A stretch of 64,000 bases of DNA from Rossellomorea marisflavi. Its GTDB lineage: Bacteria > Bacillota > Bacilli > Bacillales > Bacillaceae_B. Position numbers and translations under genes: made by a program. Within the stretch, counting starts at the first letter, position 1; every line of letters starts with the position of its first letter. Positions 1 through 64,000 of the stretch are shown in pieces. The notes under the pieces are model-generated. The model made no database searches and was not told the DNA's origin. It worked only from the letters and a program-made list of their open reading frames with translations. The stretch spans positions 1,166,001-1,230,000 of the forward strand of contig NZ_CP081870.1 of assembly GCF_022170785.1 (NCBI RefSeq). Direction: 5' to 3'.

Positions 1-791
1 GGACGATTTGCGCTCTCGTAGGAACGAACGGAGCGGGGAAGAGCACGCTCTTCAAGATGATCATGAATCTGGTAAAGCCGGATAAAGGGACTATCTCGAT
101 CTTCGGAAAGCCTGTAAATGGTGATGATGAGGAATGGAAATCCCACCTATCCTATCAGTCTCAGCAGATGGATGGAGTAGATTTTCTTACAGGTGAAGAT
201 CTCCGACAGCTGATGTCCCGCTACTATCCGGACTGGGACGAATCGTTATTTCAGCGGGTCGTTTCCACCTTGGAAATCCCGCTGAACAAAAAAGGCAAAA
301 AACTCAGCCCGGGAATGCAGGCGAAGCTCAGTATAGCCCTCACCTTGGGATGCAATGCCCCTGTGATGCTGCTGGATGAACCGACGGCTTCCATGGACAT
401 TCCGTCCCGTAAGCTCGTCATCGATCTTCTTGCCGAAATTATGGAGACGGGGGAGAAGACGATTCTATTGGCCACGCATCATGTGGATGATCTGAAGAAG
501 CTCGCAGACTACTTGATTTTCTTTGATGGGGATGAAGTGGGGGAGCCGGTTGAGAAGGATGAGTTGGTCGCCTCACACCGACTTTTGTGGCTGGATCAAC
601 CTGTCCCTTTTGACGAACCGTTGCCTGGTGAGCTGAAACGGACTTACGGCAAGGTGATCTTGACAAACGATCCAGATCAAACAAGGGATGCCCTCCGTCA
701 GCACTCTATTTCTATCATGGAAGAGCAGGTGCCGGATTTGGAAACGGTCGTTACTGAATTATTAACAAAGGGAGTGAAGCATTATGCCTAA
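1..791 (+). CDS. ABC transporter ATP-binding protein, 5' truncated by the window edge
   Basis: The reading frame is open from base 3, so the start lies outside the window; 262 residues are visible. The Walker A loop GTNGAGKST is at visible residues 7-15, followed by an LSPGMQAKL signature and a VMLLDEPT Walker B. The C-terminal 80 residues form an accessory domain like those of YtrB-type exporter ATPases (family resemblance, not proven). It overlaps the next ATPase gene by 8 bases, so the two are co-translated. The membrane partner of this ATPase is not in view; it may lie upstream or be the permease at 1697. The class is certain, the substrate unknown. Confidence 0.9.
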   Translation, partial: TICALVGTNGAGKSTLFKMIMNLVKPDKGTISIFGKPVNGDDEEWKSHLSYQSQQMDGVDFLTGEDLRQLMSRYYPDWDESLFQRVVSTLEIPLNKKGKKLSPGMQAKLSIALTLGCNAPVMLLDEPTASMDIPSRKLVIDLLAEIMETGEKTILLATHHVDDLKKLADYLIFFDGDEVGEPVEKDELVASHRLLWLDQPVPFDEPLPGELKRTYGKVILTNDPDQTRDALRQHSISIMEEQVPDLETVVTELLTKGVKHYA

Positions 792-1713
792 AACCATTCT
801 TAAGGTCAGCAACGTCCAGAAGACGTTCAAAAAACAGCAGGTCCTGCACGGCGTGTCCTTCGATGTGAAGGAAGGGGAGATCACAGCCCTCCTCGGACCG
901 AATGGAGCCGGGAAGTCAACGACCATCCGGAGCATCATGGGGATCCTCTTCCCGGATGAGGGGCATATCCAGTTCAGCGGAGAAGAAGAAGGAGTCATCC
1001 CGAAGCATGCCATCGGCTACCTTCCCGAAGAACGCGGACTCTATAAAAATGTGAAAATCATGGATATCCTCCTGTATTTTGCTGAACTGAAGGATTACCC
1101 GATCAAAAAAGCCAAGGAGCGTGCACTTCATTACTTGAAGAAATTCGGACTTGAAGGGAAAGACAAGGTATCGATCGAAGAGCTATCCAAGGGGATGGGG
1201 CAGAAGGTGCAGTTCATCGCTTCCATCATCCACGAGCCGAAGCTGCTCATTCTCGACGAACCGTTCTCCGGACTCGATCCTGTCAGTCAGGAAGTATTCA
1301 AAGACGAGATCCGCGAATTGGCACGCAGTGGTACGGCTGTACTCCTGTCCGCTCACCAGATGAACCTTGTGGAAGAAATGGCCGACCGCCTCATCATGAT
1401 CCATAAGGGAAGGGAAGTGATCAGCGGCACGATGGACGAAGTGAAGGAGAAATACGCGAACTTCAAGTGCACGATCCAAGGCTCCAATCGCGTAGAAATG
1501 CTGGAGGCGATTCCACAGGTCACACGGGTGGAACAGTCTGAGCAGGTATCGACGCTCTACCTCGACTCAGAGGTGCACATTCCATCTTGGATTCGCACGC
1601 TTCCTGAAGGGATTTCAATCAATGAACTGAAGATCGACCGCATCACCCTGCATGAGATCTTCATCGATATCGCCACTGATAAGCAAGGAAAGGAACGTGA
1701 AAAAAGTGCGTAA
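784..1713 (+). CDS. yhaQ: ABC exporter ATP-binding protein, YhaQ/NatA-like
   Basis: This 309-residue ATPase has Walker A GPNGAGKST at residues 38-46, a signature reading LSKGMGQKV, Walker B LLILDEP near residue 157 and an H-loop in LLSAHQM. Its C-terminal extension of about 80 residues is typical of the NatA/YhaQ family, which powers Na+ or drug export with a NatB/YhaP permease. The permease gene starts inside this gene's 3' end (17-base overlap), so the two form one translational unit. The ATG at 784 sits inside the last codons of the preceding ATPase gene. Substrate is inferred only from family; the symbol is by homology. Confidence 0.85.
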   Translation: MPKTILKVSNVQKTFKKQQVLHGVSFDVKEGEITALLGPNGAGKSTTIRSIMGILFPDEGHIQFSGEEEGVIPKHAIGYLPEERGLYKNVKIMDILLYFAELKDYPIKKAKERALHYLKKFGLEGKDKVSIEELSKGMGQKVQFIASIIHEPKLLILDEPFSGLDPVSQEVFKDEIRELARSGTAVLLSAHQMNLVEEMADRLIMIHKGREVISGTMDEVKEKYANFKCTIQGSNRVEMLEAIPQVTRVEQSEQVSTLYLDSEVHIPSWIRTLPEGISINELKIDRITLHEIFIDIATDKQGKEREKSA

Positions 1714-2914
1714 TAGTTTAAAAGTAGCCAAATGGGAGTTTAAGAGGAACGTCAAGAACAAATCCTTCCTGATTTCACTCGTCCTCACGCCGTTGATTGC
1801 GATTATCTTTGCCGTCCTGCCGTCCCTATTCGCAGGGGGAGGGGACACGCCCGTCCATGTGTATGTAAAGGATGATACGGGGATCTGGAAGGATGAAGTG
1901 GCACCGCTTTTGAAGCAGGCGGATCTGGATTGGAGCGTGACACTGACGGATAAAGATCAAACGGAAATGGAGAAGGATTTCCGAGATGAGGAGGATATGG
2001 CGTATATCCCCTTGACCAAAGAGGCTGTGGAAAAGGGTCAGATCATCTTTCTGACCACGGAAGAGATCCCTGATTCGTTTGCGTCGGACGTGCATATCCT
2101 GGCGCAGCCCCTCCAGCATCTTAGGCTGACGGAGGCAGGACTCACGGATGAGCAGCTTCAAGCGGTCTCCACCGATATCTCTTTCACAGCGCAGGAACTT
2201 GCTGGTGAAGACGGTTCAGGTGACTTCCTGCGGAAAGCAGTGCCTGGTGCAGCGGCAGGGCTCGTCCTGTTTTCCATCATCATGACGGGGATGATGATCG
2301 TGCAAAGCGCTTCTCAGGAAAAAAAGGAGAAGGTGTCGGAAATCATCCTGTCGTCCCTTACCCCAAGTGAGTTGATGCAAGGGAAGATCATCGGATATTT
2401 CTTCCTTGGAATCTTGCAGGTCGGTTTTTGGATTGCCGTCGCTCTTCCAGCCATTGCGATCCGCTTCGATGAGTTTCCGGTCATGGACTATCTCCTCGTT
2501 CCTGAGCTGTTGCTCCTCGTCTTCATTGCGCTCCTTGGCTATCTCCTATTCGCAGCTCTCTTTGTCGGACTCGGTGCGACGATGGAGGATATGAGCTCGA
2601 CAAGCAACTTCCAGGGCATGATCCTCATGCTGCCATTTTTCCCGTTCATCCTCATTTCACCGGTTCTTTCTGATCCGAATGGATTGATCGCCACGATTGC
2701 CAGTTATGTACCGTTCACCTCACCCGCCATCCTGATCCTGAGGCTTTCCTTACTCGATCAATGGCCGTGGCTCGAGATCATCGGTGCCATCGCAGTCCTC
2801 ATCCTGAGTATCTGGGTGATGATCAAGATCGCCGGAAAAATCTTCGAAGTCGGCATCCTCCTCTATGGGAAGAATGCCAGCATCGGAGAGATCATCAAAT
2901 GGGTTAAATCATGA
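1697..2914 (+). CDS. yhaP: ABC exporter permease, YhaP/NatB-like
   Basis: The 405-residue membrane protein has one N-terminal transmembrane helix (about residues 18-38), an extracytoplasmic domain of about 140 residues, then five or six C-terminal helices, the ABC2-type layout of NatB/YhaP. I chose the GTG at 1697 (reading MKKVRNSLKVAKWEFKRN) because AAGGAAAGGA lies just upstream; an ATG at 1652 would add 15 residues that read as the other frame of yhaQ. It partners the ATPase encoded immediately upstream. The symbol follows family resemblance. Confidence 0.85.
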   Translation: MKKVRNSLKVAKWEFKRNVKNKSFLISLVLTPLIAIIFAVLPSLFAGGGDTPVHVYVKDDTGIWKDEVAPLLKQADLDWSVTLTDKDQTEMEKDFRDEEDMAYIPLTKEAVEKGQIIFLTTEEIPDSFASDVHILAQPLQHLRLTEAGLTDEQLQAVSTDISFTAQELAGEDGSGDFLRKAVPGAAAGLVLFSIIMTGMMIVQSASQEKKEKVSEIILSSLTPSELMQGKIIGYFFLGILQVGFWIAVALPAIAIRFDEFPVMDYLLVPELLLLVFIALLGYLLFAALFVGLGATMEDMSSTSNFQGMILMLPFFPFILISPVLSDPNGLIATIASYVPFTSPAILILRLSLLDQWPWLEIIGAIAVLILSIWVMIKIAGKIFEVGILLYGKNASIGEIIKWVKS

Positions 2915-2916
2915 GA

Positions 2917-2969
2917 CATGGGGACGGTTCCGATGCGGCAAAAAATGACGCACAGGAACCGTCCCCATG
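2917..2969. repeat. Perfect 15-bp inverted repeat (REP-like hairpin)
   Basis: CATGGGGACGGTTCC at 2917-2931 is exactly complementary to 2955-2969; the arms flank a 23-base centre containing a further GCG/CGC match. It begins 3 bases after the yhaP stop codon. There is no T-run, so it is not a classic terminator. From memory, GGGGACGGTTC palindromes recur between genes in Bacillaceae genomes, which fits a REP or MITE remnant; that attribution is inference. Confidence 0.7.
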
Positions 2970-3035
2970 CTGCATTGTCAAACGTCTGATTATTTGAAAT
3001 AATGGGGATGTATGGAAAAGGGAAGGGGTACTTGC

Positions 3036-3605
3036 ATGTATTGGGTTGTGGCATTATTTGATGAAGAGACTGAACAAAAGGTGATGGATATCTGGCAGGA
3101 GCTCTGTGATCAATCCATCTCGTATTATGTGAATAAAGTCAAGGATGGGAAGCCCCATCTCACTCTCGCAAGTTATGAGCAATTGGACAAGGAGACGTTT
3201 ATTTCAAAGCTTGAAACCTACTGTGAAGGGAAGGAAGAGGTAGCCCTCACCTTCAATACCGTGGGGTCGTTCCTGAATCACGACACGGTCTTCCTTTCTC
3301 CGGTCATCACTACCGATCTATTGAAGCTGCATGGAGCCTATCACCAAGCGTTTGCCCACTACAAAGAGGCTTCCAACGAGCTATACGAGCCTGAACAGTG
3401 GATCCCCCATTGCACATTGGCCAACCAGCCGGTTACAGGAAACCTATCCGACGTGTTCGGTTATTGCCAGAAGCATGTAGAGCCGATTTCAGGCACCATT
3501 GATCGGATTGCCATAATTGAGAAAGTCGGTGAAGAAAATGGGAAGCTCGTGGCTCCTGTGATTTATACAAAAAGATTATCCAAGAGTGGGGTGTCGAACA
3601 GATGA
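3036..3605 (+). CDS. 2H phosphoesterase (2'-5' RNA ligase family)
   Basis: The 189-residue protein carries two H-x-T/S-type motifs, HLTL at residues 41-44 and HCTL at 125-128, which together form the catalytic dyads of the 2H phosphoesterase superfamily. Such proteins hydrolyse 2',3'-cyclic phosphodiesters or join RNA ends. The ATG at 3036 (MYWVVALF) has GGGAAGGGG 8 bases upstream; the ATG at 3012 would add eight charged residues and has no good site. The stop overlaps the start of the next gene, so the two are coupled. Its substrate here is unknown. Confidence 0.8.
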   Translation: MYWVVALFDEETEQKVMDIWQELCDQSISYYVNKVKDGKPHLTLASYEQLDKETFISKLETYCEGKEEVALTFNTVGSFLNHDTVFLSPVITTDLLKLHGAYHQAFAHYKEASNELYEPEQWIPHCTLANQPVTGNLSDVFGYCQKHVEPISGTIDRIAIIEKVGEENGKLVAPVIYTKRLSKSGVSNR

Positions 3606-5284
3606 TGGACGAATGGACCCTCCACCCACTGATACCCGATGATGTTGACTTGGATATTGCACGGATTACATCTGGGTTAGAGAGAGTTACGAAGAATGGA
3701 GTTTTGTCCAAAAAAATTTTGACCCTTCAAGAGATTTATTCGAGATGCTATGAATATCTTGAACTGGCAGTGTGCATCACCTGGAAAGATAAGAAATATC
3801 CGATGGGTAAACAGTTGGACGGGAAGGCAGAAGAGCTGATGGGGCGCTATAAACAGATCGAGTCAGAGGTGAAGCGGGAATGTCGTCAGTTAGCGGATGA
3901 CGAGTGGAGTCGACTGGCCGATTCCGAGGAGTTGGTTTCCCTCAAGCCTGTACTGTCCACCTGGCGTCTGCCCTCTCCTGGGAGCCATGAGCTCGAAGCG
4001 GACGGTCTCCATGCATGGGCTGAGCTATACGGAATGGCTTCGGAACAAGTGAAACCCAGATGGAAAGGCAAAGAGATTCCCCTCGGTGAAGCAGTAAGGC
4101 TTGTCTATTATTCGAACGATCGGCCATCGAGGGTCGAATTCTTCAAGGAATGGACCAAGGAGTGGGAGAAAGTCAGTCATTGGTGTGCCAAGGCATTGAA
4201 TCACATCTCTGGATTCCGGATCAGCAGGGGCGAGGATCCCGTTCAGTCGGCCTATGAAACAAACCGGATCACGCAACAGTCCGTCAATGATATGTGGGCC
4301 TCTGTCCTTGAGCGGAAGGAGATGTTCAACGAGTTCCTCCAGTATAAGCTGGTTCTTCAACGGGAGAAGGATCTGCACTGGACGGATCAATTCGCCCCAC
4401 TCCCTTTGCAGACGGAATTTGGGACCATCCCTTATGAGGAAGCTAAGATCTTGATCGGAAATCTCATCGGAGCTTTTTCGGAGGATGCCGGTCGGTTTGT
4501 CCAGCATGCGTTCAACCATAAGTGGGTCGATGCAGCGCCGTCCCGTCACAAGGTAGTCAGTGCTTTTTGCGCACACTTTCCCAATGCGCGGCAGACGAGG
4601 GTCATGATGAGCTATGAAGGCGACCTTCAGAGTGTGAGTGTGTTAGCCCATGAGCTTGGCCACGCCTACCATTATCATCTTCTGGAGGACCATCCCATGT
4701 TTCTGCAGGATTGTCCACAAGCATTCACGGAAATTGCCTCGACTTTGTTCGAATCTATTCTTATAGAGGAAGCCGTGAAATCTGCTTCTCCCATGGAAAA
4801 AATGCATCTTCTTGATCAGCAGATCAGCCGGGATATCGGCACCATCCTCAATAGCTATGTCCGTCATCGATTCGAGGAAAAGCTTTACGAAAACCGCCGA
4901 ATGGGTGAAGTCGATGCACGCAGGATGAACACGTGGATGGCCGAGGCACAAGAACACGTATTTGGACCGGATATGAAGACTCTTGATCCGACCTTCTGGG
5001 CATCACTTCGCCATTTTTATATCACACGGAAACCGTTCGGCCACTTCCCATATACGGTGGCCCACCTGCTCAGTACGGGGATTTATCATCAGTTAAAAGA
5101 GGCAGAAGATAAGGAGAAACGCTTAATGGAGATGTTGAAGGACACTGCATCACTGACGGTCGAGGAGTTTATGCAGAAACATCTGTCCAGCGGATGCGTA
5201 TGGGAGGCGGCCCTGGATCGAATTCAGGGAAATATAGATACATTCATCGCACTTTCTTCCCGCCAGCTGAAACCAAATCAGTGA
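3602..5284 (+). CDS. M3-family oligoendopeptidase (PepF-like)
   Basis: This 560-residue metallopeptidase contains the zinc motif HELGH at residues 350-354 with the downstream glutamate ligand at about residue 377 (FTEIAS). The all-helical M3B layout and length match oligoendopeptidase F-like cytosolic enzymes that trim short peptides. No signal peptide is present. The start codon overlaps the stop of the 2H phosphoesterase gene (ATGA type). The N-terminal part is shorter than that of classic PepF of about 600 residues. Confidence 0.88.
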   Translation: MMDEWTLHPLIPDDVDLDIARITSGLERVTKNGVLSKKILTLQEIYSRCYEYLELAVCITWKDKKYPMGKQLDGKAEELMGRYKQIESEVKRECRQLADDEWSRLADSEELVSLKPVLSTWRLPSPGSHELEADGLHAWAELYGMASEQVKPRWKGKEIPLGEAVRLVYYSNDRPSRVEFFKEWTKEWEKVSHWCAKALNHISGFRISRGEDPVQSAYETNRITQQSVNDMWASVLERKEMFNEFLQYKLVLQREKDLHWTDQFAPLPLQTEFGTIPYEEAKILIGNLIGAFSEDAGRFVQHAFNHKWVDAAPSRHKVVSAFCAHFPNARQTRVMMSYEGDLQSVSVLAHELGHAYHYHLLEDHPMFLQDCPQAFTEIASTLFESILIEEAVKSASPMEKMHLLDQQISRDIGTILNSYVRHRFEEKLYENRRMGEVDARRMNTWMAEAQEHVFGPDMKTLDPTFWASLRHFYITRKPFGHFPYTVAHLLSTGIYHQLKEAEDKEKRLMEMLKDTASLTVEEFMQKHLSSGCVWEAALDRIQGNIDTFIALSSRQLKPNQ

Positions 5285-5330
5285 TGCAAACGTACTTACT
5301 CCTATACTGCTAAATAAAGGAAGTGGTTGT

Positions 5331-5420
5331 ATGGGAAGGAATGTGAGGAGCGAGCGCGACATCTTTTCCGGAGAAAGAAAGCCGGAGAAGAGCCGCTGGG
5401 TCATCGTTGATATGATGTAG
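5331..5420 (+). CDS. Possible 29-residue small ORF
   Basis: ATG at 5331 follows AAAGGAAG by a normal spacing and the frame runs to TAG at 5418. The product is short, highly charged and starts MGRNVRSERDIFSGERKPEK. It fills the otherwise empty 184-base gap between the peptidase and hydrolase genes. I do not recognise a family. Support is the ribosome binding site and the ordered composition only. Confidence 0.35.
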   Translation: MGRNVRSERDIFSGERKPEKSRWVIVDMM

Positions 5421-5468
5421 CCCGAGGTTTTCGCCAGATTATTCATCCGCTGAAAAGGAGAGAGGAAA

Positions 5469-6179
5469 ATGATTTTACATACAGATGTGACAGGACAAGG
5501 AGCACCCCTTGTATTCCTTCACACAGGCTTACAAACGGGATTGACCGATTTTGAACAACAGGCTGACTTCTTCAAGGGGGCGTACCAGATCATCCGCCCC
5601 GATCTGAGAGGGCACGGTTCATCCGTATCTGATGAGTATGAGAATTTCTTTGAAGACTCGGCGACGGATCTTGCCGAGACGATTGAGCATCTGGAGGTGG
5701 GTGCCGTACATCTGGTTGGTTGCTCACTTGGGGGGCTAGTGGCGCTGTTCTTCGCAAAGCGCTATCCCCATTTGATCAAAAGTGTCACCTTATCAGGGAT
5801 CACGCCTGAGAAACCAACCAATTGGTTGGATCTTCATCGTCAAGATATGGACATGCAAAAAGGGCTGTTGGAAAACCAGGAGGCGTGCCAATATTTCGAT
5901 AGGCTTCACCGATCAGAGTGGAGGAAGCTGATTCAACTCGGTTGGGATGAGAACTGGTATCCTTTCCAAGAAACAGAAAGTTTTGAAGGCATCGATTCAC
6001 CCATCCTGTATATGGTGGGCGAAGGTCAGTCGGCAGAAAGAAACGGGGCACTCTATTATGCTGAAAAAGATGTGAGGATTGCGGTCATCCCGTTTGCCGC
6101 CCATCTTGTCCACAGTGAACAGCCACAGTTATATTCCTTGATCCTTAAAGAATTCCTTTCTCACGTAGACGGGCTGTAA
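5469..6179 (+). CDS. Alpha/beta-fold hydrolase
   Basis: The 236-residue protein has the oxyanion-side motif HTGLQTG near the N-terminus, the nucleophile elbow GCSLGG around residue 85 and a C-terminal histidine in the AAHLVHS stretch, the expected order for the Ser-Asp-His triad. It lacks a signal peptide and a long cap domain. The ATG at 5469 has AAAAGGAGAGAGG just upstream. Substrate cannot be told: esterase, lactonase or related. Confidence 0.82.
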   Translation: MILHTDVTGQGAPLVFLHTGLQTGLTDFEQQADFFKGAYQIIRPDLRGHGSSVSDEYENFFEDSATDLAETIEHLEVGAVHLVGCSLGGLVALFFAKRYPHLIKSVTLSGITPEKPTNWLDLHRQDMDMQKGLLENQEACQYFDRLHRSEWRKLIQLGWDENWYPFQETESFEGIDSPILYMVGEGQSAERNGALYYAEKDVRIAVIPFAAHLVHSEQPQLYSLILKEFLSHVDGL

Positions 6180-6242
6180 GAGAAGGAAGCATATGGTAGA
6201 ATGTGATAAATAGACTGATTTTTTAGACAGGGAGTGCTGACT

Positions 6243-8306
6243 ATGGAAATGCCCGCCGCATCCCGGAATGAGATGGGGATGGAGGTTCAGGAATTGAATA
6301 AGACCCTCATGATCTTCCGGCAGATAGAGCCTCTCCTCTACGCCATCGGCCGCTCCCATGGTTGTGGGGACGAGGAGATTGCACGTATCCTTTTCAACTG
6401 CATCTTTACGCTTCACGATCAAAAGAAGAAGCATGGTCGGGAAAAGGACCGTCATGCACTCATTACTCTGTTCATGAAAGAATGCAGGGGGATTGCGAGG
6501 CCGGTGGAGGGGCAAGAGTTCCCTTCGGTGATCAGCAGGATGAATGAAAGTGAACGTGAAGCGGTTTTACTTGTATATGGCGCAGGTCTTTCAATAGGAG
6601 ATGTTTCTTCGGTCATGAAGAAGCCGGAGGATGAAGTGAAGGAAGACCTCCTCAGGGGGATTCGCTTCATTCGTAAACACCCCGATGTGGAAGGATGTCC
6701 TGAGTACCATCGTCTGTACGTGGACTATCTTGAACGAAGCATCGAACGGACGGAGAAGGTCGCATTTGAAATGCATATTCATCAGTGCCCCGGGTGTCAG
6801 GAAGACCTTGCCACCTTTCAGGAAACGCTCCTGGAGCTACGGGAATTCTTTGAACGGAGTCATGTTCCTGAAGGGTTCCGGCTGAAGCTTGATGGGCTGA
6901 TCGACACGGAGCTGGAGACAAGAAAGAAAAAGAACAATAAGCGGAAGCGCACGGGTATCATTGCCTTGGTCGCAGCCTTTCTATTACTATTTACGGGTTT
7001 TATAACAGATGGATTCGCCTCGATCTACTATACATATGCAGACTGGAAGAATGACGAAGATCCCCTGCTTCGTGAGTTCTATCAATCTGGAATCGGTGAA
7101 CGCCTGAACCTTACAGCAGAAGACAATGGTGTGAAAATCACAATCAAGACCGCTATCGCCGATGAGATCCAGACGCTGGTTTATTATGAAATTGAAGATA
7201 TGGAGAAGGACAGACGGTTGATGGTGGATACGGAAAATGGGTTCAGCCTGGTAAATCAAATTGATTTCCAGGATGAAGGAGGAAGCTTTTACTTGGAAGA
7301 AGGTAAAAGTGAAGAAGGAAATGAGGAAGAAAGAAATATACACAAAGGATCCTTCTCACTTCCTCCGATCGTAGATGATGTGGAGAATCCCCTCATAAAA
7401 CTCAGTTTTACCCAATTGATAACGATGAGCCCCGATATGAAATCCACTATGGAAGTGTATGCAACCAACGCTATTGAAGAAATGGAGAGGACAGGAGGAG
7501 ACTGGGAGTTCGAAATCCCTGTTGAAAAGCAGGAATCCCGTGTGATGAAATTGGGTCAGGAAATCGAGGTGGAAGGGTTGCCGGTCAGGCTTGATGAAGT
7601 GATTATCGCGCCAACTACGACTGCCCTCACGTACAGTATCCGTGAAGGCCAAGAAGAACCCTCTTCCATCTTCCATCTGCTTTTTGATTCTATTAAGACG
7701 AAGGAAAAGGCCGCTTCATTAAACTGGTTAAGTTGGCCGACTTTCCTGGAAGATTACAATGATGGATGGAGCGCATACCGACAAAATTTTGATTCATTGT
7801 ATTTTGAAGAGTTGAAGGAACCGGAGCTCGTGTTCTCCACTCTTCAAATGCATGTGTCTGAACAGCTGAAATTTAAAATTGATTTCACTAAACCGTTTCC
7901 TCAAGTCCATGAATATGGAGGGGGAACTATCTTAGTGGAAGAACCGCCAAAAGATCGTCCGGGCGAAGTCACGATGAAGATGCCACTAACGGATAATCGA
8001 GACTTCGATACCGTTTCCATCATGTCAAAAGAAGAATTCGAAGGCGAAGGAGATTTTCGAAATGATGGGGAAATGGAGAGCGTGTATTTGGACCGTAACG
8101 GAAAAGAGTTTCAGGAGGAAGACTGGGACTATGAGGAAGTCATGAAAGGGAATTATCCTCGGTCACTAACGGTGAAGCAATCGTTTAAAATGTTCAAGCA
8201 AGGGAAGCCAGCTCCTGACCTAATCCCCACCGAGTTTATAATCGACGGGTACGAAAAAACCGTTTTTCTGGATCAATCCGTACCACTGAAGTTTAAAAAT
8301 AAGTAA
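6243..8306 (+). CDS. Sigma-like / zinc-finger anti-sigma / DUF4179 membrane fusion protein
   Basis: The 687-residue protein combines domains normally on separate proteins. Residues about 15-65 resemble a degenerate sigma region 2 and 100-145 a sigma region 4 (starts MNESEREAVLLVYGAGLS). Residues 176-190 hold an HxxxCxxC zinc-finger anti-sigma motif (C182, C185). A basic stretch and one transmembrane helix follow at about 238-258, then about 425 extracytoplasmic residues of DUF4179 type. I place the start at ATG 6243 because GGGAG lies 8 bases upstream; GTG 6234 is too close. The sigma assignment is from pattern only and may no longer be functional. Confidence 0.7.
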   Translation: MEMPAASRNEMGMEVQELNKTLMIFRQIEPLLYAIGRSHGCGDEEIARILFNCIFTLHDQKKKHGREKDRHALITLFMKECRGIARPVEGQEFPSVISRMNESEREAVLLVYGAGLSIGDVSSVMKKPEDEVKEDLLRGIRFIRKHPDVEGCPEYHRLYVDYLERSIERTEKVAFEMHIHQCPGCQEDLATFQETLLELREFFERSHVPEGFRLKLDGLIDTELETRKKKNNKRKRTGIIALVAAFLLLFTGFITDGFASIYYTYADWKNDEDPLLREFYQSGIGERLNLTAEDNGVKITIKTAIADEIQTLVYYEIEDMEKDRRLMVDTENGFSLVNQIDFQDEGGSFYLEEGKSEEGNEEERNIHKGSFSLPPIVDDVENPLIKLSFTQLITMSPDMKSTMEVYATNAIEEMERTGGDWEFEIPVEKQESRVMKLGQEIEVEGLPVRLDEVIIAPTTTALTYSIREGQEEPSSIFHLLFDSIKTKEKAASLNWLSWPTFLEDYNDGWSAYRQNFDSLYFEELKEPELVFSTLQMHVSEQLKFKIDFTKPFPQVHEYGGGTILVEEPPKDRPGEVTMKMPLTDNRDFDTVSIMSKEEFEGEGDFRNDGEMESVYLDRNGKEFQEEDWDYEEVMKGNYPRSLTVKQSFKMFKQGKPAPDLIPTEFIIDGYEKTVFLDQSVPLKFKNK

Positions 8307-8314
8307 TGTGCCAT

Positions 8315-8348
8315 AAAAAAAGAAGGCCTACCTAGGCCCTCTTTTTTT
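8315..8348. terminator. Bidirectional rho-independent terminator
   Basis: An AAAAAAAGAAGGCCTA arm pairs with TAGGCCCTCTTTTTTT across a 2-base centre. It ends the 6243-8306 gene on the plus strand and overlaps the stop codon of the convergent zinc-ribbon gene. Confidence 0.85.
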
Positions 8349-8647
8349 CACCACATGGCTTCTTCTTCACTTGTAAGGGTGTAGAATGTTGGCATCCGTG
8401 TGAGAACCGCAGCAAACGTAACTAGCTGGATCGATACGATGATCGACATAGGCAAGGATACTGCGACAAGCGGTAAACTAATCACCAACGGAATCATGGC
8501 CAGGACGCTCATGTGGTTGCGCGAGCGCCGCGACAGATACTGAGTTGCTCCACATTCCGGACAAGTGATGGAACGCTTGAAGGTGAAGATCTTCTTGAAG
8601 GTTTGTTGCCATGTCCATTCCGTGTTGCAGTGTTGACAGACGGGCAT
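8348..8647 (-). CDS. Small membrane protein with CXXC zinc ribbon
   Basis: The 99-residue product begins MPVCQHCNTEW and has two CxxC pairs (C4/C7 and C29/C32) forming a probable zinc ribbon, then two hydrophobic helices at about 46-66 and 66-84. This matches the CXXC-20-CXXC family of unknown function common in Bacillus. The start at 8647 has a strong upstream GAAAGGAGTGATCTC. The longer open frame reaching 9088 is antisense to the next gene and is not used. Confidence 0.8.
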   Translation of the reverse strand: MPVCQHCNTEWTWQQTFKKIFTFKRSITCPECGATQYLSRRSRNHMSVLAMIPLVISLPLVAVSLPMSIIVSIQLVTFAAVLTRMPTFYTLTSEEEAMW

Positions 8648-8702
8648 GAGATCACTCCTTTCGAAGGATAAATTTATTTTACCATAATATGGAGGTTGTT
8701 GT

Positions 8703-9200
8703 GTGGAATTTCGAAAAGTCCATCCTGATGATGCAGGGAAGATCGTTAGACTGATGAAGGAAGTAGAGAAGACTTCACCGTACATGATGATGGAGGGGGG
8801 AGAGAGGAGGACGACGCCCGAGCAGTTCAAGACATTTCTGGAGCGGATCGGCGACTCCTCCACCATACTGGCTGCGGAAGAATCGGAAGAGTTCGTGGGG
8901 TACGTCATGATCCTGACCGAGTCAACGAGGAAAACGTCCCACCGGGCATATATGGTGATCGGCATCCGAGAAGACTGGCGCGGTAAGGGGCTGGGGAAAT
9001 CCCTGATTCGGGAAGGGATAGAGTGGGCAAAGGAACGATCCCTCACCAGGCTTGAATTGACGGTCGTCACCGATAATGAACCGGCCATCGCCCTCTACCG
9101 GAAGATGGGATTCGAGATCGAGGGGACAAAACGTCAGTCATTGTACATCGACGGGCGGTATCATGATGAATATTATATGGCACAGCTATTGGAGGCTTGA
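8703..9200 (+). CDS. GNAT family N-acetyltransferase
   Basis: The 165-residue protein shows the acetyl-CoA binding motif R-x-x-G-x-G as EDWRGKGLGKSL followed by the motif B region ALYRKMGFEIEG. The GTG at 8703 is preceded by GGAGG at 8691-8695. It lies 2 bases before the NUDIX gene, so both are probably translated together. The acceptor substrate is unknown. Confidence 0.85.
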   Translation: MEFRKVHPDDAGKIVRLMKEVEKTSPYMMMEGGERRTTPEQFKTFLERIGDSSTILAAEESEEFVGYVMILTESTRKTSHRAYMVIGIREDWRGKGLGKSLIREGIEWAKERSLTRLELTVVTDNEPAIALYRKMGFEIEGTKRQSLYIDGRYHDEYYMAQLLEA

Positions 9201-9202
9201 AT

Positions 9203-9634
9203 ATGTTTGTAGTCAATGTGGAAGGAGCGATCCGCCGTGGTGATCGCTGGCTTATGATCAAAAGGAGCGATAAAGAAGAGCATGCTCCGGGCGCGCTCTC
9301 CTTCGTGGGAGGAAAATGTGAACGGGAAGAAGCATCCGCTGATATTCTTGAGCGAACGCTACAACGGGAAATCTATGAAGAAGTGGGTGTCAACGTTACA
9401 GACCTCCACTATGTAAACAGTTCGATCTTCCAAACGGCATCTGGCATTGATGTGATTGATGTCGTCTACATATGCACGCTTCAAGAAGGAGAAGCCTATC
9501 CCAAGAGTCCCGACGAAGTCGATGAGATCAAATGGCTGACGACGGAAGAAATTCTGGCACATCCAGGAATCCCGGATTTTCTAGAACATAATATCCAACA
9601 GTGTGAAGAGGTATATCGCTCTCGCTTTACCTGA
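9203..9634 (+). CDS. NUDIX hydrolase
   Basis: The 143-residue protein carries a NUDIX box beginning GGKCEREE and ending REIYEEVGV; the loop between the first glycine and the REUxEE core is about 4 residues longer than the MutT consensus. Family members cleave nucleoside diphosphate derivatives. I use ATG 9203, which has GGAGG 7 bases upstream, rather than TTG 9197, which lies 1 base after that site. The gene's 3' end overlaps the convergent DUF421 gene by 8 bases. Confidence 0.85.
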   Translation: MFVVNVEGAIRRGDRWLMIKRSDKEEHAPGALSFVGGKCEREEASADILERTLQREIYEEVGVNVTDLHYVNSSIFQTASGIDVIDVVYICTLQEGEAYPKSPDEVDEIKWLTTEEILAHPGIPDFLEHNIQQCEEVYRSRFT

Positions 9635-10370
9635 GACCATCGCGATACTCATCGATAAAAATCGTGCCGCTACTTGTGACAACGGCATAGTTAATGTCAC
9701 CTAAGGAAATTCCCCGATCCCTGCAAATCGATTGCAATTGTTCACTGTGTGGTGGGATGAGGTTCTCCGTTGCTTTCCCGTCCATGATCAATTCAACAGG
9801 CAGGGGACCTGACGCAGATGGGCTGAGGTTCATATCCTTAGGGGTGAGCGGTGAGTAGAGTGCTTTCTTCCTAACAGACAGCATTCCGCTCACTTCGAGG
9901 ACGACCATGTCGACTTCCATGATATCAAAGATTCCCTGTTCCCTGAGCTGCTGGTTCAAATCATCCAGCGTGAACTTCAGCTGCTTCATGTTCTCTTCAA
10001 GGATCTTCCCTTTTTCAATGAGGGTGGTCGGTCTCCCGGATAGGCGTCCCCTCCACTTCCGGGACTTGGCAGAAATCAGAAGAAGGATGTAGAAGAGGAG
10101 AATCAGTACGACGAAGGAAATCACCATGGAAGGGAAATCGAGTCTGTGGTTGAAGGCCATATTGGCGATCAAGGAGCCGATCGTGATGGAAAGGGCAAAG
10201 CTGTAGTGGTTTTTGTGGGAGTTGATATGCTTGCCGAACAGCAGGGTTGCCAGCACAAGAAGAATGAAACTGAAAGTCGTTCGATACATGGTCATCAAAA
10301 TATCTTCCACGGCATATTCCCCCTTCAAGGATGATAGTATTCCCTGTTGGTGGAAGTCCCATGTACCCAT
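9627..10370 (-). CDS. DUF421 membrane protein (YetF-like)
   Basis: The 247-residue protein has three transmembrane helices at about 28-48, 55-75 and 80-100, followed by a soluble domain with GRPTTLIEKGKI and FDIMEVDMVVLEVSG, both typical of the YetF/YrbG/YkjA family (DUF421). Members are membrane proteins of spores and vegetative cells with no settled function. The start is uncertain: position 10370 lacks a clear ribosome binding site, and an internal Met at residue 26 or 28 is also possible. It is divergent from the leader-peptide/acetyltransferase unit. Confidence 0.78.
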   Translation of the reverse strand: MGTWDFHQQGILSSLKGEYAVEDILMTMYRTTFSFILLVLATLLFGKHINSHKNHYSFALSITIGSLIANMAFNHRLDFPSMVISFVVLILLFYILLLISAKSRKWRGRLSGRPTTLIEKGKILEENMKQLKFTLDDLNQQLREQGIFDIMEVDMVVLEVSGMLSVRKKALYSPLTPKDMNLSPSASGPLPVELIMDGKATENLIPPHSEQLQSICRDRGISLGDINYAVVTSSGTIFIDEYRDGLR

Positions 10371-10412
10371 CGTTGATTATTTTAACTATTATGTAAATGA
10401 TTGTGGGTTGTA

Positions 10413-10421
10413 TGGTATAAT
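10413..10421 (+). promoter_or_regulatory. Extended -10 promoter for the acetyltransferase unit
   Basis: TGGTATAAT is a perfect extended -10 box, with only a weak -35 (TGTAAA at 10392-10397). Transcription should start near 10428, giving a leader of about 40 bases before the small ORF at 10467. Confidence 0.5.
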
Positions 10422-10466
10422 TTTCTTGCATGCAAAAGCATAGCCCTAATGATAAAGGAGGCGTTC

Positions 10467-10523
10467 ATGATGAAATCGATTTACACTCATGGGAAAACGC
10501 CCCGTGCGCTTTCCCTCATCTGA
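10467..10523 (+). CDS. Putative 18-residue leader peptide
   Basis: A near-ideal AAAGGAGG at 10454-10461 precedes ATGATG at 10467-10472. The frame encodes MMKSIYTHGKTPRALSLI and stops with TGA at 10521-10523. That stop is joined to the ribosome binding site of the following gene (TGAAAGGGGA), an arrangement seen in translationally coupled or ribosome-sensing leaders. Function is inferred from layout only; there is no run of a single amino acid. Confidence 0.45.
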   Translation: MMKSIYTHGKTPRALSLI

Positions 10524-10537
10524 AAGGGGAACTTGCA

Positions 10538-10987
10538 TTGAAATCAGTCAAATTGGTCGAAGTGAATGAAGAAAATTGGTATGAGTGCTGTCAACTGAAG
10601 CTTACGGAGGAACAATCCTCCTATATGGAGTCCAATGCCGTCTCCATTGCACAGTCCAAATTCGAGCCCGGTCTTAAACCATTTGCCATCTATGAAAAGG
10701 AACAGGTAGTCGGCTTCCTTATGTTCAATACGGAACGGGAAGAACTCGGCGGCTACTGGGTATACCGGATCATGGTCGATCGCAGGTATCAAGAAAAGGG
10801 CATCGGGAAGCGGGCAACGGAAGAAATGCTCGCCATTATGTCGGAGCTTCCAGGGTGCGAGCGCATCGTCGTCGGTTACCATCCGGATAATAGGGGTGCC
10901 CATCGTCTTTATGAAAGCATTGGCTTTAAAGATGAAGGGAATCGGTTCGGGAAGGAAATGGCTGTCATCTACCAGGTGACTTCATAA
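10538..10987 (+). CDS. GNAT acetyltransferase, BltD/spermidine N-acetyltransferase-like
   Basis: The 149-residue product has RYQEKGIGKRA as acetyl-CoA motif A and HRLYESIGFKDEG as motif B. Its start, MKSVKLVEVNEENWYECCQL, and its length resemble BltD and related polyamine acetyltransferases. I chose TTG 10538 because AAAGGGGA lies 7 bases upstream; an ATG at 10430 would add 36 residues that run across the leader ORF. Polyamine specificity is inference. Confidence 0.75.
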   Translation: MKSVKLVEVNEENWYECCQLKLTEEQSSYMESNAVSIAQSKFEPGLKPFAIYEKEQVVGFLMFNTEREELGGYWVYRIMVDRRYQEKGIGKRATEEMLAIMSELPGCERIVVGYHPDNRGAHRLYESIGFKDEGNRFGKEMAVIYQVTS

Positions 10988-11030
10988 AACAGAAAACGTC
11001 GGGATTTAGATCCTGGCGTTTTCTGTTTTA
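10985..11030 (+). terminator. Rho-independent terminator
   Basis: AAAACAGAAAACG and CGTTTTCTGTTTT form a long near-perfect hairpin directly after the acetyltransferase stop codon. Confidence 0.85.
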
Positions 11031-11050
11031 TGAAGAAGGGAGGAATGATA

Positions 11051-11233
11051 ATGGAATTCATGAATTGGTTGTTTCTTGTGTTATTCTTCGGCTTGATTGT
11101 CCTTTTTTTCGTCTCCTTCACGCTGTTCATCCGGCGTATGGTGTATCGGTCTGCGGCGAGGAATGAGCGGATCGATAAGGTGGAGGCGAAGCTTGATCGG
11201 ATCCTGGATCATCTGGAAAAGCCGAATAAGTGA
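11051..11233 (+). CDS. Small single-pass membrane protein
   Basis: The 60-residue protein has one strongly hydrophobic helix (about residues 5-28) followed by a charged amphipathic tail with RIDKVEAKLDRILDHLEK, likely a short coiled coil. GGGAGG at 11038-11043 supports ATG 11051; the ATG at 11030 lies inside the preceding terminator. It resembles the DUF4083-type small proteins of Bacillus. Role unknown. Confidence 0.7.
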   Translation: MEFMNWLFLVLFFGLIVLFFVSFTLFIRRMVYRSAARNERIDKVEAKLDRILDHLEKPNK

Positions 11234-11267
11234 AAGCGGGTCAGTGCTGCTGACCCGCTTTTGGTTT
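11233..11267 (+). terminator. Rho-independent terminator
   Basis: AAAGCGGGTCAG pairs with CTGACCCGCTTTT, followed by a T-rich tail, right at the stop codon of the small membrane protein gene. Confidence 0.88.
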
Positions 11268-11340
11268 TATAAAGAGAAGATCAACTGAAATAGGCAAATC
11301 AATCATCGAGTCAGAAATATCACGGAAGCTTTCCCCCGTA

Positions 11341-12267
11341 TCATCGCCAATCAACAGGCGGCTTGTTCAACTGAACGGCTACCCCAAGTTCTTCCCCTGC
11401 AGCAAACATGAATTCCTTCCTGAAGAAATAACTTTCATGCGCCACAATCTGATGGTTTTCCACTTCCTGCACCTGGATATCGTGAAGCTCTCCTTCGTCG
11501 GTGATGACCACGATGACGTGCCTTCCCCAAAGCGTGATCCGTTTTGCAGTGTGTCCGGGCAGCCCGAACCGCATGGATCCTTTTTTCATCTCTGCTTTGG
11601 AGTATTCCTGGAAACCGAGGAATGCTTCATTGTGGGCGGTTGAACTGAAGAGGCTGAGGAGCTTATCGAGATTCCCGGTATTGAAGGCTTCAAGATAAAT
11701 GTCCACGGTCTGTTGCGTTTCGTTGTCCATAGTCATCACGGGTTTCACTTCCCCTGATCGATTTTCCTTTAGGTTTTGCCTGGCACGCTGGAGGGCGGCA
11801 TAGATACCGCCTCTTGTCGTATGGACGATACCAGCCGCTTCGTCTGCGCTGAATCGGAACACATCCACAAGAAGAAAGGCCGCCGCCTGCTTTGGGGTGA
11901 GGGATGTGTGGACTCTCATAAGGGCTTCTTCCAATTCTAGACGGTCCATTGGAGGCACATCGCTGATATCATCTTCAAGAAGGAGTCCCACTCCATGTTT
12001 CCGCTTCCTGCACTGATCAAACCACGCATTCGTGGCCATCCTGAATAGATACGATTTCTGATCCGTCACATCACTCCAGCGTTCTGGAAGCATCCCGAAT
12101 GCTTTAAGTAATGTTTCCTGATACAGATCTTCACCGTCCCACGGGGATCCCGCGATATAGCTGCAATATGACCACAGGTCGCTTGAAAACGTCCCTACCA
12201 TGGTGGAAAAAGCATCCCGTGCCATCCTTGTTTCTTCTATCATATTCTGCCCGATAGCCTGCTTCAT
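11341..12267 (-). CDS. ECF sigma factor with C-terminal NTF2/SnoaL-like domain
   Basis: In this 308-residue protein, residues about 20-90 form sigma region 2 (GEDLYQETLLKAFGMLPE) and 118-165 region 4 (SLTPKQAAAFLLVDVF). The remaining 130 residues begin ETQQTVDIYLEAFNTGNLDK and form an NTF2-like domain. Sigma factors of this build (ECF41 and ECF56 types) control themselves through the fused domain instead of a separate anti-sigma factor. No anti-sigma gene adjoins it. The target genes are unknown. Confidence 0.85.
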   Translation of the reverse strand: MKQAIGQNMIEETRMARDAFSTMVGTFSSDLWSYCSYIAGSPWDGEDLYQETLLKAFGMLPERWSDVTDQKSYLFRMATNAWFDQCRKRKHGVGLLLEDDISDVPPMDRLELEEALMRVHTSLTPKQAAAFLLVDVFRFSADEAAGIVHTTRGGIYAALQRARQNLKENRSGEVKPVMTMDNETQQTVDIYLEAFNTGNLDKLLSLFSSTAHNEAFLGFQEYSKAEMKKGSMRFGLPGHTAKRITLWGRHVIVVITDEGELHDIQVQEVENHQIVAHESYFFRKEFMFAAGEELGVAVQLNKPPVDWR

Positions 12268-12319
12268 TTTTTCTCCTCCTCTTCATCTACTCATTAATAT
12301 AACGGATCAACGCTCGGAG

Positions 12320-12348
12320 ATTATACGGGCAATATGAAAAATGTTGAA
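12320..12348 (-). promoter_or_regulatory. Housekeeping-type promoter for the ECF sigma gene
   Basis: On the minus strand TTCAAC (12343-12348) and TATAAT (12320-12325) are 17 bases apart, a good SigA-like promoter about 55 bases upstream of the sigma factor start codon. Confidence 0.5.
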
Positions 12349-12494
12349 CGTCTACCCGCTCGACTTCGACGGTATTCTCTAGTCAACATCATACCAGACA
12401 AAGAATCCGATGTTGAATGTTTTACCAAATTAACTTGAAGTTTCCATTGAAGAACAGGTAGGATAAAACTATCAAGATTAAAGGAGATAAACAA

Positions 12495-13190
12495 ATGGGG
12501 AATCAAACGTTTTGGGAGCAGGATAAGTGGAATTGGAGCATCTTTTGGGGATTGATGCTTCTTGAGTTCATAGGGGTAGTCGTGATTGTGAAGATCTACA
12601 TACAGCCTGTATATAAGGAGTGGCTCGGCTCCTCCCTTTATGGAGGGATGCTGGTCGGTCCAACCATTGCCATCCTTTTATTGACAGCACTCTATCTTTG
12701 GGGAATTAGGGGGAAAGGGGGCTGGGGTGAAGCAGGCGTCAGGGCGTTTCAAAAAAGTGAGTGGAAGCGGATGGTCCTTTGGGGAATCATCCTTATGGTG
12801 GCGGGGACCATCCTTATTTTCCTCACTGCTCAGATTGGAAATGACGTGGATAATGCCAAGACTGATAGTTTGAAAGAATCCATGAGTGGGATCAATATAA
12901 TCCTTGCCCTTCTATCAGCTGCGGTTCTATCACCCCTGTACGAAGAGATTTTTTATAGGGGCTTCGTGTATCGCTTCCTCCGGGTCCGGTGGGGAGTGGG
13001 AGTAGGGCTGGTGGCGAGTGCCCTTATTTTCACGGCGGCTCATTACCCAACGACCAATGCCATGCCCGTGAATTTTGTGGATGGACTGGTCTTTGCATGG
13101 CTTTATGAAAAAAGCGGCTCGATCTGGCCGGGCGTTATCGTTCATGGTCTATTGAATGCCATTTCCATCCTGGCGGTTGTCATTTCATAA
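12495..13190 (+). CDS. CPBP-family intramembrane metalloprotease
   Basis: The 231-residue protein is strongly hydrophobic with about six to seven transmembrane helices. It carries the EExxxR motif in YEEIFYRGF (E150, E151) and later histidines in TAAHYPT and IVHGLLNA, the signature of the CAAX protease/bacteriocin-processing (Abi) family. Members cleave substrates in the membrane or give self-immunity to bacteriocins. AAAGGAG lies upstream of ATG 12495. No bacteriocin gene is nearby, so the role is open. Confidence 0.85.
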   Translation: MGNQTFWEQDKWNWSIFWGLMLLEFIGVVVIVKIYIQPVYKEWLGSSLYGGMLVGPTIAILLLTALYLWGIRGKGGWGEAGVRAFQKSEWKRMVLWGIILMVAGTILIFLTAQIGNDVDNAKTDSLKESMSGINIILALLSAAVLSPLYEEIFYRGFVYRFLRVRWGVGVGLVASALIFTAAHYPTTNAMPVNFVDGLVFAWLYEKSGSIWPGVIVHGLLNAISILAVVIS

Positions 13191-13191
13191 C

Positions 13192-13224
13192 AAAAGGCAC
13201 GGAGGTGATTCCTCCGTGCCTTTT
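13192..13224. terminator. Bidirectional terminator between convergent genes
   Basis: AAAAGGCACGGAGG and CCTCCGTGCCTTTT form a perfect 14-bp stem with a 5-base loop, serving the CPBP gene and the convergent MFS gene. Confidence 0.9.
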
Positions 13225-14420
13225 CATGCTGCAGCTCTATCGGTTTTATCATCTCCAGAATAGGAGCGGATCAAGAAGAAGGACGCTGGTACGATGATGA
13301 GGAGGCCGATCGTTAGAAAGGCATTCCGTGTGGAAAGGGTGAAGAACATATTCGAGCCGAAGAGGATTCCCAATGGCATGGTGATGCGTAGCATGAGGAG
13401 CCTGACGGCACTGAGCTGCGCCAATCGTTCCCGGGGAGTTGCCTGTTGGAATACAGCGGCACTCCTAGCGTTGAAGAGAGGGAATAAAAGTCCTCCCAAC
13501 AGTTCGCATCCCCATGCCAGCGGGATCGAGGGTGCCATCCAGAGAAAGGCGAACGACAGGCCGCCGCCGATTAGTCCTGCATACATGATCCAGGAGTGCA
13601 GGGGCATCTTTTTCAACAGCCATGTACCGAGTACATATCCGATGGGGAATGAGGCCGAGAAGAGGGCATATTCCCACTGTGATCCGCCCATTTCCCCTCG
13701 TATGAAAGGGATGGAAAGCACCATGGCCGCTCCCACGGCAAACTGGACCAGGGATGAAAGGCCCGTCATCCGGACAAGGACGGGATGGCGGAAAAAGATT
13801 CGGTAGCCTTCCTTCATTTCATGCCACCAGCTTCCTTTTGCCCATTCCCCAAAGCCTGTTTGGGGAAGACGTGACAGGGACAGCGCACTGAATAGGAACA
13901 ATCCTGAAGAGAGAGCATAGATCAGCTGGGTCGGAACCACGATGAGAAGAAGGGCGGTCACCCCGGGAGCGAGAAAGCTCATGAGTCTCATGGTCCCATC
14001 AAGGATCCCGTTGGCCTCCGTGAGTTCCTCCTCACGGCAGAGGTCGGGAAGGATGGAAAAGGACAGACTTGCATAGGCCGGTTGCAGAAGCCCCAAACAC
14101 AGCTGGAGCAGAATTAATCCGCCGAGGACAAGTGTGTCCATCCCGCTTACGTACCCAATGAGGGGGAACAGATAAGCTGCCGATCGTAGCAGTTGGATCC
14201 TCTTCAATACTTTTTCCTTTGCCACATGGTTGAGGAAAGGTGCGCTCACCCCCTGCAAGACCAGTGACGGAAGGAAGTAGACGAGCCAAAGGAGGCCCAT
14301 CCATTCCCGTGAACCCGTCAGCTCATACAGAATGAGTCCGTTGATGATACCGCCGGCGGCACCGGCAAGTTCTGATACGATCTCCCCGACCCAGAGGGCC
14401 TTGAATGCTTTATTCTTCAT
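13224..14420 (-). CDS. Major facilitator superfamily transporter
   Basis: The 398-residue protein has about 12 predicted transmembrane helices and begins MKNKAFKALWVGEIVSELAG, typical of MFS drug exporters of the MdtG/enterobactin-exporter-like branch (LWxGxxxS near the N-terminus). It follows the ArsR-type regulator gene with an 11-base overlap. Co-transcription suggests that the regulator controls this pump. Substrate unknown. Confidence 0.85.
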   Translation of the reverse strand: MKNKAFKALWVGEIVSELAGAAGGIINGLILYELTGSREWMGLLWLVYFLPSLVLQGVSAPFLNHVAKEKVLKRIQLLRSAAYLFPLIGYVSGMDTLVLGGLILLQLCLGLLQPAYASLSFSILPDLCREEELTEANGILDGTMRLMSFLAPGVTALLLIVVPTQLIYALSSGLFLFSALSLSRLPQTGFGEWAKGSWWHEMKEGYRIFFRHPVLVRMTGLSSLVQFAVGAAMVLSIPFIRGEMGGSQWEYALFSASFPIGYVLGTWLLKKMPLHSWIMYAGLIGGGLSFAFLWMAPSIPLAWGCELLGGLLFPLFNARSAAVFQQATPRERLAQLSAVRLLMLRITMPLGILFGSNMFFTLSTRNAFLTIGLLIIVPASFFLIRSYSGDDKTDRAAA

Positions 14421-15435
14421 GGCTTTTTCCGAGGAAAAAGGACAAATCCTCTTGGAGTTCGGTGATCCGCTGCGGGTTTGCGGAATAGACGCCTTTGGCA
14501 GACGTCACGAGCTTGGAAGCTTTTAAGAGTGAAAGCTGATGATGAAGCGTCGTTTTCGATACATCGAGCTTTATGCTCAACTCTTGGAGGCTAAGTGGTC
14601 CATGCTGCAGAAGATGGAGGACTTTGAGTCTCAACTCGTCCCCCAATGCTTTATATCCGTTCACCATCGCCTTTCCCGGTTCCCCTTGTTCCAACAGATA
14701 CTCTTCTCTTAATGGATAGAAAAATAGTTTCGTATCAGGTGTCCTTTGCTCAAGGAGCCATGGACGGTAGGAGATCTGGGGGATGAGCTTGATCTCCCAG
14801 ATGGATGGTTCGGGTATGTATGCTGTTCCTGCTATCCGCTGTACTTCTTCCGTCACGGAAGCTTCCTTGTCGATGACATGAAGGGTGGACTCTCTTTCAA
14901 GTGCCGATTTCCACTTATTCCATTCTGCTTTTTCCTCCATCACTTCCTGCCAACCACTCAGTACGGAGCGAAAGGAGTCTTTCATTTGTGAAAACGAATG
15001 GGTGGCAAGGGAAGCAATATACCCCCCGAAGAATTCATGGGTCTTGAACTCATCCGCATAGCGGTGGAAGTCGCGATCGTGAGAAGCTTGAAGGCGCAGT
15101 GGTTCTGAATGCCGGTCCTTGTAGGGAAGGATGATTGAATAAAATGCCGTTTCCTCCATCTGGGACAGTTCATCGGAAAAATCTTGAACCGTCGATGCGG
15201 AGAACGATGCTTGCAACATCATAAGGGCAAACCACTGGTTGGTGTCTTCAATCATCTGAAGATCCTCCTTGAGTGTTTCAGACAGGGAGGCCCGGGACCA
15301 CTCTTCATCACAATCAAAGGTATGCCGGAGCTTCCGGTGTGTATAGGCGCTGATGCCGAGAATGATCTCCCATACGGGTGACCATTCGACGGAGACGGTG
15401 GGACTTTCTTGCATCTGGGACAAATGGTAGTTCAT
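14410..15435 (-). CDS. ArsR-family winged-helix regulator with long N-terminal domain
   Basis: The C-terminal part of this 341-residue protein (about residues 250-330) is an ArsR-type winged helix: ALGDELRLKVLHLLQHG, then the recognition segment LDVSKTTLHHQLSLLK. The N-terminal 240 residues form a DUF5937-like domain of unknown ligand. I start at ATG 15435 with GAAAAGGAGGAATC upstream; the frame stays open to 15549 but the extra part crosses the promoter. The gene overlaps and probably controls the MFS gene. Confidence 0.82.
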   Translation of the reverse strand: MNYHLSQMQESPTVSVEWSPVWEIILGISAYTHRKLRHTFDCDEEWSRASLSETLKEDLQMIEDTNQWFALMMLQASFSASTVQDFSDELSQMEETAFYSIILPYKDRHSEPLRLQASHDRDFHRYADEFKTHEFFGGYIASLATHSFSQMKDSFRSVLSGWQEVMEEKAEWNKWKSALERESTLHVIDKEASVTEEVQRIAGTAYIPEPSIWEIKLIPQISYRPWLLEQRTPDTKLFFYPLREEYLLEQGEPGKAMVNGYKALGDELRLKVLHLLQHGPLSLQELSIKLDVSKTTLHHQLSLLKASKLVTSAKGVYSANPQRITELQEDLSFFLGKSHEE

Positions 15436-15457
15436 GGACGATTCCTCCTTTTCTATT

Positions 15458-15486
15458 ATTCTAAAATAATCGAATATAAAATTCAA
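15458..15486 (-). promoter_or_regulatory. Promoter of the ArsR-MFS operon
   Basis: Minus-strand TTGAAT (15481-15486) and TAGAAT (15458-15463) are separated by exactly 17 AT-rich bases, about 25 bases before the start codon. Confidence 0.55.
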
Positions 15487-15573
15487 TATATTTTGAAATT
15501 CATAGAAGGTCATGTCTATTTCCGTGAGCACAATGATCAAAATGTGCAAAAAGGGTTTAAATCCAATTTATTA

Positions 15574-15587
15574 TGAAAACGGTTACA
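15574..15587 (+). promoter_or_regulatory. cre site (CcpA catabolite control) upstream of tctCBA
   Basis: TGAAAACGGTTACA fits the Bacillus cre consensus TGWAANCGNTNWCA at every position. It lies 70 bases upstream of tctC, so repression by CcpA when preferred sugars are present is likely. Confidence 0.7.
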
Positions 15588-15656
15588 TTTAAAAGGGAGT
15601 CCTTTATGATGAGGACAGATTCACCTGATACTACACATGAATGAGGAGGGGTTTGA

Positions 15657-16652
15657 ATGAAGAAAGGGTTCACGATTACGGTATTATCTATGATTTTATT
15701 CATGGCAGGATGTTCCGGACAATCATCCAGTCAAAAGTCAGACGGTCCTTGGAAGCCGACAAAGGCGATTGAAATTGTCGCACCTGCAGGAGCGGGCGGC
15801 GGATGGGATACGACAGCCAGGATGGCGGCAAAAGTCTTTGAAGAAGATAAACTGATCGACAAAGGTGTCGGGGTCGTCAATAAACCTGGAGGGGGAGGAG
15901 CAGTGGCATGGTCTTCTGTATTTGCCCAAAAGGATCCACATCAAATGTTCGTTGCATCCCCGCCACTCCTGCTTGTTCCACTGAACGGGCAATCCAAGTA
16001 TGGATATGAAGATTTCACTCCTCTTGCGAATATGATTGCGGACTACGGTGCGTTTGCCGTGAATGCCGATGCGAAATGGAATAATCTCAATGAATTATTC
16101 GAGGATATGAAGAAAGATCCTTCAAGTATCTCCATCGTTGGTACTTCGGCTCCGGGAAGCATGGACCACATTCAATTCGTCAAGGTGGCAAAGGCCGCAG
16201 GCGTTGATGTGAAAAAGATCAAGTACGTCTCCGACCAGGACGGCGGTGCGCTTACCCAGCTTTTGAACGGCAGTGTGCAAGTGTTCTCCACCGGTGTAGG
16301 GGAAACGATCGAACAAGTGAAGGCAGGCAAAATCAAAGTGTTGGGTGTGACTTCTGAAGAGCGGATGACTGGAGAGGTATTGGAAGATATTCCGACTGTT
16401 AAGGAGCAGGGAATCGATGCCACCTTCATCAACTGGCGAGGATTCTTCGGACCGCCTGATATGAGTGATGCAGAGATCAAGTACTATGAAGATAAATTCA
16501 AGGCCCTGAACGATTCTGAAGGCTGGAAGGAAATCAGGGAAAACTTCGGATGGAATGAAATGTTCATGACAAGCAGTGAATACAACGACTTCCTGAAAGA
16601 ACAGAATGACGAAATGAAAGCGCTCCTCGACGAAATCGGGTTGGGTCAATAA
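15657..16652 (+). CDS. tctC: Tripartite tricarboxylate transporter substrate-binding lipoprotein
   Basis: The 331-residue protein starts with a lipoprotein signal (lipobox LFMAGC, Cys19) and continues with the Bug/TctC fold: APAGAGGGWDTTAR near residue 45 is the characteristic ligand-binding first strand and loop. It should capture a di- or tricarboxylate outside the membrane and deliver it to TctBA, both encoded just downstream. GAGGAGGGG precedes the ATG at 15657. The exact ligand cannot be told from sequence; no two-component sensor adjoins the operon. Confidence 0.9.
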   Translation: MKKGFTITVLSMILFMAGCSGQSSSQKSDGPWKPTKAIEIVAPAGAGGGWDTTARMAAKVFEEDKLIDKGVGVVNKPGGGGAVAWSSVFAQKDPHQMFVASPPLLLVPLNGQSKYGYEDFTPLANMIADYGAFAVNADAKWNNLNELFEDMKKDPSSISIVGTSAPGSMDHIQFVKVAKAAGVDVKKIKYVSDQDGGALTQLLNGSVQVFSTGVGETIEQVKAGKIKVLGVTSEERMTGEVLEDIPTVKEQGIDATFINWRGFFGPPDMSDAEIKYYEDKFKALNDSEGWKEIRENFGWNEMFMTSSEYNDFLKEQNDEMKALLDEIGLGQ

Positions 16653-16717
16653 TCAAATCAAATACTGGCGCGGGGCGATGGGTTCCATCGTCCCTGCCTG
16701 ATAGGCGGTGTGCAATC

Positions 16718-17164
16718 GTGATCAATACGATGAATAAGAAAATGGGCATCATCCTTGCCGTTATCTCGATCATTTACTTATATTTCAGCTTTACGCTACC
16801 TGAATACCCTTATGTTCCAGTAGATTCCGACGCTGTCCCGATCGTTCTCGGATTCATTCTTTTATTCCTTTCTGTACTGCTCTATTTCAGTAAATCGGAA
16901 GAAAATGAGGAAGAAAAGCTTCCAAAAGGAGAAGGCAAGGTCATTCTTGCGGTCCTGGGATTTGTCCTGATGTTCATTCTGTTATTGGAACCGCTAGGCT
17001 TCGTCCTTACTACCTTTTTATTCATTAGCATCAATTCCAGATTCCTGGGCTACAAGAAGTGGGTAAGCAATATCATTGTCTCACTCGCCCTGCCCCTCAG
17101 TATTTATTTTCTATTCGTATCATTTTTAAAAATACAACTCCCTTCGGGGATCCTGCCATTCTAA
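16718..17164 (+). CDS. tctB: Tripartite tricarboxylate transporter small membrane subunit TctB
   Basis: The 148-residue protein has four predicted transmembrane helices (about residues 10-28, 38-56, 76-100 and 118-140) with a charged cytoplasmic linker rich in Glu and Lys after helix 2, as in TctB. It sits between tctC and tctA. The GTG at 16718 has AGGCGGTG upstream; an ATG at 16730 is an alternative start. Confidence 0.85.
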   Translation: MINTMNKKMGIILAVISIIYLYFSFTLPEYPYVPVDSDAVPIVLGFILLFLSVLLYFSKSEENEEEKLPKGEGKVILAVLGFVLMFILLLEPLGFVLTTFLFISINSRFLGYKKWVSNIIVSLALPLSIYFLFVSFLKIQLPSGILPF

Positions 17165-17178
17165 AGGAGGGATGACGG

Positions 17179-18699
17179 TTGAGCATCTTTGAAGGTATCC
17201 TCACAGGATTTCAAGTCGCACTCAGCTTAAAAGGTCTTTCATTCGTATTCATCGGTGTCGTCACAGGCACCATCATCGGGATGATCCCCGGTCTCGGTCC
17301 GATTACAGCGATTGCAGTCATGATCCCTATCACATATGGGATGGACCCGGCTCTTGCTCTGCTTCTCATGGCAGGCGTCTATTACGGATCGGCCTACGGA
17401 GGAGCAGCCTCTTCCATCCTCCTCAATGCACCGGGAGAATCCATGGCGGTCCCGACGACATTTGACGGCTATCCCCTTGCCAAGCAGGGAAAGGCAGGTA
17501 AAGCCCTGGCCATTGCAGCCCTGGCCTCATTCACAGGCGGGACGATCAGCGTCGTCCTGCTGACCCTTTTCGCTCCTTTCCTGGCAAAGGTGGCAATCTC
17601 TTTCGGCCCGGCGGAGTATTTCGCCCTCATGCTAATGGGGTTGATGACCGTCGCGAGTTTTTCGAGCGGTTCAACCATCAAGGCGCTGATTTCTGCAACG
17701 GTTGGATTCATCATCGCGACGATCGGGATCGATTCCCAGACAGGGACGGCCCGCTATACATTCGGGAATATCAACCTTATGGAGGGGATTGATTTCCTTG
17801 TGATTGCATTGGGCTTATTCGCCCTCGCAGAAGTGACTTCCCTGATCCGTGAGCGGAAAGAACGAAGCATGTTCGACAGTGAATTCGGCAGCATGAAATT
17901 ATCAAAAGCCGAGGTCAAGGAACTTTCCGTTCCGGTCACGAGGCAATCCCTCTTGGGCTTCATCATCGGTGTACTTCCCGGAGCAGGGGGGACCATCGCC
18001 TCGTTCCTCGGATATATCACAGAGAAGAAGCTTTCAAAGAAACCGGAGGAATTCGGTAAGGGGTCCATCGTCGGTCTGGCAGCTCCTGAGTCAGCGAATA
18101 ACAGTGCGTCCAGCGGTGCATTCGTTCCACTGTTAAGTCTTGGAATTCCTGGGTCTGGAACCACAGCCGTCATGCTCGGTGCATTGATCGTCCTCGGTGT
18201 TCAGCCGGGACCGCTCATGATCAGTGATCACCCTGATATCTTCTGGGGAGTCATTGCCAGTATGTATATCGGGAATGTCATCCTGCTGATCCTGAACCTT
18301 CCTTTGATCCCTTATATCTCGAAGCTTTTGAAGGTTCCGAAGCCGATGTTGATCTCCCTTGTCATCATGTTTTGTATCATTGGGGTGTACGGAATCAGCT
18401 TCAGGACATTCGATTTATTCCTGCTCGTCATCTTCGGGATCATCGGATATTTCATGGCGCGTATGAACTTCCCTGCAGCACCCATGCTCCTTGCCTTCAT
18501 TCTCGGAGGGATGATGGAGCGTTCCCTCAGACAGGCCCTGACGATATCCGACGGAAGCTTGTTGATTTTCGTGCAAAAACCAATTTCAGCAACACTGCTT
18601 GCGATTGCATTCCTTTCTTTCATCGTTCCGCTTCTAAAAACTTGGAGAAAGAAAAAGTCCAGCGGTGATGGAGAAGAAACGAATAGTCAGGCATCATAA
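17179..18699 (+). CDS. tctA: Tripartite tricarboxylate transporter large permease TctA
   Basis: The 506-residue permease has about 12 transmembrane helices and the two family repeats around GMIPGLGPITAIAVMIPI (near residue 35) and GVLPGAGGTIASFLGY (near 260), with the conserved GSAYGGAASSILLNAPGE segment. It forms the Na+- or H+-driven channel fed by TctC. TTG 17179 is preceded by AAAGGAGGG. It is the last gene of the cre-controlled operon. Confidence 0.93.
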   Translation: MSIFEGILTGFQVALSLKGLSFVFIGVVTGTIIGMIPGLGPITAIAVMIPITYGMDPALALLLMAGVYYGSAYGGAASSILLNAPGESMAVPTTFDGYPLAKQGKAGKALAIAALASFTGGTISVVLLTLFAPFLAKVAISFGPAEYFALMLMGLMTVASFSSGSTIKALISATVGFIIATIGIDSQTGTARYTFGNINLMEGIDFLVIALGLFALAEVTSLIRERKERSMFDSEFGSMKLSKAEVKELSVPVTRQSLLGFIIGVLPGAGGTIASFLGYITEKKLSKKPEEFGKGSIVGLAAPESANNSASSGAFVPLLSLGIPGSGTTAVMLGALIVLGVQPGPLMISDHPDIFWGVIASMYIGNVILLILNLPLIPYISKLLKVPKPMLISLVIMFCIIGVYGISFRTFDLFLLVIFGIIGYFMARMNFPAAPMLLAFILGGMMERSLRQALTISDGSLLIFVQKPISATLLAIAFLSFIVPLLKTWRKKKSSGDGEETNSQAS

Positions 18700-18733
18700 G
18701 AGTGGGGCCCTACGGGGGTCCTGCTCTTTTTTT
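18699..18733 (+). terminator. Terminator of the tctCBA operon
   Basis: AGAGTGGGGCCC and GGGGGTCCTGCTCT pair imperfectly and are followed by seven T residues. Confidence 0.75.
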
Positions 18734-18789
18734 CTGTTTTCTTGTGGTAAGCTTGGGATATAAAGGCGCACGGAAGGGAGGGGATTTTC

Positions 18790-19035
18790 ATGGGGAATTA
18801 CTCAGAAGAAAAAGCATGGAAAAGAGCAGAGAAGATGGGAAAGGTGAATTATTTACTCTTAGTGGGCATCCTGGCGGGTGGAGGAGCGTTCTTCGGCCTG
18901 TCCGTTTTATTGGCGTATGTCCGTGGTTCGGATATGGACCTGTTTCAGACGTTCCTATCTGCCCTTTCCTTTGGGGTGGTGTACGGATATTTGTCCTGGA
19001 AGTTCACGAAGAGAAGATATGAGAAGAAGAGGTAG
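18790..19035 (+). CDS. Small two-helix membrane protein, function unknown
   Basis: The 81-residue protein has two hydrophobic helices (about residues 20-42 and 50-70) between basic ends. AAGGGAGGGG at 18774-18783 gives a good start. It appears to be a stand-alone gene after the tct terminator. I do not recognise a family. Confidence 0.65.
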   Translation: MGNYSEEKAWKRAEKMGKVNYLLLVGILAGGGAFFGLSVLLAYVRGSDMDLFQTFLSALSFGVVYGYLSWKFTKRRYEKKR

Positions 19036-19145
19036 CAATGCGCCTCTATTGGGATGAGGGGCCGCTGAGTATGAAATCCTGACAGTCCAGGCAGTGGTTA
19101 ATGAAGCATCAGTCTTTCCTCATCAGCGACCCTTCACTGGACGAT

Positions 19146-19865
19146 CTAATTCCTATTCCCATCTACAATGCTTTCCCGGATATCTTCTTCATCCTCAGCT
19201 TTCAGTAAATCCTTGATGTTCAAACGTTTTGCATGCTTCATGACATCCTTATAGCCATCCATATCATTGGTATGGACTGTCTGATAATCCGATTGATCGA
19301 TGACATACACCCATGCCAGCGTATCTCCCGTAGATGATAGCTGCTGGTTGACTGTAGTGATAACGGGAACAGATGCCAGGAGCTCTTCACCTGAATCTCC
19401 TTGACTCTTATCATATATAAACAGTGCTACATTCCCGTCATGGACAAAAGGTTCCCCAAGCACTCCGGAATTGTCAGCATCATAATACCTTGTAACGTGG
19501 GGCTTGTTAAACCCGTATTGCTGCAATTCATCCGATTCCTTGGAATGAGATAGATCCGAATTGAACGATTTGAGGGGCTCCCCCAGGGCATAATTGTCAC
19601 CTTCAACTTCCAATCGAATCACTTTCTTGTTTGTCCAGACCTCGAATACTTCAAATGGTTTATCGGTTAGTTGTACGGTGTAGCTGCGATTGTGATTCCG
19701 TTTTTTACAATCATCACATCTGCTATCAATGATTCTACTATCTTCTCCATACTTTTCTTTGACATAAGAGACAACCTTCTTTTCATCCGTCGGATAGATA
19801 AGTAGGAAAACCATCGTTCCGGCAAGAAGGAGTAAAAGGGATAGGCCGGTTATCCACTTTTTCAT
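19146..19865 (-). CDS. Membrane-anchored hypothetical protein
   Basis: The 239-residue protein begins MKKWITGLSLLLLLAGTMVF, an uncleaved anchor or signal peptide, followed by an extracytoplasmic domain with a CDDC pair at about residues 49-52. The first 30 residues after the anchor (KKVVSYVKEKYGEDSRIID) look like the small DUF3139/YfjS-like secreted domains, but the match is weak. The start at 19865 has GGGTGGTG upstream. No function assigned. Confidence 0.65.
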   Translation of the reverse strand: MKKWITGLSLLLLLAGTMVFLLIYPTDEKKVVSYVKEKYGEDSRIIDSRCDDCKKRNHNRSYTVQLTDKPFEVFEVWTNKKVIRLEVEGDNYALGEPLKSFNSDLSHSKESDELQQYGFNKPHVTRYYDADNSGVLGEPFVHDGNVALFIYDKSQGDSGEELLASVPVITTVNQQLSSTGDTLAWVYVIDQSDYQTVHTNDMDGYKDVMKHAKRLNIKDLLKAEDEEDIRESIVDGNRN

Positions 19866-20061
19866 GCAAACACCACCCAATAAAATTATCGTTTCATATA
19901 AGTGTATCATGCTTTCCAGCTATTCATTCTACCTATAGATATAGAGGGTGCCCCATGTTCACGATCCACTCCTCGTAGGATGTTGCTATTCCTGTTTTGC
20001 AAACAACGTGCATGAAGTGGATCGCAACAAAAACTACACGGGATGTGATCAAAGTTGAAGA

Positions 20062-20098
20062 ACAAAAAAACGCAGGATTGCATCCTGCGTTCGTTTTA
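20062..20098 (-). terminator. Terminator of the CDF transporter gene
   Basis: AACGCAGGAT and ATCCTGCGTT form a perfect 10-bp stem; on the minus strand it is followed by a seven-T run. Confidence 0.85.
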
Positions 20099-20983
20099 CC
20101 TTTCAAGTCCACTGGCATTCTCGACATGAGTCTCGGGTTCAGGGTGAATAAAGATGACGGCTTTCTTGAATTCCTGCCTGATCCGATCTTCAATGCGATC
20201 GCATAGCTTATGGACGTTTTCAATGCTTTCTTTGGACGGCACGACCATGTGGAAGTCGATGTATTCGATGGCCCCTGCACGCCGCGTGCGGAAGTCGTGG
20301 ACCTGGATGTATTCATCCTGAAATGAATCGATCACATCCAAGATCACCTGCTCCTCTTCATCGGATAGACGGGCATCGATGAGGGGTGGGAAGGCTTCTT
20401 TCATGAGTTTCGTTGCTTCAATCATGATATAAATGGCAAGCCCGATCCCAATCAAGGGATCCAGGAACGTCCATCCCGTGACGGTGACGAGGAGGAGGCT
20501 CGCTGCGACTCCGAGGGAAGTGAATACATCTGTAAGCAGGTGGAGGGCATTCGATTTCATGGCAACGGAATTCACTCTCTTGGCTTCACGGTTCACAATC
20601 CTGGAGACGATGAAGTTGATGAGAGCGCCGAGGACCATGACGCCTACGCCCAGTATCGGAAGCTTGATTGGTTCAGGATAGATGAGTTTATGGACACATT
20701 CATAAATGATCCAAATCCCTGCTACATAAATCAGCAGTGTCTCGATTGTACCAGAAATGTTTTCAACCTTCCCATGTCCATATGGATGCTCCGGATCAGC
20801 AGGCTTTCCGGAAATGCGGACGGAAATGAAGGCGATGAGGGAGGCGATGAGATCCAATGAAGAGTGAATCGCCTCTGATATGACAGCGACGGAACCGGTG
20901 AGGATCCCGACGATGAATTTTAGTAGTACGACAAAGGAATTACTGAGTACGGATAAAAAGGCAATGCCTGAGGTATTTTTCAA
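20096..20983 (-). CDS. Cation diffusion facilitator (CDF) metal exporter
   Basis: The 295-residue protein has six transmembrane helices and a soluble C-terminal domain. The intramembrane metal site is visible as HSSLD in helix 2 and HLLTD in helix 5, with the family loop HPYGHGKVE after helix 2. The histidine-aspartate composition (HxxxD twice) is more like Zn/Fe than Mn members, which use DxxxD. The C-terminal domain ends with histidines in FIHPEPETH. It should export a divalent metal in exchange for H+. Confidence 0.9.
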   Translation of the reverse strand: MKNTSGIAFLSVLSNSFVVLLKFIVGILTGSVAVISEAIHSSLDLIASLIAFISVRISGKPADPEHPYGHGKVENISGTIETLLIYVAGIWIIYECVHKLIYPEPIKLPILGVGVMVLGALINFIVSRIVNREAKRVNSVAMKSNALHLLTDVFTSLGVAASLLLVTVTGWTFLDPLIGIGLAIYIMIEATKLMKEAFPPLIDARLSDEEEQVILDVIDSFQDEYIQVHDFRTRRAGAIEYIDFHMVVPSKESIENVHKLCDRIEDRIRQEFKKAVIFIHPEPETHVENASGLER

Positions 20984-21182
20984 CTATCTTCACCCTATTC
21001 TATTTTCTATGTTTCTATCGTACCAAGCCCGGTGCGAGTGGGTCTACAGCAACCTTATTTGAAGGAGAAACATATGTTTTGACCGGTGAAAAGGGTTGGA
21101 TGAAGGAAACTTTATAAGCTGAGGAGAAATACAGACGGTATAAGGCACGAAGCATATTTTGTAGTGGGAAAGGGTGATTGGG

Positions 21183-22019
21183 ATGAAGCTTGAAAATGTG
21201 GGTGTTTCTGATAAAAAAAGTATTGTTCAGCTCTCTCGTGAAGTGGGATGGGACTATAGTGAAGAAGATGTGGAAGAGGTGTTCAAAAGCGGAAGGATGG
21301 TTGGGCATCGTCTGGATTCGGGTGAGGTCATTTCATCAGCGGCCCTGTTCCCATATGGTGATGAGCTTGCCACTCTGGGTGTGGTCATCGTCAACCCGGC
21401 GTATAAGGGAAGAGGACTCGGGCGAGAGCTGGTGGAATCTGTGCTTGCATCTAAGGGTGAGCGATCGATCCTGCTTGTTGCTACAAGGGAAGGGAAGCCC
21501 TTGTATGAAAAAATGGGGTTCAGGGAAACCGGGATGATTACGAAGTATATCGCTTCTACTTTTCATCCAGCACAGATTCAGCATGAGTTATTCTTAGCGC
21601 CGATGACATACGAGGATATTGAAGAGGTGGCAAAGTTGGACACTCAAGCATTTCGTGGAGATCGAATCGAGATGCTCAGAGCACGATATGAACGGTCGAT
21701 TTCAGCCGTCGTACTAAGGGACTCCCTTGGGAGGATGATAGGATACGGAATGTGTGTGCAAGGTTCCGTCCACCGGGTGGCAGGACCTGTGGTCGCACCT
21801 ACTGCATATGAAGCGGCGGGAATCCTGCAAGAACTTTTGGGAAGGGGAGAGGGGAGTGTTCGGTTGGATACATCTACGGATGACGAGGTCTTTCACAAGT
21901 ATTTAGATGAATTCGGGTTTGAGGAAGACAGTCATTCCCCGATCATGGTACTAGGTGAAGATGTCCTCGCTGCGAGGAATGGGATGTTATTCGCCCTGGC
22001 ATCCCAAGCCTTGGGTTAG
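21183..22019 (+). CDS. Two-domain GNAT acetyltransferase
   Basis: In this 278-residue protein residues 1-125 form a complete GNAT domain (PAYKGRGLGRELVES, then PLYEKMGFRETG). Residues 130-275 form a second, divergent GNAT-like domain beginning LAPMTYEDIEEVAKLDTQAF. This layout fits family members annotated as GNAT with a DUF4178/acetyltransf_18-type tail. ATG 21183 follows AAAGGGTG by 7 bases. Substrate unknown. Confidence 0.8.
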   Translation: MKLENVGVSDKKSIVQLSREVGWDYSEEDVEEVFKSGRMVGHRLDSGEVISSAALFPYGDELATLGVVIVNPAYKGRGLGRELVESVLASKGERSILLVATREGKPLYEKMGFRETGMITKYIASTFHPAQIQHELFLAPMTYEDIEEVAKLDTQAFRGDRIEMLRARYERSISAVVLRDSLGRMIGYGMCVQGSVHRVAGPVVAPTAYEAAGILQELLGRGEGSVRLDTSTDDEVFHKYLDEFGFEEDSHSPIMVLGEDVLAARNGMLFALASQALG

Positions 22020-22055
22020 AAGGATCGCCTGCCATTCCGCCTGTTTCAAGTCATG

Positions 22056-22082
22056 AAAAATGCCCCGACAATCCCGGGGCAT
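22056..22082 (-). terminator. Terminator of the minus-strand hydrolase gene
   Basis: ATGCCCCG and CGGGGCAT pair perfectly; reading on the minus strand the stem is followed by five T residues. Confidence 0.75.
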
Positions 22083-22095
22083 CTGATGTTTTATA

Positions 22096-22899
22096 TTATT
22101 TCAATAGCTTCAACAGTTCTTCATTGCACTTTTCCTTCTCATCATACACAAGACCATGACCGCTCTCTTCAAATGGAATCAGCACGGCATCATTTAATTC
22201 TTCGACTAAGCGTTCACTGAAGGCATAGTCACAGATCTGGTCTTGCTTTCCGTGCATGATCGTGACGGGAACAGACACAGAAGTCAGCTCGCTGCGAAGG
22301 TCTTCGTCCCGGAGAGATTCTGCGCAGGCAATGGTGCCGTGGGCAGAAGCCTCAAGTCCAAGACCGAGGAACCATGTATCCATCTCATCAGATGTCTCGC
22401 TGTAGAAGAAATTCCCGCCGAAGTCTTTCAGTGCCGCCGGTCTGTCCGCTTTGATTCCTTCAATCAGCTCATCGACCCCTTCTTTCTTCATTCCATACGG
22501 GTAGCCGTCCCGCTGGGTGAAAATTGGGGCTGCGGGTCCCATCAGGATCAAACGCGACAGTTCTTTTCCTGCAAATTTGCTCGCATAGCGGATACTGATC
22601 GGTCCACCCATGGAGAAGCCGGCTAGATAAAAATCTTGAAGTCCCAGCTCCTTAACGACTTTTTCGATATCAGAAGCGAGGGTGTCGTAGTCGTATCCGA
22701 AGGCAGGTTTGTCCGATTGACCGAATCCGCGAAGATCGACCCCGATAAAACGATAACCTTTCTGAGGTAATTCGTTCATTTGATATTCAAACATTTTATG
22801 ATTTACAGGCCAACCGTGGATGAAGACGATCGGTTGACCTTCCCCGATATCTTCCACAAAAAGATTGACATCCTTATCTACAGTGATATATTTACCCAT
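22096..22899 (-). CDS. Alpha/beta hydrolase (haloperoxidase/esterase type)
   Basis: The 267-residue protein shows HGWPVNHKMF (oxyanion region, about residue 29), the nucleophile elbow GFSMGG near residue 95, an acid in GKQDQICD and the catalytic His in ESGHGLVYDE. Proteins of this type are esterases often labelled non-haem chloroperoxidase or arylesterase. It starts at 22899 and is divergent from the RlmD-type gene. Natural substrate unknown. Confidence 0.85.
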   Translation of the reverse strand: MGKYITVDKDVNLFVEDIGEGQPIVFIHGWPVNHKMFEYQMNELPQKGYRFIGVDLRGFGQSDKPAFGYDYDTLASDIEKVVKELGLQDFYLAGFSMGGPISIRYASKFAGKELSRLILMGPAAPIFTQRDGYPYGMKKEGVDELIEGIKADRPAALKDFGGNFFYSETSDEMDTWFLGLGLEASAHGTIACAESLRDEDLRSELTSVSVPVTIMHGKQDQICDYAFSERLVEELNDAVLIPFEESGHGLVYDEKEKCNEELLKLLK

Positions 22900-23057
22900 T
22901 TCTACATCATTCTCCCTTACAGTTAATGGTTTAACTTTTCCCTCAGGGCAAGCCGATTAAACAATCGGGCTCTTTAGAGCAGAAATTCCAGTTGCAATCC
23001 CCGCCCGATTTTACTAAAGTATAGAGTTAGACAGGTTTTATAGAGGAGGACCCGAAA

Positions 23058-24443
23058 TTGACAACATCCAACCCTGAAACGATGGTTGCGACAATACATG
23101 GATTAGACGACAGAGGCTCGGGCCGTGCCAGCGTATGGCGCGAAAACGAGCTTGGAAATAAACGAAAATTGAAGCTCACAATCCCTCAGACCCTTCCTGG
23201 TGAAGAAGTCCAGGTGACGGTGGATAAGCCGGAGAAAAAGCGCTGGAGGACGATGCCGCAAGAAATTATTACGCCAAGTCCCGAGCGGACAGCCCCACCA
23301 TGCCCGCACTTCGACCGCTGCGGCGGCTGTGTGTGGCAGCACTGGGAGTACGAAGGCCAGCTTAAGGAAAAGACCAACCACGTTAAGCATGCCCTGGAAG
23401 CAGAAGGATTCGATCCTGCCTTGGTGAGGGATGCCATGGGAATGGATAATCCTTGGCGCTACCGCAACAAAATGGAGTTCACCTTCTCCAAAGAAGGAGA
23501 GCTCGGACTGCATGAGCAGGGGAACTTCCGCAAGGTCATTTCCCTTGAAACGTGCTTGATCGCAAGCGAACAGATGGTGGAGGCGGCAATGGAAGTCGCC
23601 GCCTGGACCAATGAACACGGTCTGAAAGGATACGACAAAGAGGCGCATGAAGGCCTCCTTCGTCACTTGATGGTCCGTCAGTCCTTCGCTACAGGTGAAT
23701 TGATGCTCGGTGTGTTTGCTACGGAAGCCCCGACAGGTGATCTTCAGGCGGCCGTCGATGATCTGAAAACACGAATCGAAGCGAAATTCCCTCATGTGAA
23801 GAGCCTTCTGTGGATGGAAAACACCGATTGGGCGGATCGTACCCAAGCGGAAGAAATCCATGTCCTTGCAGGTCGGGATTTCATCTATGATGAGATGGAC
23901 GGGTACCGCTTCCGTCTGTGGTTCGATACGTTCTTCCAAACGAACCCCACACAGGCACAGAAGCTTGTGGACCTTGCCATTGAAATGGGCAAACCGAAGG
24001 AAACGGAAAAAATGATCGACCTCTTCTGTGGTGTCGGTACATTCTCCCTTCCATTCGCAAGCCGTGTCGGTGCCCTTGCCGGCATTGAAATTGTGGAAAG
24101 CTCCATCGAGTCGGCGAAACGGAATGCAAGTGACAATCATATCTCCAATACAACTTTCCTTGCGAAGGATGCACGAAATGGAATCGATGAGATTCTTGAG
24201 AGTTTTGGACGTCCTGAACTGCTCCTTCTTGATCCGCCTCGCTCAGGTGCAGGCGGTAAAGTGATGAGACGGATCGGCCGTGCCCAGCCGGAGAGGATCG
24301 TCTACGTGTCTTGCAACCCGGATACATTCGCGACAGACGTCAAAGAACTTGAAGCTTTCGGATATAAACTTGATGATGTACAACCAGTCGACCTGTTCCC
24401 GCATACGGTGCATGTGGAAGTCGTCGCAAGTTTGAGTAAATAA
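23058..24443 (+). CDS. rlmD: 23S rRNA (uracil-5-)-methyltransferase, RumA/RlmD family
   Basis: The 461-residue protein has an N-terminal TRAM domain (HGLDDRGSGRASV), the iron-sulfur cysteine cluster starting CPHFDRCGGCVWQH near residue 80, an AdoMet-binding motif DLFCGVGTFSLPFA and the catalytic C-terminal motif with VYVSCNPDTFATD. It methylates uridines of 23S rRNA to m5U. Bacillus has two such paralogues (YefA and YfjO) and I cannot tell which this is. TTG 23058 is preceded by GAGGAGGACC. Confidence 0.85.
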   Translation: MTTSNPETMVATIHGLDDRGSGRASVWRENELGNKRKLKLTIPQTLPGEEVQVTVDKPEKKRWRTMPQEIITPSPERTAPPCPHFDRCGGCVWQHWEYEGQLKEKTNHVKHALEAEGFDPALVRDAMGMDNPWRYRNKMEFTFSKEGELGLHEQGNFRKVISLETCLIASEQMVEAAMEVAAWTNEHGLKGYDKEAHEGLLRHLMVRQSFATGELMLGVFATEAPTGDLQAAVDDLKTRIEAKFPHVKSLLWMENTDWADRTQAEEIHVLAGRDFIYDEMDGYRFRLWFDTFFQTNPTQAQKLVDLAIEMGKPKETEKMIDLFCGVGTFSLPFASRVGALAGIEIVESSIESAKRNASDNHISNTTFLAKDARNGIDEILESFGRPELLLLDPPRSGAGGKVMRRIGRAQPERIVYVSCNPDTFATDVKELEAFGYKLDDVQPVDLFPHTVHVEVVASLSK

Positions 24444-24489
24444 CTTTGGTTCATTACTTTTCCAAAGTAAAACTAGTTCGAGCCGAAAA

Positions 24490-24740
24490 TTAACGACGAA
24501 CACCATCAGTCTGTTCTTTATACCGCTAATGATTTCCGTGCAAGACTTCGCTTTCCGCGGGTAGCCCGTGAGCCTCCTCGGCAAGCCTGCGGGGTCTCAC
24601 ATTAGCTACTCTTCCCGCAGGAGTCTACGTCTTGCACTCCAATCAACCGCTAGAAACAATGAAATACAATTCATAAAATAAATTTAAAACCCGAATTCAT
24701 TTGCCCTACGGTAGACAAGTGAATTCGGGTTTTCCTATGT
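24490..24740 (-). repeat. Dispersed composite repeat, copy A (terminator-like hairpin plus long palindrome)
   Basis: Read on the minus strand, this begins with the hairpin AAAACCCGAATTCA/TGAATTCGGGTTTT (24686-24733). It continues through an AT-rich spacer into a palindromic block bounded by GTGCAAGAC and GTCTTGCAC (24538-24637), then ends with a TCATTAGCGGTATA-like tail. Copy B at 44160-44405 matches it nearly throughout in the opposite orientation. The 24444-24838 gap holds nothing else that I can identify. Confidence 0.85.
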
Positions 24741-24838
24741 CTAAAACATAATTGTCCCAGCCTTTATTTTGAAAAAGAAATGAACCAAAGGGGTAGAAAC
24801 GGTAAACTTTAACTACTAAAAGCAAAGGGGAGATCTCC

Positions 24839-25268
24839 ATGAACATCAAGAAAGCAACGCTGAGCGACCTTGAATCAGTCACACATTTATTCAATGAATA
24901 CCGTATCTTTTACAAACAACCGTCTAATCCCGAAGGTGCAAAAATATTCATTCTAGAGCGTCTAACAACAGGGGACTCTGTGATTTTCCTTGCAAGTGAT
25001 GATCGGATTCACCCAACTTTATCCGACATTCACGTCGATCGGGATGAAAAAGGCATGGATCCTCAACGATCTTTATGTGTCTGAAGAAGCCAGGGGGGCG
25101 GGAGTCGGAGAGGCTCTGCTCCATAAGGCGAGGGCGTTTGCCGGGGAAACGGGGGCTGCTTCCATCTGCCTCAGCACGGCACCTGACAATAAAGCGGCGC
25201 GAAAGCTGTATGAAAAGAATGGGTACCACCAGGATTAAATCTTTCTTCACTATGAATTGGAGCTGTAA
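24839..25268 (+). pseudogene. Decayed GNAT acetyltransferase gene
   Basis: The first frame (24839 on, MNIKKATLSDLESVTHLF) encodes a typical GNAT N-terminus up to FLASDD near 25000. The second half continues one frame away from about 25001 (IGFTQLYP through ARGAGVGEALL and KLYEKNGYHQD). That frame meets TAA at 25236-25238, after which the same frame goes on as IFLHYELEL to a TAA at 25266, the usual end of such proteins. So one frameshift and one nonsense change are present. The ribosome binding site AAGGGGAG is intact. Confidence 0.75.
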
Positions 25269-25271
25269 CAT

Positions 25272-25865
25272 ATGGTGAAATTATATATTACAAGACATGG
25301 TGAAACACAGTGGAATAGAGAGAAACGGATGCAGGGGTGGAAAGACTCGGATTTAACCCCGGCAGGAGAAGAAGATGCTCTGGCCCTTGCGCGGGTATTT
25401 AAGCGGGTCTCCTTTGAGGCCGTGTACTCAAGCCCGAGCGGTCGGGCAAGGAAGACGGCAGAGCTACTTGTAGACGACGCGCCCATTACATTCGATCATG
25501 ACCTGAGGGAAATCGGAATGGGTGATTGGGAGGGACGGACACAGGATGAAGTGAGAAATGCCGATCCGGAACGCTTTCACACGTTCTGGAACAACCCACA
25601 TGTCTATGAGACAGAGACGGGAGAGACCTTTAATCAGGTCATGGAACGTGTGGCATCGTTTTTGGAAAAGGTCCAGGTCCACAAGGGAACGATTCTAGTC
25701 GTGACCCATTCCATCTTCATCAAAGCCTTGCTTGCCCATGTAAAGGAACTTCCATTGGACAAGCTGTGGTCTCCTCCTTTCATCCATGCCACTAGCCTCA
25801 CGGTCATCGAAGGGGGCGAAGGGAAGTATGAAATTGTTATGGAAGGAAACACGTCACACAAATAG
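25272..25865 (+). CDS. Histidine phosphatase family protein (phosphoglycerate mutase-like)
   Basis: The 197-residue protein contains the phosphohistidine motif TRHGETQWN (His8 region), DLREIGMGDWEG with the second-shell acid, and the late catalytic histidine in VVTHSIFIKA. This is the broad-specificity phosphatase branch (PhoE/CobC type). The ATG at 25272 lies just after the end of the decayed acetyltransferase; GGAG at 25259-25262 can serve as its ribosome binding site. Substrate unknown. Confidence 0.88.
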   Translation: MVKLYITRHGETQWNREKRMQGWKDSDLTPAGEEDALALARVFKRVSFEAVYSSPSGRARKTAELLVDDAPITFDHDLREIGMGDWEGRTQDEVRNADPERFHTFWNNPHVYETETGETFNQVMERVASFLEKVQVHKGTILVVTHSIFIKALLAHVKELPLDKLWSPPFIHATSLTVIEGGEGKYEIVMEGNTSHK

Positions 25866-25937
25866 TGAGAAAATTAAAACTTTTTGCAGTGTTATTCGTA
25901 TATGCTAGTAAGAGTATCAAAGGGGAGGTGAAATCTT

Positions 25938-26102
25938 ATGTTATGGATCATCATTGGTGTTGCTGTCGTATTCGGTCTTGGCTCTGCCCTCATCAATGGT
26001 CGAAGGGAGAAATCCTCCTTTGATGTGGTGAACGATCAGGAACGTGTGCTTCAAGAAGAAGAGAGGGTCAAGGCAAATAGCTGGTTCGGCGACGGATTAT
26101 AA
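25938..26102 (+). CDS. Small membrane protein, 54 residues
   Basis: A strong GGGGAGGTG precedes ATG 25938. The product starts MLWIIIGVAVVFGLGSALIN, one transmembrane helix, then a charged tail with DQERVLQEEERVKA. It is followed at once by a terminator, so it is a single-gene transcript. No family recognised. Confidence 0.7.
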   Translation: MLWIIIGVAVVFGLGSALINGRREKSSFDVVNDQERVLQEEERVKANSWFGDGL

Positions 26103-26104
26103 GA

Positions 26105-26139
26105 AATGCGTGGGGTGTTCATTGCCCCACGCATTTTTT
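26105..26139. terminator. Bidirectional terminator
   Basis: AATGCGTGGGG and CCCCACGCATT form a perfect 11-bp stem followed by T residues, between the small membrane gene and the convergent regulator gene. Confidence 0.9.
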
Positions 26140-26683
26140 AGTGGGATGGGGAATCGGGAATCATCGTGATGGCGATGGTTCTCAGTGGTTCCCTATCCTT
26201 TTTTTCTTGTGTAGCCCCGGTATAGTATTTCTTCACGATCTCCCCGATTTCCGTCTGCAATTGTTGGTATTCCGCATCACTCAATTTCATTTCAACCATG
26301 GAAAAAGATGCTTTGTCCTCATCGTCTCCGATTTGTTTCAGATAATCCTCATATTGAGCGGATACCATGAGCTGATACCGAGAGAAGTGGAGGAGCTTTT
26401 CCTCACCTGAAGCTTCCTTCCATTCTTCTTTGGAAATGGTAGCTTCCTCTTCATTCAATACATAGTATTTTTCAGAAACAGACTTTACTTTTTTCTCACG
26501 GGTCACACGGATGATCCCTGCATGGGCAAGGGTCTGGATGTGGCGATAGAGTGTGGCCTGCGGGACATCTTCAATCATTTTAACCATTTCTAAAGGAGTC
26601 AGGCCAGCTGCTTTGTTCCTCATAAGCGCCTGGCATATTTTCATCCGGACGGGATGCATCATCAACTCGGCTTTATTTTTCAA
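26138..26683 (-). CDS. ArsR/HTH_20-type transcriptional regulator
   Basis: The 181-residue protein opens with a winged helix: LMMHPVRMKICQALMRNKA, then LTPLEMVKMIEDVPQATLYRHIQTL as the recognition helix and a basic wing. The C-terminal half is helical and probably senses a ligand or dimerises. The gene is divergent from the YxlEFG-like exporter operon and separated by about 115 bases with a long palindrome, so it probably controls that operon (inference). Confidence 0.82.
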   Translation of the reverse strand: MKNKAELMMHPVRMKICQALMRNKAAGLTPLEMVKMIEDVPQATLYRHIQTLAHAGIIRVTREKKVKSVSEKYYVLNEEEATISKEEWKEASGEEKLLHFSRYQLMVSAQYEDYLKQIGDDEDKASFSMVEMKLSDAEYQQLQTEIGEIVKKYYTGATQEKKDREPLRTIAITMIPDSPSH

Positions 26684-26760
26684 TGGAATGCTCCTTTACG
26701 TGGGGTTTGTAATCTCATTATAAAAAATGAGAATAAGAATTGCAATTCATCCACTTATCA

Positions 26761-26784
26761 ATTATCATTATCAATAATGATAAT
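26761..26784. promoter_or_regulatory. Perfect palindrome in the regulator/exporter divergent region
   Basis: ATTATCATTAT and ATAATGATAAT (26761-26771 and 26774-26784) are exact complements around a 2-base centre, 17 bases upstream of the exporter start. It looks like an operator. The half-sites resemble Fur hexamers, but point outward rather than inward. Confidence 0.6.
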
Positions 26785-26800
26785 GAAAAGGATGATGAAA

Positions 26801-27040
26801 ATGACATTACATTATGGGTTGGATGATCTTCCCTTTTTGGATGTAGAGGCCTTATTGCCGCTGATCCTGCCGATCGTGATCATCAGTCTGATACTGATCG
26901 CATTGGCCTTGGCAGATTTATTTAAGTATAGGGAGTTCAGGGCCCATAAGGGTATGTGGGTGTTGATCATTGTGTTTGGGAATACCATTGGGCCTGTCCT
27001 TTACTTTGTGTTCGGTCGGAAAGAGGGGAAGAGAAGATGA
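26801..27040 (+). CDS. YxlE-like PLDc_N small membrane protein
   Basis: The 79-residue protein has two transmembrane helices (about 20-42 and 50-72) ending in VLYFVFGRKEGKRR, the hallmark of the phospholipase D N-terminal (PLDc_N) domain without any catalytic part, as in YxlE. ATG 26801 lies 9 bases after AAAAGG. Its stop overlaps the ATPase start (ATGA). It is the first gene of an yxlEFG-like exporter operon. Confidence 0.82.
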   Translation: MTLHYGLDDLPFLDVEALLPLILPIVIISLILIALALADLFKYREFRAHKGMWVLIIVFGNTIGPVLYFVFGRKEGKRR

Positions 27041-27942
27041 AGCTTGATGTGAAAAATGTGAGTAAAACCTACAAGGGTCATGTGGCCCTCCAGCCTTTCT
27101 CGTTGGTGGTGGATGCGGGGACTTGCACAGGTCTGATTGGACCGAACGGTGCAGGGAAGTCAACATTGATGCGACTGATGACGGGTATGGAGGAACCTGA
27201 CACCGGAGAGATTCTATTGAATGATAAGCCGATCTCTTCTATGAAAAAGGAAATCGGCTACCTCCCTCAGTATCCCGCCTTCTACGAATGGATGACAGCC
27301 AGTGAACACTTGGCGTTCATGGGACGCCTATCAGGTATGGCTCCCTCTGTACTGGAACATGATATCCGCACGCTTCTGAATAAGGTTGGACTTGCAAAAA
27401 GATCAAATGATCGCATCGCCACCTTCTCAGGAGGGATGAAACAACGATTGGGAATTGCCCAGGCACTTTTACATAAGCCCTCTCTGGTCATTATGGATGA
27501 ACCTGTATCGGCCCTTGATCCTGTCGGGAGAAGGGAAGTGCTCTCGATCCTGGACGAAATCAAAAATCATACGACCTTGCTCATCTCCACGCATATTCTT
27601 AGTGACGCAGAGGAAATCTGTCAGCGCTTTGTCATTATGACGGAAGGGGAAAAAATTGAAGATGCCATGATCCAAGATCTGTTAGATCGGTACTCCCGGC
27701 AAATCATCCGTTTGGATGCTGCTTCCATGGAAAGGGGATGGGTGGATCATGTTGCCGGGCTGCCGTTTGTAGAATCAGTCAATGTCACAGGAAGAAGCAT
27801 GAATATCCAGCTCAAAGATCTGGTTCGGGATAAAGGAAAACTCTTGCAGGATGCGCTGGATCATTCAGTGGATATCCACAAATTCGAAGTGGGCAGGGAT
27901 TCACTGGAGGAGATCTTTATAAGGATGGTGACAAAGTCATGA
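27037..27942 (+). CDS. ABC exporter ATP-binding protein, YxlF-like
   Basis: The 301-residue ATPase has Walker A GPNGAGKST near residue 38, signature TFSGGMKQRLG, Walker B LVIMDEP and H-loop ISTHIL, plus a C-terminal extension of about 80 residues. ATG 27037 is preceded by AGAGGGGAAG and overlaps the YxlE-like stop. It is coupled to the permease by another ATGA overlap. The homologous B. subtilis genes lie in the SigY operon; there is no SigY-type gene here. Confidence 0.88.
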   Translation: MKLDVKNVSKTYKGHVALQPFSLVVDAGTCTGLIGPNGAGKSTLMRLMTGMEEPDTGEILLNDKPISSMKKEIGYLPQYPAFYEWMTASEHLAFMGRLSGMAPSVLEHDIRTLLNKVGLAKRSNDRIATFSGGMKQRLGIAQALLHKPSLVIMDEPVSALDPVGRREVLSILDEIKNHTTLLISTHILSDAEEICQRFVIMTEGEKIEDAMIQDLLDRYSRQIIRLDAASMERGWVDHVAGLPFVESVNVTGRSMNIQLKDLVRDKGKLLQDALDHSVDIHKFEVGRDSLEEIFIRMVTKS

Positions 27943-28733
27943 AAAATACATGGACTGTTTTCAAGAAAGAAAGTAGGCAGATGGGATTGGAGTATAAGTG
28001 GATCTGGCTGCCGGTCGTCTTTATCCTTTTAGGGGCTACGCAGCCTGTAACGAGCTATTATCTTCCTTCCATCCTTGAAATGATGGGTGGAGAGCAGGGG
28101 ATTACCGTGGATCCATCGAAATTTGTACTGGACGGCAACACCATACTCGCTGCCACCCTCGCATCCCAATTCGATCAGATGGGACTCATCATCATCGCCC
28201 TCTCGTTCATGGGAATCATACAAGGAGAAAAGGCATCGGGGATGCTTTCATTCATGATGACGAGACCTTTGAACCTGCGCTCTTATCTACTAGGGAAATG
28301 GGTGGCAGCCTTTAGCTTGATTGCCTTCAGCATGATGGCAGGATTCGGAACTTCCATGTTCTACTCACACTATCTATTCGACGGAGTGAATGTGGTTATA
28401 GGAATAAAGGCATTTTCGATTTATCTCGTGTGGGGCATGTTCATCCTCAGTGTGATCATGACGGTCAGCACGCTCCTGCGGGGAAGTGGTTCTGTGGCAT
28501 TCGTGTCGATCGTCATCCTGCTTTTATTCAGGATGCTTGCAGGATTGAATCCCCTAGTTGATTTGTTCAATCCTGCTTCCCTCAGTCTAGAGGCTGCCAA
28601 TGTACTGAAAACAAGCGGAATGATGTCCGGTATCACGTGGACGTTCCTGCTCGTGGCTGTCTGGATCCTCTTCCTTTTCTCCCTGAACGAATGGCTGATC
28701 AAACATAGAAAAGTATATCTCCGCCACGGCTAA
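27939..28733 (+). CDS. ABC exporter permease, YxlG-like
   Basis: The 264-residue protein has six predicted transmembrane helices in the ABC2 arrangement; GEKASGMLSFMMTRPL between helices 2 and 3 is the coupling-helix motif of this family. It is the membrane partner of the ATPase encoded upstream. Substrate unknown. Confidence 0.85.
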   Translation: MKNTWTVFKKESRQMGLEYKWIWLPVVFILLGATQPVTSYYLPSILEMMGGEQGITVDPSKFVLDGNTILAATLASQFDQMGLIIIALSFMGIIQGEKASGMLSFMMTRPLNLRSYLLGKWVAAFSLIAFSMMAGFGTSMFYSHYLFDGVNVVIGIKAFSIYLVWGMFILSVIMTVSTLLRGSGSVAFVSIVILLLFRMLAGLNPLVDLFNPASLSLEAANVLKTSGMMSGITWTFLLVAVWILFLFSLNEWLIKHRKVYLRHG

Positions 28734-28808
28734 GGGTGGTCCTCCGAAACTCGGTATTTATCATATGATTCTCTCTCTGTATAATGGATAATACTGGAGG
28801 GATTTGAG

Positions 28809-29240
28809 ATGATAAGGAACGCACAGATAAAAGATTACGAGAGTCTCGCGGTTTTAATGGGTTCTCTCGGCTATCCGTCCACATCTGAACAGATGCGTGG
28901 CCGGCTTGAAAAAATCGTAGAAAAAGAGGATCACTATACATTGGTGGCGGAACTTGACGGCAGGGTCGTGGGAATGATCGGCTTCCATACGGGCTATCTG
29001 TACACTCAAGATGAGATGTATGCGAGGGTCATCGCCCTGGTGGTGGATCCATCGATCAGGAATGAAGGCATCGGCGGGGAGCTGCTGAGAGAAGCGGAAA
29101 GCCTGGCGGAAGGCTTGGGGGCAACCGGTATGGGACTGAACAGTGGGAACCGCACGGAGCGTGAAGACGCTCACCGGTTCTATAAACGAATGGGGTATAC
29201 GGCAAAGAGCACAGGGTTTGTGAAGAGCCTTCATTCATGA
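28809..29240 (+). CDS. GNAT family N-acetyltransferase
   Basis: The 143-residue protein has the motif A segment IRNEGIGGELLREAE and motif B HRFYKRMGYTAKS, near the length of AacA/RimI-type single-domain GNATs. TGGAGGGATTTGAG precedes ATG 28809. The next GNAT gene begins 14 bases later, so the two are co-transcribed. Confidence 0.85.
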   Translation: MIRNAQIKDYESLAVLMGSLGYPSTSEQMRGRLEKIVEKEDHYTLVAELDGRVVGMIGFHTGYLYTQDEMYARVIALVVDPSIRNEGIGGELLREAESLAEGLGATGMGLNSGNRTEREDAHRFYKRMGYTAKSTGFVKSLHS

Positions 29241-29254
29241 AAGGGAGGACAGCG

Positions 29255-29677
29255 ATGAATATCACATCACAATGGAACCAGGAGGAACGCGACCTGATAC
29301 GGAGCAAGGTGATTGAATACAATGGGGACAGGCACCCGGATGAAGTTAAGCATCCTGTGAAGCAGGTGGGCTTCATGGTAAGAGATGATAATGGAATTGT
29401 CTTCGGCGGGATCACCGGAACGATCTTCTGGCATCATCTGCATATCGATTTTCTTTGGGTCGATGAAAAGCTCAGGGGAAAGGGGTATGGACAAGATCTG
29501 GTCCGTCAAATGGAAGAGGCTGCAAAGGAAAATCAGTGCAGGCTCATCCAGCTTGATTCCTTCAGCTTTCAGGCTCCGCACTTTTATCAAAAACTGGGGT
29601 ATACTGTCGCGGGCGTTGTGGAGTCACATCCAACGCCGGAACACCAACAGTATTACCTAGTCAAAAGGCTCGACTGA
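29255..29677 (+). CDS. GNAT family N-acetyltransferase (YafP/YhbS-like short form)
   Basis: The 140-residue protein contains LRGKGYGQDLVRQMEEAA (acetyl-CoA loop) and HFYQKLGYTVAG (motif B). AAGGGAGG at 29241-29248 supports ATG 29255 rather than the ATG at 29237 that overlaps the preceding gene. Its stop overlaps the start of a small ORF (TGATG). Confidence 0.85.
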   Translation: MNITSQWNQEERDLIRSKVIEYNGDRHPDEVKHPVKQVGFMVRDDNGIVFGGITGTIFWHHLHIDFLWVDEKLRGKGYGQDLVRQMEEAAKENQCRLIQLDSFSFQAPHFYQKLGYTVAGVVESHPTPEHQQYYLVKRLD

Positions 29678-29838
29678 TGGTACAGATGAAGTGGGATGGA
29701 AGCTGGAAGACAAGACTGAAATGGGGATTCTCGGCGTTAGGAATCGTCTCAATCTTGTTATATGGGTCGATTGTGATCTTCGGGTATAAAGGGTCCGGTG
29801 ACATTCGGGATTCCCTGTTCCTGTGTCGGCACATGTGA
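29677..29838 (+). CDS. Possible 53-residue membrane peptide
   Basis: The ATG at 29677 overlaps the stop of the GNAT gene and the frame runs to TGA 29836. The product is MVQMKWDGSWKTRLKWGFSA followed by a hydrophobic helix of about 20 residues. It has no independent ribosome binding site and would rely on coupling. Its own stop overlaps the next start, so it fits in a translational chain. Confidence 0.45.
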   Translation: MVQMKWDGSWKTRLKWGFSALGIVSILLYGSIVIFGYKGSGDIRDSLFLCRHM

Positions 29839-30044
29839 TGAATGAAACGAAAAGCATCAAAAATTACAGATGGAAACCGGCTGCCCGTGAAGGTGATCTC
29901 CCACTATCCTATAAAATAAGGCTTATTGCTGCGGGATGGAGGGTGCAGGAGAAAGAAGGGCACACCGTCACATACGGGAAGAGGGCCCATAAAGTCGAGA
30001 TGGTGACGGGAGAAGACTATCTGTTCCTTGAACAAGTGAAGTGA
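29838..30044 (+). CDS. Hypothetical 68-residue soluble protein
   Basis: Starts at an ATG overlapping the stop of the preceding small ORF and reads MNETKSIKNYRWKPAAREGD; mixed alpha/beta composition with several Lys and Glu residues, no membrane segment. A GTG 15 bases earlier is an alternative start. No family recognised. Confidence 0.5.
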   Translation: MNETKSIKNYRWKPAAREGDLPLSYKIRLIAAGWRVQEKEGHTVTYGKRAHKVEMVTGEDYLFLEQVK

Positions 30045-30139
30045 CACCCGGCTTGGAGAATGTATCAACTCTTGCAGGCATACCTATATATCAGATGCCT
30101 CTTTGGGTATCGAATAATCAATGGGGCGGGAGACGGGAT

Positions 30140-30502
30140 ATGATGGGTACAGTTGCCATGGTCCTTCAGATTTTACTTGGTGCAGGATTTCTCATGTTCG
30201 GGTGGATGAAGTTCACATCGAAACAGATGGTGGATGAATTCCATCGTTACCGGATGCCGGTTTGGTTCCGGATCTTCACTGGGGTGGTGGAAGTCATTAC
30301 AGCAGTCCTGCTAATCACAGGGCTGTGGAATGAAACCTGTGCGGCTATCGGAGCGCTGATCGCTGCCGTGACGATGGTGGGTGCGATCTTCACCCATCTC
30401 CTCCGTGTGAAGGACCCGGTTGCCAAGTCGGGAATGCCCTTCCTTTTGTTGATTCTGAGCTTGATTGTCCTCTATTTGAACAAAGGCGGATTTGGCCTTT
30501 GA
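30140..30502 (+). CDS. DoxX-family membrane protein
   Basis: The 120-residue protein has four transmembrane helices and the family pattern GFLMFGWMKFTSKQMVDEF then a central GVVEVITAVLLITG. DoxX-like proteins are small redox-linked or uncharacterised membrane proteins. The start is set at ATG 30140, after GGCGGGAG; an earlier ATG would add 33 residues without a good site. It ends near a GC-rich hairpin. Confidence 0.8.
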   Translation: MMGTVAMVLQILLGAGFLMFGWMKFTSKQMVDEFHRYRMPVWFRIFTGVVEVITAVLLITGLWNETCAAIGALIAAVTMVGAIFTHLLRVKDPVAKSGMPFLLLILSLIVLYLNKGGFGL

Positions 30503-30524
30503 AGGAGATCGAGGACGAAGAAAG

Positions 30525-30573
30525 TACGAAGCGCCCCCAGGGTCCTGTCGATGGGATCGTGGGGGCGCTTCGT
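30525..30573. terminator. GC-rich hairpin between convergent genes
   Basis: ACGAAGCGCCCCCA and TGGGGGCGCTTCGT form a perfect 14-bp stem with a 20-base loop between the DoxX and DUF1836 genes; the following T-run is short. Confidence 0.7.
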
Positions 30574-30577
30574 TTCA

Positions 30578-31315
30578 TTAATCAGGCAGATCTACTGTCC
30601 GGCGAAGATCCAATGCAGTTTTTACGTAGTTCTTGGCCGTCGCTTGATAGTAGGCAGACTGGACGGTCATGGCGGCTACGATCAGTACATTCCAAACGAC
30701 GGTCAAATCTTCTTCTGTCATATCCTGCAGGGCGGGTAACAGGCTCCTGCACTCTTCCTGTATGAACTGGTCGATCGCTTCATTGACGGAAGTGTCACCG
30801 GTGGCAGTAGCCGTGGGAAGGGCATGATGGTGGATGCGGTCGAATACAGAAGCGTAGGCGCTGTATAGTTCGATTGGATTGATGATGTCATCGTGGCGGT
30901 CCTCTATATTATTGAACACAAGGGTGAGGACCCCGCGTATGGACTCGAAATCAAGGGAACCTTTCAAGTCCTCGACGATGAAGAGCATGGCTGCTTGGAC
31001 CATTGTGTATTTTTTTCCGTGGAGTGGAGAGCCGATGAGTTCCTTCACATCCCGTTTCACCCAGTTCTGTACGGTACTTTGCGGAAAGTTGGTGAACTCG
31101 ATCTGGTTCCCAAGGGACACGATCTCATTCAAGGAGAATCCTGTATTCCCTACGGGGGAGTCTAGGACCTTAACCAGTATGGGCGGCATCCCCTGTGAAG
31201 GGTCGCATGTGCCCCATGCGTCCACGAGCACTTCCTGTGGACTGCGGGAGAACTGTCCTGATAGGGCCATGAGAAGATCGGCCATGTTTTTTCGTGTAAG
31301 TTTGTAGGTCTCCAC
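30578..31315 (-). CDS. DUF1836 domain protein
   Basis: The 245-residue protein is helical; residues 70-160 match the DUF1836 pattern, including a helix-turn-helix-like FPQSTVQNWVKRDVKELIG followed by KKYTMVQAAMLFIVEDLKG. Bacillus members (such as YwdD/BS homologues) are uncharacterised and may bind DNA. The start is GTG 31315 with ACGGAG upstream; an ATG 30 bases later is possible. Confidence 0.75.
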   Translation of the reverse strand: METYKLTRKNMADLLMALSGQFSRSPQEVLVDAWGTCDPSQGMPPILVKVLDSPVGNTGFSLNEIVSLGNQIEFTNFPQSTVQNWVKRDVKELIGSPLHGKKYTMVQAAMLFIVEDLKGSLDFESIRGVLTLVFNNIEDRHDDIINPIELYSAYASVFDRIHHHALPTATATGDTSVNEAIDQFIQEECRSLLPALQDMTEEDLTVVWNVLIVAAMTVQSAYYQATAKNYVKTALDLRRTVDLPD

Positions 31316-31404
31316 CGCAATCGCTCCGTTTCTTTTCTTTATCTTCTACTATACTATCGACTGGATGGAAGCCCGTCAATCGAAGTTTCGCGTGCACTTT
31401 ATTC

Positions 31405-31454
31405 TTGTCTTTTATAGGAAAAAACCGTATAATGAACTCATATATAAGTTCATT
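31405..31454 (+). promoter_or_regulatory. htpX promoter with overlapping inverted repeat
   Basis: TTGTCT (31405-31410) and TATAAT (31428-31433) are 17 bases apart, a strong SigA promoter. Starting at the -10 end, ATGAACT (31432-31438) and AGTTCAT (31448-31454) form an inverted repeat over the transcription start, a good position for a repressor. Confidence 0.65.
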
Positions 31455-31483
31455 TGAACTTGAAAATGGGAGTGAGGATCTCG

Positions 31484-32365
31484 ATGGGTAAACGCATATT
31501 TTATTTTCTGTTGACGAACGTACTCGTCCTTCTGACCATCAGTATCATTTTTTCACTGACAGGTGCAGGACGCTACATCAATGCTGATGGCAGTCTCGAT
31601 CTGGTTGCACTTCTGATTTTTAGTGCGATCATCGGTTTCACCGGTTCATTCATTTCACTTGCCATGTCCCGTTGGATGGCGAAACGCATGATGAATGTCC
31701 GTGTCCTTGACCCGAATGGGGCTTTGACGGCGGATGAGCAGAGTGTCGTGGAAAAGGTCCACCGCCTTTCAAGGGCTGCAGGTCTTACGCATATGCCGGA
31801 AGTAGGAATTTACGATTCACCTGAAGTGAATGCATTTGCGACAGGTCCTTCCAAGAAGAAATCACTTGTGGCCGTATCAACCGGATTGCTTTATGAAATG
31901 GATGACGATGCCGTTGAAGGTGTCATCGCCCATGAAGTTGCCCACGTGGCAAACGGTGATATGGTGACAATGACCCTGTTGCAGGGTGTGGTCAATACCT
32001 TCGTAGTGTTCCTGTCCCGTGTCGCTGCCTGGATCGCTACACGCTTTGTGAAAGAAGAAATTGCGCCGATTGTCCACTTTATCGCCGTGGTTGTATTCCA
32101 GATCGTTTTCTCCATCCTTGGAAGCCTCGTCGTGTTCGCGTATTCCCGTCACCGTGAATTCCACGCTGACCGGGGCGGAGCGGATCTTGCTGGTAAGGAT
32201 AAGATGGTTCATGCCCTCCGCATGCTGAAGGATTACACTGGACGCATGAAAGGGAATGATGACACAGCCATCGCTACATTGAAAATCAATAATAAGAAAA
32301 AGTCTTCCATCTTCTCGACTCACCCGGACCTTGATGTCCGCATCAGTCGCCTGGAAGGTAAATAA
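31484..32365 (+). CDS. htpX: Membrane zinc protease HtpX
   Basis: The 293-residue protein has two N-terminal transmembrane helices, the zinc motif HEVAH at residues 150-154, two further helices and the later [13 protein letters not shown] with the third ligand. HtpX degrades damaged membrane proteins during heat or envelope stress. ATG 31484 is preceded by GTGAGGATC. In B. subtilis a divergent regulator gene (ykrK) adjoins htpX; none is present here. Confidence 0.93.
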
Positions 32366-32375
32366 GAAGCATGAG

Positions 32376-32411
32376 AGCTGCATCCATAATCGGATGCAGC
32401 TTTTTCTTTTT
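32376..32411 (+). terminator. htpX terminator
   Basis: AGCTGCATCC and GGATGCAGCT form a perfect 10-bp stem followed by TTTTCTTTTT. Confidence 0.9.
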
Positions 32412-32498
32412 CCCCATTCCTTCACTTCGGCGGATGAACGGCAAATATGGTACCATGGGGACAAATGAAGAAATTTTTTTCAAATGAAAGGAGCCACT

Positions 32499-33941
32499 AT
32501 GACAAATCAGTCAGGCTGGAACTTAGAGAATACGTATGAAGGGTTGCCCCCATTTTTCTACTCGTCAATGAAACCCGTTCCTGTAGAAAAACCGGAATGG
32601 GTGATCTTCAATGAAGAGCTTGCGAGATCCCTTGGCATTACCGATCAGGATGTGGGCGTCTATGCAGGAAATCATGTGCCGGATGGAGGACACCCCCTTG
32701 CCCAGGCTTACGGAGGGCACCAATTCGGGTATTTTAACAGACTGGGTGATGGCCGTGCCGTCCTCCTTGGTGAACAAGTGACCACTGGAGGAAAACGGGT
32801 GGACATACAGCTCAAAGGTGCGGGTCGTACGCCCTACTCACGTGGAGGAGATGGAAGGGCAGCGCTTGGGCCAATGCTTCGTGAATATGTGATCAGTGAA
32901 GCGATGCACGCCCTTGGCATCCCCACGACCCGGAGCCTTGCCGTCGTCAAGACGGGGGAGAGCATCGTCAGGGATCGACTGCTTGCTGGAGCCGTTCTTA
33001 CAAGGGTCGCATCCAGCCATATCCGGGTGGGAACCTTCCAGCTGGCCGCAAAAGCGGGGAGCCTGGAAGACTTGCGATCCCTTGCGGATTATACGATCGA
33101 CAGACATTATCCGGGTGTGAAGGGGACAGACCAGCCTTATCTTTCCCTCATTGAACAGGTAATGGACGCCCAGGCTTCACTGATTGCCAAGTGGCAGCTT
33201 GTAGGGTTCATCCATGGGGTCATGAACACCGATAATATGGCGATCAGTGGAGAAACCATCGACTATGGTCCATGTGCGTTCATGGATGCATTCAATCCTG
33301 AAACAGTCTTTAGTTCCATTGATGAGCAGGGTCGTTACGCGTATGGAAACCAGCCACCGATCGCAGGATGGAACCTGGCCCGTTTCGCTGAGAGCCTGCT
33401 ACCTCTCTTGGATGAGAATGAGGAAAAGGCGGTGGAGCTTGCACAAGAGACGATTTCCGCTTACCCTGCTCTCTATCATTCATACTGGCTTGATGGAATG
33501 AGATCTAAGCTCGGGCTATTCCATGCTCATGAATCGGACCAGAAGCTTGTCGAAGATCTTCTGACGATGATGGGGAATCATGGAGCCGATTATACGAATA
33601 CCTTCCTTGATTTGACCTTTGACAGAGAGGAGCGGAATCCCCTCGCTGGTACGGTCGAATTCGCCCAGTGGCAGGAGAGATGGGAAGAGCGTCTGGATGA
33701 ACAGCCGGAGTCGGAAGCAGAGGCAAGAAAGCTGATGCGCGACCATAACCCGGCTGTGATTCCGAGGAATCATCAGGTGGAACGGGCGCTGGACGCTGCA
33801 GTGGAGGAAGGAGACCTGTCCGTTTTGACGACACTCCTTCACGTGCTTACGAAACCATATGATCATGAAGGAAGTCCTGAAGCGTATCAACACCCACAAA
33901 ATCCGGAGGACGGACCATACCGCACATTTTGTGGGACCTGA
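32499..33941 (+). CDS. selO: Protein adenylyltransferase SelO (YdiU/UPF0061)
   Basis: The 480-residue protein has full family length and the pseudokinase signature: [20 protein letters not shown], then [19 protein letters not shown], and the kinase-like metal site [12 protein letters not shown]. SelO transfers AMP to Ser/Thr/Tyr of metabolic enzymes, often in oxidative stress. Bacterial SelO has no selenocysteine; here the C-terminus ends YRTFCGT with a normal Cys. ATG 32499 follows AAAGGAG by 5 bases. It precedes thiM by 59 bases. Confidence 0.93.
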
Positions 33942-34000
33942 TTGCTGAAGCAGCTGCCTTTCGCACTGGGCGGCTCATACATAGAAGAGGAGAGATGGGA

Positions 34001-34789
34001 ATGCTTGAACTAGTAGAGAAGCTTCGAACAGACCGACCGCTTGTCCACAACATCACCAATGCGGTGGTGACCAATTTTACGGCAAATGGTCTTCTGGCCC
34101 TCGGGGCATCGCCGGTGATGGCGTATGCCGAAGAAGAAGTGGAAGAAATGGCGGGGATTGCCGATGCCCTCCTTTTGAATATCGGGACCCTCTCTTCCGA
34201 CGTCGTTAGGTCCATGATCCTGGCTGGAAAAGCGGCGAATAGAAAAGGGATCCCTGTGGTTCTGGATCCTGTGGGTGCCGGAGCCACGACCTTCCGTACC
34301 GAGATGACGGCCCTCATCCTTAAGGAGGTTGACGTTTCCATCATCAGGGGGAATGCGGGAGAAATCGCTTCCGTCCTTGGGGAGCATTGGACCATGAGAG
34401 GGGTGGACTCAGGAGATGGGGACGGTGACCGAACAGCCTTGGCCGTCAAGGCGTCCCGGGAATTCGCCTGCATTGTCATCCTGACGGGTAAGGTGGATGT
34501 CGTGACAGATGGAACCACTGTGTATCGTATACGGAATGGTCATCCCATCATGACCCAAGTGACAGGGACTGGATGCTTATTATCTTCTGTTGCCGCGGCT
34601 TTCGCAGCAGTAGGACATGAGCCGCTTCAGAGTGCGGTCGCTGCCGTTGCCTCCTATGGAGTTGCAGCAGAAAAGGCAGAGCGGCACTCAAATGGTCCGG
34701 GCAGCTTCTGCTCCGCATTCCTTGATGAGCTGTCCAGACTTCAGCCCGACGATGAAAAAGCCTTCAACGTTGAAAAGGGGGAAGCGTGA
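34001..34789 (+). CDS. thiM: Hydroxyethylthiazole kinase
   Basis: The 262-residue enzyme phosphorylates 4-methyl-5-(2-hydroxyethyl)thiazole in thiamin salvage. Visible features are [20 protein letters not shown] near the N-terminus, VLDPVGAG at about 82, RGNAGEIA and the catalytic loop VTGTGCLLS near residue 188. ATG 34001 has GAGGAG 8 bases upstream; ATG 33995 is the alternative. No TPP riboswitch is visible in the 59 bases before it. The stop overlaps thiE by one base. Confidence 0.92.
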
Positions 34790-35457
34790 TGGAAAAGAGA
34801 ACATCTGCAATCAAAGAAGCACTGAAGGTGTATTTCATCATGGGAAGTACCAACTGTCACCGGGATCCCGTGAACATTCTGGAAGAAGCGATCCGCGGGG
34901 GGATTTCCCTCTTCCAATTCCGTGAGAAAGGGCAGGGGGCCCTCTCAGGTACACAGAAGAAAAAACTTGCGACAGCACTCCAACAAGTATGCAAGGAGGC
35001 GAACATCCCCTTTATCGTCAATGATGACATCGACCTGGCTGTGGAGATTGATGCAGATGGAGTCCATATCGGGCAGGAGGATGAAGCGGCCTCCATCGTA
35101 AGGCAGCGTCTTGGAGCTGGAAAATGGGTAGGGGTTTCTGCCCACACAATCGAGGAAGCGGAGCGTGCCATCAAGGACGGTGCTGATTACCTCGGACTTG
35201 GCCCCATCTACCCGACAAGCTCGAAGGACGATGCCGAAAGCGTGAAGGGGACCGCCATCATTCGGCAATTCAGAGAACATGGATTCTCCATTCCCTTGGT
35301 CGGAATCGGAGGAATCACGTCAACGAACGCGGCTGCCGTGATGGAGGCTGGAGCGGATGGTGTATCGGTCATTTCGGCCATCTCCGGGTCTGAAGACGTG
35401 GAGGATGCAGCCACTCGATTGAATCAAGCGGTTCATTCCGGATATGCGAATCAATAA
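34789..35457 (+). CDS. thiE: Thiamin phosphate synthase
   Basis: The 222-residue TIM-barrel enzyme couples hydroxymethylpyrimidine diphosphate with thiazole phosphate. It shows QFREKG near residue 45, [22 protein letters not shown] (substrate and Mg2+ binding), the loop [16 protein letters not shown] and [11 protein letters not shown] at the phosphate site. It starts within the thiM stop (TGATG), so the two salvage steps are coupled. Confidence 0.93.
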
Positions 35458-35466
35458 AAAATACTG

Positions 35467-35496
35467 AAATCCGCCTGAAGTCCTGGCGGATTTTTT
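35467..35496 (+). terminator. Terminator of thiM-thiE
   Basis: AAATCCGCC and GGCGGATTTTTT pair across a 9-base loop, 10 bases after the thiE stop codon. Confidence 0.88.
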
Positions 35497-35671
35497 CATG
35501 TGTGCATGGAACGTTTTAATGCTTGGAAAAAGGGGAATTTTGTTCAAATGTTACATAAGATTCAAGCAATCCAGACGAAAGTATCGTCTTTGCTTTTTAT
35601 GAGAAAACTACCGATACCAGTGTGAACAAGAATGTGCTGACACATCAGAATGTTCAACGTTTATTCATTGT

Positions 35672-35693
35672 TATGTTACTTAATCTATGTTAC
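35672..35693. repeat. Short direct repeat TATGTTAC before the recombinase gene
   Basis: TATGTTAC occurs at 35672-35679 and 35686-35693, with related ATGTTACAT at about 35549 and AAGTTACATTA at 35703. It may be a binding site cluster for the recombinase or a regulator; this is only a pattern. Confidence 0.35.
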
Positions 35694-35729
35694 GATTTAT
35701 TTAAGTTACATTAGTGGGGAGGGTTCTGG

Positions 35730-36293
35730 ATGGAATATGTCGATCCCATCAGGGATATTGAAAACATCAATGCCATCAAGGATAACCTGCGAATGCAGTC
35801 CCAGCGGGATTTGCTTTTGTTCGTGTTCGGGATCAATACTGGAATACGAATCAGTGATCTGCTGTCATTGAAGATTGCTGACGTGTGGGAAGAAGGGAAA
35901 GGGAAGGAGTTTTTGTGTCTTAAAGACTCCAAAAGTGAAGAGGAAGGTGCTTTCTATCTGAACGGAAAAATTCAGGAAGAACTGCAGGCGTATCTCGGTC
36001 CCCTTGACTTTTCACCTGAGGATTTTCTTTTTAAGTCAAAGAAACATGCTCAGGCCATAACCAGACAGCAGGCGTATCGCATCATTAACAAGGCCGCGAA
36101 AGAAGTGGGGATACCAGGGAAGATCGGAACCCATACGCTAAGGAAAACATTCGGGTATCATGCGTACAGGAAAGGCATTGCCATTTCGATCCTCATGAAA
36201 ACCTTTCATCACCATTCTTCTTCGGAAACCTTACGATATATCGGGATTCATCAGGACGAACTCCGTCTGGTGAAAGTGGATGTGAACCTGTAA
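35730..36293 (+). CDS. Minimal tyrosine recombinase (YoeC-like integrase)
   Basis: The 187-residue protein is only the catalytic domain of a tyrosine recombinase. Arg I lies in NTGIRISDLLSLK, HxLR in THTLRKTFGYH, His III in HHHSSSETL and the nucleophile Tyr in LRYIGI. The usual N-terminal core-binding (SAM-like) domain is absent, as in B. subtilis YoeC of similar size. GGGGAGGG precedes ATG 35730. No mobile element borders it. Target site unknown. Confidence 0.82.
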   Translation: MEYVDPIRDIENINAIKDNLRMQSQRDLLLFVFGINTGIRISDLLSLKIADVWEEGKGKEFLCLKDSKSEEEGAFYLNGKIQEELQAYLGPLDFSPEDFLFKSKKHAQAITRQQAYRIINKAAKEVGIPGKIGTHTLRKTFGYHAYRKGIAISILMKTFHHHSSSETLRYIGIHQDELRLVKVDVNL

Positions 36294-36343
36294 AAAGGCA
36301 TAAGAAAAACCCCCACCCATCAAGGTGGAGGCTCGCGTTGAAA

Positions 36344-37036
36344 TTATAGATAGTCGTCATCTTCTGAATCATTCGGTTGTACGGAAACATTCGTCAAGTC
36401 CTTGACGATTCCTTCTTCTACTTGAACCTGGAGCGTTTCCCGGTCTTTCATGAACTTGAAAAGCCCATTATTGAAATCGGTACCTGATTCCTTAAAGAAG
36501 ATTCCTTCGTAGCGCATGGCCTTTGTGTGCTTGAACGTAAGACGGTATTGATCGTCTTCTTCCACGAGATAAGCACGGCAGCCTTTTTCAAAGTGTCCAT
36601 CAGGATTCTTGAGGGCGCGGGACACTGAAATGATGTGAAGGTCCACAAATGGGACTTCCCGCAGCAACGAATTGATGATGGAGCCTTTCGCGATTTGTTC
36701 CCAGCGGCTCTGGGCAGTCTGTCCAAGGATGATCTGGGTGACGTTCCGCTCCCTTGATACTTCGGCGATCACCTTTGAAATCGGGCGTTTTTCATTATCT
36801 TTTATGATGAAGGCATCGGCATTATGCTTCTCGGCTAGTTCTTTCCACTGGGAAATGTAGGCCGACTTCTCTGCATCCAGTTCATCGAAGGGTTTCGGAT
36901 CGACGGTGAGGATGTAAAGAGGGCATTTCATCATATTGGCGATCTTGCATCCGCGCTGGATCAGGCGCTCCCCGTTCGGTCCGTAATAGACACATACCAG
37001 GATGCTTTCATCCATCCGTTCTTTTATCGGTTTCAT
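36344..37036 (-). CDS. Universal stress / KdpD-like Usp domain protein
   Basis: In this 230-residue protein residues about 8-145 form a Usp fold: ESILVCVYYGPNGERLIQRG (nucleotide-binding start, as in KdpD) and VTQIILGQTAQSRWEQIAKG (the G-x-S/T-type phosphate loop). The last 85 residues are a separate domain ending in an acidic tail SEDDDYL. It is divergent from the Mrp operon. A link to cation sensing is inference from that location and the KdpD likeness. The start is set at ATG 37036 with GAGGTG upstream. Confidence 0.75.
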   Translation of the reverse strand: MKPIKERMDESILVCVYYGPNGERLIQRGCKIANMMKCPLYILTVDPKPFDELDAEKSAYISQWKELAEKHNADAFIIKDNEKRPISKVIAEVSRERNVTQIILGQTAQSRWEQIAKGSIINSLLREVPFVDLHIISVSRALKNPDGHFEKGCRAYLVEEDDQYRLTFKHTKAMRYEGIFFKESGTDFNNGLFKFMKDRETLQVQVEEGIVKDLTNVSVQPNDSEDDDYL

Positions 37037-37201
37037 GATTATTTTCACCTCGAAGCTGTGTAAATTTCCCTTGCTATCTTCAAACTATGTATGACTATAA
37101 CGCATGCCATAATAGTCGTCAATGGATTTCTTACTATATCTAGAAGTTCCGAAAGATTAAGAAATAGATTGTTGAAAATTATTCAAAAAGGAGGGGCTCA
37201 C

Positions 37202-39613
37202 TTGTCTTGGATCCATCTAGCCGTCTTGCTCCCGATTCTGTTCGCCATCTTGGTTCCATTCATCTATAAACTGGTTTCACCGAAGATCCATACCGGCTGG
37301 TTCGTTCTTGTTGTTCCACTTCTGGTCTTCATCTACCTATTAACCTTTATCCCCAATCTCGCAGCCGGAAATACGTATGAAGCATCTTTATCATGGATTC
37401 CTGCGTACGATATCGACTTTGTCCTCACCGTCGATGGCCTCAGCCTATTATTCGGCCTTCTGATCACCGGGATCGGAAGCTTGGTCATCTTTTATTCCAT
37501 TTACTATATGTCGAAGCACCGTGAAGCGCTACACAACTTCTATGTGTATCTGCTCCTCTTCATGGGAGCCATGCTCGGTCTGGTGTTCTCGGATAATATC
37601 TATGTCCTGTATGTGTTCTGGGAAATGACGAGTATATCCTCATTGCTCCTCATAGCGTACTGGTATGAACGGGAGCGTTCACGCTACGGAGCACAGAAGT
37701 CCATGCTCATCACCGTGTTCGGCGGACTCGCCATGCTTGCGGGCCTCATCATGATCAGCATGATGACAGGAACAAACAGTATAAGGGACATCTTGTCACA
37801 GGCCAATGGCCTTCAGGATCACCCACTCTTCCTTCCTGCCATGATATTGATTCTGTTGGGGGCATTTACGAAATCTGCCCAATTTCCTTTCAGCATCTGG
37901 CTTCCGGACGCCATGGAAGCACCGACACCTATCAGTGCCTATCTTCATTCAGCGACCATGGTCAAAGCTGGTATCTATCTCGTCGCCCGCTTCACAGCGT
38001 TCTTCGGGGGATCGGCCGAATGGTTCTGGATCGTATCGGGGGTCGGCCTCATCACACTCCTGTATGGATCGGTCAACGCCGTGCGCCAGACGGACCTCAA
38101 AGCACTCCTTGCGTATTCGACGATCAGTCAGCTTGGCATGATCATGAGTATGCTGGGCCTCGGTTCCGCCGCTCTGTATTTCGGGTATGGGGATGAATCC
38201 ACCGTCTATGGGACGGCCATATTCGCGGCGATCTTCCATATGGTGAATCACTCCACATTCAAAGGTGCCCTCTTCATGGTGGTCGGTATCATCGACCACG
38301 AAACTGGTACCCGTGATATCCGGAAACTTGGAGGGCTCGTACGATTCATGCCGATTTCCTTTACGCTGACTGTAGTCGGTAGTTTTGCCATGGCGGGCCT
38401 TCCGCCGTTCAATGGCTTCCTCAGTAAGGAGATGTTCTTCACTGCCTTGGTGAAAGCGTCAGAGCTGTCAATCTTCAATGTCGGGTTCATCGGCCTCCTA
38501 ATCCCGATCATCGGCTGGGTGGCCAGTGTCTTCACCTTTGTATACTGCATGATCCTTGTATTCAAGACATTCGGCGGGCGCAACAAGCTCGCGAAGAAAG
38601 GGAAGGTCTTACATGAAGCGCCATTCGGGTTGCTGCTGAGTCCGGTCATCCTTGCTCTGATAGTCATCATCTCATTCTTCGTACCGAATGTGATGGGGGA
38701 TTATTTGTACAAACCGGCCTTTAACGCCATCCTTCCTGAGCTTCATGAAACCATCAAGCTGAAAGAAATCAGCGCATGGCATGGATTCAATCTGGAGCTG
38801 TTCATGACCTTTGGTGTCATCGTCTTCGGTTTCATCCTTTACAAGACGCTCCGGAAATGGTTCCGTCTCTATTTGAAATATCCGCAAGCCCTGACGCTGA
38901 ATAATGCCTACAATGTCGGGATCGAGAAGATGGAGAAAGTCTCAGGTGCCGTGACAAATCGCTATATGACTGGTTTCCTGAGGGACTATCTCGTTTATAT
39001 CTTCGTATTCTTCATCTTGATGGTCGGAGGTTCCCTGTTCCTTACGGGAGGGTTCGTCTTCGATACGTCTAACGACAGTCCAATCACAATTTATGAAGCC
39101 GGATTTGTACTGATCCTTGTCCTGTCAGGACTATCGGTCCTATTCGCCAAGACGAGGCTGACGGCGGTCGTTTCCGTAGGGGCTCTCGGGTTCCTGGTTT
39201 CATTCCTGTTCGTCTTGTTCAGGGCACCGGATCTTGCCCTGACCCAGTTGGTGGTGGAAACCGTCACAACGACGCTTTTCCTGTTATGCTTCTACCATCT
39301 TCCTCAGATGAAGAAGGAAGTAAGCAAGATCCCGTTCAAGTTGACCAACGCCGTCATCGCCATTCTATCGGGAGTGGTCGTGACCCTGGTTGCCTTGTCT
39401 GCAAATGGTACAAGAATGTTCGATTCGATTTCGAGCTACTATGAGAACTCGTATGAAATCGCAGGTGCAAAAAACATCGTCAATGCGATTCTGGTCGATT
39501 TCCGTGGGATTGATACCATGCTTGAGATCCTGGTTCTATCGATCGCCGGGCTGGGTGTTTACACACTGATCAAAATGAGAGGAGGAGGGGATAAGAATGA
39601 AAAAGCCAAATGA
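37202..39613 (+). CDS. mrpA: Mrp Na+/H+ antiporter subunit A
   Basis: The 803-residue protein has about 21 transmembrane helices: an NuoL/NDH-like proton-channel core (residues about 60-480, including PDAMEAPTPISAYLHSATMV) and a C-terminal MrpB-like part (from about 615). It is the largest subunit of the seven-part complex that drives Na+ (or Li+, K+) out against H+, central to alkali and salt tolerance. TTG 37202 follows AAAGGAGGGG. The upstream open frame to 37091 lacks a ribosome binding site. Confidence 0.95.
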   Translation: MSWIHLAVLLPILFAILVPFIYKLVSPKIHTGWFVLVVPLLVFIYLLTFIPNLAAGNTYEASLSWIPAYDIDFVLTVDGLSLLFGLLITGIGSLVIFYSIYYMSKHREALHNFYVYLLLFMGAMLGLVFSDNIYVLYVFWEMTSISSLLLIAYWYERERSRYGAQKSMLITVFGGLAMLAGLIMISMMTGTNSIRDILSQANGLQDHPLFLPAMILILLGAFTKSAQFPFSIWLPDAMEAPTPISAYLHSATMVKAGIYLVARFTAFFGGSAEWFWIVSGVGLITLLYGSVNAVRQTDLKALLAYSTISQLGMIMSMLGLGSAALYFGYGDESTVYGTAIFAAIFHMVNHSTFKGALFMVVGIIDHETGTRDIRKLGGLVRFMPISFTLTVVGSFAMAGLPPFNGFLSKEMFFTALVKASELSIFNVGFIGLLIPIIGWVASVFTFVYCMILVFKTFGGRNKLAKKGKVLHEAPFGLLLSPVILALIVIISFFVPNVMGDYLYKPAFNAILPELHETIKLKEISAWHGFNLELFMTFGVIVFGFILYKTLRKWFRLYLKYPQALTLNNAYNVGIEKMEKVSGAVTNRYMTGFLRDYLVYIFVFFILMVGGSLFLTGGFVFDTSNDSPITIYEAGFVLILVLSGLSVLFAKTRLTAVVSVGALGFLVSFLFVLFRAPDLALTQLVVETVTTTLFLLCFYHLPQMKKEVSKIPFKLTNAVIAILSGVVVTLVALSANGTRMFDSISSYYENSYEIAGAKNIVNAILVDFRGIDTMLEILVLSIAGLGVYTLIKMRGGGDKNEKAK

Positions 39614-40022
39614 TATCATCATCAAGAATGTCACGAGGGTGGCCATCGTCATCATCCTGGCCTTCGCCATCAACTTATTCATTTCCGGTCATCATCACCC
39701 CGGTGGTGGATTTATCGGCGGTCTGGCGTTTTCGTCAGCCTTGATCCTCCTGTTCCTCACTTTTGATATGGAATCGGTCCGTCGCAACCTGCCTGTCGAT
39801 TTTAAGGTCCTGTCTGCTGTCGGTGTCCTCATCGCCGTCCTGACGGGTGTCGGTGGAATGGTATTCGATAAGCCGTTCCTGTTCCAGACCTACGATTACT
39901 TCGACCTTCCCATTTTTGGGAAGACGGAGCTCGCCACTGCGGTCCTATTTGATATTGGTGTCGCCCTCGCCGTCATCGGGACGTCCATGACGATCATACT
40001 GAGCATAGGGGATGATCGCTAA
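39597..40022 (+). CDS. mrpB: Mrp Na+/H+ antiporter subunit B
   Basis: The 141-residue protein has four transmembrane helices and the family motif FISGHHHPGGGFIGGLAFSS (residues about 30-49). It overlaps mrpA by 17 bases with GAGGAGGGG upstream, and touches mrpC, so the subunits are made in step. Confidence 0.95.
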   Translation: MKKPNDIIIKNVTRVAIVIILAFAINLFISGHHHPGGGFIGGLAFSSALILLFLTFDMESVRRNLPVDFKVLSAVGVLIAVLTGVGGMVFDKPFLFQTYDYFDLPIFGKTELATAVLFDIGVALAVIGTSMTIILSIGDDR

Positions 40023-40360
40023 TGGAAACACTGATGTCCATTGTTGTCGGTATCCTTTTTGCTATTGGAATCTACTTGATTTTGACAAAGACGCTTCTAC
40101 GAATCATTTTGGGCACTTCGATCCTGGGGCATGCCGTAAACCTCTTGATCATCACCATGGGTGGTCTTAAGAAGGGTGGACCTCCTCTTCTCGGAATCAA
40201 ATCCCTCACCTATGCGGACTCACTGCCTCAGGCCCTCTTGTTGACGGCGATCGTGATCAACTTCGCCACGACGGCCCTTTTTCTGGTGTTGAGCTACCGC
40301 GCCTACAAAGTGCTGGGTACAGATGACACAGAACAGATGAGAGGTTATGAGAATGAATAA
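40022..40360 (+). CDS. mrpC: Mrp Na+/H+ antiporter subunit C (NuoK-like)
   Basis: The 112-residue, three-helix protein is homologous to NuoK; GTSILGHAVNLLIITMGG in helix 2 and ADSLPQALLLTAIVI in helix 3 are typical. Its start overlaps the last base of mrpB and its end overlaps mrpD. Confidence 0.95.
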   Translation: METLMSIVVGILFAIGIYLILTKTLLRIILGTSILGHAVNLLIITMGGLKKGGPPLLGIKSLTYADSLPQALLLTAIVINFATTALFLVLSYRAYKVLGTDDTEQMRGYENE

Positions 40361-41837
40361 TGTGATCATATTGCCTATCATCATCCCGATCATCGCCGGG
40401 ATGGTGATGGTCATCTTCAGAAAAAATATACCGTTTCAGCGATTCCTCGGGGTCATAGCCCTCCTGGCATCGATAGCCGTTTCCTTCGTACTGATGGAGG
40501 AAATCAAAGTGAACGGTCCCCAGTCCCTTCAATTGGGCGGGTGGGAAGCGCCATTCGGTGTCACGATGGTAGCGGATATGCTTTCGGCGCTCCTGCTTTT
40601 GGTCTCCGGGATCGTGGCTCTATGTTGTCTCTTTTATTCCTTCCGTTCGATCGGGAGGAGCAGGGAAGAGCATTACTTTTACCCGTTATTCCTGTTCCTC
40701 ATCACCGGGGTGAACGGGTCATTCTTGACGGGGGATATCTTTAACTTGTTTGTGTGCTTCGAAGTGATGCTGGTCGCTTCGTATGTGCTGATTTCCCTTG
40801 GAGGGGAGAAGGTGCAGCTCAGAGAAAGTTTGAAATACATTCTCATCAACATCATTTCGTCCTTCCTGTTCCTAGTCGGAATTGCATATCTCTATGCGAC
40901 TCTTGGAACATTGAATATGGCTGATTTATCCCTGAGGGTGGAAGAAGCGGGTCAAGACGGGCTGATCACAACGATCGCAATCGTCCTGCTCACGGTGTTC
41001 AGCCTGAAGGCAGGCCTGTTCCTGTTCTTCTGGCTCCCTGGTTCATACGGAGCACCACCGACGGCCGTGTCAGCCGTATTCGCCGCCCTTTTGACCAAAG
41101 TGGGAATCTACGCCATCATCCGGATGTTCACCCTTGTGTTCTATCATGAGCCCCAGGTGACCCACCTCCTAATCGGCATCCTAGCAGCCCTTACCATGCT
41201 GTCCGGAGCGATAGGAGCCGTCGCTTACTGGGATATCAAGAAGATCCTGACCTATAACGTCATTGTCGGTGTCGGCTTCATCCTGGCGGGTCTGGCTTCG
41301 TTTAATCCAAATGGAATGACAGGCTCCATCTTTTATCTAATTCACGATATGATCGTGAAGGCCCTGATCTTCCTGTTGGGGTGGACGATCATCCACTTGA
41401 CGGGAACAAGCAAGCTCAGGAACATCAGTGGACTCATCACGCTTCATCCGCTGTTCGGCTGGATGTTCTTCATTGCCGCGTTGTCCCTTGCAGGAATCCC
41501 GCCATTTGGAGGGTTCCTCGGGAAAGTCCTCATCACGAAGGGGACGTTTGAGGCAGGGTATTTCTGGCTGGGAGGCATCGGTCTGTTGACCAGTCTCATG
41601 GTCCTGTACTCCATCATGAAGATCTTCATGAACGGGTTCCTCGGAGATACCGAGCTGACCGAGGAAAAAGAAAAAGGAAGCATCAAAGGCCTCATGTGGC
41701 CGATCAGTATCCTGACGGCCCTTACCATCTTCCTTGGACTAGGCGCCCAAGGGGTCCAAGAGTATGTGAATATAGCGGTGGAGGGACTGATGAACCCGTC
41801 CATTTACATTGAAGCCGTCATTGGTGTCAATCGATAA
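40353..41837 (+). CDS. mrpD: Mrp Na+/H+ antiporter subunit D (NuoN/M-like)
   Basis: The 494-residue protein has about 14 transmembrane helices and the proton-channel pattern LFLFFWLPGSYGAPPTAVSA with conserved lysines. ATG 40353 (MNNVIILPIIIP) has GAGAGG 9 bases upstream and is preferred over ATG 40347. It works with MrpA as the second antiporter-like subunit. Confidence 0.95.
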   Translation: MNNVIILPIIIPIIAGMVMVIFRKNIPFQRFLGVIALLASIAVSFVLMEEIKVNGPQSLQLGGWEAPFGVTMVADMLSALLLLVSGIVALCCLFYSFRSIGRSREEHYFYPLFLFLITGVNGSFLTGDIFNLFVCFEVMLVASYVLISLGGEKVQLRESLKYILINIISSFLFLVGIAYLYATLGTLNMADLSLRVEEAGQDGLITTIAIVLLTVFSLKAGLFLFFWLPGSYGAPPTAVSAVFAALLTKVGIYAIIRMFTLVFYHEPQVTHLLIGILAALTMLSGAIGAVAYWDIKKILTYNVIVGVGFILAGLASFNPNGMTGSIFYLIHDMIVKALIFLLGWTIIHLTGTSKLRNISGLITLHPLFGWMFFIAALSLAGIPPFGGFLGKVLITKGTFEAGYFWLGGIGLLTSLMVLYSIMKIFMNGFLGDTELTEEKEKGSIKGLMWPISILTALTIFLGLGAQGVQEYVNIAVEGLMNPSIYIEAVIGVNR

Positions 41838-41855
41838 GAAAAGAGGTGGTACCCC

Positions 41856-42338
41856 ATGCCCATGCAAATCCTGATCAATCTTCTGATCGGTTTCATATGG
41901 ATGTTCTTTCAGGAAAGCTTCAGTTTCCTCACCTTCTTCAGCGGGTATTTATTCGGTATACTGGTTCTGTTCATTTTAAGGCGTTTCCTGCCTCATAAGT
42001 TCTACCTGGAGTCGCTGGTGGCAGTCATCCATTTATTCCTTGTTTTCATCCGGGAACTGTTTGTTTCCAGCGTCCAGGTCTCTCGTCATATCATCAAGCC
42101 GAAGATCGATGTGACACCCGGTGTATTCAAGCTTGAGACCGATCTTGAAGGGGAGCTTGAAGTCACGCTTCTCGCGCTCCTGTTGAATTTGACCCCGGGG
42201 TCCGTCGTCATGGAGGTTTCCGATGACAACAAACGATTCTATCTTCACGGCATCAACCTTCCGAGTGCGAAAGAATCGGCATACAAATCCCAGAAGAAGC
42301 TGGAGACTGCCATAAAGAGGGTGACCAGAAATGATTAA
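41856..42338 (+). CDS. mrpE: Mrp Na+/H+ antiporter subunit E
   Basis: The 160-residue protein has two or three N-terminal membrane helices and a cytoplasmic domain with LTPGSVVMEVSDDNKRFYLH, the MrpE signature. AGAGGTGG precedes ATG 41856. It overlaps mrpF by 8 bases. Confidence 0.94.
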   Translation: MPMQILINLLIGFIWMFFQESFSFLTFFSGYLFGILVLFILRRFLPHKFYLESLVAVIHLFLVFIRELFVSSVQVSRHIIKPKIDVTPGVFKLETDLEGELEVTLLALLLNLTPGSVVMEVSDDNKRFYLHGINLPSAKESAYKSQKKLETAIKRVTRND

Positions 42339-42615
42339 AGCCATATTGATCTGTTCCCTTGTCGTCCTGACCATTGCCATCCTGGCGACCGTTTACCGGA
42401 TCATCAAGGGACCGTCAGCACCCGATCGCGTCCAGGCACTGGATGCCCTGGGAGTCAAGCTGATTTCGGCGGTGGCGATCTTTTCGGTCCTGCTACAGAA
42501 TTCGGGCTTTTTCGAAGTCATCCTTCTTATCGGGATCCTTTCATTCATCGGCACGCTTGCTTTTGCGCGCTATATAGAAAGGGGTGTCGTCTTTGAACGT
42601 AACAAGTCCGATTGA
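42331..42615 (+). CDS. mrpF: Mrp Na+/H+ antiporter subunit F
   Basis: The 94-residue, three-helix protein contains the family segment RIIKGPSAPDRVQALDALG (residues about 23-41). It overlaps mrpE upstream and mrpG downstream. Confidence 0.94.
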   Translation: MIKAILICSLVVLTIAILATVYRIIKGPSAPDRVQALDALGVKLISAVAIFSVLLQNSGFFEVILLIGILSFIGTLAFARYIERGVVFERNKSD

Positions 42616-43021
42616 AGTCGTTGCCGTATTCTTGATCCTGATCGGAACGATCTTCAGTTTGCTCAGTGCAATCGGGCTCGTCCGTCTGCCGGACATCTAC
42701 ACCCGGTCTCACTCAGCTTCAAAGAGCTCCACGGTAGGGGTCTTGTTCACCCTCATCGGTGTCTTCCTGTTTTTCATCATGGAAGGGGTGTTCAGCATCA
42801 GACTGTTCCTGGGCATTTTCTTCGTCTTCCTTACGGCGCCAGTCGCTTCCCATGTCATCGTCAGGGCAGCATACAGGTCCAAAGTCGAAATGTGCGACGA
42901 AACCGTACAGGATGAGTTGAAAGATCTGCTGGAACAGGACGAAGCCAATTATCATACGGAAACGAAAGATGAGGAGACAAACGCTTCTTCATCGAATAAA
43001 ACAGAGAAGGCCACTGAGTAA
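42593..43021 (+). CDS. mrpG: Mrp Na+/H+ antiporter subunit G
   Basis: The 142-residue protein has three helices with the conserved GLVRLPDIYTRSHSASKSST after helix 1, then a hydrophilic tail of about 40 residues rich in Glu, Thr and Asn. TTG 42593 has GAAAGGGG 8 bases upstream. It is the last subunit gene and completes the seven-gene set. Confidence 0.94.
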   Translation: MNVTSPIEVVAVFLILIGTIFSLLSAIGLVRLPDIYTRSHSASKSSTVGVLFTLIGVFLFFIMEGVFSIRLFLGIFFVFLTAPVASHVIVRAAYRSKVEMCDETVQDELKDLLEQDEANYHTETKDEETNASSSNKTEKATE

Positions 43022-43038
43022 ATCGGTGGTCTTTTTTA
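43007..43038 (+). terminator. Terminator of the mrp operon
   Basis: AAGGCCAC pairs with GTGGTCTT across a loop that includes the mrpG stop codon, followed by TTTT. Confidence 0.75.
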
Positions 43039-43192
43039 TGTGAAATTTGAATGGTGCTATGCGGTTCATCCATCTTTTTACATGTGTCGAAACACACCAA
43101 TAAGCACCAAACTTTGTAAAAATATGTTTGCAGTGAGAGAGTGCGGGTATAAAACTGGTAACAAAATGGTTGACAAATAAGGAGGTAGCTAC

Positions 43193-44122
43193 ATGAAGCG
43201 AAAGGCAGCATGGTTCAGCATTCTACTGGCGATGATTTTGACCCTGGGGGCTTGCAGCAGCCTGCAGACGGCCATCAGTGGTGACAAGGAAGAGAAGAAA
43301 GAAAAGACGGAACAAACGGGTGAAGAAAAGACCGCCAAGAAAGATGACAGTGATCAATCTGGAGAAGCAGATGCGGAAGATTCGACGGATGCCACGGCAA
43401 CAGAGGAAGAAGGTACTGCATCGGGGGATGGGGGAACGGCATCAATCGATGACATTCCGGCAGATGGAAGCGTCCAGGATGATTCGCTGAGTACCGAAGA
43501 AGACCCATTCAATGACGACTCTTCCGATGCGTTCGACAGTCCGGCTGCAGGGGAAGCAGATACCGCGATGCCAGGTCAGGGACCCAGTATTGAAGCCAGT
43601 GAAGAAGAATTTGCTGCTTTCGATAAAGAAATCCAGCTTGCCTTATTCCAGGCCAGGATGATGGAGGTCATGTTGTACTACGATTATGGAATTGGCAATC
43701 CCGACTTTTACATTAAGGAAAACATGACCGAAGAGGATGTGCAGATGGTCAAATCGGAACTTCAGACCATCCAGATAGAGGAACCTGTCTATAAGAGCAT
43801 GCATGATGAGGCCTTGGGTTTGCTTGATTCGATCGACAACAGCAAAGAAGTGGATGGGGATATCAAGAAATACAAAGAAACACAGGACAAATATCTGGCA
43901 ATCTCAGAAGACATGATTAAGACAATTGAGAAAGTGAACGTTGACAATGCCGCCGAAACCAGAGCGAAACTTGATGATATGACAACAGAATACTTGAGGA
44001 TTTCAACTGAACTGGGTGTCATCATGAAGGACATCGTCGTCAAACAGGGACTTGATCACGCCTATTTTGTAGAAGCCCTCGACGGGATTATGACGAGTGC
44101 AGGGATGGACGGCGTAATCTAA
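43193..44122 (+). CDS. Lipoprotein with acidic low-complexity linker
   Basis: The 309-residue protein has a lipoprotein signal (lipobox LTLGAC, Cys21). A disordered stretch of about 110 residues rich in Glu, Asp, Ser and Thr follows, then a helical domain from about residue 145 (FDKEIQLALFQARMMEVM). The linker probably spans the cell wall. AAGGAGG precedes ATG 43193. No named domain recognised; it stands alone between the mrp operon and a repeat element. Confidence 0.75.
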   Translation: MKRKAAWFSILLAMILTLGACSSLQTAISGDKEEKKEKTEQTGEEKTAKKDDSDQSGEADAEDSTDATATEEEGTASGDGGTASIDDIPADGSVQDDSLSTEEDPFNDDSSDAFDSPAAGEADTAMPGQGPSIEASEEEFAAFDKEIQLALFQARMMEVMLYYDYGIGNPDFYIKENMTEEDVQMVKSELQTIQIEEPVYKSMHDEALGLLDSIDNSKEVDGDIKKYKETQDKYLAISEDMIKTIEKVNVDNAAETRAKLDDMTTEYLRISTELGVIMKDIVVKQGLDHAYFVEALDGIMTSAGMDGVI

Positions 44123-44159
44123 TAATAAATAGAGGGTTGGAAAAACGTGTTTTAGCTAT

Positions 44160-44405
44160 AGTAAAACCCGAATTCATCTGCCACCGAACAGGCAGATGAA
44201 TTCGGGTTTTAATTTGTTTCATGACTATTTTTATTTACTTGTTTCTAGCGGCTGATTGGAGTGCAAGACGAAGACTCCAGCGGGAAGAGTAGCTGATGTG
44301 AGACCCCACAGGCGTGCCGAGGAGGCTCACGGGCTACCCGCGCGCAGTCTTGCACGGAAATCATTAGCGGTATATAGAACCTATACTGGTCGTGTTAAAT
44401 GGTAC
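44160..44405 (+). repeat. Dispersed composite repeat, copy B
   Basis: The hairpin AAAACCCGAATTCATCTGCC/GGCAGATGAATTCGGGTTTT (44163-44182 and 44191-44210) has perfect 20-bp arms and probably ends the lipoprotein transcript. After an AT-rich spacer comes a palindrome bounded by GTGCAAGAC and GTCTTGCAC (44261-44355), then the tail TCATTAGCGGTATA. It is the reverse-complement match of copy A at 24490-24740. The 310-base gap holds nothing else. Confidence 0.85.
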
Positions 44406-44432
44406 TTTTTTTGTTTAGTCCCGACCTCATTT

Positions 44433-45248
44433 TTACTTGGACTGACAATGTGGACAGTAATACAGCCTTCTGGAAGCGGCCGTGATTTTCTCAATCTCTG
44501 TCCCGCAGCGATAGCATGAGGAACCTTCACGATTGAAGACCCAATGGCGGTAACGGGACCGCGTCACACCTTCTTGTTTCAGCTTTTCTACTAACTGTAG
44601 GTCATTGGTGACCCCAGCGGTTTCGTAGGATTGCGTCATCAAATGAATGATGGCTTCGGCAGCAAGGGTCAGCTGCTCATTACTACAGTCCATGGGACGG
44701 AGTGTCGGATGGATCCCCGAGACGAATAGAATTTCAGAGCGAAGGTAGTTCCCGATACCGGCAACGAAACCTTGATCAAGCAGCAGATGCGCCCATTTTC
44801 GTTTCCTGAATGTTTCCATCCTGGTCAGGATGTCTCCACTTGTTACGTCTTCACTGAGAATATCCGGACCCACCCGTGCGATGAAGGGATGTAAATGGAC
44901 CTCCTCATCCCGCATGACTTCAATATCAGAGGCGCTGTAGAGAAAAGCGGATTTCTTTTCATTGTGTATGGCTACGCGCAGCTGGCGGTTGGTCTTTGGG
45001 TATTCATAGGCTTTTTTTACATACCATCTTCCATACAGCTGGTTGTGTGAATACATCGTATAGCCGTTGTCAAAGCGTATCAGCATCGCTTTTCCCTTCG
45101 TGTCCACCCTGGTAATTTTCGTTCCCTGAAGGAGACTTTCATATCCCTTTAGCTGTGGGAAGGCAAAGAAAATCTCCATGACGGGAAGATGGGCGAGCGC
45201 TTTTTGAACACGGTCGGCAGCCCTTCTGATTTCCGGTCCTTCCGGCAT
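44433..45248 (-). CDS. nei: Endonuclease VIII-like DNA glycosylase (Fpg/Nei family)
   Basis: The 271-residue protein begins MPEGPEIRRAADRV; Pro2 and Glu3 are the catalytic N-terminus after Met removal. The conserved lysine lies in TKGKAMLIRF, the helix-two-turn-helix in FVAGIGNYLRSEILF, and the zinc finger is CYRCG through CPHC at the C-terminus. It removes oxidised pyrimidines and nicks the strand. MPEGPE and the shorter length favour Nei over MutM. The start at 45248 has AAAGGGGATGACACC upstream. Confidence 0.88.
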   Translation of the reverse strand: MPEGPEIRRAADRVQKALAHLPVMEIFFAFPQLKGYESLLQGTKITRVDTKGKAMLIRFDNGYTMYSHNQLYGRWYVKKAYEYPKTNRQLRVAIHNEKKSAFLYSASDIEVMRDEEVHLHPFIARVGPDILSEDVTSGDILTRMETFRKRKWAHLLLDQGFVAGIGNYLRSEILFVSGIHPTLRPMDCSNEQLTLAAEAIIHLMTQSYETAGVTNDLQLVEKLKQEGVTRSRYRHWVFNREGSSCYRCGTEIEKITAASRRLYYCPHCQSK

Positions 45249-45369
45249 GGTGTCATCCCCTTTTTCTATATACGTTCCCGTATTCCCATGGAAATAATCA
45301 AATGGGTATTTTTTCACCAAGGGTAAGGTGTGGGTGCGCTTACGAAATTTTGGTGTGACTATTTTTATA

Positions 45370-45398
45370 TTGACAGGAATGAGGGTTCTTGTTAATGT
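45370..45398 (+). promoter_or_regulatory. Promoter of the SAM-riboswitch operon
   Basis: TTGACA at 45370-45375 is a perfect -35; TAATGT 17 bases later is a weak -10. Transcription would start about 15 bases before the riboswitch. Confidence 0.45.
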
Positions 45399-45417
45399 TT
45401 ATAACAATCTCATAATT

Positions 45418-45522
45418 CTTATCCAGAGAGGTGGAGGGACTGGCCCTTTGAAGCCTCAGCAGCAGATCTTCTTCTGAAGAAACTGTGCTAATTCCAGCGG
45501 GTGATCAAACCTGATAGATAAG
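45418..45522 (+). promoter_or_regulatory. SAM (S-box) riboswitch aptamer
   Basis: The closing helix CTTATC (45418) / GATAAG (45517-45522) encloses the S-box core: CAGAGAGGTGGAGGGACTGG, GAAGCC, AGCA, GTGCTAATTCCAGCGG and the AACCTGA block. With S-adenosylmethionine bound, the downstream terminator forms, so the operon is on when SAM is scarce. Confidence 0.95.
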
Positions 45523-45539
45523 CAGTTTATTTGTCGGTA

Positions 45540-45566
45540 ACGCACTCGTTTTGAGTGCGTTTTTTG
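45540..45566 (+). terminator. Riboswitch expression-platform terminator
   Basis: ACGCACTC and GAGTGCGT pair, followed by TTTTTT; it lies 18 bases after the aptamer and 44 bases before mmuP. Confidence 0.9.
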
Positions 45567-45609
45567 TTTGTCTGCTCATCCCAGAATCAAGAACGCGGAG
45601 GATGCCAAC

Positions 45610-47025
45610 ATGAAAATTGAAGCAAAAGACTTTAAGAGGAAAATGAAAACAAGGCATTTGATCATGCTCTCCCTTGGGGGCGTGATCGGAACGGGGCTTT
45701 TTCTCAGCTCGGGGTATACCATCCATCAGGCAGGTCCATTCGGTACGATCCTTTCTTATTTGATCGGAGCCATCGTCGTGTATCTTGTCATGATGTGCCT
45801 CGGGGAGCTTTCGGTACATATGCCCGAGACGGGATCTTTCCACAGCTACGCGGCAAAGTACATCGGGCCGGGTACCGGTTATGCCGTCGGCTGGTTGTAC
45901 TGGCTGACTTGGACGGTTGCCCTTGGATCTGAATTCACGGCTGCCGGTCTGATGATGCAGCGGTGGTTCCCATCAGTGAGCGTATGGATCTGGAGTGGGT
46001 TATTTGCAGCCATCATCTTCGGTATGAATGCGTTCACGGTCCGATTTTTTGCAGAATCTGAATTCTGGTTCTCCCTTGTCAAGGTAGTCGCCATTGTCTT
46101 TTTCATCATTGCAGGAGGGGCTGCCATCGTCGGCTTCGTGCCCCTTGCCGATTCATCCCCGGCACCATTCTTCACGAATATCACCGATGCGGGGTTATTC
46201 CCGAATGGGGCATTTGCCATTATCATGACAATGCTTGCCGTCAATTTTGCCTTCTCCGGCACCGAACTGATCGGGGTAGCAGCGGGTGAAACGAAGGAGC
46301 CTACCAAAACGATTCCAAAGGCGATCCGTACAACCCTTATCAGACTCGTCATCTTCTATGTAGGGACGATCGTGGTGCTTTCTGCCCTCCTCCCAAGTGA
46401 AGCGGCAAGCGTATTGGAAAGTCCATTCGTCGCCGTACTCGGCAGGATCGGGATACCATATGCGGCAGACCTTATGAATGTGGTGATCATCACCGCCATC
46501 CTCTCCGCAGCCAATTCAGGCTTGTACGCTTCTTCCAGGATGCTTTGGTCACTTGCAGACAAAAAGACCATACCGTCTTTCTTCGGTAAATTGACCAAAT
46601 CGGGTGTCCCCCTCGTAGCCACCATCACCAGCATGTTGGGAGGCGGGCTTGCACTCTTATCAAGCATTTACGCACCCGATACAGTATATATCTTATTGGT
46701 GTCGATTTCCGGACTGGCTGTCGTATTTGTCTGGATGAGCATAAGTGCATCGCAGTTCTTCTTCAGGAGACGCTTCATCAAAGAAGGTAACAGCGTGAAG
46801 GACCTGGCATATAAGACGCCGTTGTATCCATTTGTCCCGATTGCATCGTTCTTTCTCTGCCTTGCATCCGTCATCGGTATTGCATTCGATGAAGGTCAGA
46901 GGGTGGCACTTTACTGCACGATCCCGTTCGTCGGCTTCTGTTATGCAGCGTACTATGTGACAAACTATGTGAAAAAGAAGAGGAGTGTCGAGTATGTCAA
47001 CACAAGTGAAACACAATCCCATTGA
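45610..47025 (+). CDS. mmuP: S-methylmethionine / amino acid permease (APC family)
   Basis: The 471-residue protein has 12 transmembrane helices and starts with the amino-acid-permease pattern [19 protein letters not shown], then [17 protein letters not shown]. Family, riboswitch control and the neighbouring homocysteine methyltransferase point to S-methylmethionine import (YbgF-like in B. subtilis). ATG 45610 is preceded by GGAGG. It overlaps mmuM by 32 bases. Confidence 0.85.
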
Positions 47026-47959
47026 AGCCATCTTGAGGAGTCACGCCACGGTCATCCTGGACGGGGCGCTCGCCACTGAACTGGAGTCCCATGGATGCGA
47101 TCTCGATCATCCCCTTTGGTCTGCCCGGACCCTCATTGAGAACCCGGGGGCAATCTCGGCCGTCCACACGGACTACTTCCGAGCCGGAGCCGATTGTGCC
47201 ATCACAGCAAGCTACCAGGCAACAGTGGAGGGCTTCGGTAAACGAGGGATAGGCGAGGAGGAGGCCATTGGTCTGATCAAGCAAACCGTATTCCTGGCAA
47301 AAGAAGCAAGGGATTCATTCTGGGATGAAGAAGGCAGTCGGGACAACGGTCGTCATAAGCCTTTCGTAGCGGCCTCTGTCGGTCCGTACGGTGCGTATCT
47401 GGCAGATGGGTCCGAGTATCGCGGGGATTACGGCATTTCAAAGGAAGAGCTTGCAGCCTTCCATCGTCCCCGGATTCAGGCCCTTGTAGAAGCCGGAGCC
47501 GACGTTCTGGCTTTTGAAACCATCCCTTCATTTGAAGAAGCGGAAGTGTTGGTATCCTTATTGAATGAGAATCCCGGTGTTTATGCCTGGTTATCCTTCT
47601 CGTTGAGGGATGGATCCCGGATCAGTGATGGGACGAGGGTTGCCGATTGCGCACTTGCCTTCAAGGATATAGAGCAGATTGCTGCAATCGGTGTGAACTG
47701 TGCACCGATCCCGGAAGCGACGGAAGCTGTCAAAATCCTTCACCAGCATACAGATCAACCGATCATCGTCTATCCGAATTCAGGTGAAACCTATGATGCT
47801 GAGACCAAAACCTGGCATGGCCAGGAAACATGCGGAAGTTTCATTGACCAGTCCGATGCCTGGTTCGAAGCAGGTGCCAAAATCATTGGTGGCTGCTGTC
47901 GGACCGGACCTTCCCATATTCAGGACCTTTCTGATAAGTGGAGGAAACGCGAAAAATAA
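46994..47959 (+). CDS. mmuM: Homocysteine S-methyltransferase
   Basis: The 321-residue zinc enzyme moves a methyl group from S-methylmethionine (or SAM) to homocysteine to give methionine. It has the zinc ligands in GVNCAP (about residue 230) and GGCCRTGP (about 296), and the opening [25 protein letters not shown] lies upstream of ATG 46994. With mmuP it forms a methionine salvage pair under SAM riboswitch control. Confidence 0.93.
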
Positions 47960-47967
47960 ATCAACTA

Positions 47968-48000
47968 TAAAAAAGGAGGCTGATGAGCCTCCTTTTTTAT
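47968..48000 (+). terminator. Terminator of mmuP-mmuM
   Basis: AAAAAAGGAGGCT and AGCCTCCTTTTTT form a perfect stem with a 4-base loop; it may also serve the convergent gene. Confidence 0.9.
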
Positions 48001-48006
48001 GTGGGA

Positions 48007-48420
48007 TCAACCTGCTGCAATGAGACTTGCCACAACAGCGATGATGGGGACCGCCGTCATGAGGGCGTACCCAATGAAAAATGTGGATTGTACCATCGCT
48101 TTTGTCTGCTTCTCCGCATGGGGATCTTTCACCAGGTCCAAAAATGTCCGCAATAGCACCACAAAGTTGATGGCGGTCACCGCGATGATGATAGCCACTG
48201 GAACGACGACAGATCCTGTAAATGACTCAAGCATGATGAAACCAAGGACGATCAGGATCAAAGGAAGCGCTTCTGCTATCGCCACCCCGATGAACATCCT
48301 CGACTGGATCTGCTGCCGTTGATCAGGGGTTGCCGCCATCTCCCTCATGGCCTTCCGGATCACGATCCCGATTCCTGTAGTTGCAACGATGGCTGCTAAT
48401 GCCATTACGTATAAAGCCAA
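48007..48420 (-). CDS. Orphan tandem ATP-synthase c-subunit-like protein
   Basis: The 137-residue protein has four transmembrane helices made of two c-subunit-like hairpins. The first reads TTGIGIVIRKAMREMAATPD, then RMFIGVAIAEALPLI, matching the F-type c-subunit including the ion-binding Glu in VAIAEALP. The second repeats the pattern (FFIGYALMTAVPIIAVV) but has Met in place of Glu. No other ATP synthase gene is nearby. A V-type-like rotor, a channel or a regulator are all possible; function unknown. Confidence 0.75.
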   Translation of the reverse strand: MALYVMALAAIVATTGIGIVIRKAMREMAATPDQRQQIQSRMFIGVAIAEALPLILIVLGFIMLESFTGSVVVPVAIIIAVTAINFVVLLRTFLDLVKDPHAEKQTKAMVQSTFFIGYALMTAVPIIAVVASLIAAG

Positions 48421-48548
48421 AGAATCACCTCAGATTTCATAGTATTGAAGATTTTGTAACATAACCATATTATAGGAAATACAGGAAGCGCAGGCAACTG
48501 TGAATAAAGTAGATTTAAAGAATTGGGGGCGAAAAGAATACGATCTAG

Positions 48549-48797
48549 ACGCAGATTTGCCAGGGGCAACAAACCATCATCGGGGAGTACCGTCTGCTTT
48601 GGGGTGAACCGGTGATTGTGGAACTGGAGGAGAAGGAGGACGGGAAGAAGTATCTCAGTAATCTTCACCACATCGAGATCGAGGACGGCCTCATCATATC
48701 CTGGACATTCTACTGCTTCTCATGGGATTTGATGAAGCAGGCTGCAGAAGATCTCGATGTAGAATTGAACGCAGCCTACTTTTATCATCTGTACTAA
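48549..48797 (+). pseudogene. Gene remnant (C-terminal part of an unknown protein)
   Basis: After a TAG at 48546 the frame reads QICQGQQTIIGEYRLLWGEP, then a coherent acidic domain with HHIEIEDGLIISWTFYCFSW, and stops at 48797. No start codon with a ribosome binding site exists before the GTG at 48612, and coding-like sequence continues upstream in another frame (about 48510-48575). It looks like the end of a decayed gene. The family is unknown; an NTF2-like fold is a guess. Confidence 0.4.
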
Positions 48798-49801
48798 AGA
48801 ACATTGGACCGGATGAAGGTCATCATGGAGAATGCCTGATCATCACTATTCGAAAGTACGGTGATCATCCGCTCGTCTTCAGGGAAAATAATGGACCTGA
48901 AGCTCACACCCGGATCAAGGCCCATCAACGAATAAACCCGCGCCGCTCCTTCATCCTGGATCATCCATATCCCGTATCCATAAAAGGTTCCCGTACTGGA
49001 TTCTACATGGGGAGTCAGGAGGAGATCGGTGCTTTCTTTCGTCAGGAGACGGTGCTTAAAGAGGGAATCGAGCAGGGTATGGACATCCTCTGTTGTCGTA
49101 TAGGCGCCTCCGTCCGGTCCTCCTTTCACGGGAAGGGAGTAGATGTTGCTTTTATACAGCCCATCCCCTAGGCCGATGTAGCCTGTGGCTGTTCCATCCG
49201 GCAGCTGGTCCATCCTGAAGTAACCCGACTTTTCCATCCCTGCCGCTTCGAAAATATGGGTCTCCACATATTCAGAAAATGTGATTCCTGCGTGTGCCTC
49301 GATGATCAAACCCAAAAGCACATAGCCGGAATTATTGTAGGAAAAGCGCTCACCGGGTGTGGATTTCATAGTCTCCTGTTCAAATAAAGGGAGGAAGTCA
49401 GCCGGTGATTCCATCCGATATGAGGGCTGGTCTCTCCATAAGTCCTCGAAGTCATCCATCTTTTCTTCATCAAAATAATCCGGTATGCCGGAAGTATGGG
49501 TCAACAACTGGTGAACCGTGATGCTTTCGTGAAAGTGAGAGTGCTTCAGAGGAAGTACATCCCGTATCCGTGAGTCTAAGGAGAAACAGCCTTTCTCAAT
49601 CAGCTGCAGGATGGCAATTGCAGTGAAGAGCTTGCAGCCCGAAGCCATCCCGAAGCGGGTCTGAGTGGAATTGGGTATGTTGTGCACCCGATTTGCCAGG
49701 CCGTATGCCTCCTTGAATTCCACCTGGGACCCATTTGTGACAAGGATGGATCCGTGGAAGTCCGTATTGATACAGTAGGTGTGGAGATCATGTTTTTTCA
49801 T
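48794..49801 (-). CDS. Serine hydrolase of the beta-lactamase (class C/PBP4*) family
   Basis: The 335-residue protein has the active-site SxxK as SGCK near residue 54, the YxN motif as YNN around 154 and a late GG-x-type strand. The remaining pattern (HQLLTHTSGIPDY) is typical of family S12. No signal peptide is seen, so it is probably a cytosolic esterase or peptidase rather than an antibiotic-degrading enzyme. Tail-to-tail overlap of 4 bases with the upstream remnant. Confidence 0.85.
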   Translation of the reverse strand: MKKHDLHTYCINTDFHGSILVTNGSQVEFKEAYGLANRVHNIPNSTQTRFGMASGCKLFTAIAILQLIEKGCFSLDSRIRDVLPLKHSHFHESITVHQLLTHTSGIPDYFDEEKMDDFEDLWRDQPSYRMESPADFLPLFEQETMKSTPGERFSYNNSGYVLLGLIIEAHAGITFSEYVETHIFEAAGMEKSGYFRMDQLPDGTATGYIGLGDGLYKSNIYSLPVKGGPDGGAYTTTEDVHTLLDSLFKHRLLTKESTDLLLTPHVESSTGTFYGYGIWMIQDEGAARVYSLMGLDPGVSFRSIIFPEDERMITVLSNSDDQAFSMMTFIRSNVL

Positions 49802-50016
49802 GGAATCAGTCCTCTCGTTTCCTTCATGATACCGTTTCCCGTGATAGGTTGATAGGCAAAAAATGGTGATAGAATAAGTTTTCCTTATGATGATTTTGGG
49901 GATAAGGTTGTATGGAAGCCGTCTGCAGGAAAAACCTTTAAAAAAAAGAAAAAAGTCTGTCAGGTTTTCATCGTTTCATCCGTCTTACTAAATGAAGACA
50001 AAAAGGAGAGTGAATC

Positions 50017-50391
50017 ATGAAAACGCCCATTCAAAACAGGATCCATACCATCTTTATCCATGTAAGTAACCTGAAAGCCTCTGCCCACTGGTATGCTGAT
50101 CTTCTAGGTCAGGAAGTCGACCTGGACGATGTCATCAGACCGGTCCATACGATCCCGGTTGCCGATTATACGAGTCTTACACTGGACGCAGGCCCTGAAG
50201 GGGAGCAAAAGGACATCGTGCCCGCCCGTTTCCCGATCTTCAATTTTCATGCGGACGATATTCATGAAGCCCATGGATACGTGGAGGGGATCGGAATCGA
50301 AGTCGTCCAGCCCATCACGAGCTTCGATGATTTCTCTTTTTTTACCGTGAAGGATCCTGACGGCCATCTCATCATGATCTGTACAGGATGA
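50017..50391 (+). CDS. VOC/glyoxalase-fold protein
   Basis: The 124-residue protein begins with IHTIFIHVSNLKASAHWYAD, the opening strand and helix of the vicinal oxygen chelate fold, and ends with VKDPDGHLIMICTG, the metal-ligand region. It is a one-module member, so it acts as a dimer. Substrate (glyoxalase, dioxygenase or resistance type) cannot be told. AAAGGAGAG precedes ATG 50017. Confidence 0.82.
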   Translation: MKTPIQNRIHTIFIHVSNLKASAHWYADLLGQEVDLDDVIRPVHTIPVADYTSLTLDAGPEGEQKDIVPARFPIFNFHADDIHEAHGYVEGIGIEVVQPITSFDDFSFFTVKDPDGHLIMICTG

Positions 50392-50393
50392 AA

Positions 50394-50424
50394 CAAAAGC
50401 ATCCCATATCATGGGATGCTTTTG
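50394..50424. terminator. Bidirectional terminator
   Basis: CAAAAGCATCCCAT and ATGGGATGCTTTTG form a perfect 14-bp stem with a 3-base loop between two convergent genes. Confidence 0.9.
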
Positions 50425-50426
50425 TG

Positions 50427-51248
50427 TTATGTATGGAAGAGTGTGCCTTCCAGTGCGGCGATATAGCGTTTTGCTGAGGCCTGAACCTTTGCATTCGCTC
50501 CACGCACGATGATCCGGTGAAATGCGTTATAGAGTCTCTCGAATGGGAGCGGTTCCACCTGATTCGCCATCTCCCTTACTTTAACGGCAGGGAGCGGGAT
50601 GAGATTCGGATAGCTGTACATGAAGCTGACCCAGTTCCGATCAGCTACCACCTGGATGACATCCCCTGTGAGGAGCACACCGAGCTTATCTGCACCGCTT
50701 CTCCAGTGTAGGATGCTCCCTCCTTTGAAATGCCCGCCGATGCGATGGATGGTGATTTCTTCATGTAGTTCCAGCGCTTCCCCGCTCCAGTAGATGATGC
50801 GCTCACTCGGCCGTGTCACCCATTCCCGGTCATCTTCGTGAATATAGATCGGCGCATCGAAGGCTTCTGCCCATTCCACCTGGGTGGAGTAATAATGCGG
50901 ATGGGACAGGGCAATCGCCTGGATGCCTCCTAACTCACGGATGGACGCAATGGTCTCTGCATCAAGGTAGGTGATGCAATCCCATAGAACATTGAAGCCT
51001 GCTTCCTGGATGAGATAAGCGGTTTGACCGATGCCGAACGAAGGAGTGGTGGTGATGCTGTAAAGCCCCTCTTCCTCTTGAACAATCTCATTCTTGTATT
51101 TTCCTGATGCAGTAAGCTGCTCAAGGGTGGTCCATGATTGACCGTTTGGATTCACATATTGTCGTTCCTCCTTACAGATCAGACAAGATGACGGTTCGAT
51201 AGCCGATTGGTATTGCACGCCGCATGTGGTGCATACTTGTTCATTCAT
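50427..51248 (-). CDS. MBL-fold metallohydrolase with N-terminal zinc ribbon
   Basis: In this 273-residue protein CTTC (residues 6-9) and CLIC (22-25) form a small zinc ribbon. The metallo-beta-lactamase fold follows: SHPHYYST replaces the usual HxHxDH, and later GGHFKGGS and LLTGDVIQV carry further metal ligands. The altered first motif suggests a changed or single-metal site. It is monocistronic, with the dispersed repeat copy C lying beyond its start. Confidence 0.8.
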   Translation of the reverse strand: MNEQVCTTCGVQYQSAIEPSSCLICKEERQYVNPNGQSWTTLEQLTASGKYKNEIVQEEEGLYSITTTPSFGIGQTAYLIQEAGFNVLWDCITYLDAETIASIRELGGIQAIALSHPHYYSTQVEWAEAFDAPIYIHEDDREWVTRPSERIIYWSGEALELHEEITIHRIGGHFKGGSILHWRSGADKLGVLLTGDVIQVVADRNWVSFMYSYPNLIPLPAVKVREMANQVEPLPFERLYNAFHRIIVRGANAKVQASAKRYIAALEGTLFHT

Positions 51249-51319
51249 GATGACTTCACTTCTCCTCTTATTGGGAATTCATTAAAATTATACCATGAAA
51301 AGGCTGGGGCATATGTGTA

Positions 51320-51515
51320 TTAATCATAGTAAAACCCGAATCAATCTACCTGCTATCAGGCAAAAAAGTTCGGGTTATTAATTGGTGTCAAGAACATGAC
51401 GATTTATTAGTTTCGCGCAGGGAGCGCAAGACATAGACTACTGGGGGCTACCCGCGGAAATCGAAGTATTGCAAGGAAATCATGAGCGGTATGACGAACC
51501 TACCATAATCGTGTT
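51320..51515 (+). repeat. Dispersed composite repeat, copy C (degenerate)
   Basis: It keeps the AAAACCCGAA/TTCGGGTT hairpin (51331-51377), the GGAGCGCAAGAC start of the palindrome (51421), GGGCTACCCGCGGAAATCGAAGTATTGCA and the tail ATCATGAGCGGTAT. The middle of the palindrome present in copies A and B is missing. It occupies the gap between two minus-strand genes. Confidence 0.75.
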
Positions 51516-51538
51516 CGTTTGTTTTGTCCTAACTCTTA

Positions 51539-51997
51539 TTAAAATGCCTTCTTCCAATGAATCAGATACGCCGTCACCTGAACGAAGGGTAGCAGCATGA
51601 AGAGAATCACCGGATAGTAGGGGAGCTTATCGGCAACGAGCGGATAAAAGACGAGAAGGGCGGCGATGACCGGAGCAGCGATCATCATGCTCATATAGGC
51701 GGTCTTGCAGGCTTCCGCAGTGATCTGCTTTTCCCGTTCATCATTTTCCTGGAATTCATCCGGGACCATGAGGGAAAGCTTCCTTCTTTTTTTAGAGCGG
51801 TAGGACAAGAAGGAAAGGATGCTACACACGATCAAGATCAATAGAAAAGGAAAAGCATTTCCTTCAAACATGACGTCTCCGTCGGGGTTTTTGTTGAACG
51901 CAGCAATTTGGGTGGTCATATCAAAAAATTCCACCATTGCCCAGCCAAATAAACCAAATACTACGACATACATCCAAAACAATTTCATCCACTTCAT
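51539..51997 (-). CDS. Membrane protein of unknown function paired with an XRE regulator
   Basis: The 152-residue protein has four transmembrane helices (about 8-26, 48-66, 100-118 and 125-145) and a cytoplasmic loop with FQENDEREKQITAEACKTAY, as in DUF2178-like proteins. It overlaps the XRE gene by 4 bases (ATGA), a common pairing in Bacillus. Role unknown; the regulator may control this gene. Confidence 0.7.
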   Translation of the reverse strand: MKWMKLFWMYVVVFGLFGWAMVEFFDMTTQIAAFNKNPDGDVMFEGNAFPFLLILIVCSILSFLSYRSKKRRKLSLMVPDEFQENDEREKQITAEACKTAYMSMMIAAPVIAALLVFYPLVADKLPYYPVILFMLLPFVQVTAYLIHWKKAF

Positions 51998-52200
51998 CTT
52001 TCTTCCTCCTCCAGATAGAATATGTCTTCAACGGGCAGTCCGAACGCTTTCGCGATTTTCATCGCGAGAAGCAGGGAGGGGATATAACTCCCCTTTTCGA
52101 GGGCGACGATGGTCTGTCTCGTTACATCGACGGACTCAGCAAGAAGGCCCTGCGTCATTCCATGCCTTGCCCGCAATTCTTTTACACGGTTTGTTAGCAT
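51994..52200 (-). CDS. Small XRE-family helix-turn-helix regulator
   Basis: The 68-residue protein is a single HTH_3 domain: MTQGLLAESVDVTRQTIVAL is the helix-turn-helix, then the family motif GSYIPSLLLAMKIAKAFGLP. These YozG/YvaO-type small regulators usually control the membrane protein encoded next to them. It starts at 52200. Confidence 0.85.
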   Translation of the reverse strand: MLTNRVKELRARHGMTQGLLAESVDVTRQTIVALEKGSYIPSLLLAMKIAKAFGLPVEDIFYLEEEER

Positions 52201-52303
52201 CCCATCACTTTCCTTTTCTTGAGTTTATACCCATATTGTATGGTTAACTTTACATTTTGTAAAGTCTATTTTACATCTATTTTCAAAATGGGCACCGGCA
52301 AGC

Positions 52304-53296
52304 ATGCCGACTATACAAAATAGCTGTGATACAATAGGGGGAGTACGCTATTTTCATACGGAGTTGATTATCATCAAAAAAAATCTATATACCTACTCCT
52401 GGGAACCGAACGAAGTATCGCTGTGCGCATTGGAAAGAAGGGCGTTGTTCGGCGAAAGTCCGAGCTCATTGATCCAGGAAAGCACACGCTTGATCGATCC
52501 GAGCAGGAGTCCATTTATAAAAGAACGTCTCACCGTCATGACGGAAGGAGCCAGCTTTGAGGAGTTCCTTGGGAACGTCCATCAATTGGCCGCTGTAGAT
52601 GGTTTCAAGGTCATATATGTGCAAAATCCCGACCGGGAGAAAACAGGATTCAAGGAAGTGCGCAGAATCGAAAAGGAAGTCGGCCTCCAGCTCAAGGGGG
52701 AAGCGGAGCTGGTCCATCCGTCAATCTTATACGGCATTTTGGAAACGGATAGGGGGTGGGTCTTAGGGGAATATGCCCGTAATGAAGCCATATGGCTGAA
52801 GCACCAGTCCAAGCCCCACAGCTACTCGACTTCATTGAATACACGTGTGGCCCGTGCCGTAGCCAATATCGCCGCACCAGATCCAGAAGGTGTCACCCTA
52901 ATCGATCCGTGCTGCGGAATTGGCACCGTTTTGGTGGAAGCACTGTCCATGGGGATGGATATCAAAGGAAGTGACCGAAATCCATTGATTTTGGACGGAG
53001 TGAAGGAGAACATCGCCCACTTCGGTCTGGAAGGGGAGGTCAGCCTCATAGATATCAATGACATAACCGACCATTATGATGCGGCCATCATCGATCTGCC
53101 CTATAATCTCTGCTCGGTCATTACAGATGAAGAAAAGCTCGAGCTCCTTCAGAGTGCCAAACGAATATCAGACAAGGCCGTAATTGTGACCCTTGAGGAT
53201 GTCGATGATGCCATCCGGGATGCCGGTCTCTCCATAGAAGACCGTTGCGAAGTGAAGAAAGGTCGATTCGTCAGGGAAGTACTTGTATGCTCATGA
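52304..53296 (+). CDS. RNA methyltransferase-like protein (UPF0020/Trm11 type)
   Basis: The 330-residue protein has a C-terminal AdoMet-dependent domain with IDPCCGIGTVLVEALSMG (motif I) and the catalytic DLPYNL (motif IV, the N/D-PP-Y type that modifies exocyclic amines). This is like Trm11/YtmP-linked tRNA or rRNA guanine methyltransferases. The start is not settled: ATG 52304 has no good ribosome binding site, and GGAG at 52360 would point to a rare ATC/ATT start at 52367-52373. Confidence 0.75.
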   Translation: MPTIQNSCDTIGGVRYFHTELIIIKKNLYTYSWEPNEVSLCALERRALFGESPSSLIQESTRLIDPSRSPFIKERLTVMTEGASFEEFLGNVHQLAAVDGFKVIYVQNPDREKTGFKEVRRIEKEVGLQLKGEAELVHPSILYGILETDRGWVLGEYARNEAIWLKHQSKPHSYSTSLNTRVARAVANIAAPDPEGVTLIDPCCGIGTVLVEALSMGMDIKGSDRNPLILDGVKENIAHFGLEGEVSLIDINDITDHYDAAIIDLPYNLCSVITDEEKLELLQSAKRISDKAVIVTLEDVDDAIRDAGLSIEDRCEVKKGRFVREVLVCS

Positions 53297-53298
53297 AT

Positions 53299-53342
53299 AA
53301 AACCCACTCCATTTACACAGATGGAGTGGGTATTTATGTTTT
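53299..53342 (+). terminator. Rho-independent terminator
   Basis: AACCCACTCCAT and ATGGAGTGGGT pair with an 8-base loop, followed by a T-rich tail. Confidence 0.85.
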
Positions 53343-53439
53343 TAACGCAGGAATATGACTTTTTTTAGATTTTCTTGATTTTAATTATTCTCCTCAAACC
53401 CCTGATATGAAAGCATTCTCATTCCCGCCCCGCTTGGAA

Positions 53440-53507
53440 ATATGACAAGTGTCATATCCTTCATATGACACCTACTACTAACACCATGACACTCTCTCCC
53501 CTATACT
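53440..53507 (+). promoter_or_regulatory. des promoter with DesR-like operators
   Basis: A perfect palindrome ATATGACA-AG-TGTCATAT (53440-53457) is followed by ATATGACA at 53463 and CATGACAC at 53485. A -10 TATACT lies at 53502-53507 with a poor -35 (CTAACA, 53478-53483). Repeated TGACA half-sites before a weak promoter fit activation by a DesR-type response regulator in the cold. Confidence 0.65.
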
Positions 53508-53543
53508 ATGGGTAAGACAAAGAGAAAAGGGGATTGTACTCAC

Positions 53544-54569
53544 ATGACCAATATAAAAACGCTGAAAAAAGAAGTAGCTCCTTATGAGAAATCCACAACA
53601 AAGGAAAGTGTGTGGCAGCTGATTAATACGTTGGGGCCGTTCTTCCTTTTATGGTTCCTCGCCTATGAGAGTTTATCTGTATCTTACTGGCTGGCTCTGG
53701 TCCCCATCATCCTGGCAGCTGGATTTTTGACAAGGATCTTCATCATCTTTCATGACTGCACGCATTTCTCATTCTTCAAAAGCCGCAAAGTCAATCGAGC
53801 AGTCGGTACGGCCATGGGCATCATGACCCTTTTCCCTTTCGATCAATGGGGCCATGACCATGCTGTCCACCATGCAACAAGCGGGAACCTTGATAAAAGG
53901 GGTACCGGTGATATCTGGACGATGACGGTGGAAGAATACCGTGCAGCTACTCTGAAAACACGCCTTGCGTACCGTTTTTACCGTAATCCGTTCGTGATGT
54001 TCATCCTTGGTCCAATCTATGTATTCTTGTTGAAAAATCGCTTCAATCGTAAGAACGCCAGGAAAAAAGAAAGAAATAATACTTACTTCGTCAACCTTGT
54101 ATTGGTAGTCCTGGTCACATTATTCTGCGTGACGCTAGGATGGCTTCCATTCCTGCTTGTGCAAGGATCTATCTTCATGATCTCGGGCGCTTTCGGAATC
54201 TGGTTGTTCTATGTGCAGCACACGTTTGAAGATTCCTATTTCGAGGAAGATAAAGAGTGGGAATATGTGCTTGCGGCAGTGGAAGGAAGCTCGTTCTACA
54301 AGCTTCCAAAGGCCATTCAATTCTTGACGGGGAATATCGGGTATCACCATGTCCATCATTTGAGCCCAAGGGTTCCGAACTACAAACTCGAAGAGGCCCA
54401 TAATAACACCAAGCCATTACAAAATGTACCGACGATTTCCCTGATGACAAGTCTCAGCTCCATCAAATTCAAACTGTGGGACGAAGAACAGAAGAACTTT
54501 GTCACCTTCAAGGCAGCGAAGGTCCAAAAGCCTGCCCGTATCACTCCGCAAGCCAAACCGGAATTATAA
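53544..54569 (+). CDS. des: Membrane fatty acid desaturase (Des)
   Basis: The 341-residue protein has about four membrane helices and the three histidine boxes of membrane desaturases: HDCTH, HHATS and HVHHL. It is closely similar to B. subtilis Des, which puts a delta-5 double bond into membrane lipids after cold shock. ATG 53544 is preceded by AAAAGGGGA. The receiver protein gene follows by 26 bases. No desK sensor kinase gene is in the window. Confidence 0.93.
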   Translation: MTNIKTLKKEVAPYEKSTTKESVWQLINTLGPFFLLWFLAYESLSVSYWLALVPIILAAGFLTRIFIIFHDCTHFSFFKSRKVNRAVGTAMGIMTLFPFDQWGHDHAVHHATSGNLDKRGTGDIWTMTVEEYRAATLKTRLAYRFYRNPFVMFILGPIYVFLLKNRFNRKNARKKERNNTYFVNLVLVVLVTLFCVTLGWLPFLLVQGSIFMISGAFGIWLFYVQHTFEDSYFEEDKEWEYVLAAVEGSSFYKLPKAIQFLTGNIGYHHVHHLSPRVPNYKLEEAHNNTKPLQNVPTISLMTSLSSIKFKLWDEEQKNFVTFKAAKVQKPARITPQAKPEL

Positions 54570-54595
54570 TCGCAGGTTGAAGAGGAGAGACACGC

Positions 54596-55069
54596 ATGAT
54601 TTCTATAGTTGTGGCAGAAGTGGATGAATCATACTTGAGAACCATCTGCTCCCTTTTGGAACTGGAAGAAGATGCAGTGGTGATCGGGCAGGCAGACTCC
54701 CTCGAATCAGCAGGGAGCATCCTGGAGAAAGACCCACCTGACATTTTCATTGCCGACATCAGCTGGCTATATGCACAGGACTTCATAAAAGATGTAGCGT
54801 CCAAAGGCATCAAGATGATCATTCTATCCACGTTTGCCGATCCAGGGAACGAGCGGATGGTGATGGAGTCCGGTGCACATGGCTACTTGATCAAAGACAG
54901 CACGGGAGATGAATTGATCGGAGCGATCCGCACCGTCATGACGGGAGAACACGTGTATTCTCCCAAGCTCGAAGAACCGGGTGAGGAGTCAAGCGTACAC
55001 CCCCTCCCGGTCAGGAAGGCCGGTCCCATCGCCTCTATCGTGAACAGATTCAAATCTTCTGCTGTTTGA
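54596..55069 (+). CDS. Receiver-only DesR-like protein lacking the DNA-binding domain
   Basis: The 157-residue product is a response-regulator receiver (residues 1-120): the acidic start AEVDESYL, the phosphoacceptor region DIFIADISWL, LSTFADPG and HGYLIKDS with the conserved Lys. It resembles DesR along this length. After the receiver, where DesR has a LuxR-type helix-turn-helix, there are only about 35 polar residues ending FKSSAV. It cannot bind DNA like DesR, and may be a phosphate sink or a competitor of DesR (inference). Confidence 0.7.
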   Translation: MISIVVAEVDESYLRTICSLLELEEDAVVIGQADSLESAGSILEKDPPDIFIADISWLYAQDFIKDVASKGIKMIILSTFADPGNERMVMESGAHGYLIKDSTGDELIGAIRTVMTGEHVYSPKLEEPGEESSVHPLPVRKAGPIASIVNRFKSSAV

Positions 55070-55095
55070 GCCTCCCGTTGGGAGGTTTTTTTCTT
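55070..55095 (+). terminator. Terminator of the des operon
   Basis: CCTCCC and GGGAGG pair, followed by seven T residues. Confidence 0.88.
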
Positions 55096-55170
55096 TTTCT
55101 GTAAGATGTTCATCAACGCGGGTTTCGGGTAAAATGGAAGGGTCCGGGCTTTTGTAAGGAGGAATGCACA

Positions 55171-56157
55171 GTGCCAACGATCAAAGAAGTAGCGAAGATG
55201 GCTGAGGTCTCGAGTGCCACGGTCTCACGCTTTTTAAATAATTCAGGTTATGTAGGAGAAGAGGCAAGGAAGAGGATTCTGAAGGTGATTGAAGAGACGG
55301 GTTATGTTCCGAGTGAAAATGCAAAGTCCCTCAGAACGAAACAAACGAAAGTCATCGGTGTTATCCTGCCGAAAATCAGCACAGAAACATCAAGCCGGCT
55401 TGTCCGTGGGCTGGATGAGGTCCTGGCTAAAGAGGGATATCAGATCCTGCTTGCCAACTCGGGCTTGAATGCGGATAAGGAAATTGAACATCTCAGGCTC
55501 TTAAAGAGCCGCGATGTGGATGGAATCATCCTCTCAGCTACCACAAATGGAGCCGGGCTGAAGGCTGAAATCCAACGACTGGATATACCGGTGGTCGTAG
55601 TGGGGCAAGAGGTAGACGATACGCCGAATGTGATCTTTGACGAATACCAGGCAGCAAAGGACATGGTGAAACACCTCATCGATCACGGTCATGAACGCAT
55701 CGGATTCATCGGGGTTTCAGAAGAAGACCCGGCTGTCGGTGTATTGAGGAAAAAGGGATACCTTCAGGCGATGCAGGAAAAGAATTTTCCTATAGAGGAA
55801 AGTTGGATCGAGAAGGGGATCTTCGATGTGGAATCTGGAGCAGTGGCCATGGAGCGGATGATGGGGGCTGCTGTACGCCCGACAGCAGTATTTGCCGTGA
55901 CGGATCGCCTGGCCATCGGCGCCATGAATTACGTAAAGTCAATAGGATTAAGGATTCCTGAGGACATTGCCTTTGCGGGAATCGGTGCTTCGGAGCTCTC
56001 CCGATACATTACGCCTTCCCTCACCACTATGGACTATCAAAATAAGGAGTCCGGTAGGGTGGCAGCAGGATTGATCCTGGAAGCCATCAAAAGAGGTGGA
56101 AGTTCTCCTGAAAAAAGACTGATAAATGTTCGACTTCTCCAAGGTGATAGTGTATAA
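55171..56157 (+). CDS. scrR: LacI-family regulator of sucrose genes
   Basis: The 328-residue protein has the LacI helix-turn-helix TIKEVAKMAEVSSATVSRFL, a hinge and a periplasmic-binding-like ligand domain. GTG 55171 follows AAGGAGG. It stands just before the sucrose PTS and hydrolase genes and three identical operators, so sucrose or its phosphate is the probable inducer (inference from neighbours). Confidence 0.88.
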   Translation: MPTIKEVAKMAEVSSATVSRFLNNSGYVGEEARKRILKVIEETGYVPSENAKSLRTKQTKVIGVILPKISTETSSRLVRGLDEVLAKEGYQILLANSGLNADKEIEHLRLLKSRDVDGIILSATTNGAGLKAEIQRLDIPVVVVGQEVDDTPNVIFDEYQAAKDMVKHLIDHGHERIGFIGVSEEDPAVGVLRKKGYLQAMQEKNFPIEESWIEKGIFDVESGAVAMERMMGAAVRPTAVFAVTDRLAIGAMNYVKSIGLRIPEDIAFAGIGASELSRYITPSLTTMDYQNKESGRVAAGLILEAIKRGGSSPEKRLINVRLLQGDSV

Positions 56158-56166
56158 TCCGAATTA

Positions 56167-56180
56167 AGTAATCGGTTTCA
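56167..56180 (+). promoter_or_regulatory. Candidate cre site
   Basis: AGTAATCGGTTTCA matches the cre consensus TGWAANCGNTNWCA at all but the first base. It lies between scrR and scrA. Confidence 0.4.
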
Positions 56181-56189
56181 TTCTGCTGA

Positions 56190-56205
56190 TGTGGAATCGA
56201 TTACA
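56190..56205. promoter_or_regulatory. ScrR operator O1
   Basis: TGTGGAATCGATTACA, a LacI-type operator with the central CG step; identical to O2 and O3 in reverse orientation. Confidence 0.75.
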
Positions 56206-56222
56206 TCATTTTTATGATTTTG

Positions 56223-56238
56223 TGTAATCGATTCCACA
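56223..56238. promoter_or_regulatory. ScrR operator O2
   Basis: TGTAATCGATTCCACA, exact reverse complement of O1; centre-to-centre distance 33 bases from O1. Confidence 0.75.
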
Positions 56239-56277
56239 TTTGGTCTCATAGATTAAGTGTTTTTATTTTCAATGTTG

Positions 56278-56293
56278 TGTAATCGATTCCACA
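56278..56293. promoter_or_regulatory. ScrR operator O3
   Basis: A third identical TGTAATCGATTCCACA, 55 bases from O2 and only 10 bases before the scrA ribosome binding site. Confidence 0.75.
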
Positions 56294-56318
56294 AATGAAC
56301 ATGGAGGGGAGAATGACT

Positions 56319-57722
56319 ATGTCGGAGAATCGAAAGATTGCAGAAGAAATCGTCAAAGCGGTCGGCGGGGATGAAAACATCCTCTCTGTAGCCCACTGTG
56401 CCACACGGCTTCGCATCATGGTGAAAGACAAGGAGGCAATTGACCAGGCAGCGGTGGAAGCAACGGATAAAGTGAAAGGGGCCTTTTTCAATTCAGGGCA
56501 GTACCAGGTGATCTTCGGTACGGGTACGGTGAACAGGATCTATGAAGAAGTCATGAACCTTGGATTGAAGGGATCCACCAAGTCTGAGCAGTCCTCTGAA
56601 GTCGCGAAAAGCGGAAGTGCCTTCCAGCGGGCGATCAGGACATTCGGGGACGTCTTCGTTCCGATCATCCCGGCCCTTGTGGCGACTGGACTGTTCATGG
56701 GATTACGAGGTCTGGTTCTTCAGGAACAGATCCTTGCCTTATTCGGTATGACTCCGGATGATATCTCTCAAAACTTCATCTTGTTCACTGAAATCTTGAC
56801 TGATACGGCCTTCATCTTCCTGCCGGCTCTCGTGGCGTGGTCCACTTTCCGCGTATTTGGAGGTTCGCCAATCGTTGGGCTGGTACTCGGCCTCATGCTC
56901 GTGAGCCCATCGCTGCCGAACGCATGGGGAGTAGCAGGCGGGGATGTACATCCCATCGAATTCTTCGGATTCATCCCGGTCGTAGGCTATCAGGGCTCGG
57001 TCCTCCCGGCATTCATCGCGGGGATCCTTGGTGCCAAACTTGAAAAGCAAATCCGGAAACGGGTCCCGGAGGCATTGGATTTGATCATTACGCCATTCCT
57101 GACACTACTGGTCATGATTACCCTTGCCCTTTTCGTCATTGGGCCAATCTTCCACAGCCTGGAAAACGTCATCCTTGATGGTACGATTGCGGTCCTTGAA
57201 TGGCCATTTGGAATCAGCGGATTGATCATTGGTGCCCTCAATCAGCTTATCGTCGTCACAGGGGTCCACCACATCTTCAATATGCTCGAGATCCAGCTGC
57301 TTGCAAACCTTGGAAGCAATCCATACAATGCCATCATCACCTGTTCCGTCGCTGCACAGGGTGGAGCAGCACTTGCTGTTGGACTTAAGACAAAATCCAA
57401 GAAGCTTAAAGCACTTGCCCTCCCGTCATCATTTTCCGCCTTCCTTGGAATCACTGAACCCGCCATCTTCGGGGTGAACCTGAGATATGGGAAGCCGTTC
57501 ATCATGGGTCTTGTTGGTGGAGGAGTAGGAGGATTCATCGCATCCATTGTCGGCTTGAAGGGAACAGGCATGGCCATCACGGTCATCCCGGGTACGCTTC
57601 TATACTTGAACGGTCAGATCCTCTTATATATCTTGGTGAATGTCATTGCGATCGGAGTTGCATTTGCGCTTACGTGGATGTTCGGCTATTCGGATAAACT
57701 GAAAAACGACGTGGAGAAATAA
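56319..57722 (+). CDS. scrA: Sucrose-specific PTS enzyme IIBC
   Basis: The 467-residue protein has the EIIB domain first (HCATRLRIMV with the phosphorylated Cys) and the EIIC channel after a linker at about 90-105, with some ten membrane helices and GITEPAIFGVNLRYGKPF. There is no IIA domain, so a glucose-type IIA from elsewhere must supply phosphate. ATG 56319 has GGAGGGGAG upstream. It brings in sucrose as sucrose-6-phosphate. Confidence 0.9.
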   Translation: MSENRKIAEEIVKAVGGDENILSVAHCATRLRIMVKDKEAIDQAAVEATDKVKGAFFNSGQYQVIFGTGTVNRIYEEVMNLGLKGSTKSEQSSEVAKSGSAFQRAIRTFGDVFVPIIPALVATGLFMGLRGLVLQEQILALFGMTPDDISQNFILFTEILTDTAFIFLPALVAWSTFRVFGGSPIVGLVLGLMLVSPSLPNAWGVAGGDVHPIEFFGFIPVVGYQGSVLPAFIAGILGAKLEKQIRKRVPEALDLIITPFLTLLVMITLALFVIGPIFHSLENVILDGTIAVLEWPFGISGLIIGALNQLIVVTGVHHIFNMLEIQLLANLGSNPYNAIITCSVAAQGGAALAVGLKTKSKKLKALALPSSFSAFLGITEPAIFGVNLRYGKPFIMGLVGGGVGGFIASIVGLKGTGMAITVIPGTLLYLNGQILLYILVNVIAIGVAFALTWMFGYSDKLKNDVEK

Positions 57723-57743
57723 TGACAGCAAGGAGCTTTGCAT

Positions 57744-59201
57744 ATGAATAAAAATGAAAAAAGACTGCTCACAGCTGTAGAAGAAAGAATACAGTCCCTT
57801 CAACAGAAGGCAGAAGCTGATCCATACCGATTGAACTATCATCTCCTGCCGCCCATCGGACTTCTGAATGACCCGAATGGATTGTCTTTCTTCAAGGGGC
57901 GCTATCACTTCTTCTATCAGTGGAATCCCCTTGAAGAAAGTCACGGAGCGAAATTCTGGGGCCATTATTCCTCAGAGGATCTTGCCACATGGCGACATGA
58001 ACCGATTGCCCTCGTGCCGAGTGAATGGTACGAGAGGAATGGCTGCTACTCTGGGTCAGCAGTCGTTTCGGATGATCATCTGTTCCTATTCTATACAGGA
58101 AACGTGAAGAACGATGCCAGTGAAAGGGAAACGTATCAATGCCTTGCCGTCTCGGAAGACGGGGTGCATTTTGAGAAAAAGGGCCCGATCATCACCTTGC
58201 CTGAAGGATTCACCGCCCATTTCAGGGATCCGAAGGTATGGAAAAGGGGAGCCACCTGGCATATGGTGATCGGAGCACAAACGTCTGAAGGTGCCGGTGC
58301 CGTCGTCTTGTATACGTCAGATGACCTTTATCGTTGGAATTATAAAGGGATTATCGCAGGTGCTGGACGTGACGCACTGGGAGGCTATATGTGGGAATGC
58401 CCTGATCTATTGGAGTTTGATGAAGGCGACGTCTTATTGATATCACCACAAGGGATCGAACCCGAGGAAGATCGGTATCAGAATCTCTTTCAATCAGGCT
58501 ATATGACGGGTGCCCTCGATGTTGATTCATCCCGATTTTCACATGGGGATTTTTCAGAGCTTGATAAGGGCTTTGACTTCTATGCTCCACAGACGATGAC
58601 TGACGAAGCGGGGAGGCGTATCCTCGTGGCATGGATGGGAATGACAGACTCTCAGGAGCCCTATCATCCCACACTGAATTATCACTGGATCCACGCGTTG
58701 ACCATTCCGAGGGAACTGGGATTGAAGGACGGGGTTTTACTCCAACGACCGGTCAAGGAATTGAAAAAGCTAAGGACGGGTGCGTTCAGCGTGCGCTCAA
58801 AAGAACTCCTTGCCGGTGAAAAGTGGGACTTTGAAGGGATGGGAGTGGAGAGCAAGGAACTCATCATCGAGGTTCTGAAGGTGGGCTCTTTCTCTATCCA
58901 CCTCAGGAATGAAGCTGAAATTCACTACGATTGTCAGAAGGGCAGGGTTACATTAACCCGGCGACGCCTTGATGACGGATCTACGGAGAGAAGGAGGGTG
59001 GATGTGAGCCGAGTCCAAAAGCTTCATCTCTTCCTGGACCACTCTTCACTGGAGCTTTTCTTGAATGATGGGGAGCACGTATTGACCGCCCGCTATTTTC
59101 CCCGGGTATCGGACGACTCCATCATTTTTCATTCGAAAGAAAACGTCAGGTTTTCGGTGGAGGCGTATACCTTAAGATCGAATCTGAACGTCCATTCCTG
59201 A
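57744..59201 (+). CDS. scrB: Sucrose-6-phosphate hydrolase (GH32)
   Basis: The 485-residue enzyme has the GH32 nucleophile motif LNDPNGLSF, the transition-state stabiliser FRDPKVW and the acid/base ECPDLLEF, in the normal order, then a C-terminal beta-sandwich. It splits sucrose-6-phosphate into glucose-6-phosphate and fructose. AAGGAG lies before ATG 57744. No fructokinase gene is in the window. Confidence 0.92.
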   Translation: MNKNEKRLLTAVEERIQSLQQKAEADPYRLNYHLLPPIGLLNDPNGLSFFKGRYHFFYQWNPLEESHGAKFWGHYSSEDLATWRHEPIALVPSEWYERNGCYSGSAVVSDDHLFLFYTGNVKNDASERETYQCLAVSEDGVHFEKKGPIITLPEGFTAHFRDPKVWKRGATWHMVIGAQTSEGAGAVVLYTSDDLYRWNYKGIIAGAGRDALGGYMWECPDLLEFDEGDVLLISPQGIEPEEDRYQNLFQSGYMTGALDVDSSRFSHGDFSELDKGFDFYAPQTMTDEAGRRILVAWMGMTDSQEPYHPTLNYHWIHALTIPRELGLKDGVLLQRPVKELKKLRTGAFSVRSKELLAGEKWDFEGMGVESKELIIEVLKVGSFSIHLRNEAEIHYDCQKGRVTLTRRRLDDGSTERRRVDVSRVQKLHLFLDHSSLELFLNDGEHVLTARYFPRVSDDSIIFHSKENVRFSVEAYTLRSNLNVHS

Positions 59202-59219
59202 TAAAGGGTGGACGTTTTT
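59187..59219 (+). terminator. Terminator of the scr operon
   Basis: AACGTCCA and TGGACGTTTTT pair across a 14-base loop that includes the scrB stop codon. Confidence 0.7.
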
Positions 59220-59278
59220 GAGTGGAGAAAGGTTTGGCAAGGGGAAATGTGGGGTAAATGATATTTCCGGAAAAAGAA

Positions 59279-59306
59279 AGACCGTACCGGTGGATCGGTA
59301 CGGTCT
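59279..59306 (-). terminator. Terminator of ykaA-pit
   Basis: AGACCGTACC and GGTACGGTCT form a perfect 10-bp stem; on the minus strand it is followed by TTTCTTTTT. Confidence 0.85.
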
Positions 59307-59317
59307 GCACTGCTTTT

Positions 59318-60316
59318 TTATAAGAAAAGATCGATTACATAATAAATCAGGGCTGCCAGCGTAGCAGAAATCGGAAGGGTAATGACCCAGGTGATGAGCA
59401 TACGTTGTGCCGTACCCCATTTGACTCCTCTCAATCGGTGGGCAGAACCAACACCAAGGATTGAGGAAGAAATGACGTGTGTCGTACTGACAGGAAGGTG
59501 GATCGCTGTAGCACCGAAGATGACGGCCGCACCTGTAAGGTCAGCTGCCACTCCATTGACCGGGCGGATTTTCATGATACCGGCGCCGACCGTTTTGATG
59601 ATCTTCCATCCACCGATGGAGGTTCCGAGTCCCATGGCTGTCGCACAGGCAAGCTGTACCCATGTCTGGATATCGTCGGAGGTTTGATAATTATTGACGA
59701 TCAGGGCCATGGTGATGATCCCCATCGCTTTCTGCGCATCATTGGTACCGTGTGTAAACGATTGGAGGGCAGCCGTAGCAATCTGGATGCTTCGGAAGTT
59801 CCGGTTCGTTTTGGCAAGGTTACGGTTTTTAAATACAACCTTGAAGATGCTGTAAATGATGAAACCGACCACGAATGCAAGGATTGGCGATAGAATCAGC
59901 GCTTCGACGATCTTGATGAAGCCTGTATAATTCAGTGATGATAATCCAGCTGCAGCAATCGCAGCACCTGCAATGGAACCAATCAGGGCATGTGAGGAGC
60001 TACTTGGAATCCCAAAATACCATGTCACAAGATTCCAGATGATGGCGGCAATCAATGCAGCCAGGATGACGATCGTCCCATTTTCAAGGGCAAATGGGTC
60101 AACGATGTCCTTCGTGATCGTTTTGGCCACACCTGTGAAGGTCATGGCGCCGATAAAGTTCATGCTAGCCGCCATGATGATGGCGTGTCTTGGCTTCAAT
60201 GCCTTGGTCGATACGGAAGTAGCAATCGCATTCGCAGTATCATGGAATCCATTGATGAAGTCGAATGCAAGAGCAAAGAAAACGATCAAGACGGTCAGAA
60301 TTAATACTGTATCCAT
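59318..60316 (-). CDS. pit: Low-affinity inorganic phosphate transporter PiT
   Basis: The 332-residue protein has ten membrane helices and the two PiT signature repeats: FDFINGFHDTANAIATSVS near the N-terminus and THGTNDAQKAMGIITMALI in the second half. It takes up metal-phosphate with H+ or Na+. It is the second gene of a pair with the DUF47 protein, separated by 15 bases. Confidence 0.93.
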   Translation of the reverse strand: MDTVLILTVLIVFFALAFDFINGFHDTANAIATSVSTKALKPRHAIIMAASMNFIGAMTFTGVAKTITKDIVDPFALENGTIVILAALIAAIIWNLVTWYFGIPSSSSHALIGSIAGAAIAAAGLSSLNYTGFIKIVEALILSPILAFVVGFIIYSIFKVVFKNRNLAKTNRNFRSIQIATAALQSFTHGTNDAQKAMGIITMALIVNNYQTSDDIQTWVQLACATAMGLGTSIGGWKIIKTVGAGIMKIRPVNGVAADLTGAAVIFGATAIHLPVSTTHVISSSILGVGSAHRLRGVKWGTAQRMLITWVITLPISATLAALIYYVIDLFL

Positions 60317-60331
60317 ATTGAACTAAGCTCC

Positions 60332-60949
60332 TTACGCATTTTTCATGATAATGGTTTCGAATGTGTTTGCTACGTTCTGACAATAGTCCGCTACAAGTTC
60401 AAGCTCTTCGTAAATTTCTTTGTATTGAATGATGCGGATCGGATCTTTCTCTGTATTGAACAGATGCTTGATCGACTGACGCAGAATTCCGTCACATTTA
60501 GATTCAAGGTCTTTGATCTTGATTGCAGATTCACGCACCTTGATCCATTTTTTTGTTGAAAGAAGCTCGACGGCTTGTTCGATTTCATTCGAACATTGAC
60601 GGATGGCTTCCACGAATTGAAGCATGAACTCATCTGCCTTTGTGATCGAGTACATTTCAAACATGGCCGCAGTGTGCTCCAGACCGTCCAGTACATCATC
60701 CATGCTCATGGACAGGGCAAGGATATCTTCACGCTCGATTGGTGTGATGAACACCTTGTTCAGGTCGAGGATGACTTCATGCACATAGTTATCGCCTTTT
60801 GTTTCATAATCCTTCATGGTTGTAGAGAATTCTTTCAGGTCACTGACATTATTCAATTTATAATCAGCGAAATAATGAGCACTCTCTTTCAGATTTTCTG
60901 CGATGTTGCTCAAAATCGTACCGAATTTATCCTTCTTTTTGAAAACCAT
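60332..60949 (-). CDS. DUF47 phosphate transport regulator (YkaA-like)
   Basis: The 205-residue protein is entirely helical, a PhoU-like DUF47 fold, with FTPIEREDILALS-type segment (ITPIEREDILALSMSMDDVL) that binds metal in this family. It is translated just before pit and is thought to regulate that transporter. B. subtilis has the same pair (ykaA-ykaB). Confidence 0.9.
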   Translation of the reverse strand: MVFKKKDKFGTILSNIAENLKESAHYFADYKLNNVSDLKEFSTTMKDYETKGDNYVHEVILDLNKVFITPIEREDILALSMSMDDVLDGLEHTAAMFEMYSITKADEFMLQFVEAIRQCSNEIEQAVELLSTKKWIKVRESAIKIKDLESKCDGILRQSIKHLFNTEKDPIRIIQYKEIYEELELVADYCQNVANTFETIIMKNA

Positions 60950-61125
60950 ATATTTTCAAACCTCCAACATTTCGAATATGGAATTAATAAACCTTCATAA
61001 TGATATCGCAAATTGTCGAAAATATGTAGAATTTTGATCGAAAATTTACATTAACTTAACATAAGAACGGTTTCTTTTTTAATAGTATCTTCGAACACAG
61101 GTATTTCATCCTGCTTCGACAACGA

Positions 61126-61157
61126 AAAAAAGGCCGATTTTCCTAGGACCGGCCCCG
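61126..61157 (-). terminator. Terminator of tatA
   Basis: On the minus strand GGCCGG...CGGCC pair and are followed by seven T residues. Confidence 0.65.
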
Positions 61158-61163
61158 TCACCC

Positions 61164-61331
61164 TCATTTCTTTTCTTCTGTTTTCTCATCCTCCAGGATC
61201 CCCTGGGTCGCCTTTTTGAACTCCCTCAACGTAACCCCGACTGCTTTCCCCAGCTCAGGCAGCTTGCTTGGACCAAAAAACAATAAAGCCACAAATACAA
61301 TCAATGCAATTTCTCCAAATCCAAGATTCAT
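61164..61331 (-). CDS. tatA: Twin-arginine translocase subunit TatA
   Basis: The 55-residue protein begins MNLGFGEIALIVFVALLFFG, one membrane helix, then the hinge GPSKLPELGKAVG and an amphipathic helix, the TatA pattern. It forms the pore of the Tat pathway for folded proteins. No tatC adjoins it, so the partner is elsewhere. The start at 61331 has AAAGGAAAGAGG upstream. Confidence 0.92.
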   Translation of the reverse strand: MNLGFGEIALIVFVALLFFGPSKLPELGKAVGVTLREFKKATQGILEDEKTEEKK

Positions 61332-61633
61332 CCTCAGACCTCTTTCCTTTGTAAATGAGTGGCATTTCTCCTTATATCGTACTTCTTTTCTAGTGGAAAT
61401 CAAGAGGAGATTCCGGTTTTTTCGGTGAATTATACAGGTAATTGGAATAATATTCTGAATATGGGGTATGAGGATATTAGTTCCAAAATAAAAACTAGCA
61501 AAAAAGTTGCATAGAGAATACAAAAAACAATCCTAATTTCCTATATAAGACAAAAATGGTTTTTGTAATAATGAGGAAGGAAAATAGTAGGAACAGGAAT
61601 ATGTACATAAAATCCCAAGGGAGGAGTGTCAAC

Positions 61634-61903
61634 ATGGAGATCAAAGTAGAATATTCAAGCGTAGAGTCGCAGATATCGAATGTAAAGGGATCACTTCAAG
61701 GCCTTAAGGCGAAAAGCGAGGGGTCCATTGAAGGGAACGTCCTCGATACAGCCGATAAGCTGAATGAACTGGCCTCAAAGCTGGATACCATCCTCGCTTC
61801 CTATAAAGGTGTGTTGGAAAAAAATCTTGAAAGTACGAGGCAAGCCGTGGAATCCATGCGGGAAGCCGATGCCACCATCGCCGGCGGGATGCAACGCAAA
61901 TAA
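61634..61903 (+). CDS. YwqI-like small helical partner of an LXG toxin (DUF5344)
   Basis: The 89-residue protein is a helical hairpin of WXG100-like size: MEIKVEYSSVESQISNVKGS then a second helix ending SMREADATIAGGMQRK. Such proteins (LapB/YwqI) bind the LXG domain for export by the type VII system. GGGAGGAGTG precedes ATG 61634. The usual first partner (YwqH/LapA) is not found upstream. Confidence 0.8.
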   Translation: MEIKVEYSSVESQISNVKGSLQGLKAKSEGSIEGNVLDTADKLNELASKLDTILASYKGVLEKNLESTRQAVESMREADATIAGGMQRK

Positions 61904-61926
61904 TATATGAATGTGAGAGATGAGAG

Positions 61927-63540
61927 ATGAAAACATTAAAAGTCCAGTCACTTCAGGAAGGGATTTCCCGAAGCAAGTCCATGCTTGATACCCTTGATGG
62001 AGAAATCCAATCTCTTAAACAATCGATTACCGCCTTTTCTGGAATGGAGGAAGCACTGAAAGGAAAGGGTGGGAGTGCCATCCGCTCTTTTTATGACGAA
62101 TGCCACGTACCCCTTCTTGATTTTATTGTGAAGTTCAGCAGTGAATACAAGTCCACCCTCGAAAAGATCAAAAGTGAACTAAGCACCCTCGAACCAAGCT
62201 CAGACGGCTATATTCACCAACCCTTTCTCGATCAGGAACTCGAACAGAGCTTAGACCGCATCAAGCAGCATACAGAAAGCCTCGTTGCAGACGCCAACAG
62301 TACGATCAGCTCCATTTCTGATATCGTCTCCATCTCCAGCATCCAGGATTCTTCCTTCATTCAAGGCGTCCAAAGCGCCAAAACGGAATTGACTGAAACA
62401 GTCGACAAGCTGACTGAGTTCGACTCCAGCCAGTCGAAGGCACTCTCCACTGCTGAAGAAGACCTCGTCATGATGGAGAACTGGATCTCTGATATTGAGG
62501 GATTGATGCAAGATGGGAAAGTGAACGTGAATTTCCCGACCACCGTTTGGAAGGAGTATGCAGAGCTCAACCCATTAACGAATAAATTGAATGGAACGAC
62601 ACCTAATATAGAAGAACTCGAAATCAAAGACGATAAGGATAAAACCGGTGATGTAAACGGAGGCGCGAGTTCCTTCCTGCTTACAGCGAAGAAGAACCTG
62701 GATCAATTCGATCAGCTGAAGTCCCGGGGAACCCTGTCGTTCACAAGTTTGAGGACCTTCTATGCGGCAAGAAAAAATGGTCTCAAGACGTATAAAGTAT
62801 GGGATCCTAAGAAAGGTCAATACGGCTACCGCATCACCGCTACGCCTCAGGCCCTTCGGAAGCTTGGCGTAGAGCCGGACTCCCGCGCGTTTAAGGAATT
62901 GATGCACGGGGTGCCGAAAGGTGGCAAAAAGCTTTCTCCAAAGCATCAGGAGATCGCTAAAAACAATACGGTCACCCTTAAATACGCGACACAAAAGAAA
63001 GGCCAGACAGGCTGGTCACCGGTAGGCGAGAAAGTCCTGGAGAAGAATCCGCATCTTAAGAATTGGAACAATAATGAGCTGTCTGCCAAAGACAAATTCA
63101 AGACCATCGGTAAAGCTACGGCAAAAGGTGTCAAAGACTCATATAAGGATATCGTCGACATCAAAGGCATTGCGAAACCCCTTCAAGAGAGCGGTCCTGT
63201 CAAAGGTGTATTAAAAAGCAGCTTGAAAGGCCTTGCGCCGATCTCTGCGGGACTGTCATTCTATGAAAACCACACAAATGCAAAAGCAGAAGGATTAACC
63301 GGTGCAGAAGCAACGAAGCGCGCAACAGTGGATACGGCCATTGACGTCGGGGTTTCAAGTGGTGTACAGACAGCCTTCACTGCAGCCGGTACGGCCCTTA
63401 TCCCGATTCCAGGTGTCGGTACCCTTGTCGGGATGGGCGCAGGAATCGCCGTGAATACCCTCTTGAACCATAAGTTCGGGAAAGATACGGACGGCAAAGG
63501 GAAATCCGCTATGGACGTAGTGAAAGGCTGGTTCAGATAG
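61927..63540 (+). CDS. LXG-domain type VII secreted toxin with hydrophobic glycine-rich C-terminus
   Basis: In this 537-residue protein residues 1-200 form the helical LXG targeting domain (ALKGKGGSAIRSFYDE). Residues 230-370 form a linker and accessory region (KTYKVWDPKKGQYGYRITAT). The last 110 residues hold a hydrophobic segment AAGTALIPIPGVGTLVGMGA flanked by charged helices, as in pore-forming effectors such as TspA. No nuclease motif is visible, so membrane damage is the likely mode (inference). Confidence 0.78.
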   Translation: MKTLKVQSLQEGISRSKSMLDTLDGEIQSLKQSITAFSGMEEALKGKGGSAIRSFYDECHVPLLDFIVKFSSEYKSTLEKIKSELSTLEPSSDGYIHQPFLDQELEQSLDRIKQHTESLVADANSTISSISDIVSISSIQDSSFIQGVQSAKTELTETVDKLTEFDSSQSKALSTAEEDLVMMENWISDIEGLMQDGKVNVNFPTTVWKEYAELNPLTNKLNGTTPNIEELEIKDDKDKTGDVNGGASSFLLTAKKNLDQFDQLKSRGTLSFTSLRTFYAARKNGLKTYKVWDPKKGQYGYRITATPQALRKLGVEPDSRAFKELMHGVPKGGKKLSPKHQEIAKNNTVTLKYATQKKGQTGWSPVGEKVLEKNPHLKNWNNNELSAKDKFKTIGKATAKGVKDSYKDIVDIKGIAKPLQESGPVKGVLKSSLKGLAPISAGLSFYENHTNAKAEGLTGAEATKRATVDTAIDVGVSSGVQTAFTAAGTALIPIPGVGTLVGMGAGIAVNTLLNHKFGKDTDGKGKSAMDVVKGWFR

Positions 63541-63577
63541 CCGACATGTCGTTCAGAACAAAAGGGGCGTACCGCTT

Positions 63578-64000
63578 ATGTTAAGAGACTTACCTGAAAG
63601 TCATTTTTATGTGTTGAAAGGGCCATTCGAGAGCGGGCGGCAAAGCCCTGCTTCCCTCACACCCAGCCTGATCGTTTCGGTGTTCATCAGTTGGCTCCTT
63701 TACTTTTTAACCTACACCCTGATGGGAGATTCCTCTGCTTTCCCGGCAATCGAACTGGTGAAGGGTGCGCACTTCTACATCACCATCCTGCTTTCCATCC
63801 TGTGCCTGATGGCAAGCATTCCTTCATTCTACAAAAAGTATCAGAAGGCACAATACGCCATTAGCATCTTCGCTATCCAATTTCTCTTCGGTATCTGTAT
63901 GTATCTGATATCCATGATGTTTATCGGAACACAACAAGGCGTGACCGAGGGGAATATGACGACGCTGCTTCTGCTGACTCTCGGGGTCGGGGTCCTCCTG
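63578..64000 (+). CDS. Multi-pass membrane protein, probable immunity protein, cut by the window edge
   Basis: The frame is open from ATG 63578 to the end (141 residues visible). It starts MLRDLPESHFYVLKGPFESG and has at least four membrane helices. AAAGGGGCG lies 9 bases upstream. Directly after an LXG toxin gene the expected product is the immunity protein, and a membrane protein would fit a pore-forming toxin. I do not recognise the family. Confidence 0.65.
   Translation, partial: MLRDLPESHFYVLKGPFESGRQSPASLTPSLIVSVFISWLLYFLTYTLMGDSSAFPAIELVKGAHFYITILLSILCLMASIPSFYKKYQKAQYAISIFAIQFLFGICMYLISMMFIGTQQGVTEGNMTTLLLLTLGVGVLL

Follow-up and report, generated by a model that had tools for sequence, protein, structure and literature searches.

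Sda and KipI are antikinases of Bacillus subtilis. Passages of PMC9430884 present these kinase inhibitors as having unrelated folds and, together with passages of PMC7078487, describe the receiver-like proteins FixT and Osp, which inhibit their kinases in the unphosphorylated state. FixT of Sinorhizobium and Caulobacter is a single-domain, receiver-like inhibitor of the kinase of its own pathway, has no acidic pair and does not become phosphorylated (passages of PMC9430884 and PMC7078487). Similarly, Osp of Rhodobacter sphaeroides is single-domain and receiver-like, is activated by CtrA, the regulator of its own pathway, inhibits CckA, and keeps the Asp while lacking the acidic pair (passages of PMC9430884). 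In the DesK-DesR system, shut-off has been described as a lipid feedback, with newly made unsaturated lipids shifting DesK into the phosphatase state (passages of PMC3996569).

Here we describe sdesR, a name coined here, which lies next to the Delta5 desaturase gene des in a 64,000-nucleotide stretch of Rossellomorea marisflavi DNA (the window). Its product, sDesR, shares receiver fold and sequence with DesR, the B. subtilis NarL/LuxR-family response regulator (4ldz, 4le0-4le2, 5iuj-5iul); it keeps Asp54, Lys102, Asp103 and Phe82, and both are linked to des. sDesR differs from DesR in having no LuxR-type helix-turn-helix (HTH), in the change of Asp9 to Val, in a shortened loop and alpha3 after Asp54, and in being encoded with des but without desK. 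Like FixT and Osp, it is a single-domain, receiver-like protein with a degraded pocket. FixT differs in targeting FixL and, in Caulobacter, in an Fe-S cluster held by a 4-Cys motif, while Osp belongs to a hybrid-kinase phosphorelay in another lineage, and neither is linked to a desaturase. By analogy, our best reading is that sDesR works like FixT and Osp but arose separately, as a paralogue of its pathway's own regulator. In the titles and abstract openings of the open-licence literature on DesR/DesK, DesR paralogues and des promoters, we found no description of sdesR, and we found no open-licence paper that joins Rossellomorea with a desaturase.

We give slightly better than even chances to the proposal that sDesR is a DesR-controlled feedback antagonist of DesK/DesR that acts for the most part independently of phosphorylation; that it antagonises DesK/DesR by any route at all we put at about an even chance. 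As the membrane stiffens in the cold, DesK would make DesR~P and the des promoter would be turned on. If one transcript covers both des and sdesR, the antagonist would be made along with the desaturase. Having no HTH but a DesR-like receiver on which much of the surface that faces DesK persists (parts of alpha1, the beta5-alpha5 loop and Phe82), sDesR could then compete with DesR for DesK, or form unproductive dimers with DesR, and des expression would be damped. We infer four elements of this scheme: that DesR controls the des-sdesR promoter, that the two genes are co-transcribed, that sDesR binds DesK or DesR, and that its effect is a damping one.

The locus and its operator-like site

The features of the locus are as follows.

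53442-53470, plus strand: putative DesR operator, a palindrome ATGACA-N2-TGTCAT, then 9 nt and a half site ATGACA, recognised by its recurrence at des-sdesR loci

53478-53507, plus strand: sigma-A-like promoter immediately after the operator, with CTAACA and TATACT 18 nt apart (consensus scan)

53547-54569, plus strand: des, Delta5 desaturase of 340 aa from the conserved MTNIKTLKK start (NF052548; start kept in relatives)

54596-55069, plus strand: sdesR, truncated DesR paralogue of 157 aa (ORF list, Pfam, PDB sequence and fold matches)

55068-55088, plus strand: terminator-like element where sdesR ends, a hairpin and then a T run (scan; visible in the sequence)

The first-pass annotation had placed a DesR-like receiver directly after des, with no kinase gene beside it. 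Indeed, the 157-codon frame begins after a 26-nt spacer that holds an RBS-like sequence, and no kinase ORF in the ORF list adjoins it. The des product scores 595 bits against NF052548, the DesA Delta(5) desaturase (cut-off 500). The ORF finder started des at 53508, which gives the longest-ORF version an extra length (53508-53546) 5' of the conserved start; the start at 53508 abuts the -10-like box and is unlikely. The promoter has 9 of 12 consensus matches, in a scanned region that holds five such sites where shuffling predicts 2.2, and two terminator-like sites were found where 2.0 are expected. Further downstream, at 55171-59201, lie a LacI-type regulator, a permease of the sugar PTS type and a gene resembling sucrose hydrolases, names that were given by eye; the interval between regulator and permease carries TGTGTAATCGATTCCACA twice and an inverted near-copy, the sites being at 56190, 56221 and 56276.

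A search of the same genome for desK and a full desR, which the annotation had suggested, found both, intact and adjacent with a 4-nt overlap (386 and 199 aa; C1, about 2.297 Mb), 1.1 Mb from des-sdesR. Loss of DesK/DesR from the genome is thus ruled out. With up to two mismatches, the operator pattern has a single match in the 4.31-Mb genome, upstream of des, and the reversed control has none. At zero or one mismatch it is found in all 43 des-sdesR loci, and in all five of the close des loci checked that have no sdesR within 1.4 kb downstream. When desKR loci were scanned at up to two mismatches, the pattern was present in 11 of 15 fetched with des (absent from the other four) and in none of the seven fetched without des. 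Based on this distribution among des and desKR loci, we infer that the palindrome plus half site is a DesR site. The idea of feedback on des, raised in the annotation, is strengthened by the genome-unique operator-like site and by the conserved pair; the effect of sDesR on des itself is a proposal.

The receiver, the missing helix-turn-helix and descent from DesR

The protein divides into two parts.

54596-54970, plus strand: receiver domain, residues 1-125 (confident AlphaFold2 fold; Pfam Response_reg at residues 4-111)

54971-55066, plus strand: linker and tail (residues 126-157), where DesR has its LuxR-type HTH (pLDDT, alignment)

The AlphaFold2 block means are 90-95 over residues 1-120, and pLDDT is below 50 for residues 130-157. 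Among PDB sequences DesR matches best (4ldz, E 9.9e-23), and the best fold match of the predicted structure is DesR in the DesK-DesR complex 5iuk (E 1.2e-13). The annotation had also described the protein as having no LuxR-type HTH, and Pfam reports only the receiver in the window protein, with no GerE/LuxR HTH. The tail, which by alignment is a shortened remnant of the conserved C-terminal stretch of the family, is mostly predicted disordered; a folded DNA-binding domain in this region is unsupported, the tail being disordered in both structure models. The two objections that the annotation had raised against itself, a genome with no DesK/DesR and a tail that folds as a DNA-binding domain, therefore do not apply. 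A frameshift or assembly artefact of a normal desR can be rejected, as 157-aa homologues with 94-95% identity are found in two other genomes; one of these two, in the Rossellomorea marisflavi JCM 11544 record (G011, as its coordinates show), is 95% identical over the whole protein.

The absence of an HTH also bears on whether sDesR might have the opposite sign, as a positive or switch-like modulator that aids activation through DesR heterodimers at the des operator or that blocks the phosphatase state of DesK. Membership in the same family as the activator and the three half sites of the des operator would suit such a role, but sDesR has no HTH with which to add DNA contacts, and we consider this reading improbable.

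We built a receiver tree from 42 short proteins, 28 full DesRs and one distant outgroup (134 columns). The full DesRs all fall on one side of a supported branch (98/93). A single clade of short proteins is neither rejected (AU p 0.375) nor established, and the root is uncertain, given the great length of the outgroup branch. The branch to the window clade is itself very long, at 3.19 changes per column, which could reflect a relaxed or shifted function.

Short proteins from other genera retain HTH vestiges: the sequence of L074 includes EREMEVLELLAD and finishes with GTVRNYFSTIIDKIKLPTG, where full DesRs have GTVRNYISTILDKLEVKNR. GerE is matched at E ≤ 0.1 in 4 of 37 members of the sDesR family, with a best E of 1.8e-4. 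These vestiges and matches indicate that the first part of the HTH eroded and its end disappeared, while the segment corresponding to the recognition helix survived; given the LuxR fold, we take the helix that matches the kept C-terminal stretch to be the recognition helix. Judged from sequence, sDesR is thus a DesR paralogue with an eroded HTH core.

The kept stretch has a regular pattern in 38 tails (the 42 without the three of the window clade and that of L073): Tyr at -14 and Lys at -5 are each found in 37, and Pro at -3 and a final Gly in 36 each. Of this motif, just a short remnant survives in the window clade. Together with the long branch, this means that conclusions about the tail fit the family and cannot safely be carried over to the window protein.

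A C-terminal stretch kept in most relatives, in a protein encoded next to des in all 43 loci, might instead point to a partner that acts on Des or the membrane, for example on stability or activity through that stretch. Neither descent from DesR nor the kept kinase-facing loop of DesR is needed for such a role; moreover, the tail is predicted to be disordered when alone, and the window clade has lost most of its motif. We regard this explanation as unlikely.

Phosphorylation pocket and kinase-facing surface

Two codons of the window gene are central to the phosphorylation pocket.

54620-54622, plus strand: codon 9, Val where DesR has Asp9 (alignment with DesR)

54755-54757, plus strand: codon 54, the phospho-acceptor Asp54, kept in the window (alignment)

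In DesR numbering, the pocket of the window protein reads E8, V9, D54, S80, K102, and the loop after Asp54 is shorter and has lost its Met-Pro. The earlier statement that the receiver keeps its phosphorylation residues is right for Asp54 and Lys102, with Thr80 replaced by Ser, but fails at the second acidic residue, the Mg-binding Asp9, which is Val, so that the pocket is not intact. We defined an intact pocket as E8, D9, D54, T80 and K102, allowing E or D at positions 8 and 9 and S or T at 80. By this definition the pocket is intact in 22 of the 42 short proteins, compared to all 28 full DesRs (one of which is the B. subtilis sequence), and it is broken in 20 of 42 compared to 0 of 28. Asp54 itself is missing in seven of the 42, replaced by Asn in four and by Gly in three. 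The tree requires at least six changes of pocket state, and at least five for Asp54 alone.

These counts weigh on the suggestion that sDesR is a phosphate sink, in which DesK would phosphorylate sDesR and so drain phosphoryl groups from DesR. All five pocket residues are present in 22 of the 42 short proteins, several of them from other genera, and the kinase-facing loop is conserved, both of which speak for a sink. However, Asp9 is Val in the window, 20 of the 42 pockets are broken, seven have no Asp54, and the repeated changes on the tree have occurred despite purifying selection. We therefore think a family-wide sink unlikely, and we rate the sink explanation as a whole quite unlikely, although single sDesR members may accept phosphate. 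The branch of the first-pass annotation in which sDesR draws phosphate from DesK is correspondingly weakened. Repeated breakage of the pocket within the family implies that the core activity is probably independent of phosphorylation, and blocking of DesK or a non-productive DesR dimer would, on the sequences, fit better than a draw of phosphate.

In structures of DesK-DesR, passages of PMC5231405 list Leu13, Ala16, Leu17, Leu20, the loop 102-106, Phe82 and Arg84 as DesK contacts. All 42 short proteins keep Phe82 and Asp103, and 41 keep Lys102; these residues bear on the kinase face since they, or the loop that holds them, contact DesK (same passages). Arg or Lys occupies position 84 in 35 of the 42, and Asp does so in the window clade. 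Identity to full DesR is 0.63 over alpha1 plus beta5alpha5/alpha5 versus 0.38 over alpha2-alpha4, but the same face is already better conserved among the full DesRs (0.85 against 0.76). The exact kinase contacts are not significantly better conserved than other DesR-conserved positions (permutation p 0.16). The window protein has the contact changes L13Y, A16T, L17I, R84D, P105T, S106G and E107D. The pattern on the kinase face is no more than suggestive.

Distribution, selection and proposed role

Among 36 genus genomes searched, 31 carry sdesR, with des directly upstream in all 31; the count comprises 25 short homologues from a profile search and six longer ones of 175-180 aa (G010, G015, G016, G019, G033 and G034). 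In two of the genomes without it (G002 and G009), des is followed by a terminator-like hairpin and then by an opposite-strand gene like that at 59318-60316 of the window, which we take to be a phosphate permease. A third (G013) has only a classical des-desK-desR operon. In the last two (G014 and G027), des is 56-58% identical, and neither a match as good as DesR nor sdesR is found. All 31 sdesR-bearing genomes also hold a DesR-class match elsewhere (in G023 the frame is only 144 aa), and the two genus genomes with no such match are also those, G014 and G027, without sdesR.

Several individual genomes depart from the common arrangement. In G023 (L100), des is broken by a TGA and the desR match has a 144-aa open frame only; the genome is listed with 10% contamination, and a sequencing error is possible. 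In G010, L073 2270-2797 encodes a short DesR with a different tail that has no conserved C-terminal motif. Six genus genomes have two des genes, one in a classical des-desK-desR arrangement and one with sdesR: L098/L078 (G001), L094/L071 (G019), L095/L069 (G016), L096/L072 (G034), L097/L070 (G033) and L099/L068 (G015).

A search across the order covered 397 genomes, 16 from the genus and 381 others. At least 11 of the 381 have a full-length short-type match among the matches listed, and G274 was added from its des locus, so that at least 12 of 381 genomes outside the genus carry sdesR, in four other genera, with eight of the 12 in one genus. A full DesR was read in four of the 12 (G164, G198, G228 and G239), seven others have a second match at E ≤ 1e-66 (counted by score only), and G274 has a DesR match elsewhere in its genome. 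DesR-class matches are common in the order, in 268 of 397 genomes at E 1e-66, and the co-occurrence of sDesR with DesR is therefore weak evidence.

The sdesR gene is under purifying selection. We pooled pN/pS over pairs within seven groups of close relatives, and for whole sdesR obtained 0.11-0.26 (0.16 in the window trio). The corresponding values are 0.03-0.07 for des (five groups: A, B, C, E and the window trio) and 0.04 for desK in the window trio; sdesR is thus less constrained than either. Over the last 20 codons pN/pS is 0.00-0.15 in six of seven groups, with few changes in group D (0 against 1) and group C (2 against 3), and in five groups (B-F) the constraint on these codons is tighter than on the receiver. 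The tail is not the more constrained part everywhere: its pN/pS exceeds that of the receiver in group A (0.11 against 0.07) and likewise in the window trio, 0.36 against 0.14, where the tail value rests on 2 against 2 changes.

Selection and distribution together speak to whether sdesR is merely a decaying duplicate, a functionless truncated DesR gene carried along with des. The loss of the HTH core, the diverging receiver, close des units without sdesR, the missing tail motif in G010 (L073) and a pN/pS several times that of des are what such decay would leave. Set against these are the low overall pN/pS, the low values for the final 20 codons in all groups but one, frames that are open in all 43 loci, and a covarying spacer hairpin in relatives. 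We find this explanation very unlikely. The sdesR reading frame is intact and next to des in every one of the 43 loci read, and the truncation is more than chance, because the pair recurs in the genus and in four further genera, and pN/pS stays far below 1. Still, sdesR is dispensable, since close des genes without it retain the same operator (5 of 5 checked).

The spacer between des and sdesR is 65-194 nt in the 40 loci outside the window clade (29 plus 11), but only 26 nt in the three window-clade loci, where the hairpin is absent (54570-54595 in the window). In 21 aligned spacers (e.g. L014, L025 and L074) we found a hairpin GACTCYCC...GGRGAGTC, followed in most by TCTTT, in which 97.4% of cells pair, and the pattern fits nine of 11 further loci. 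Three of its nine pairs are changed on both sides, which 20 of 500 shuffles equal; the covariation score is reached by 0 of 500, and pair types are no more numerous than in shuffles (331 of 500). The hairpin would be a weak terminator that lowers sdesR relative to des. An RNA switch that pairs the spacer 5' arm with the sdesR RBS was rejected: 93.9% of cells pair, but with 0 compensatory pairs.

A more elaborate version of the antagonist proposal, which we put forward only tentatively and think rather doubtful, is that a paralogue of the activator has turned into an anti-activator: sDesR would be a phosphorylation-independent feedback inhibitor of the membrane thermosensor in which, in most species, the recognition helix has been reused as a new functional peptide and the hairpin sets the dose. 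The reused helix may, for example, attach to DesK, to RNA polymerase or to DesR through its DNA-binding domain, or may serve as a turnover tag.

Compared to the first-pass annotation, the analysis adds a conserved family with a legible evolutionary path, while the phosphotransfer detail has become less certain. If the antagonist proposal is true, a brake derived from DesR and produced alongside the desaturase would give a model membrane thermosensor an additional loop at the protein level, and would place a circuit like those of FixT and Osp in the Bacillus lineage. The sDesR family preserves graded steps from a DesR-like to a non-phosphorylatable receiver, which makes the conversion of an activator to an inhibitor directly testable.
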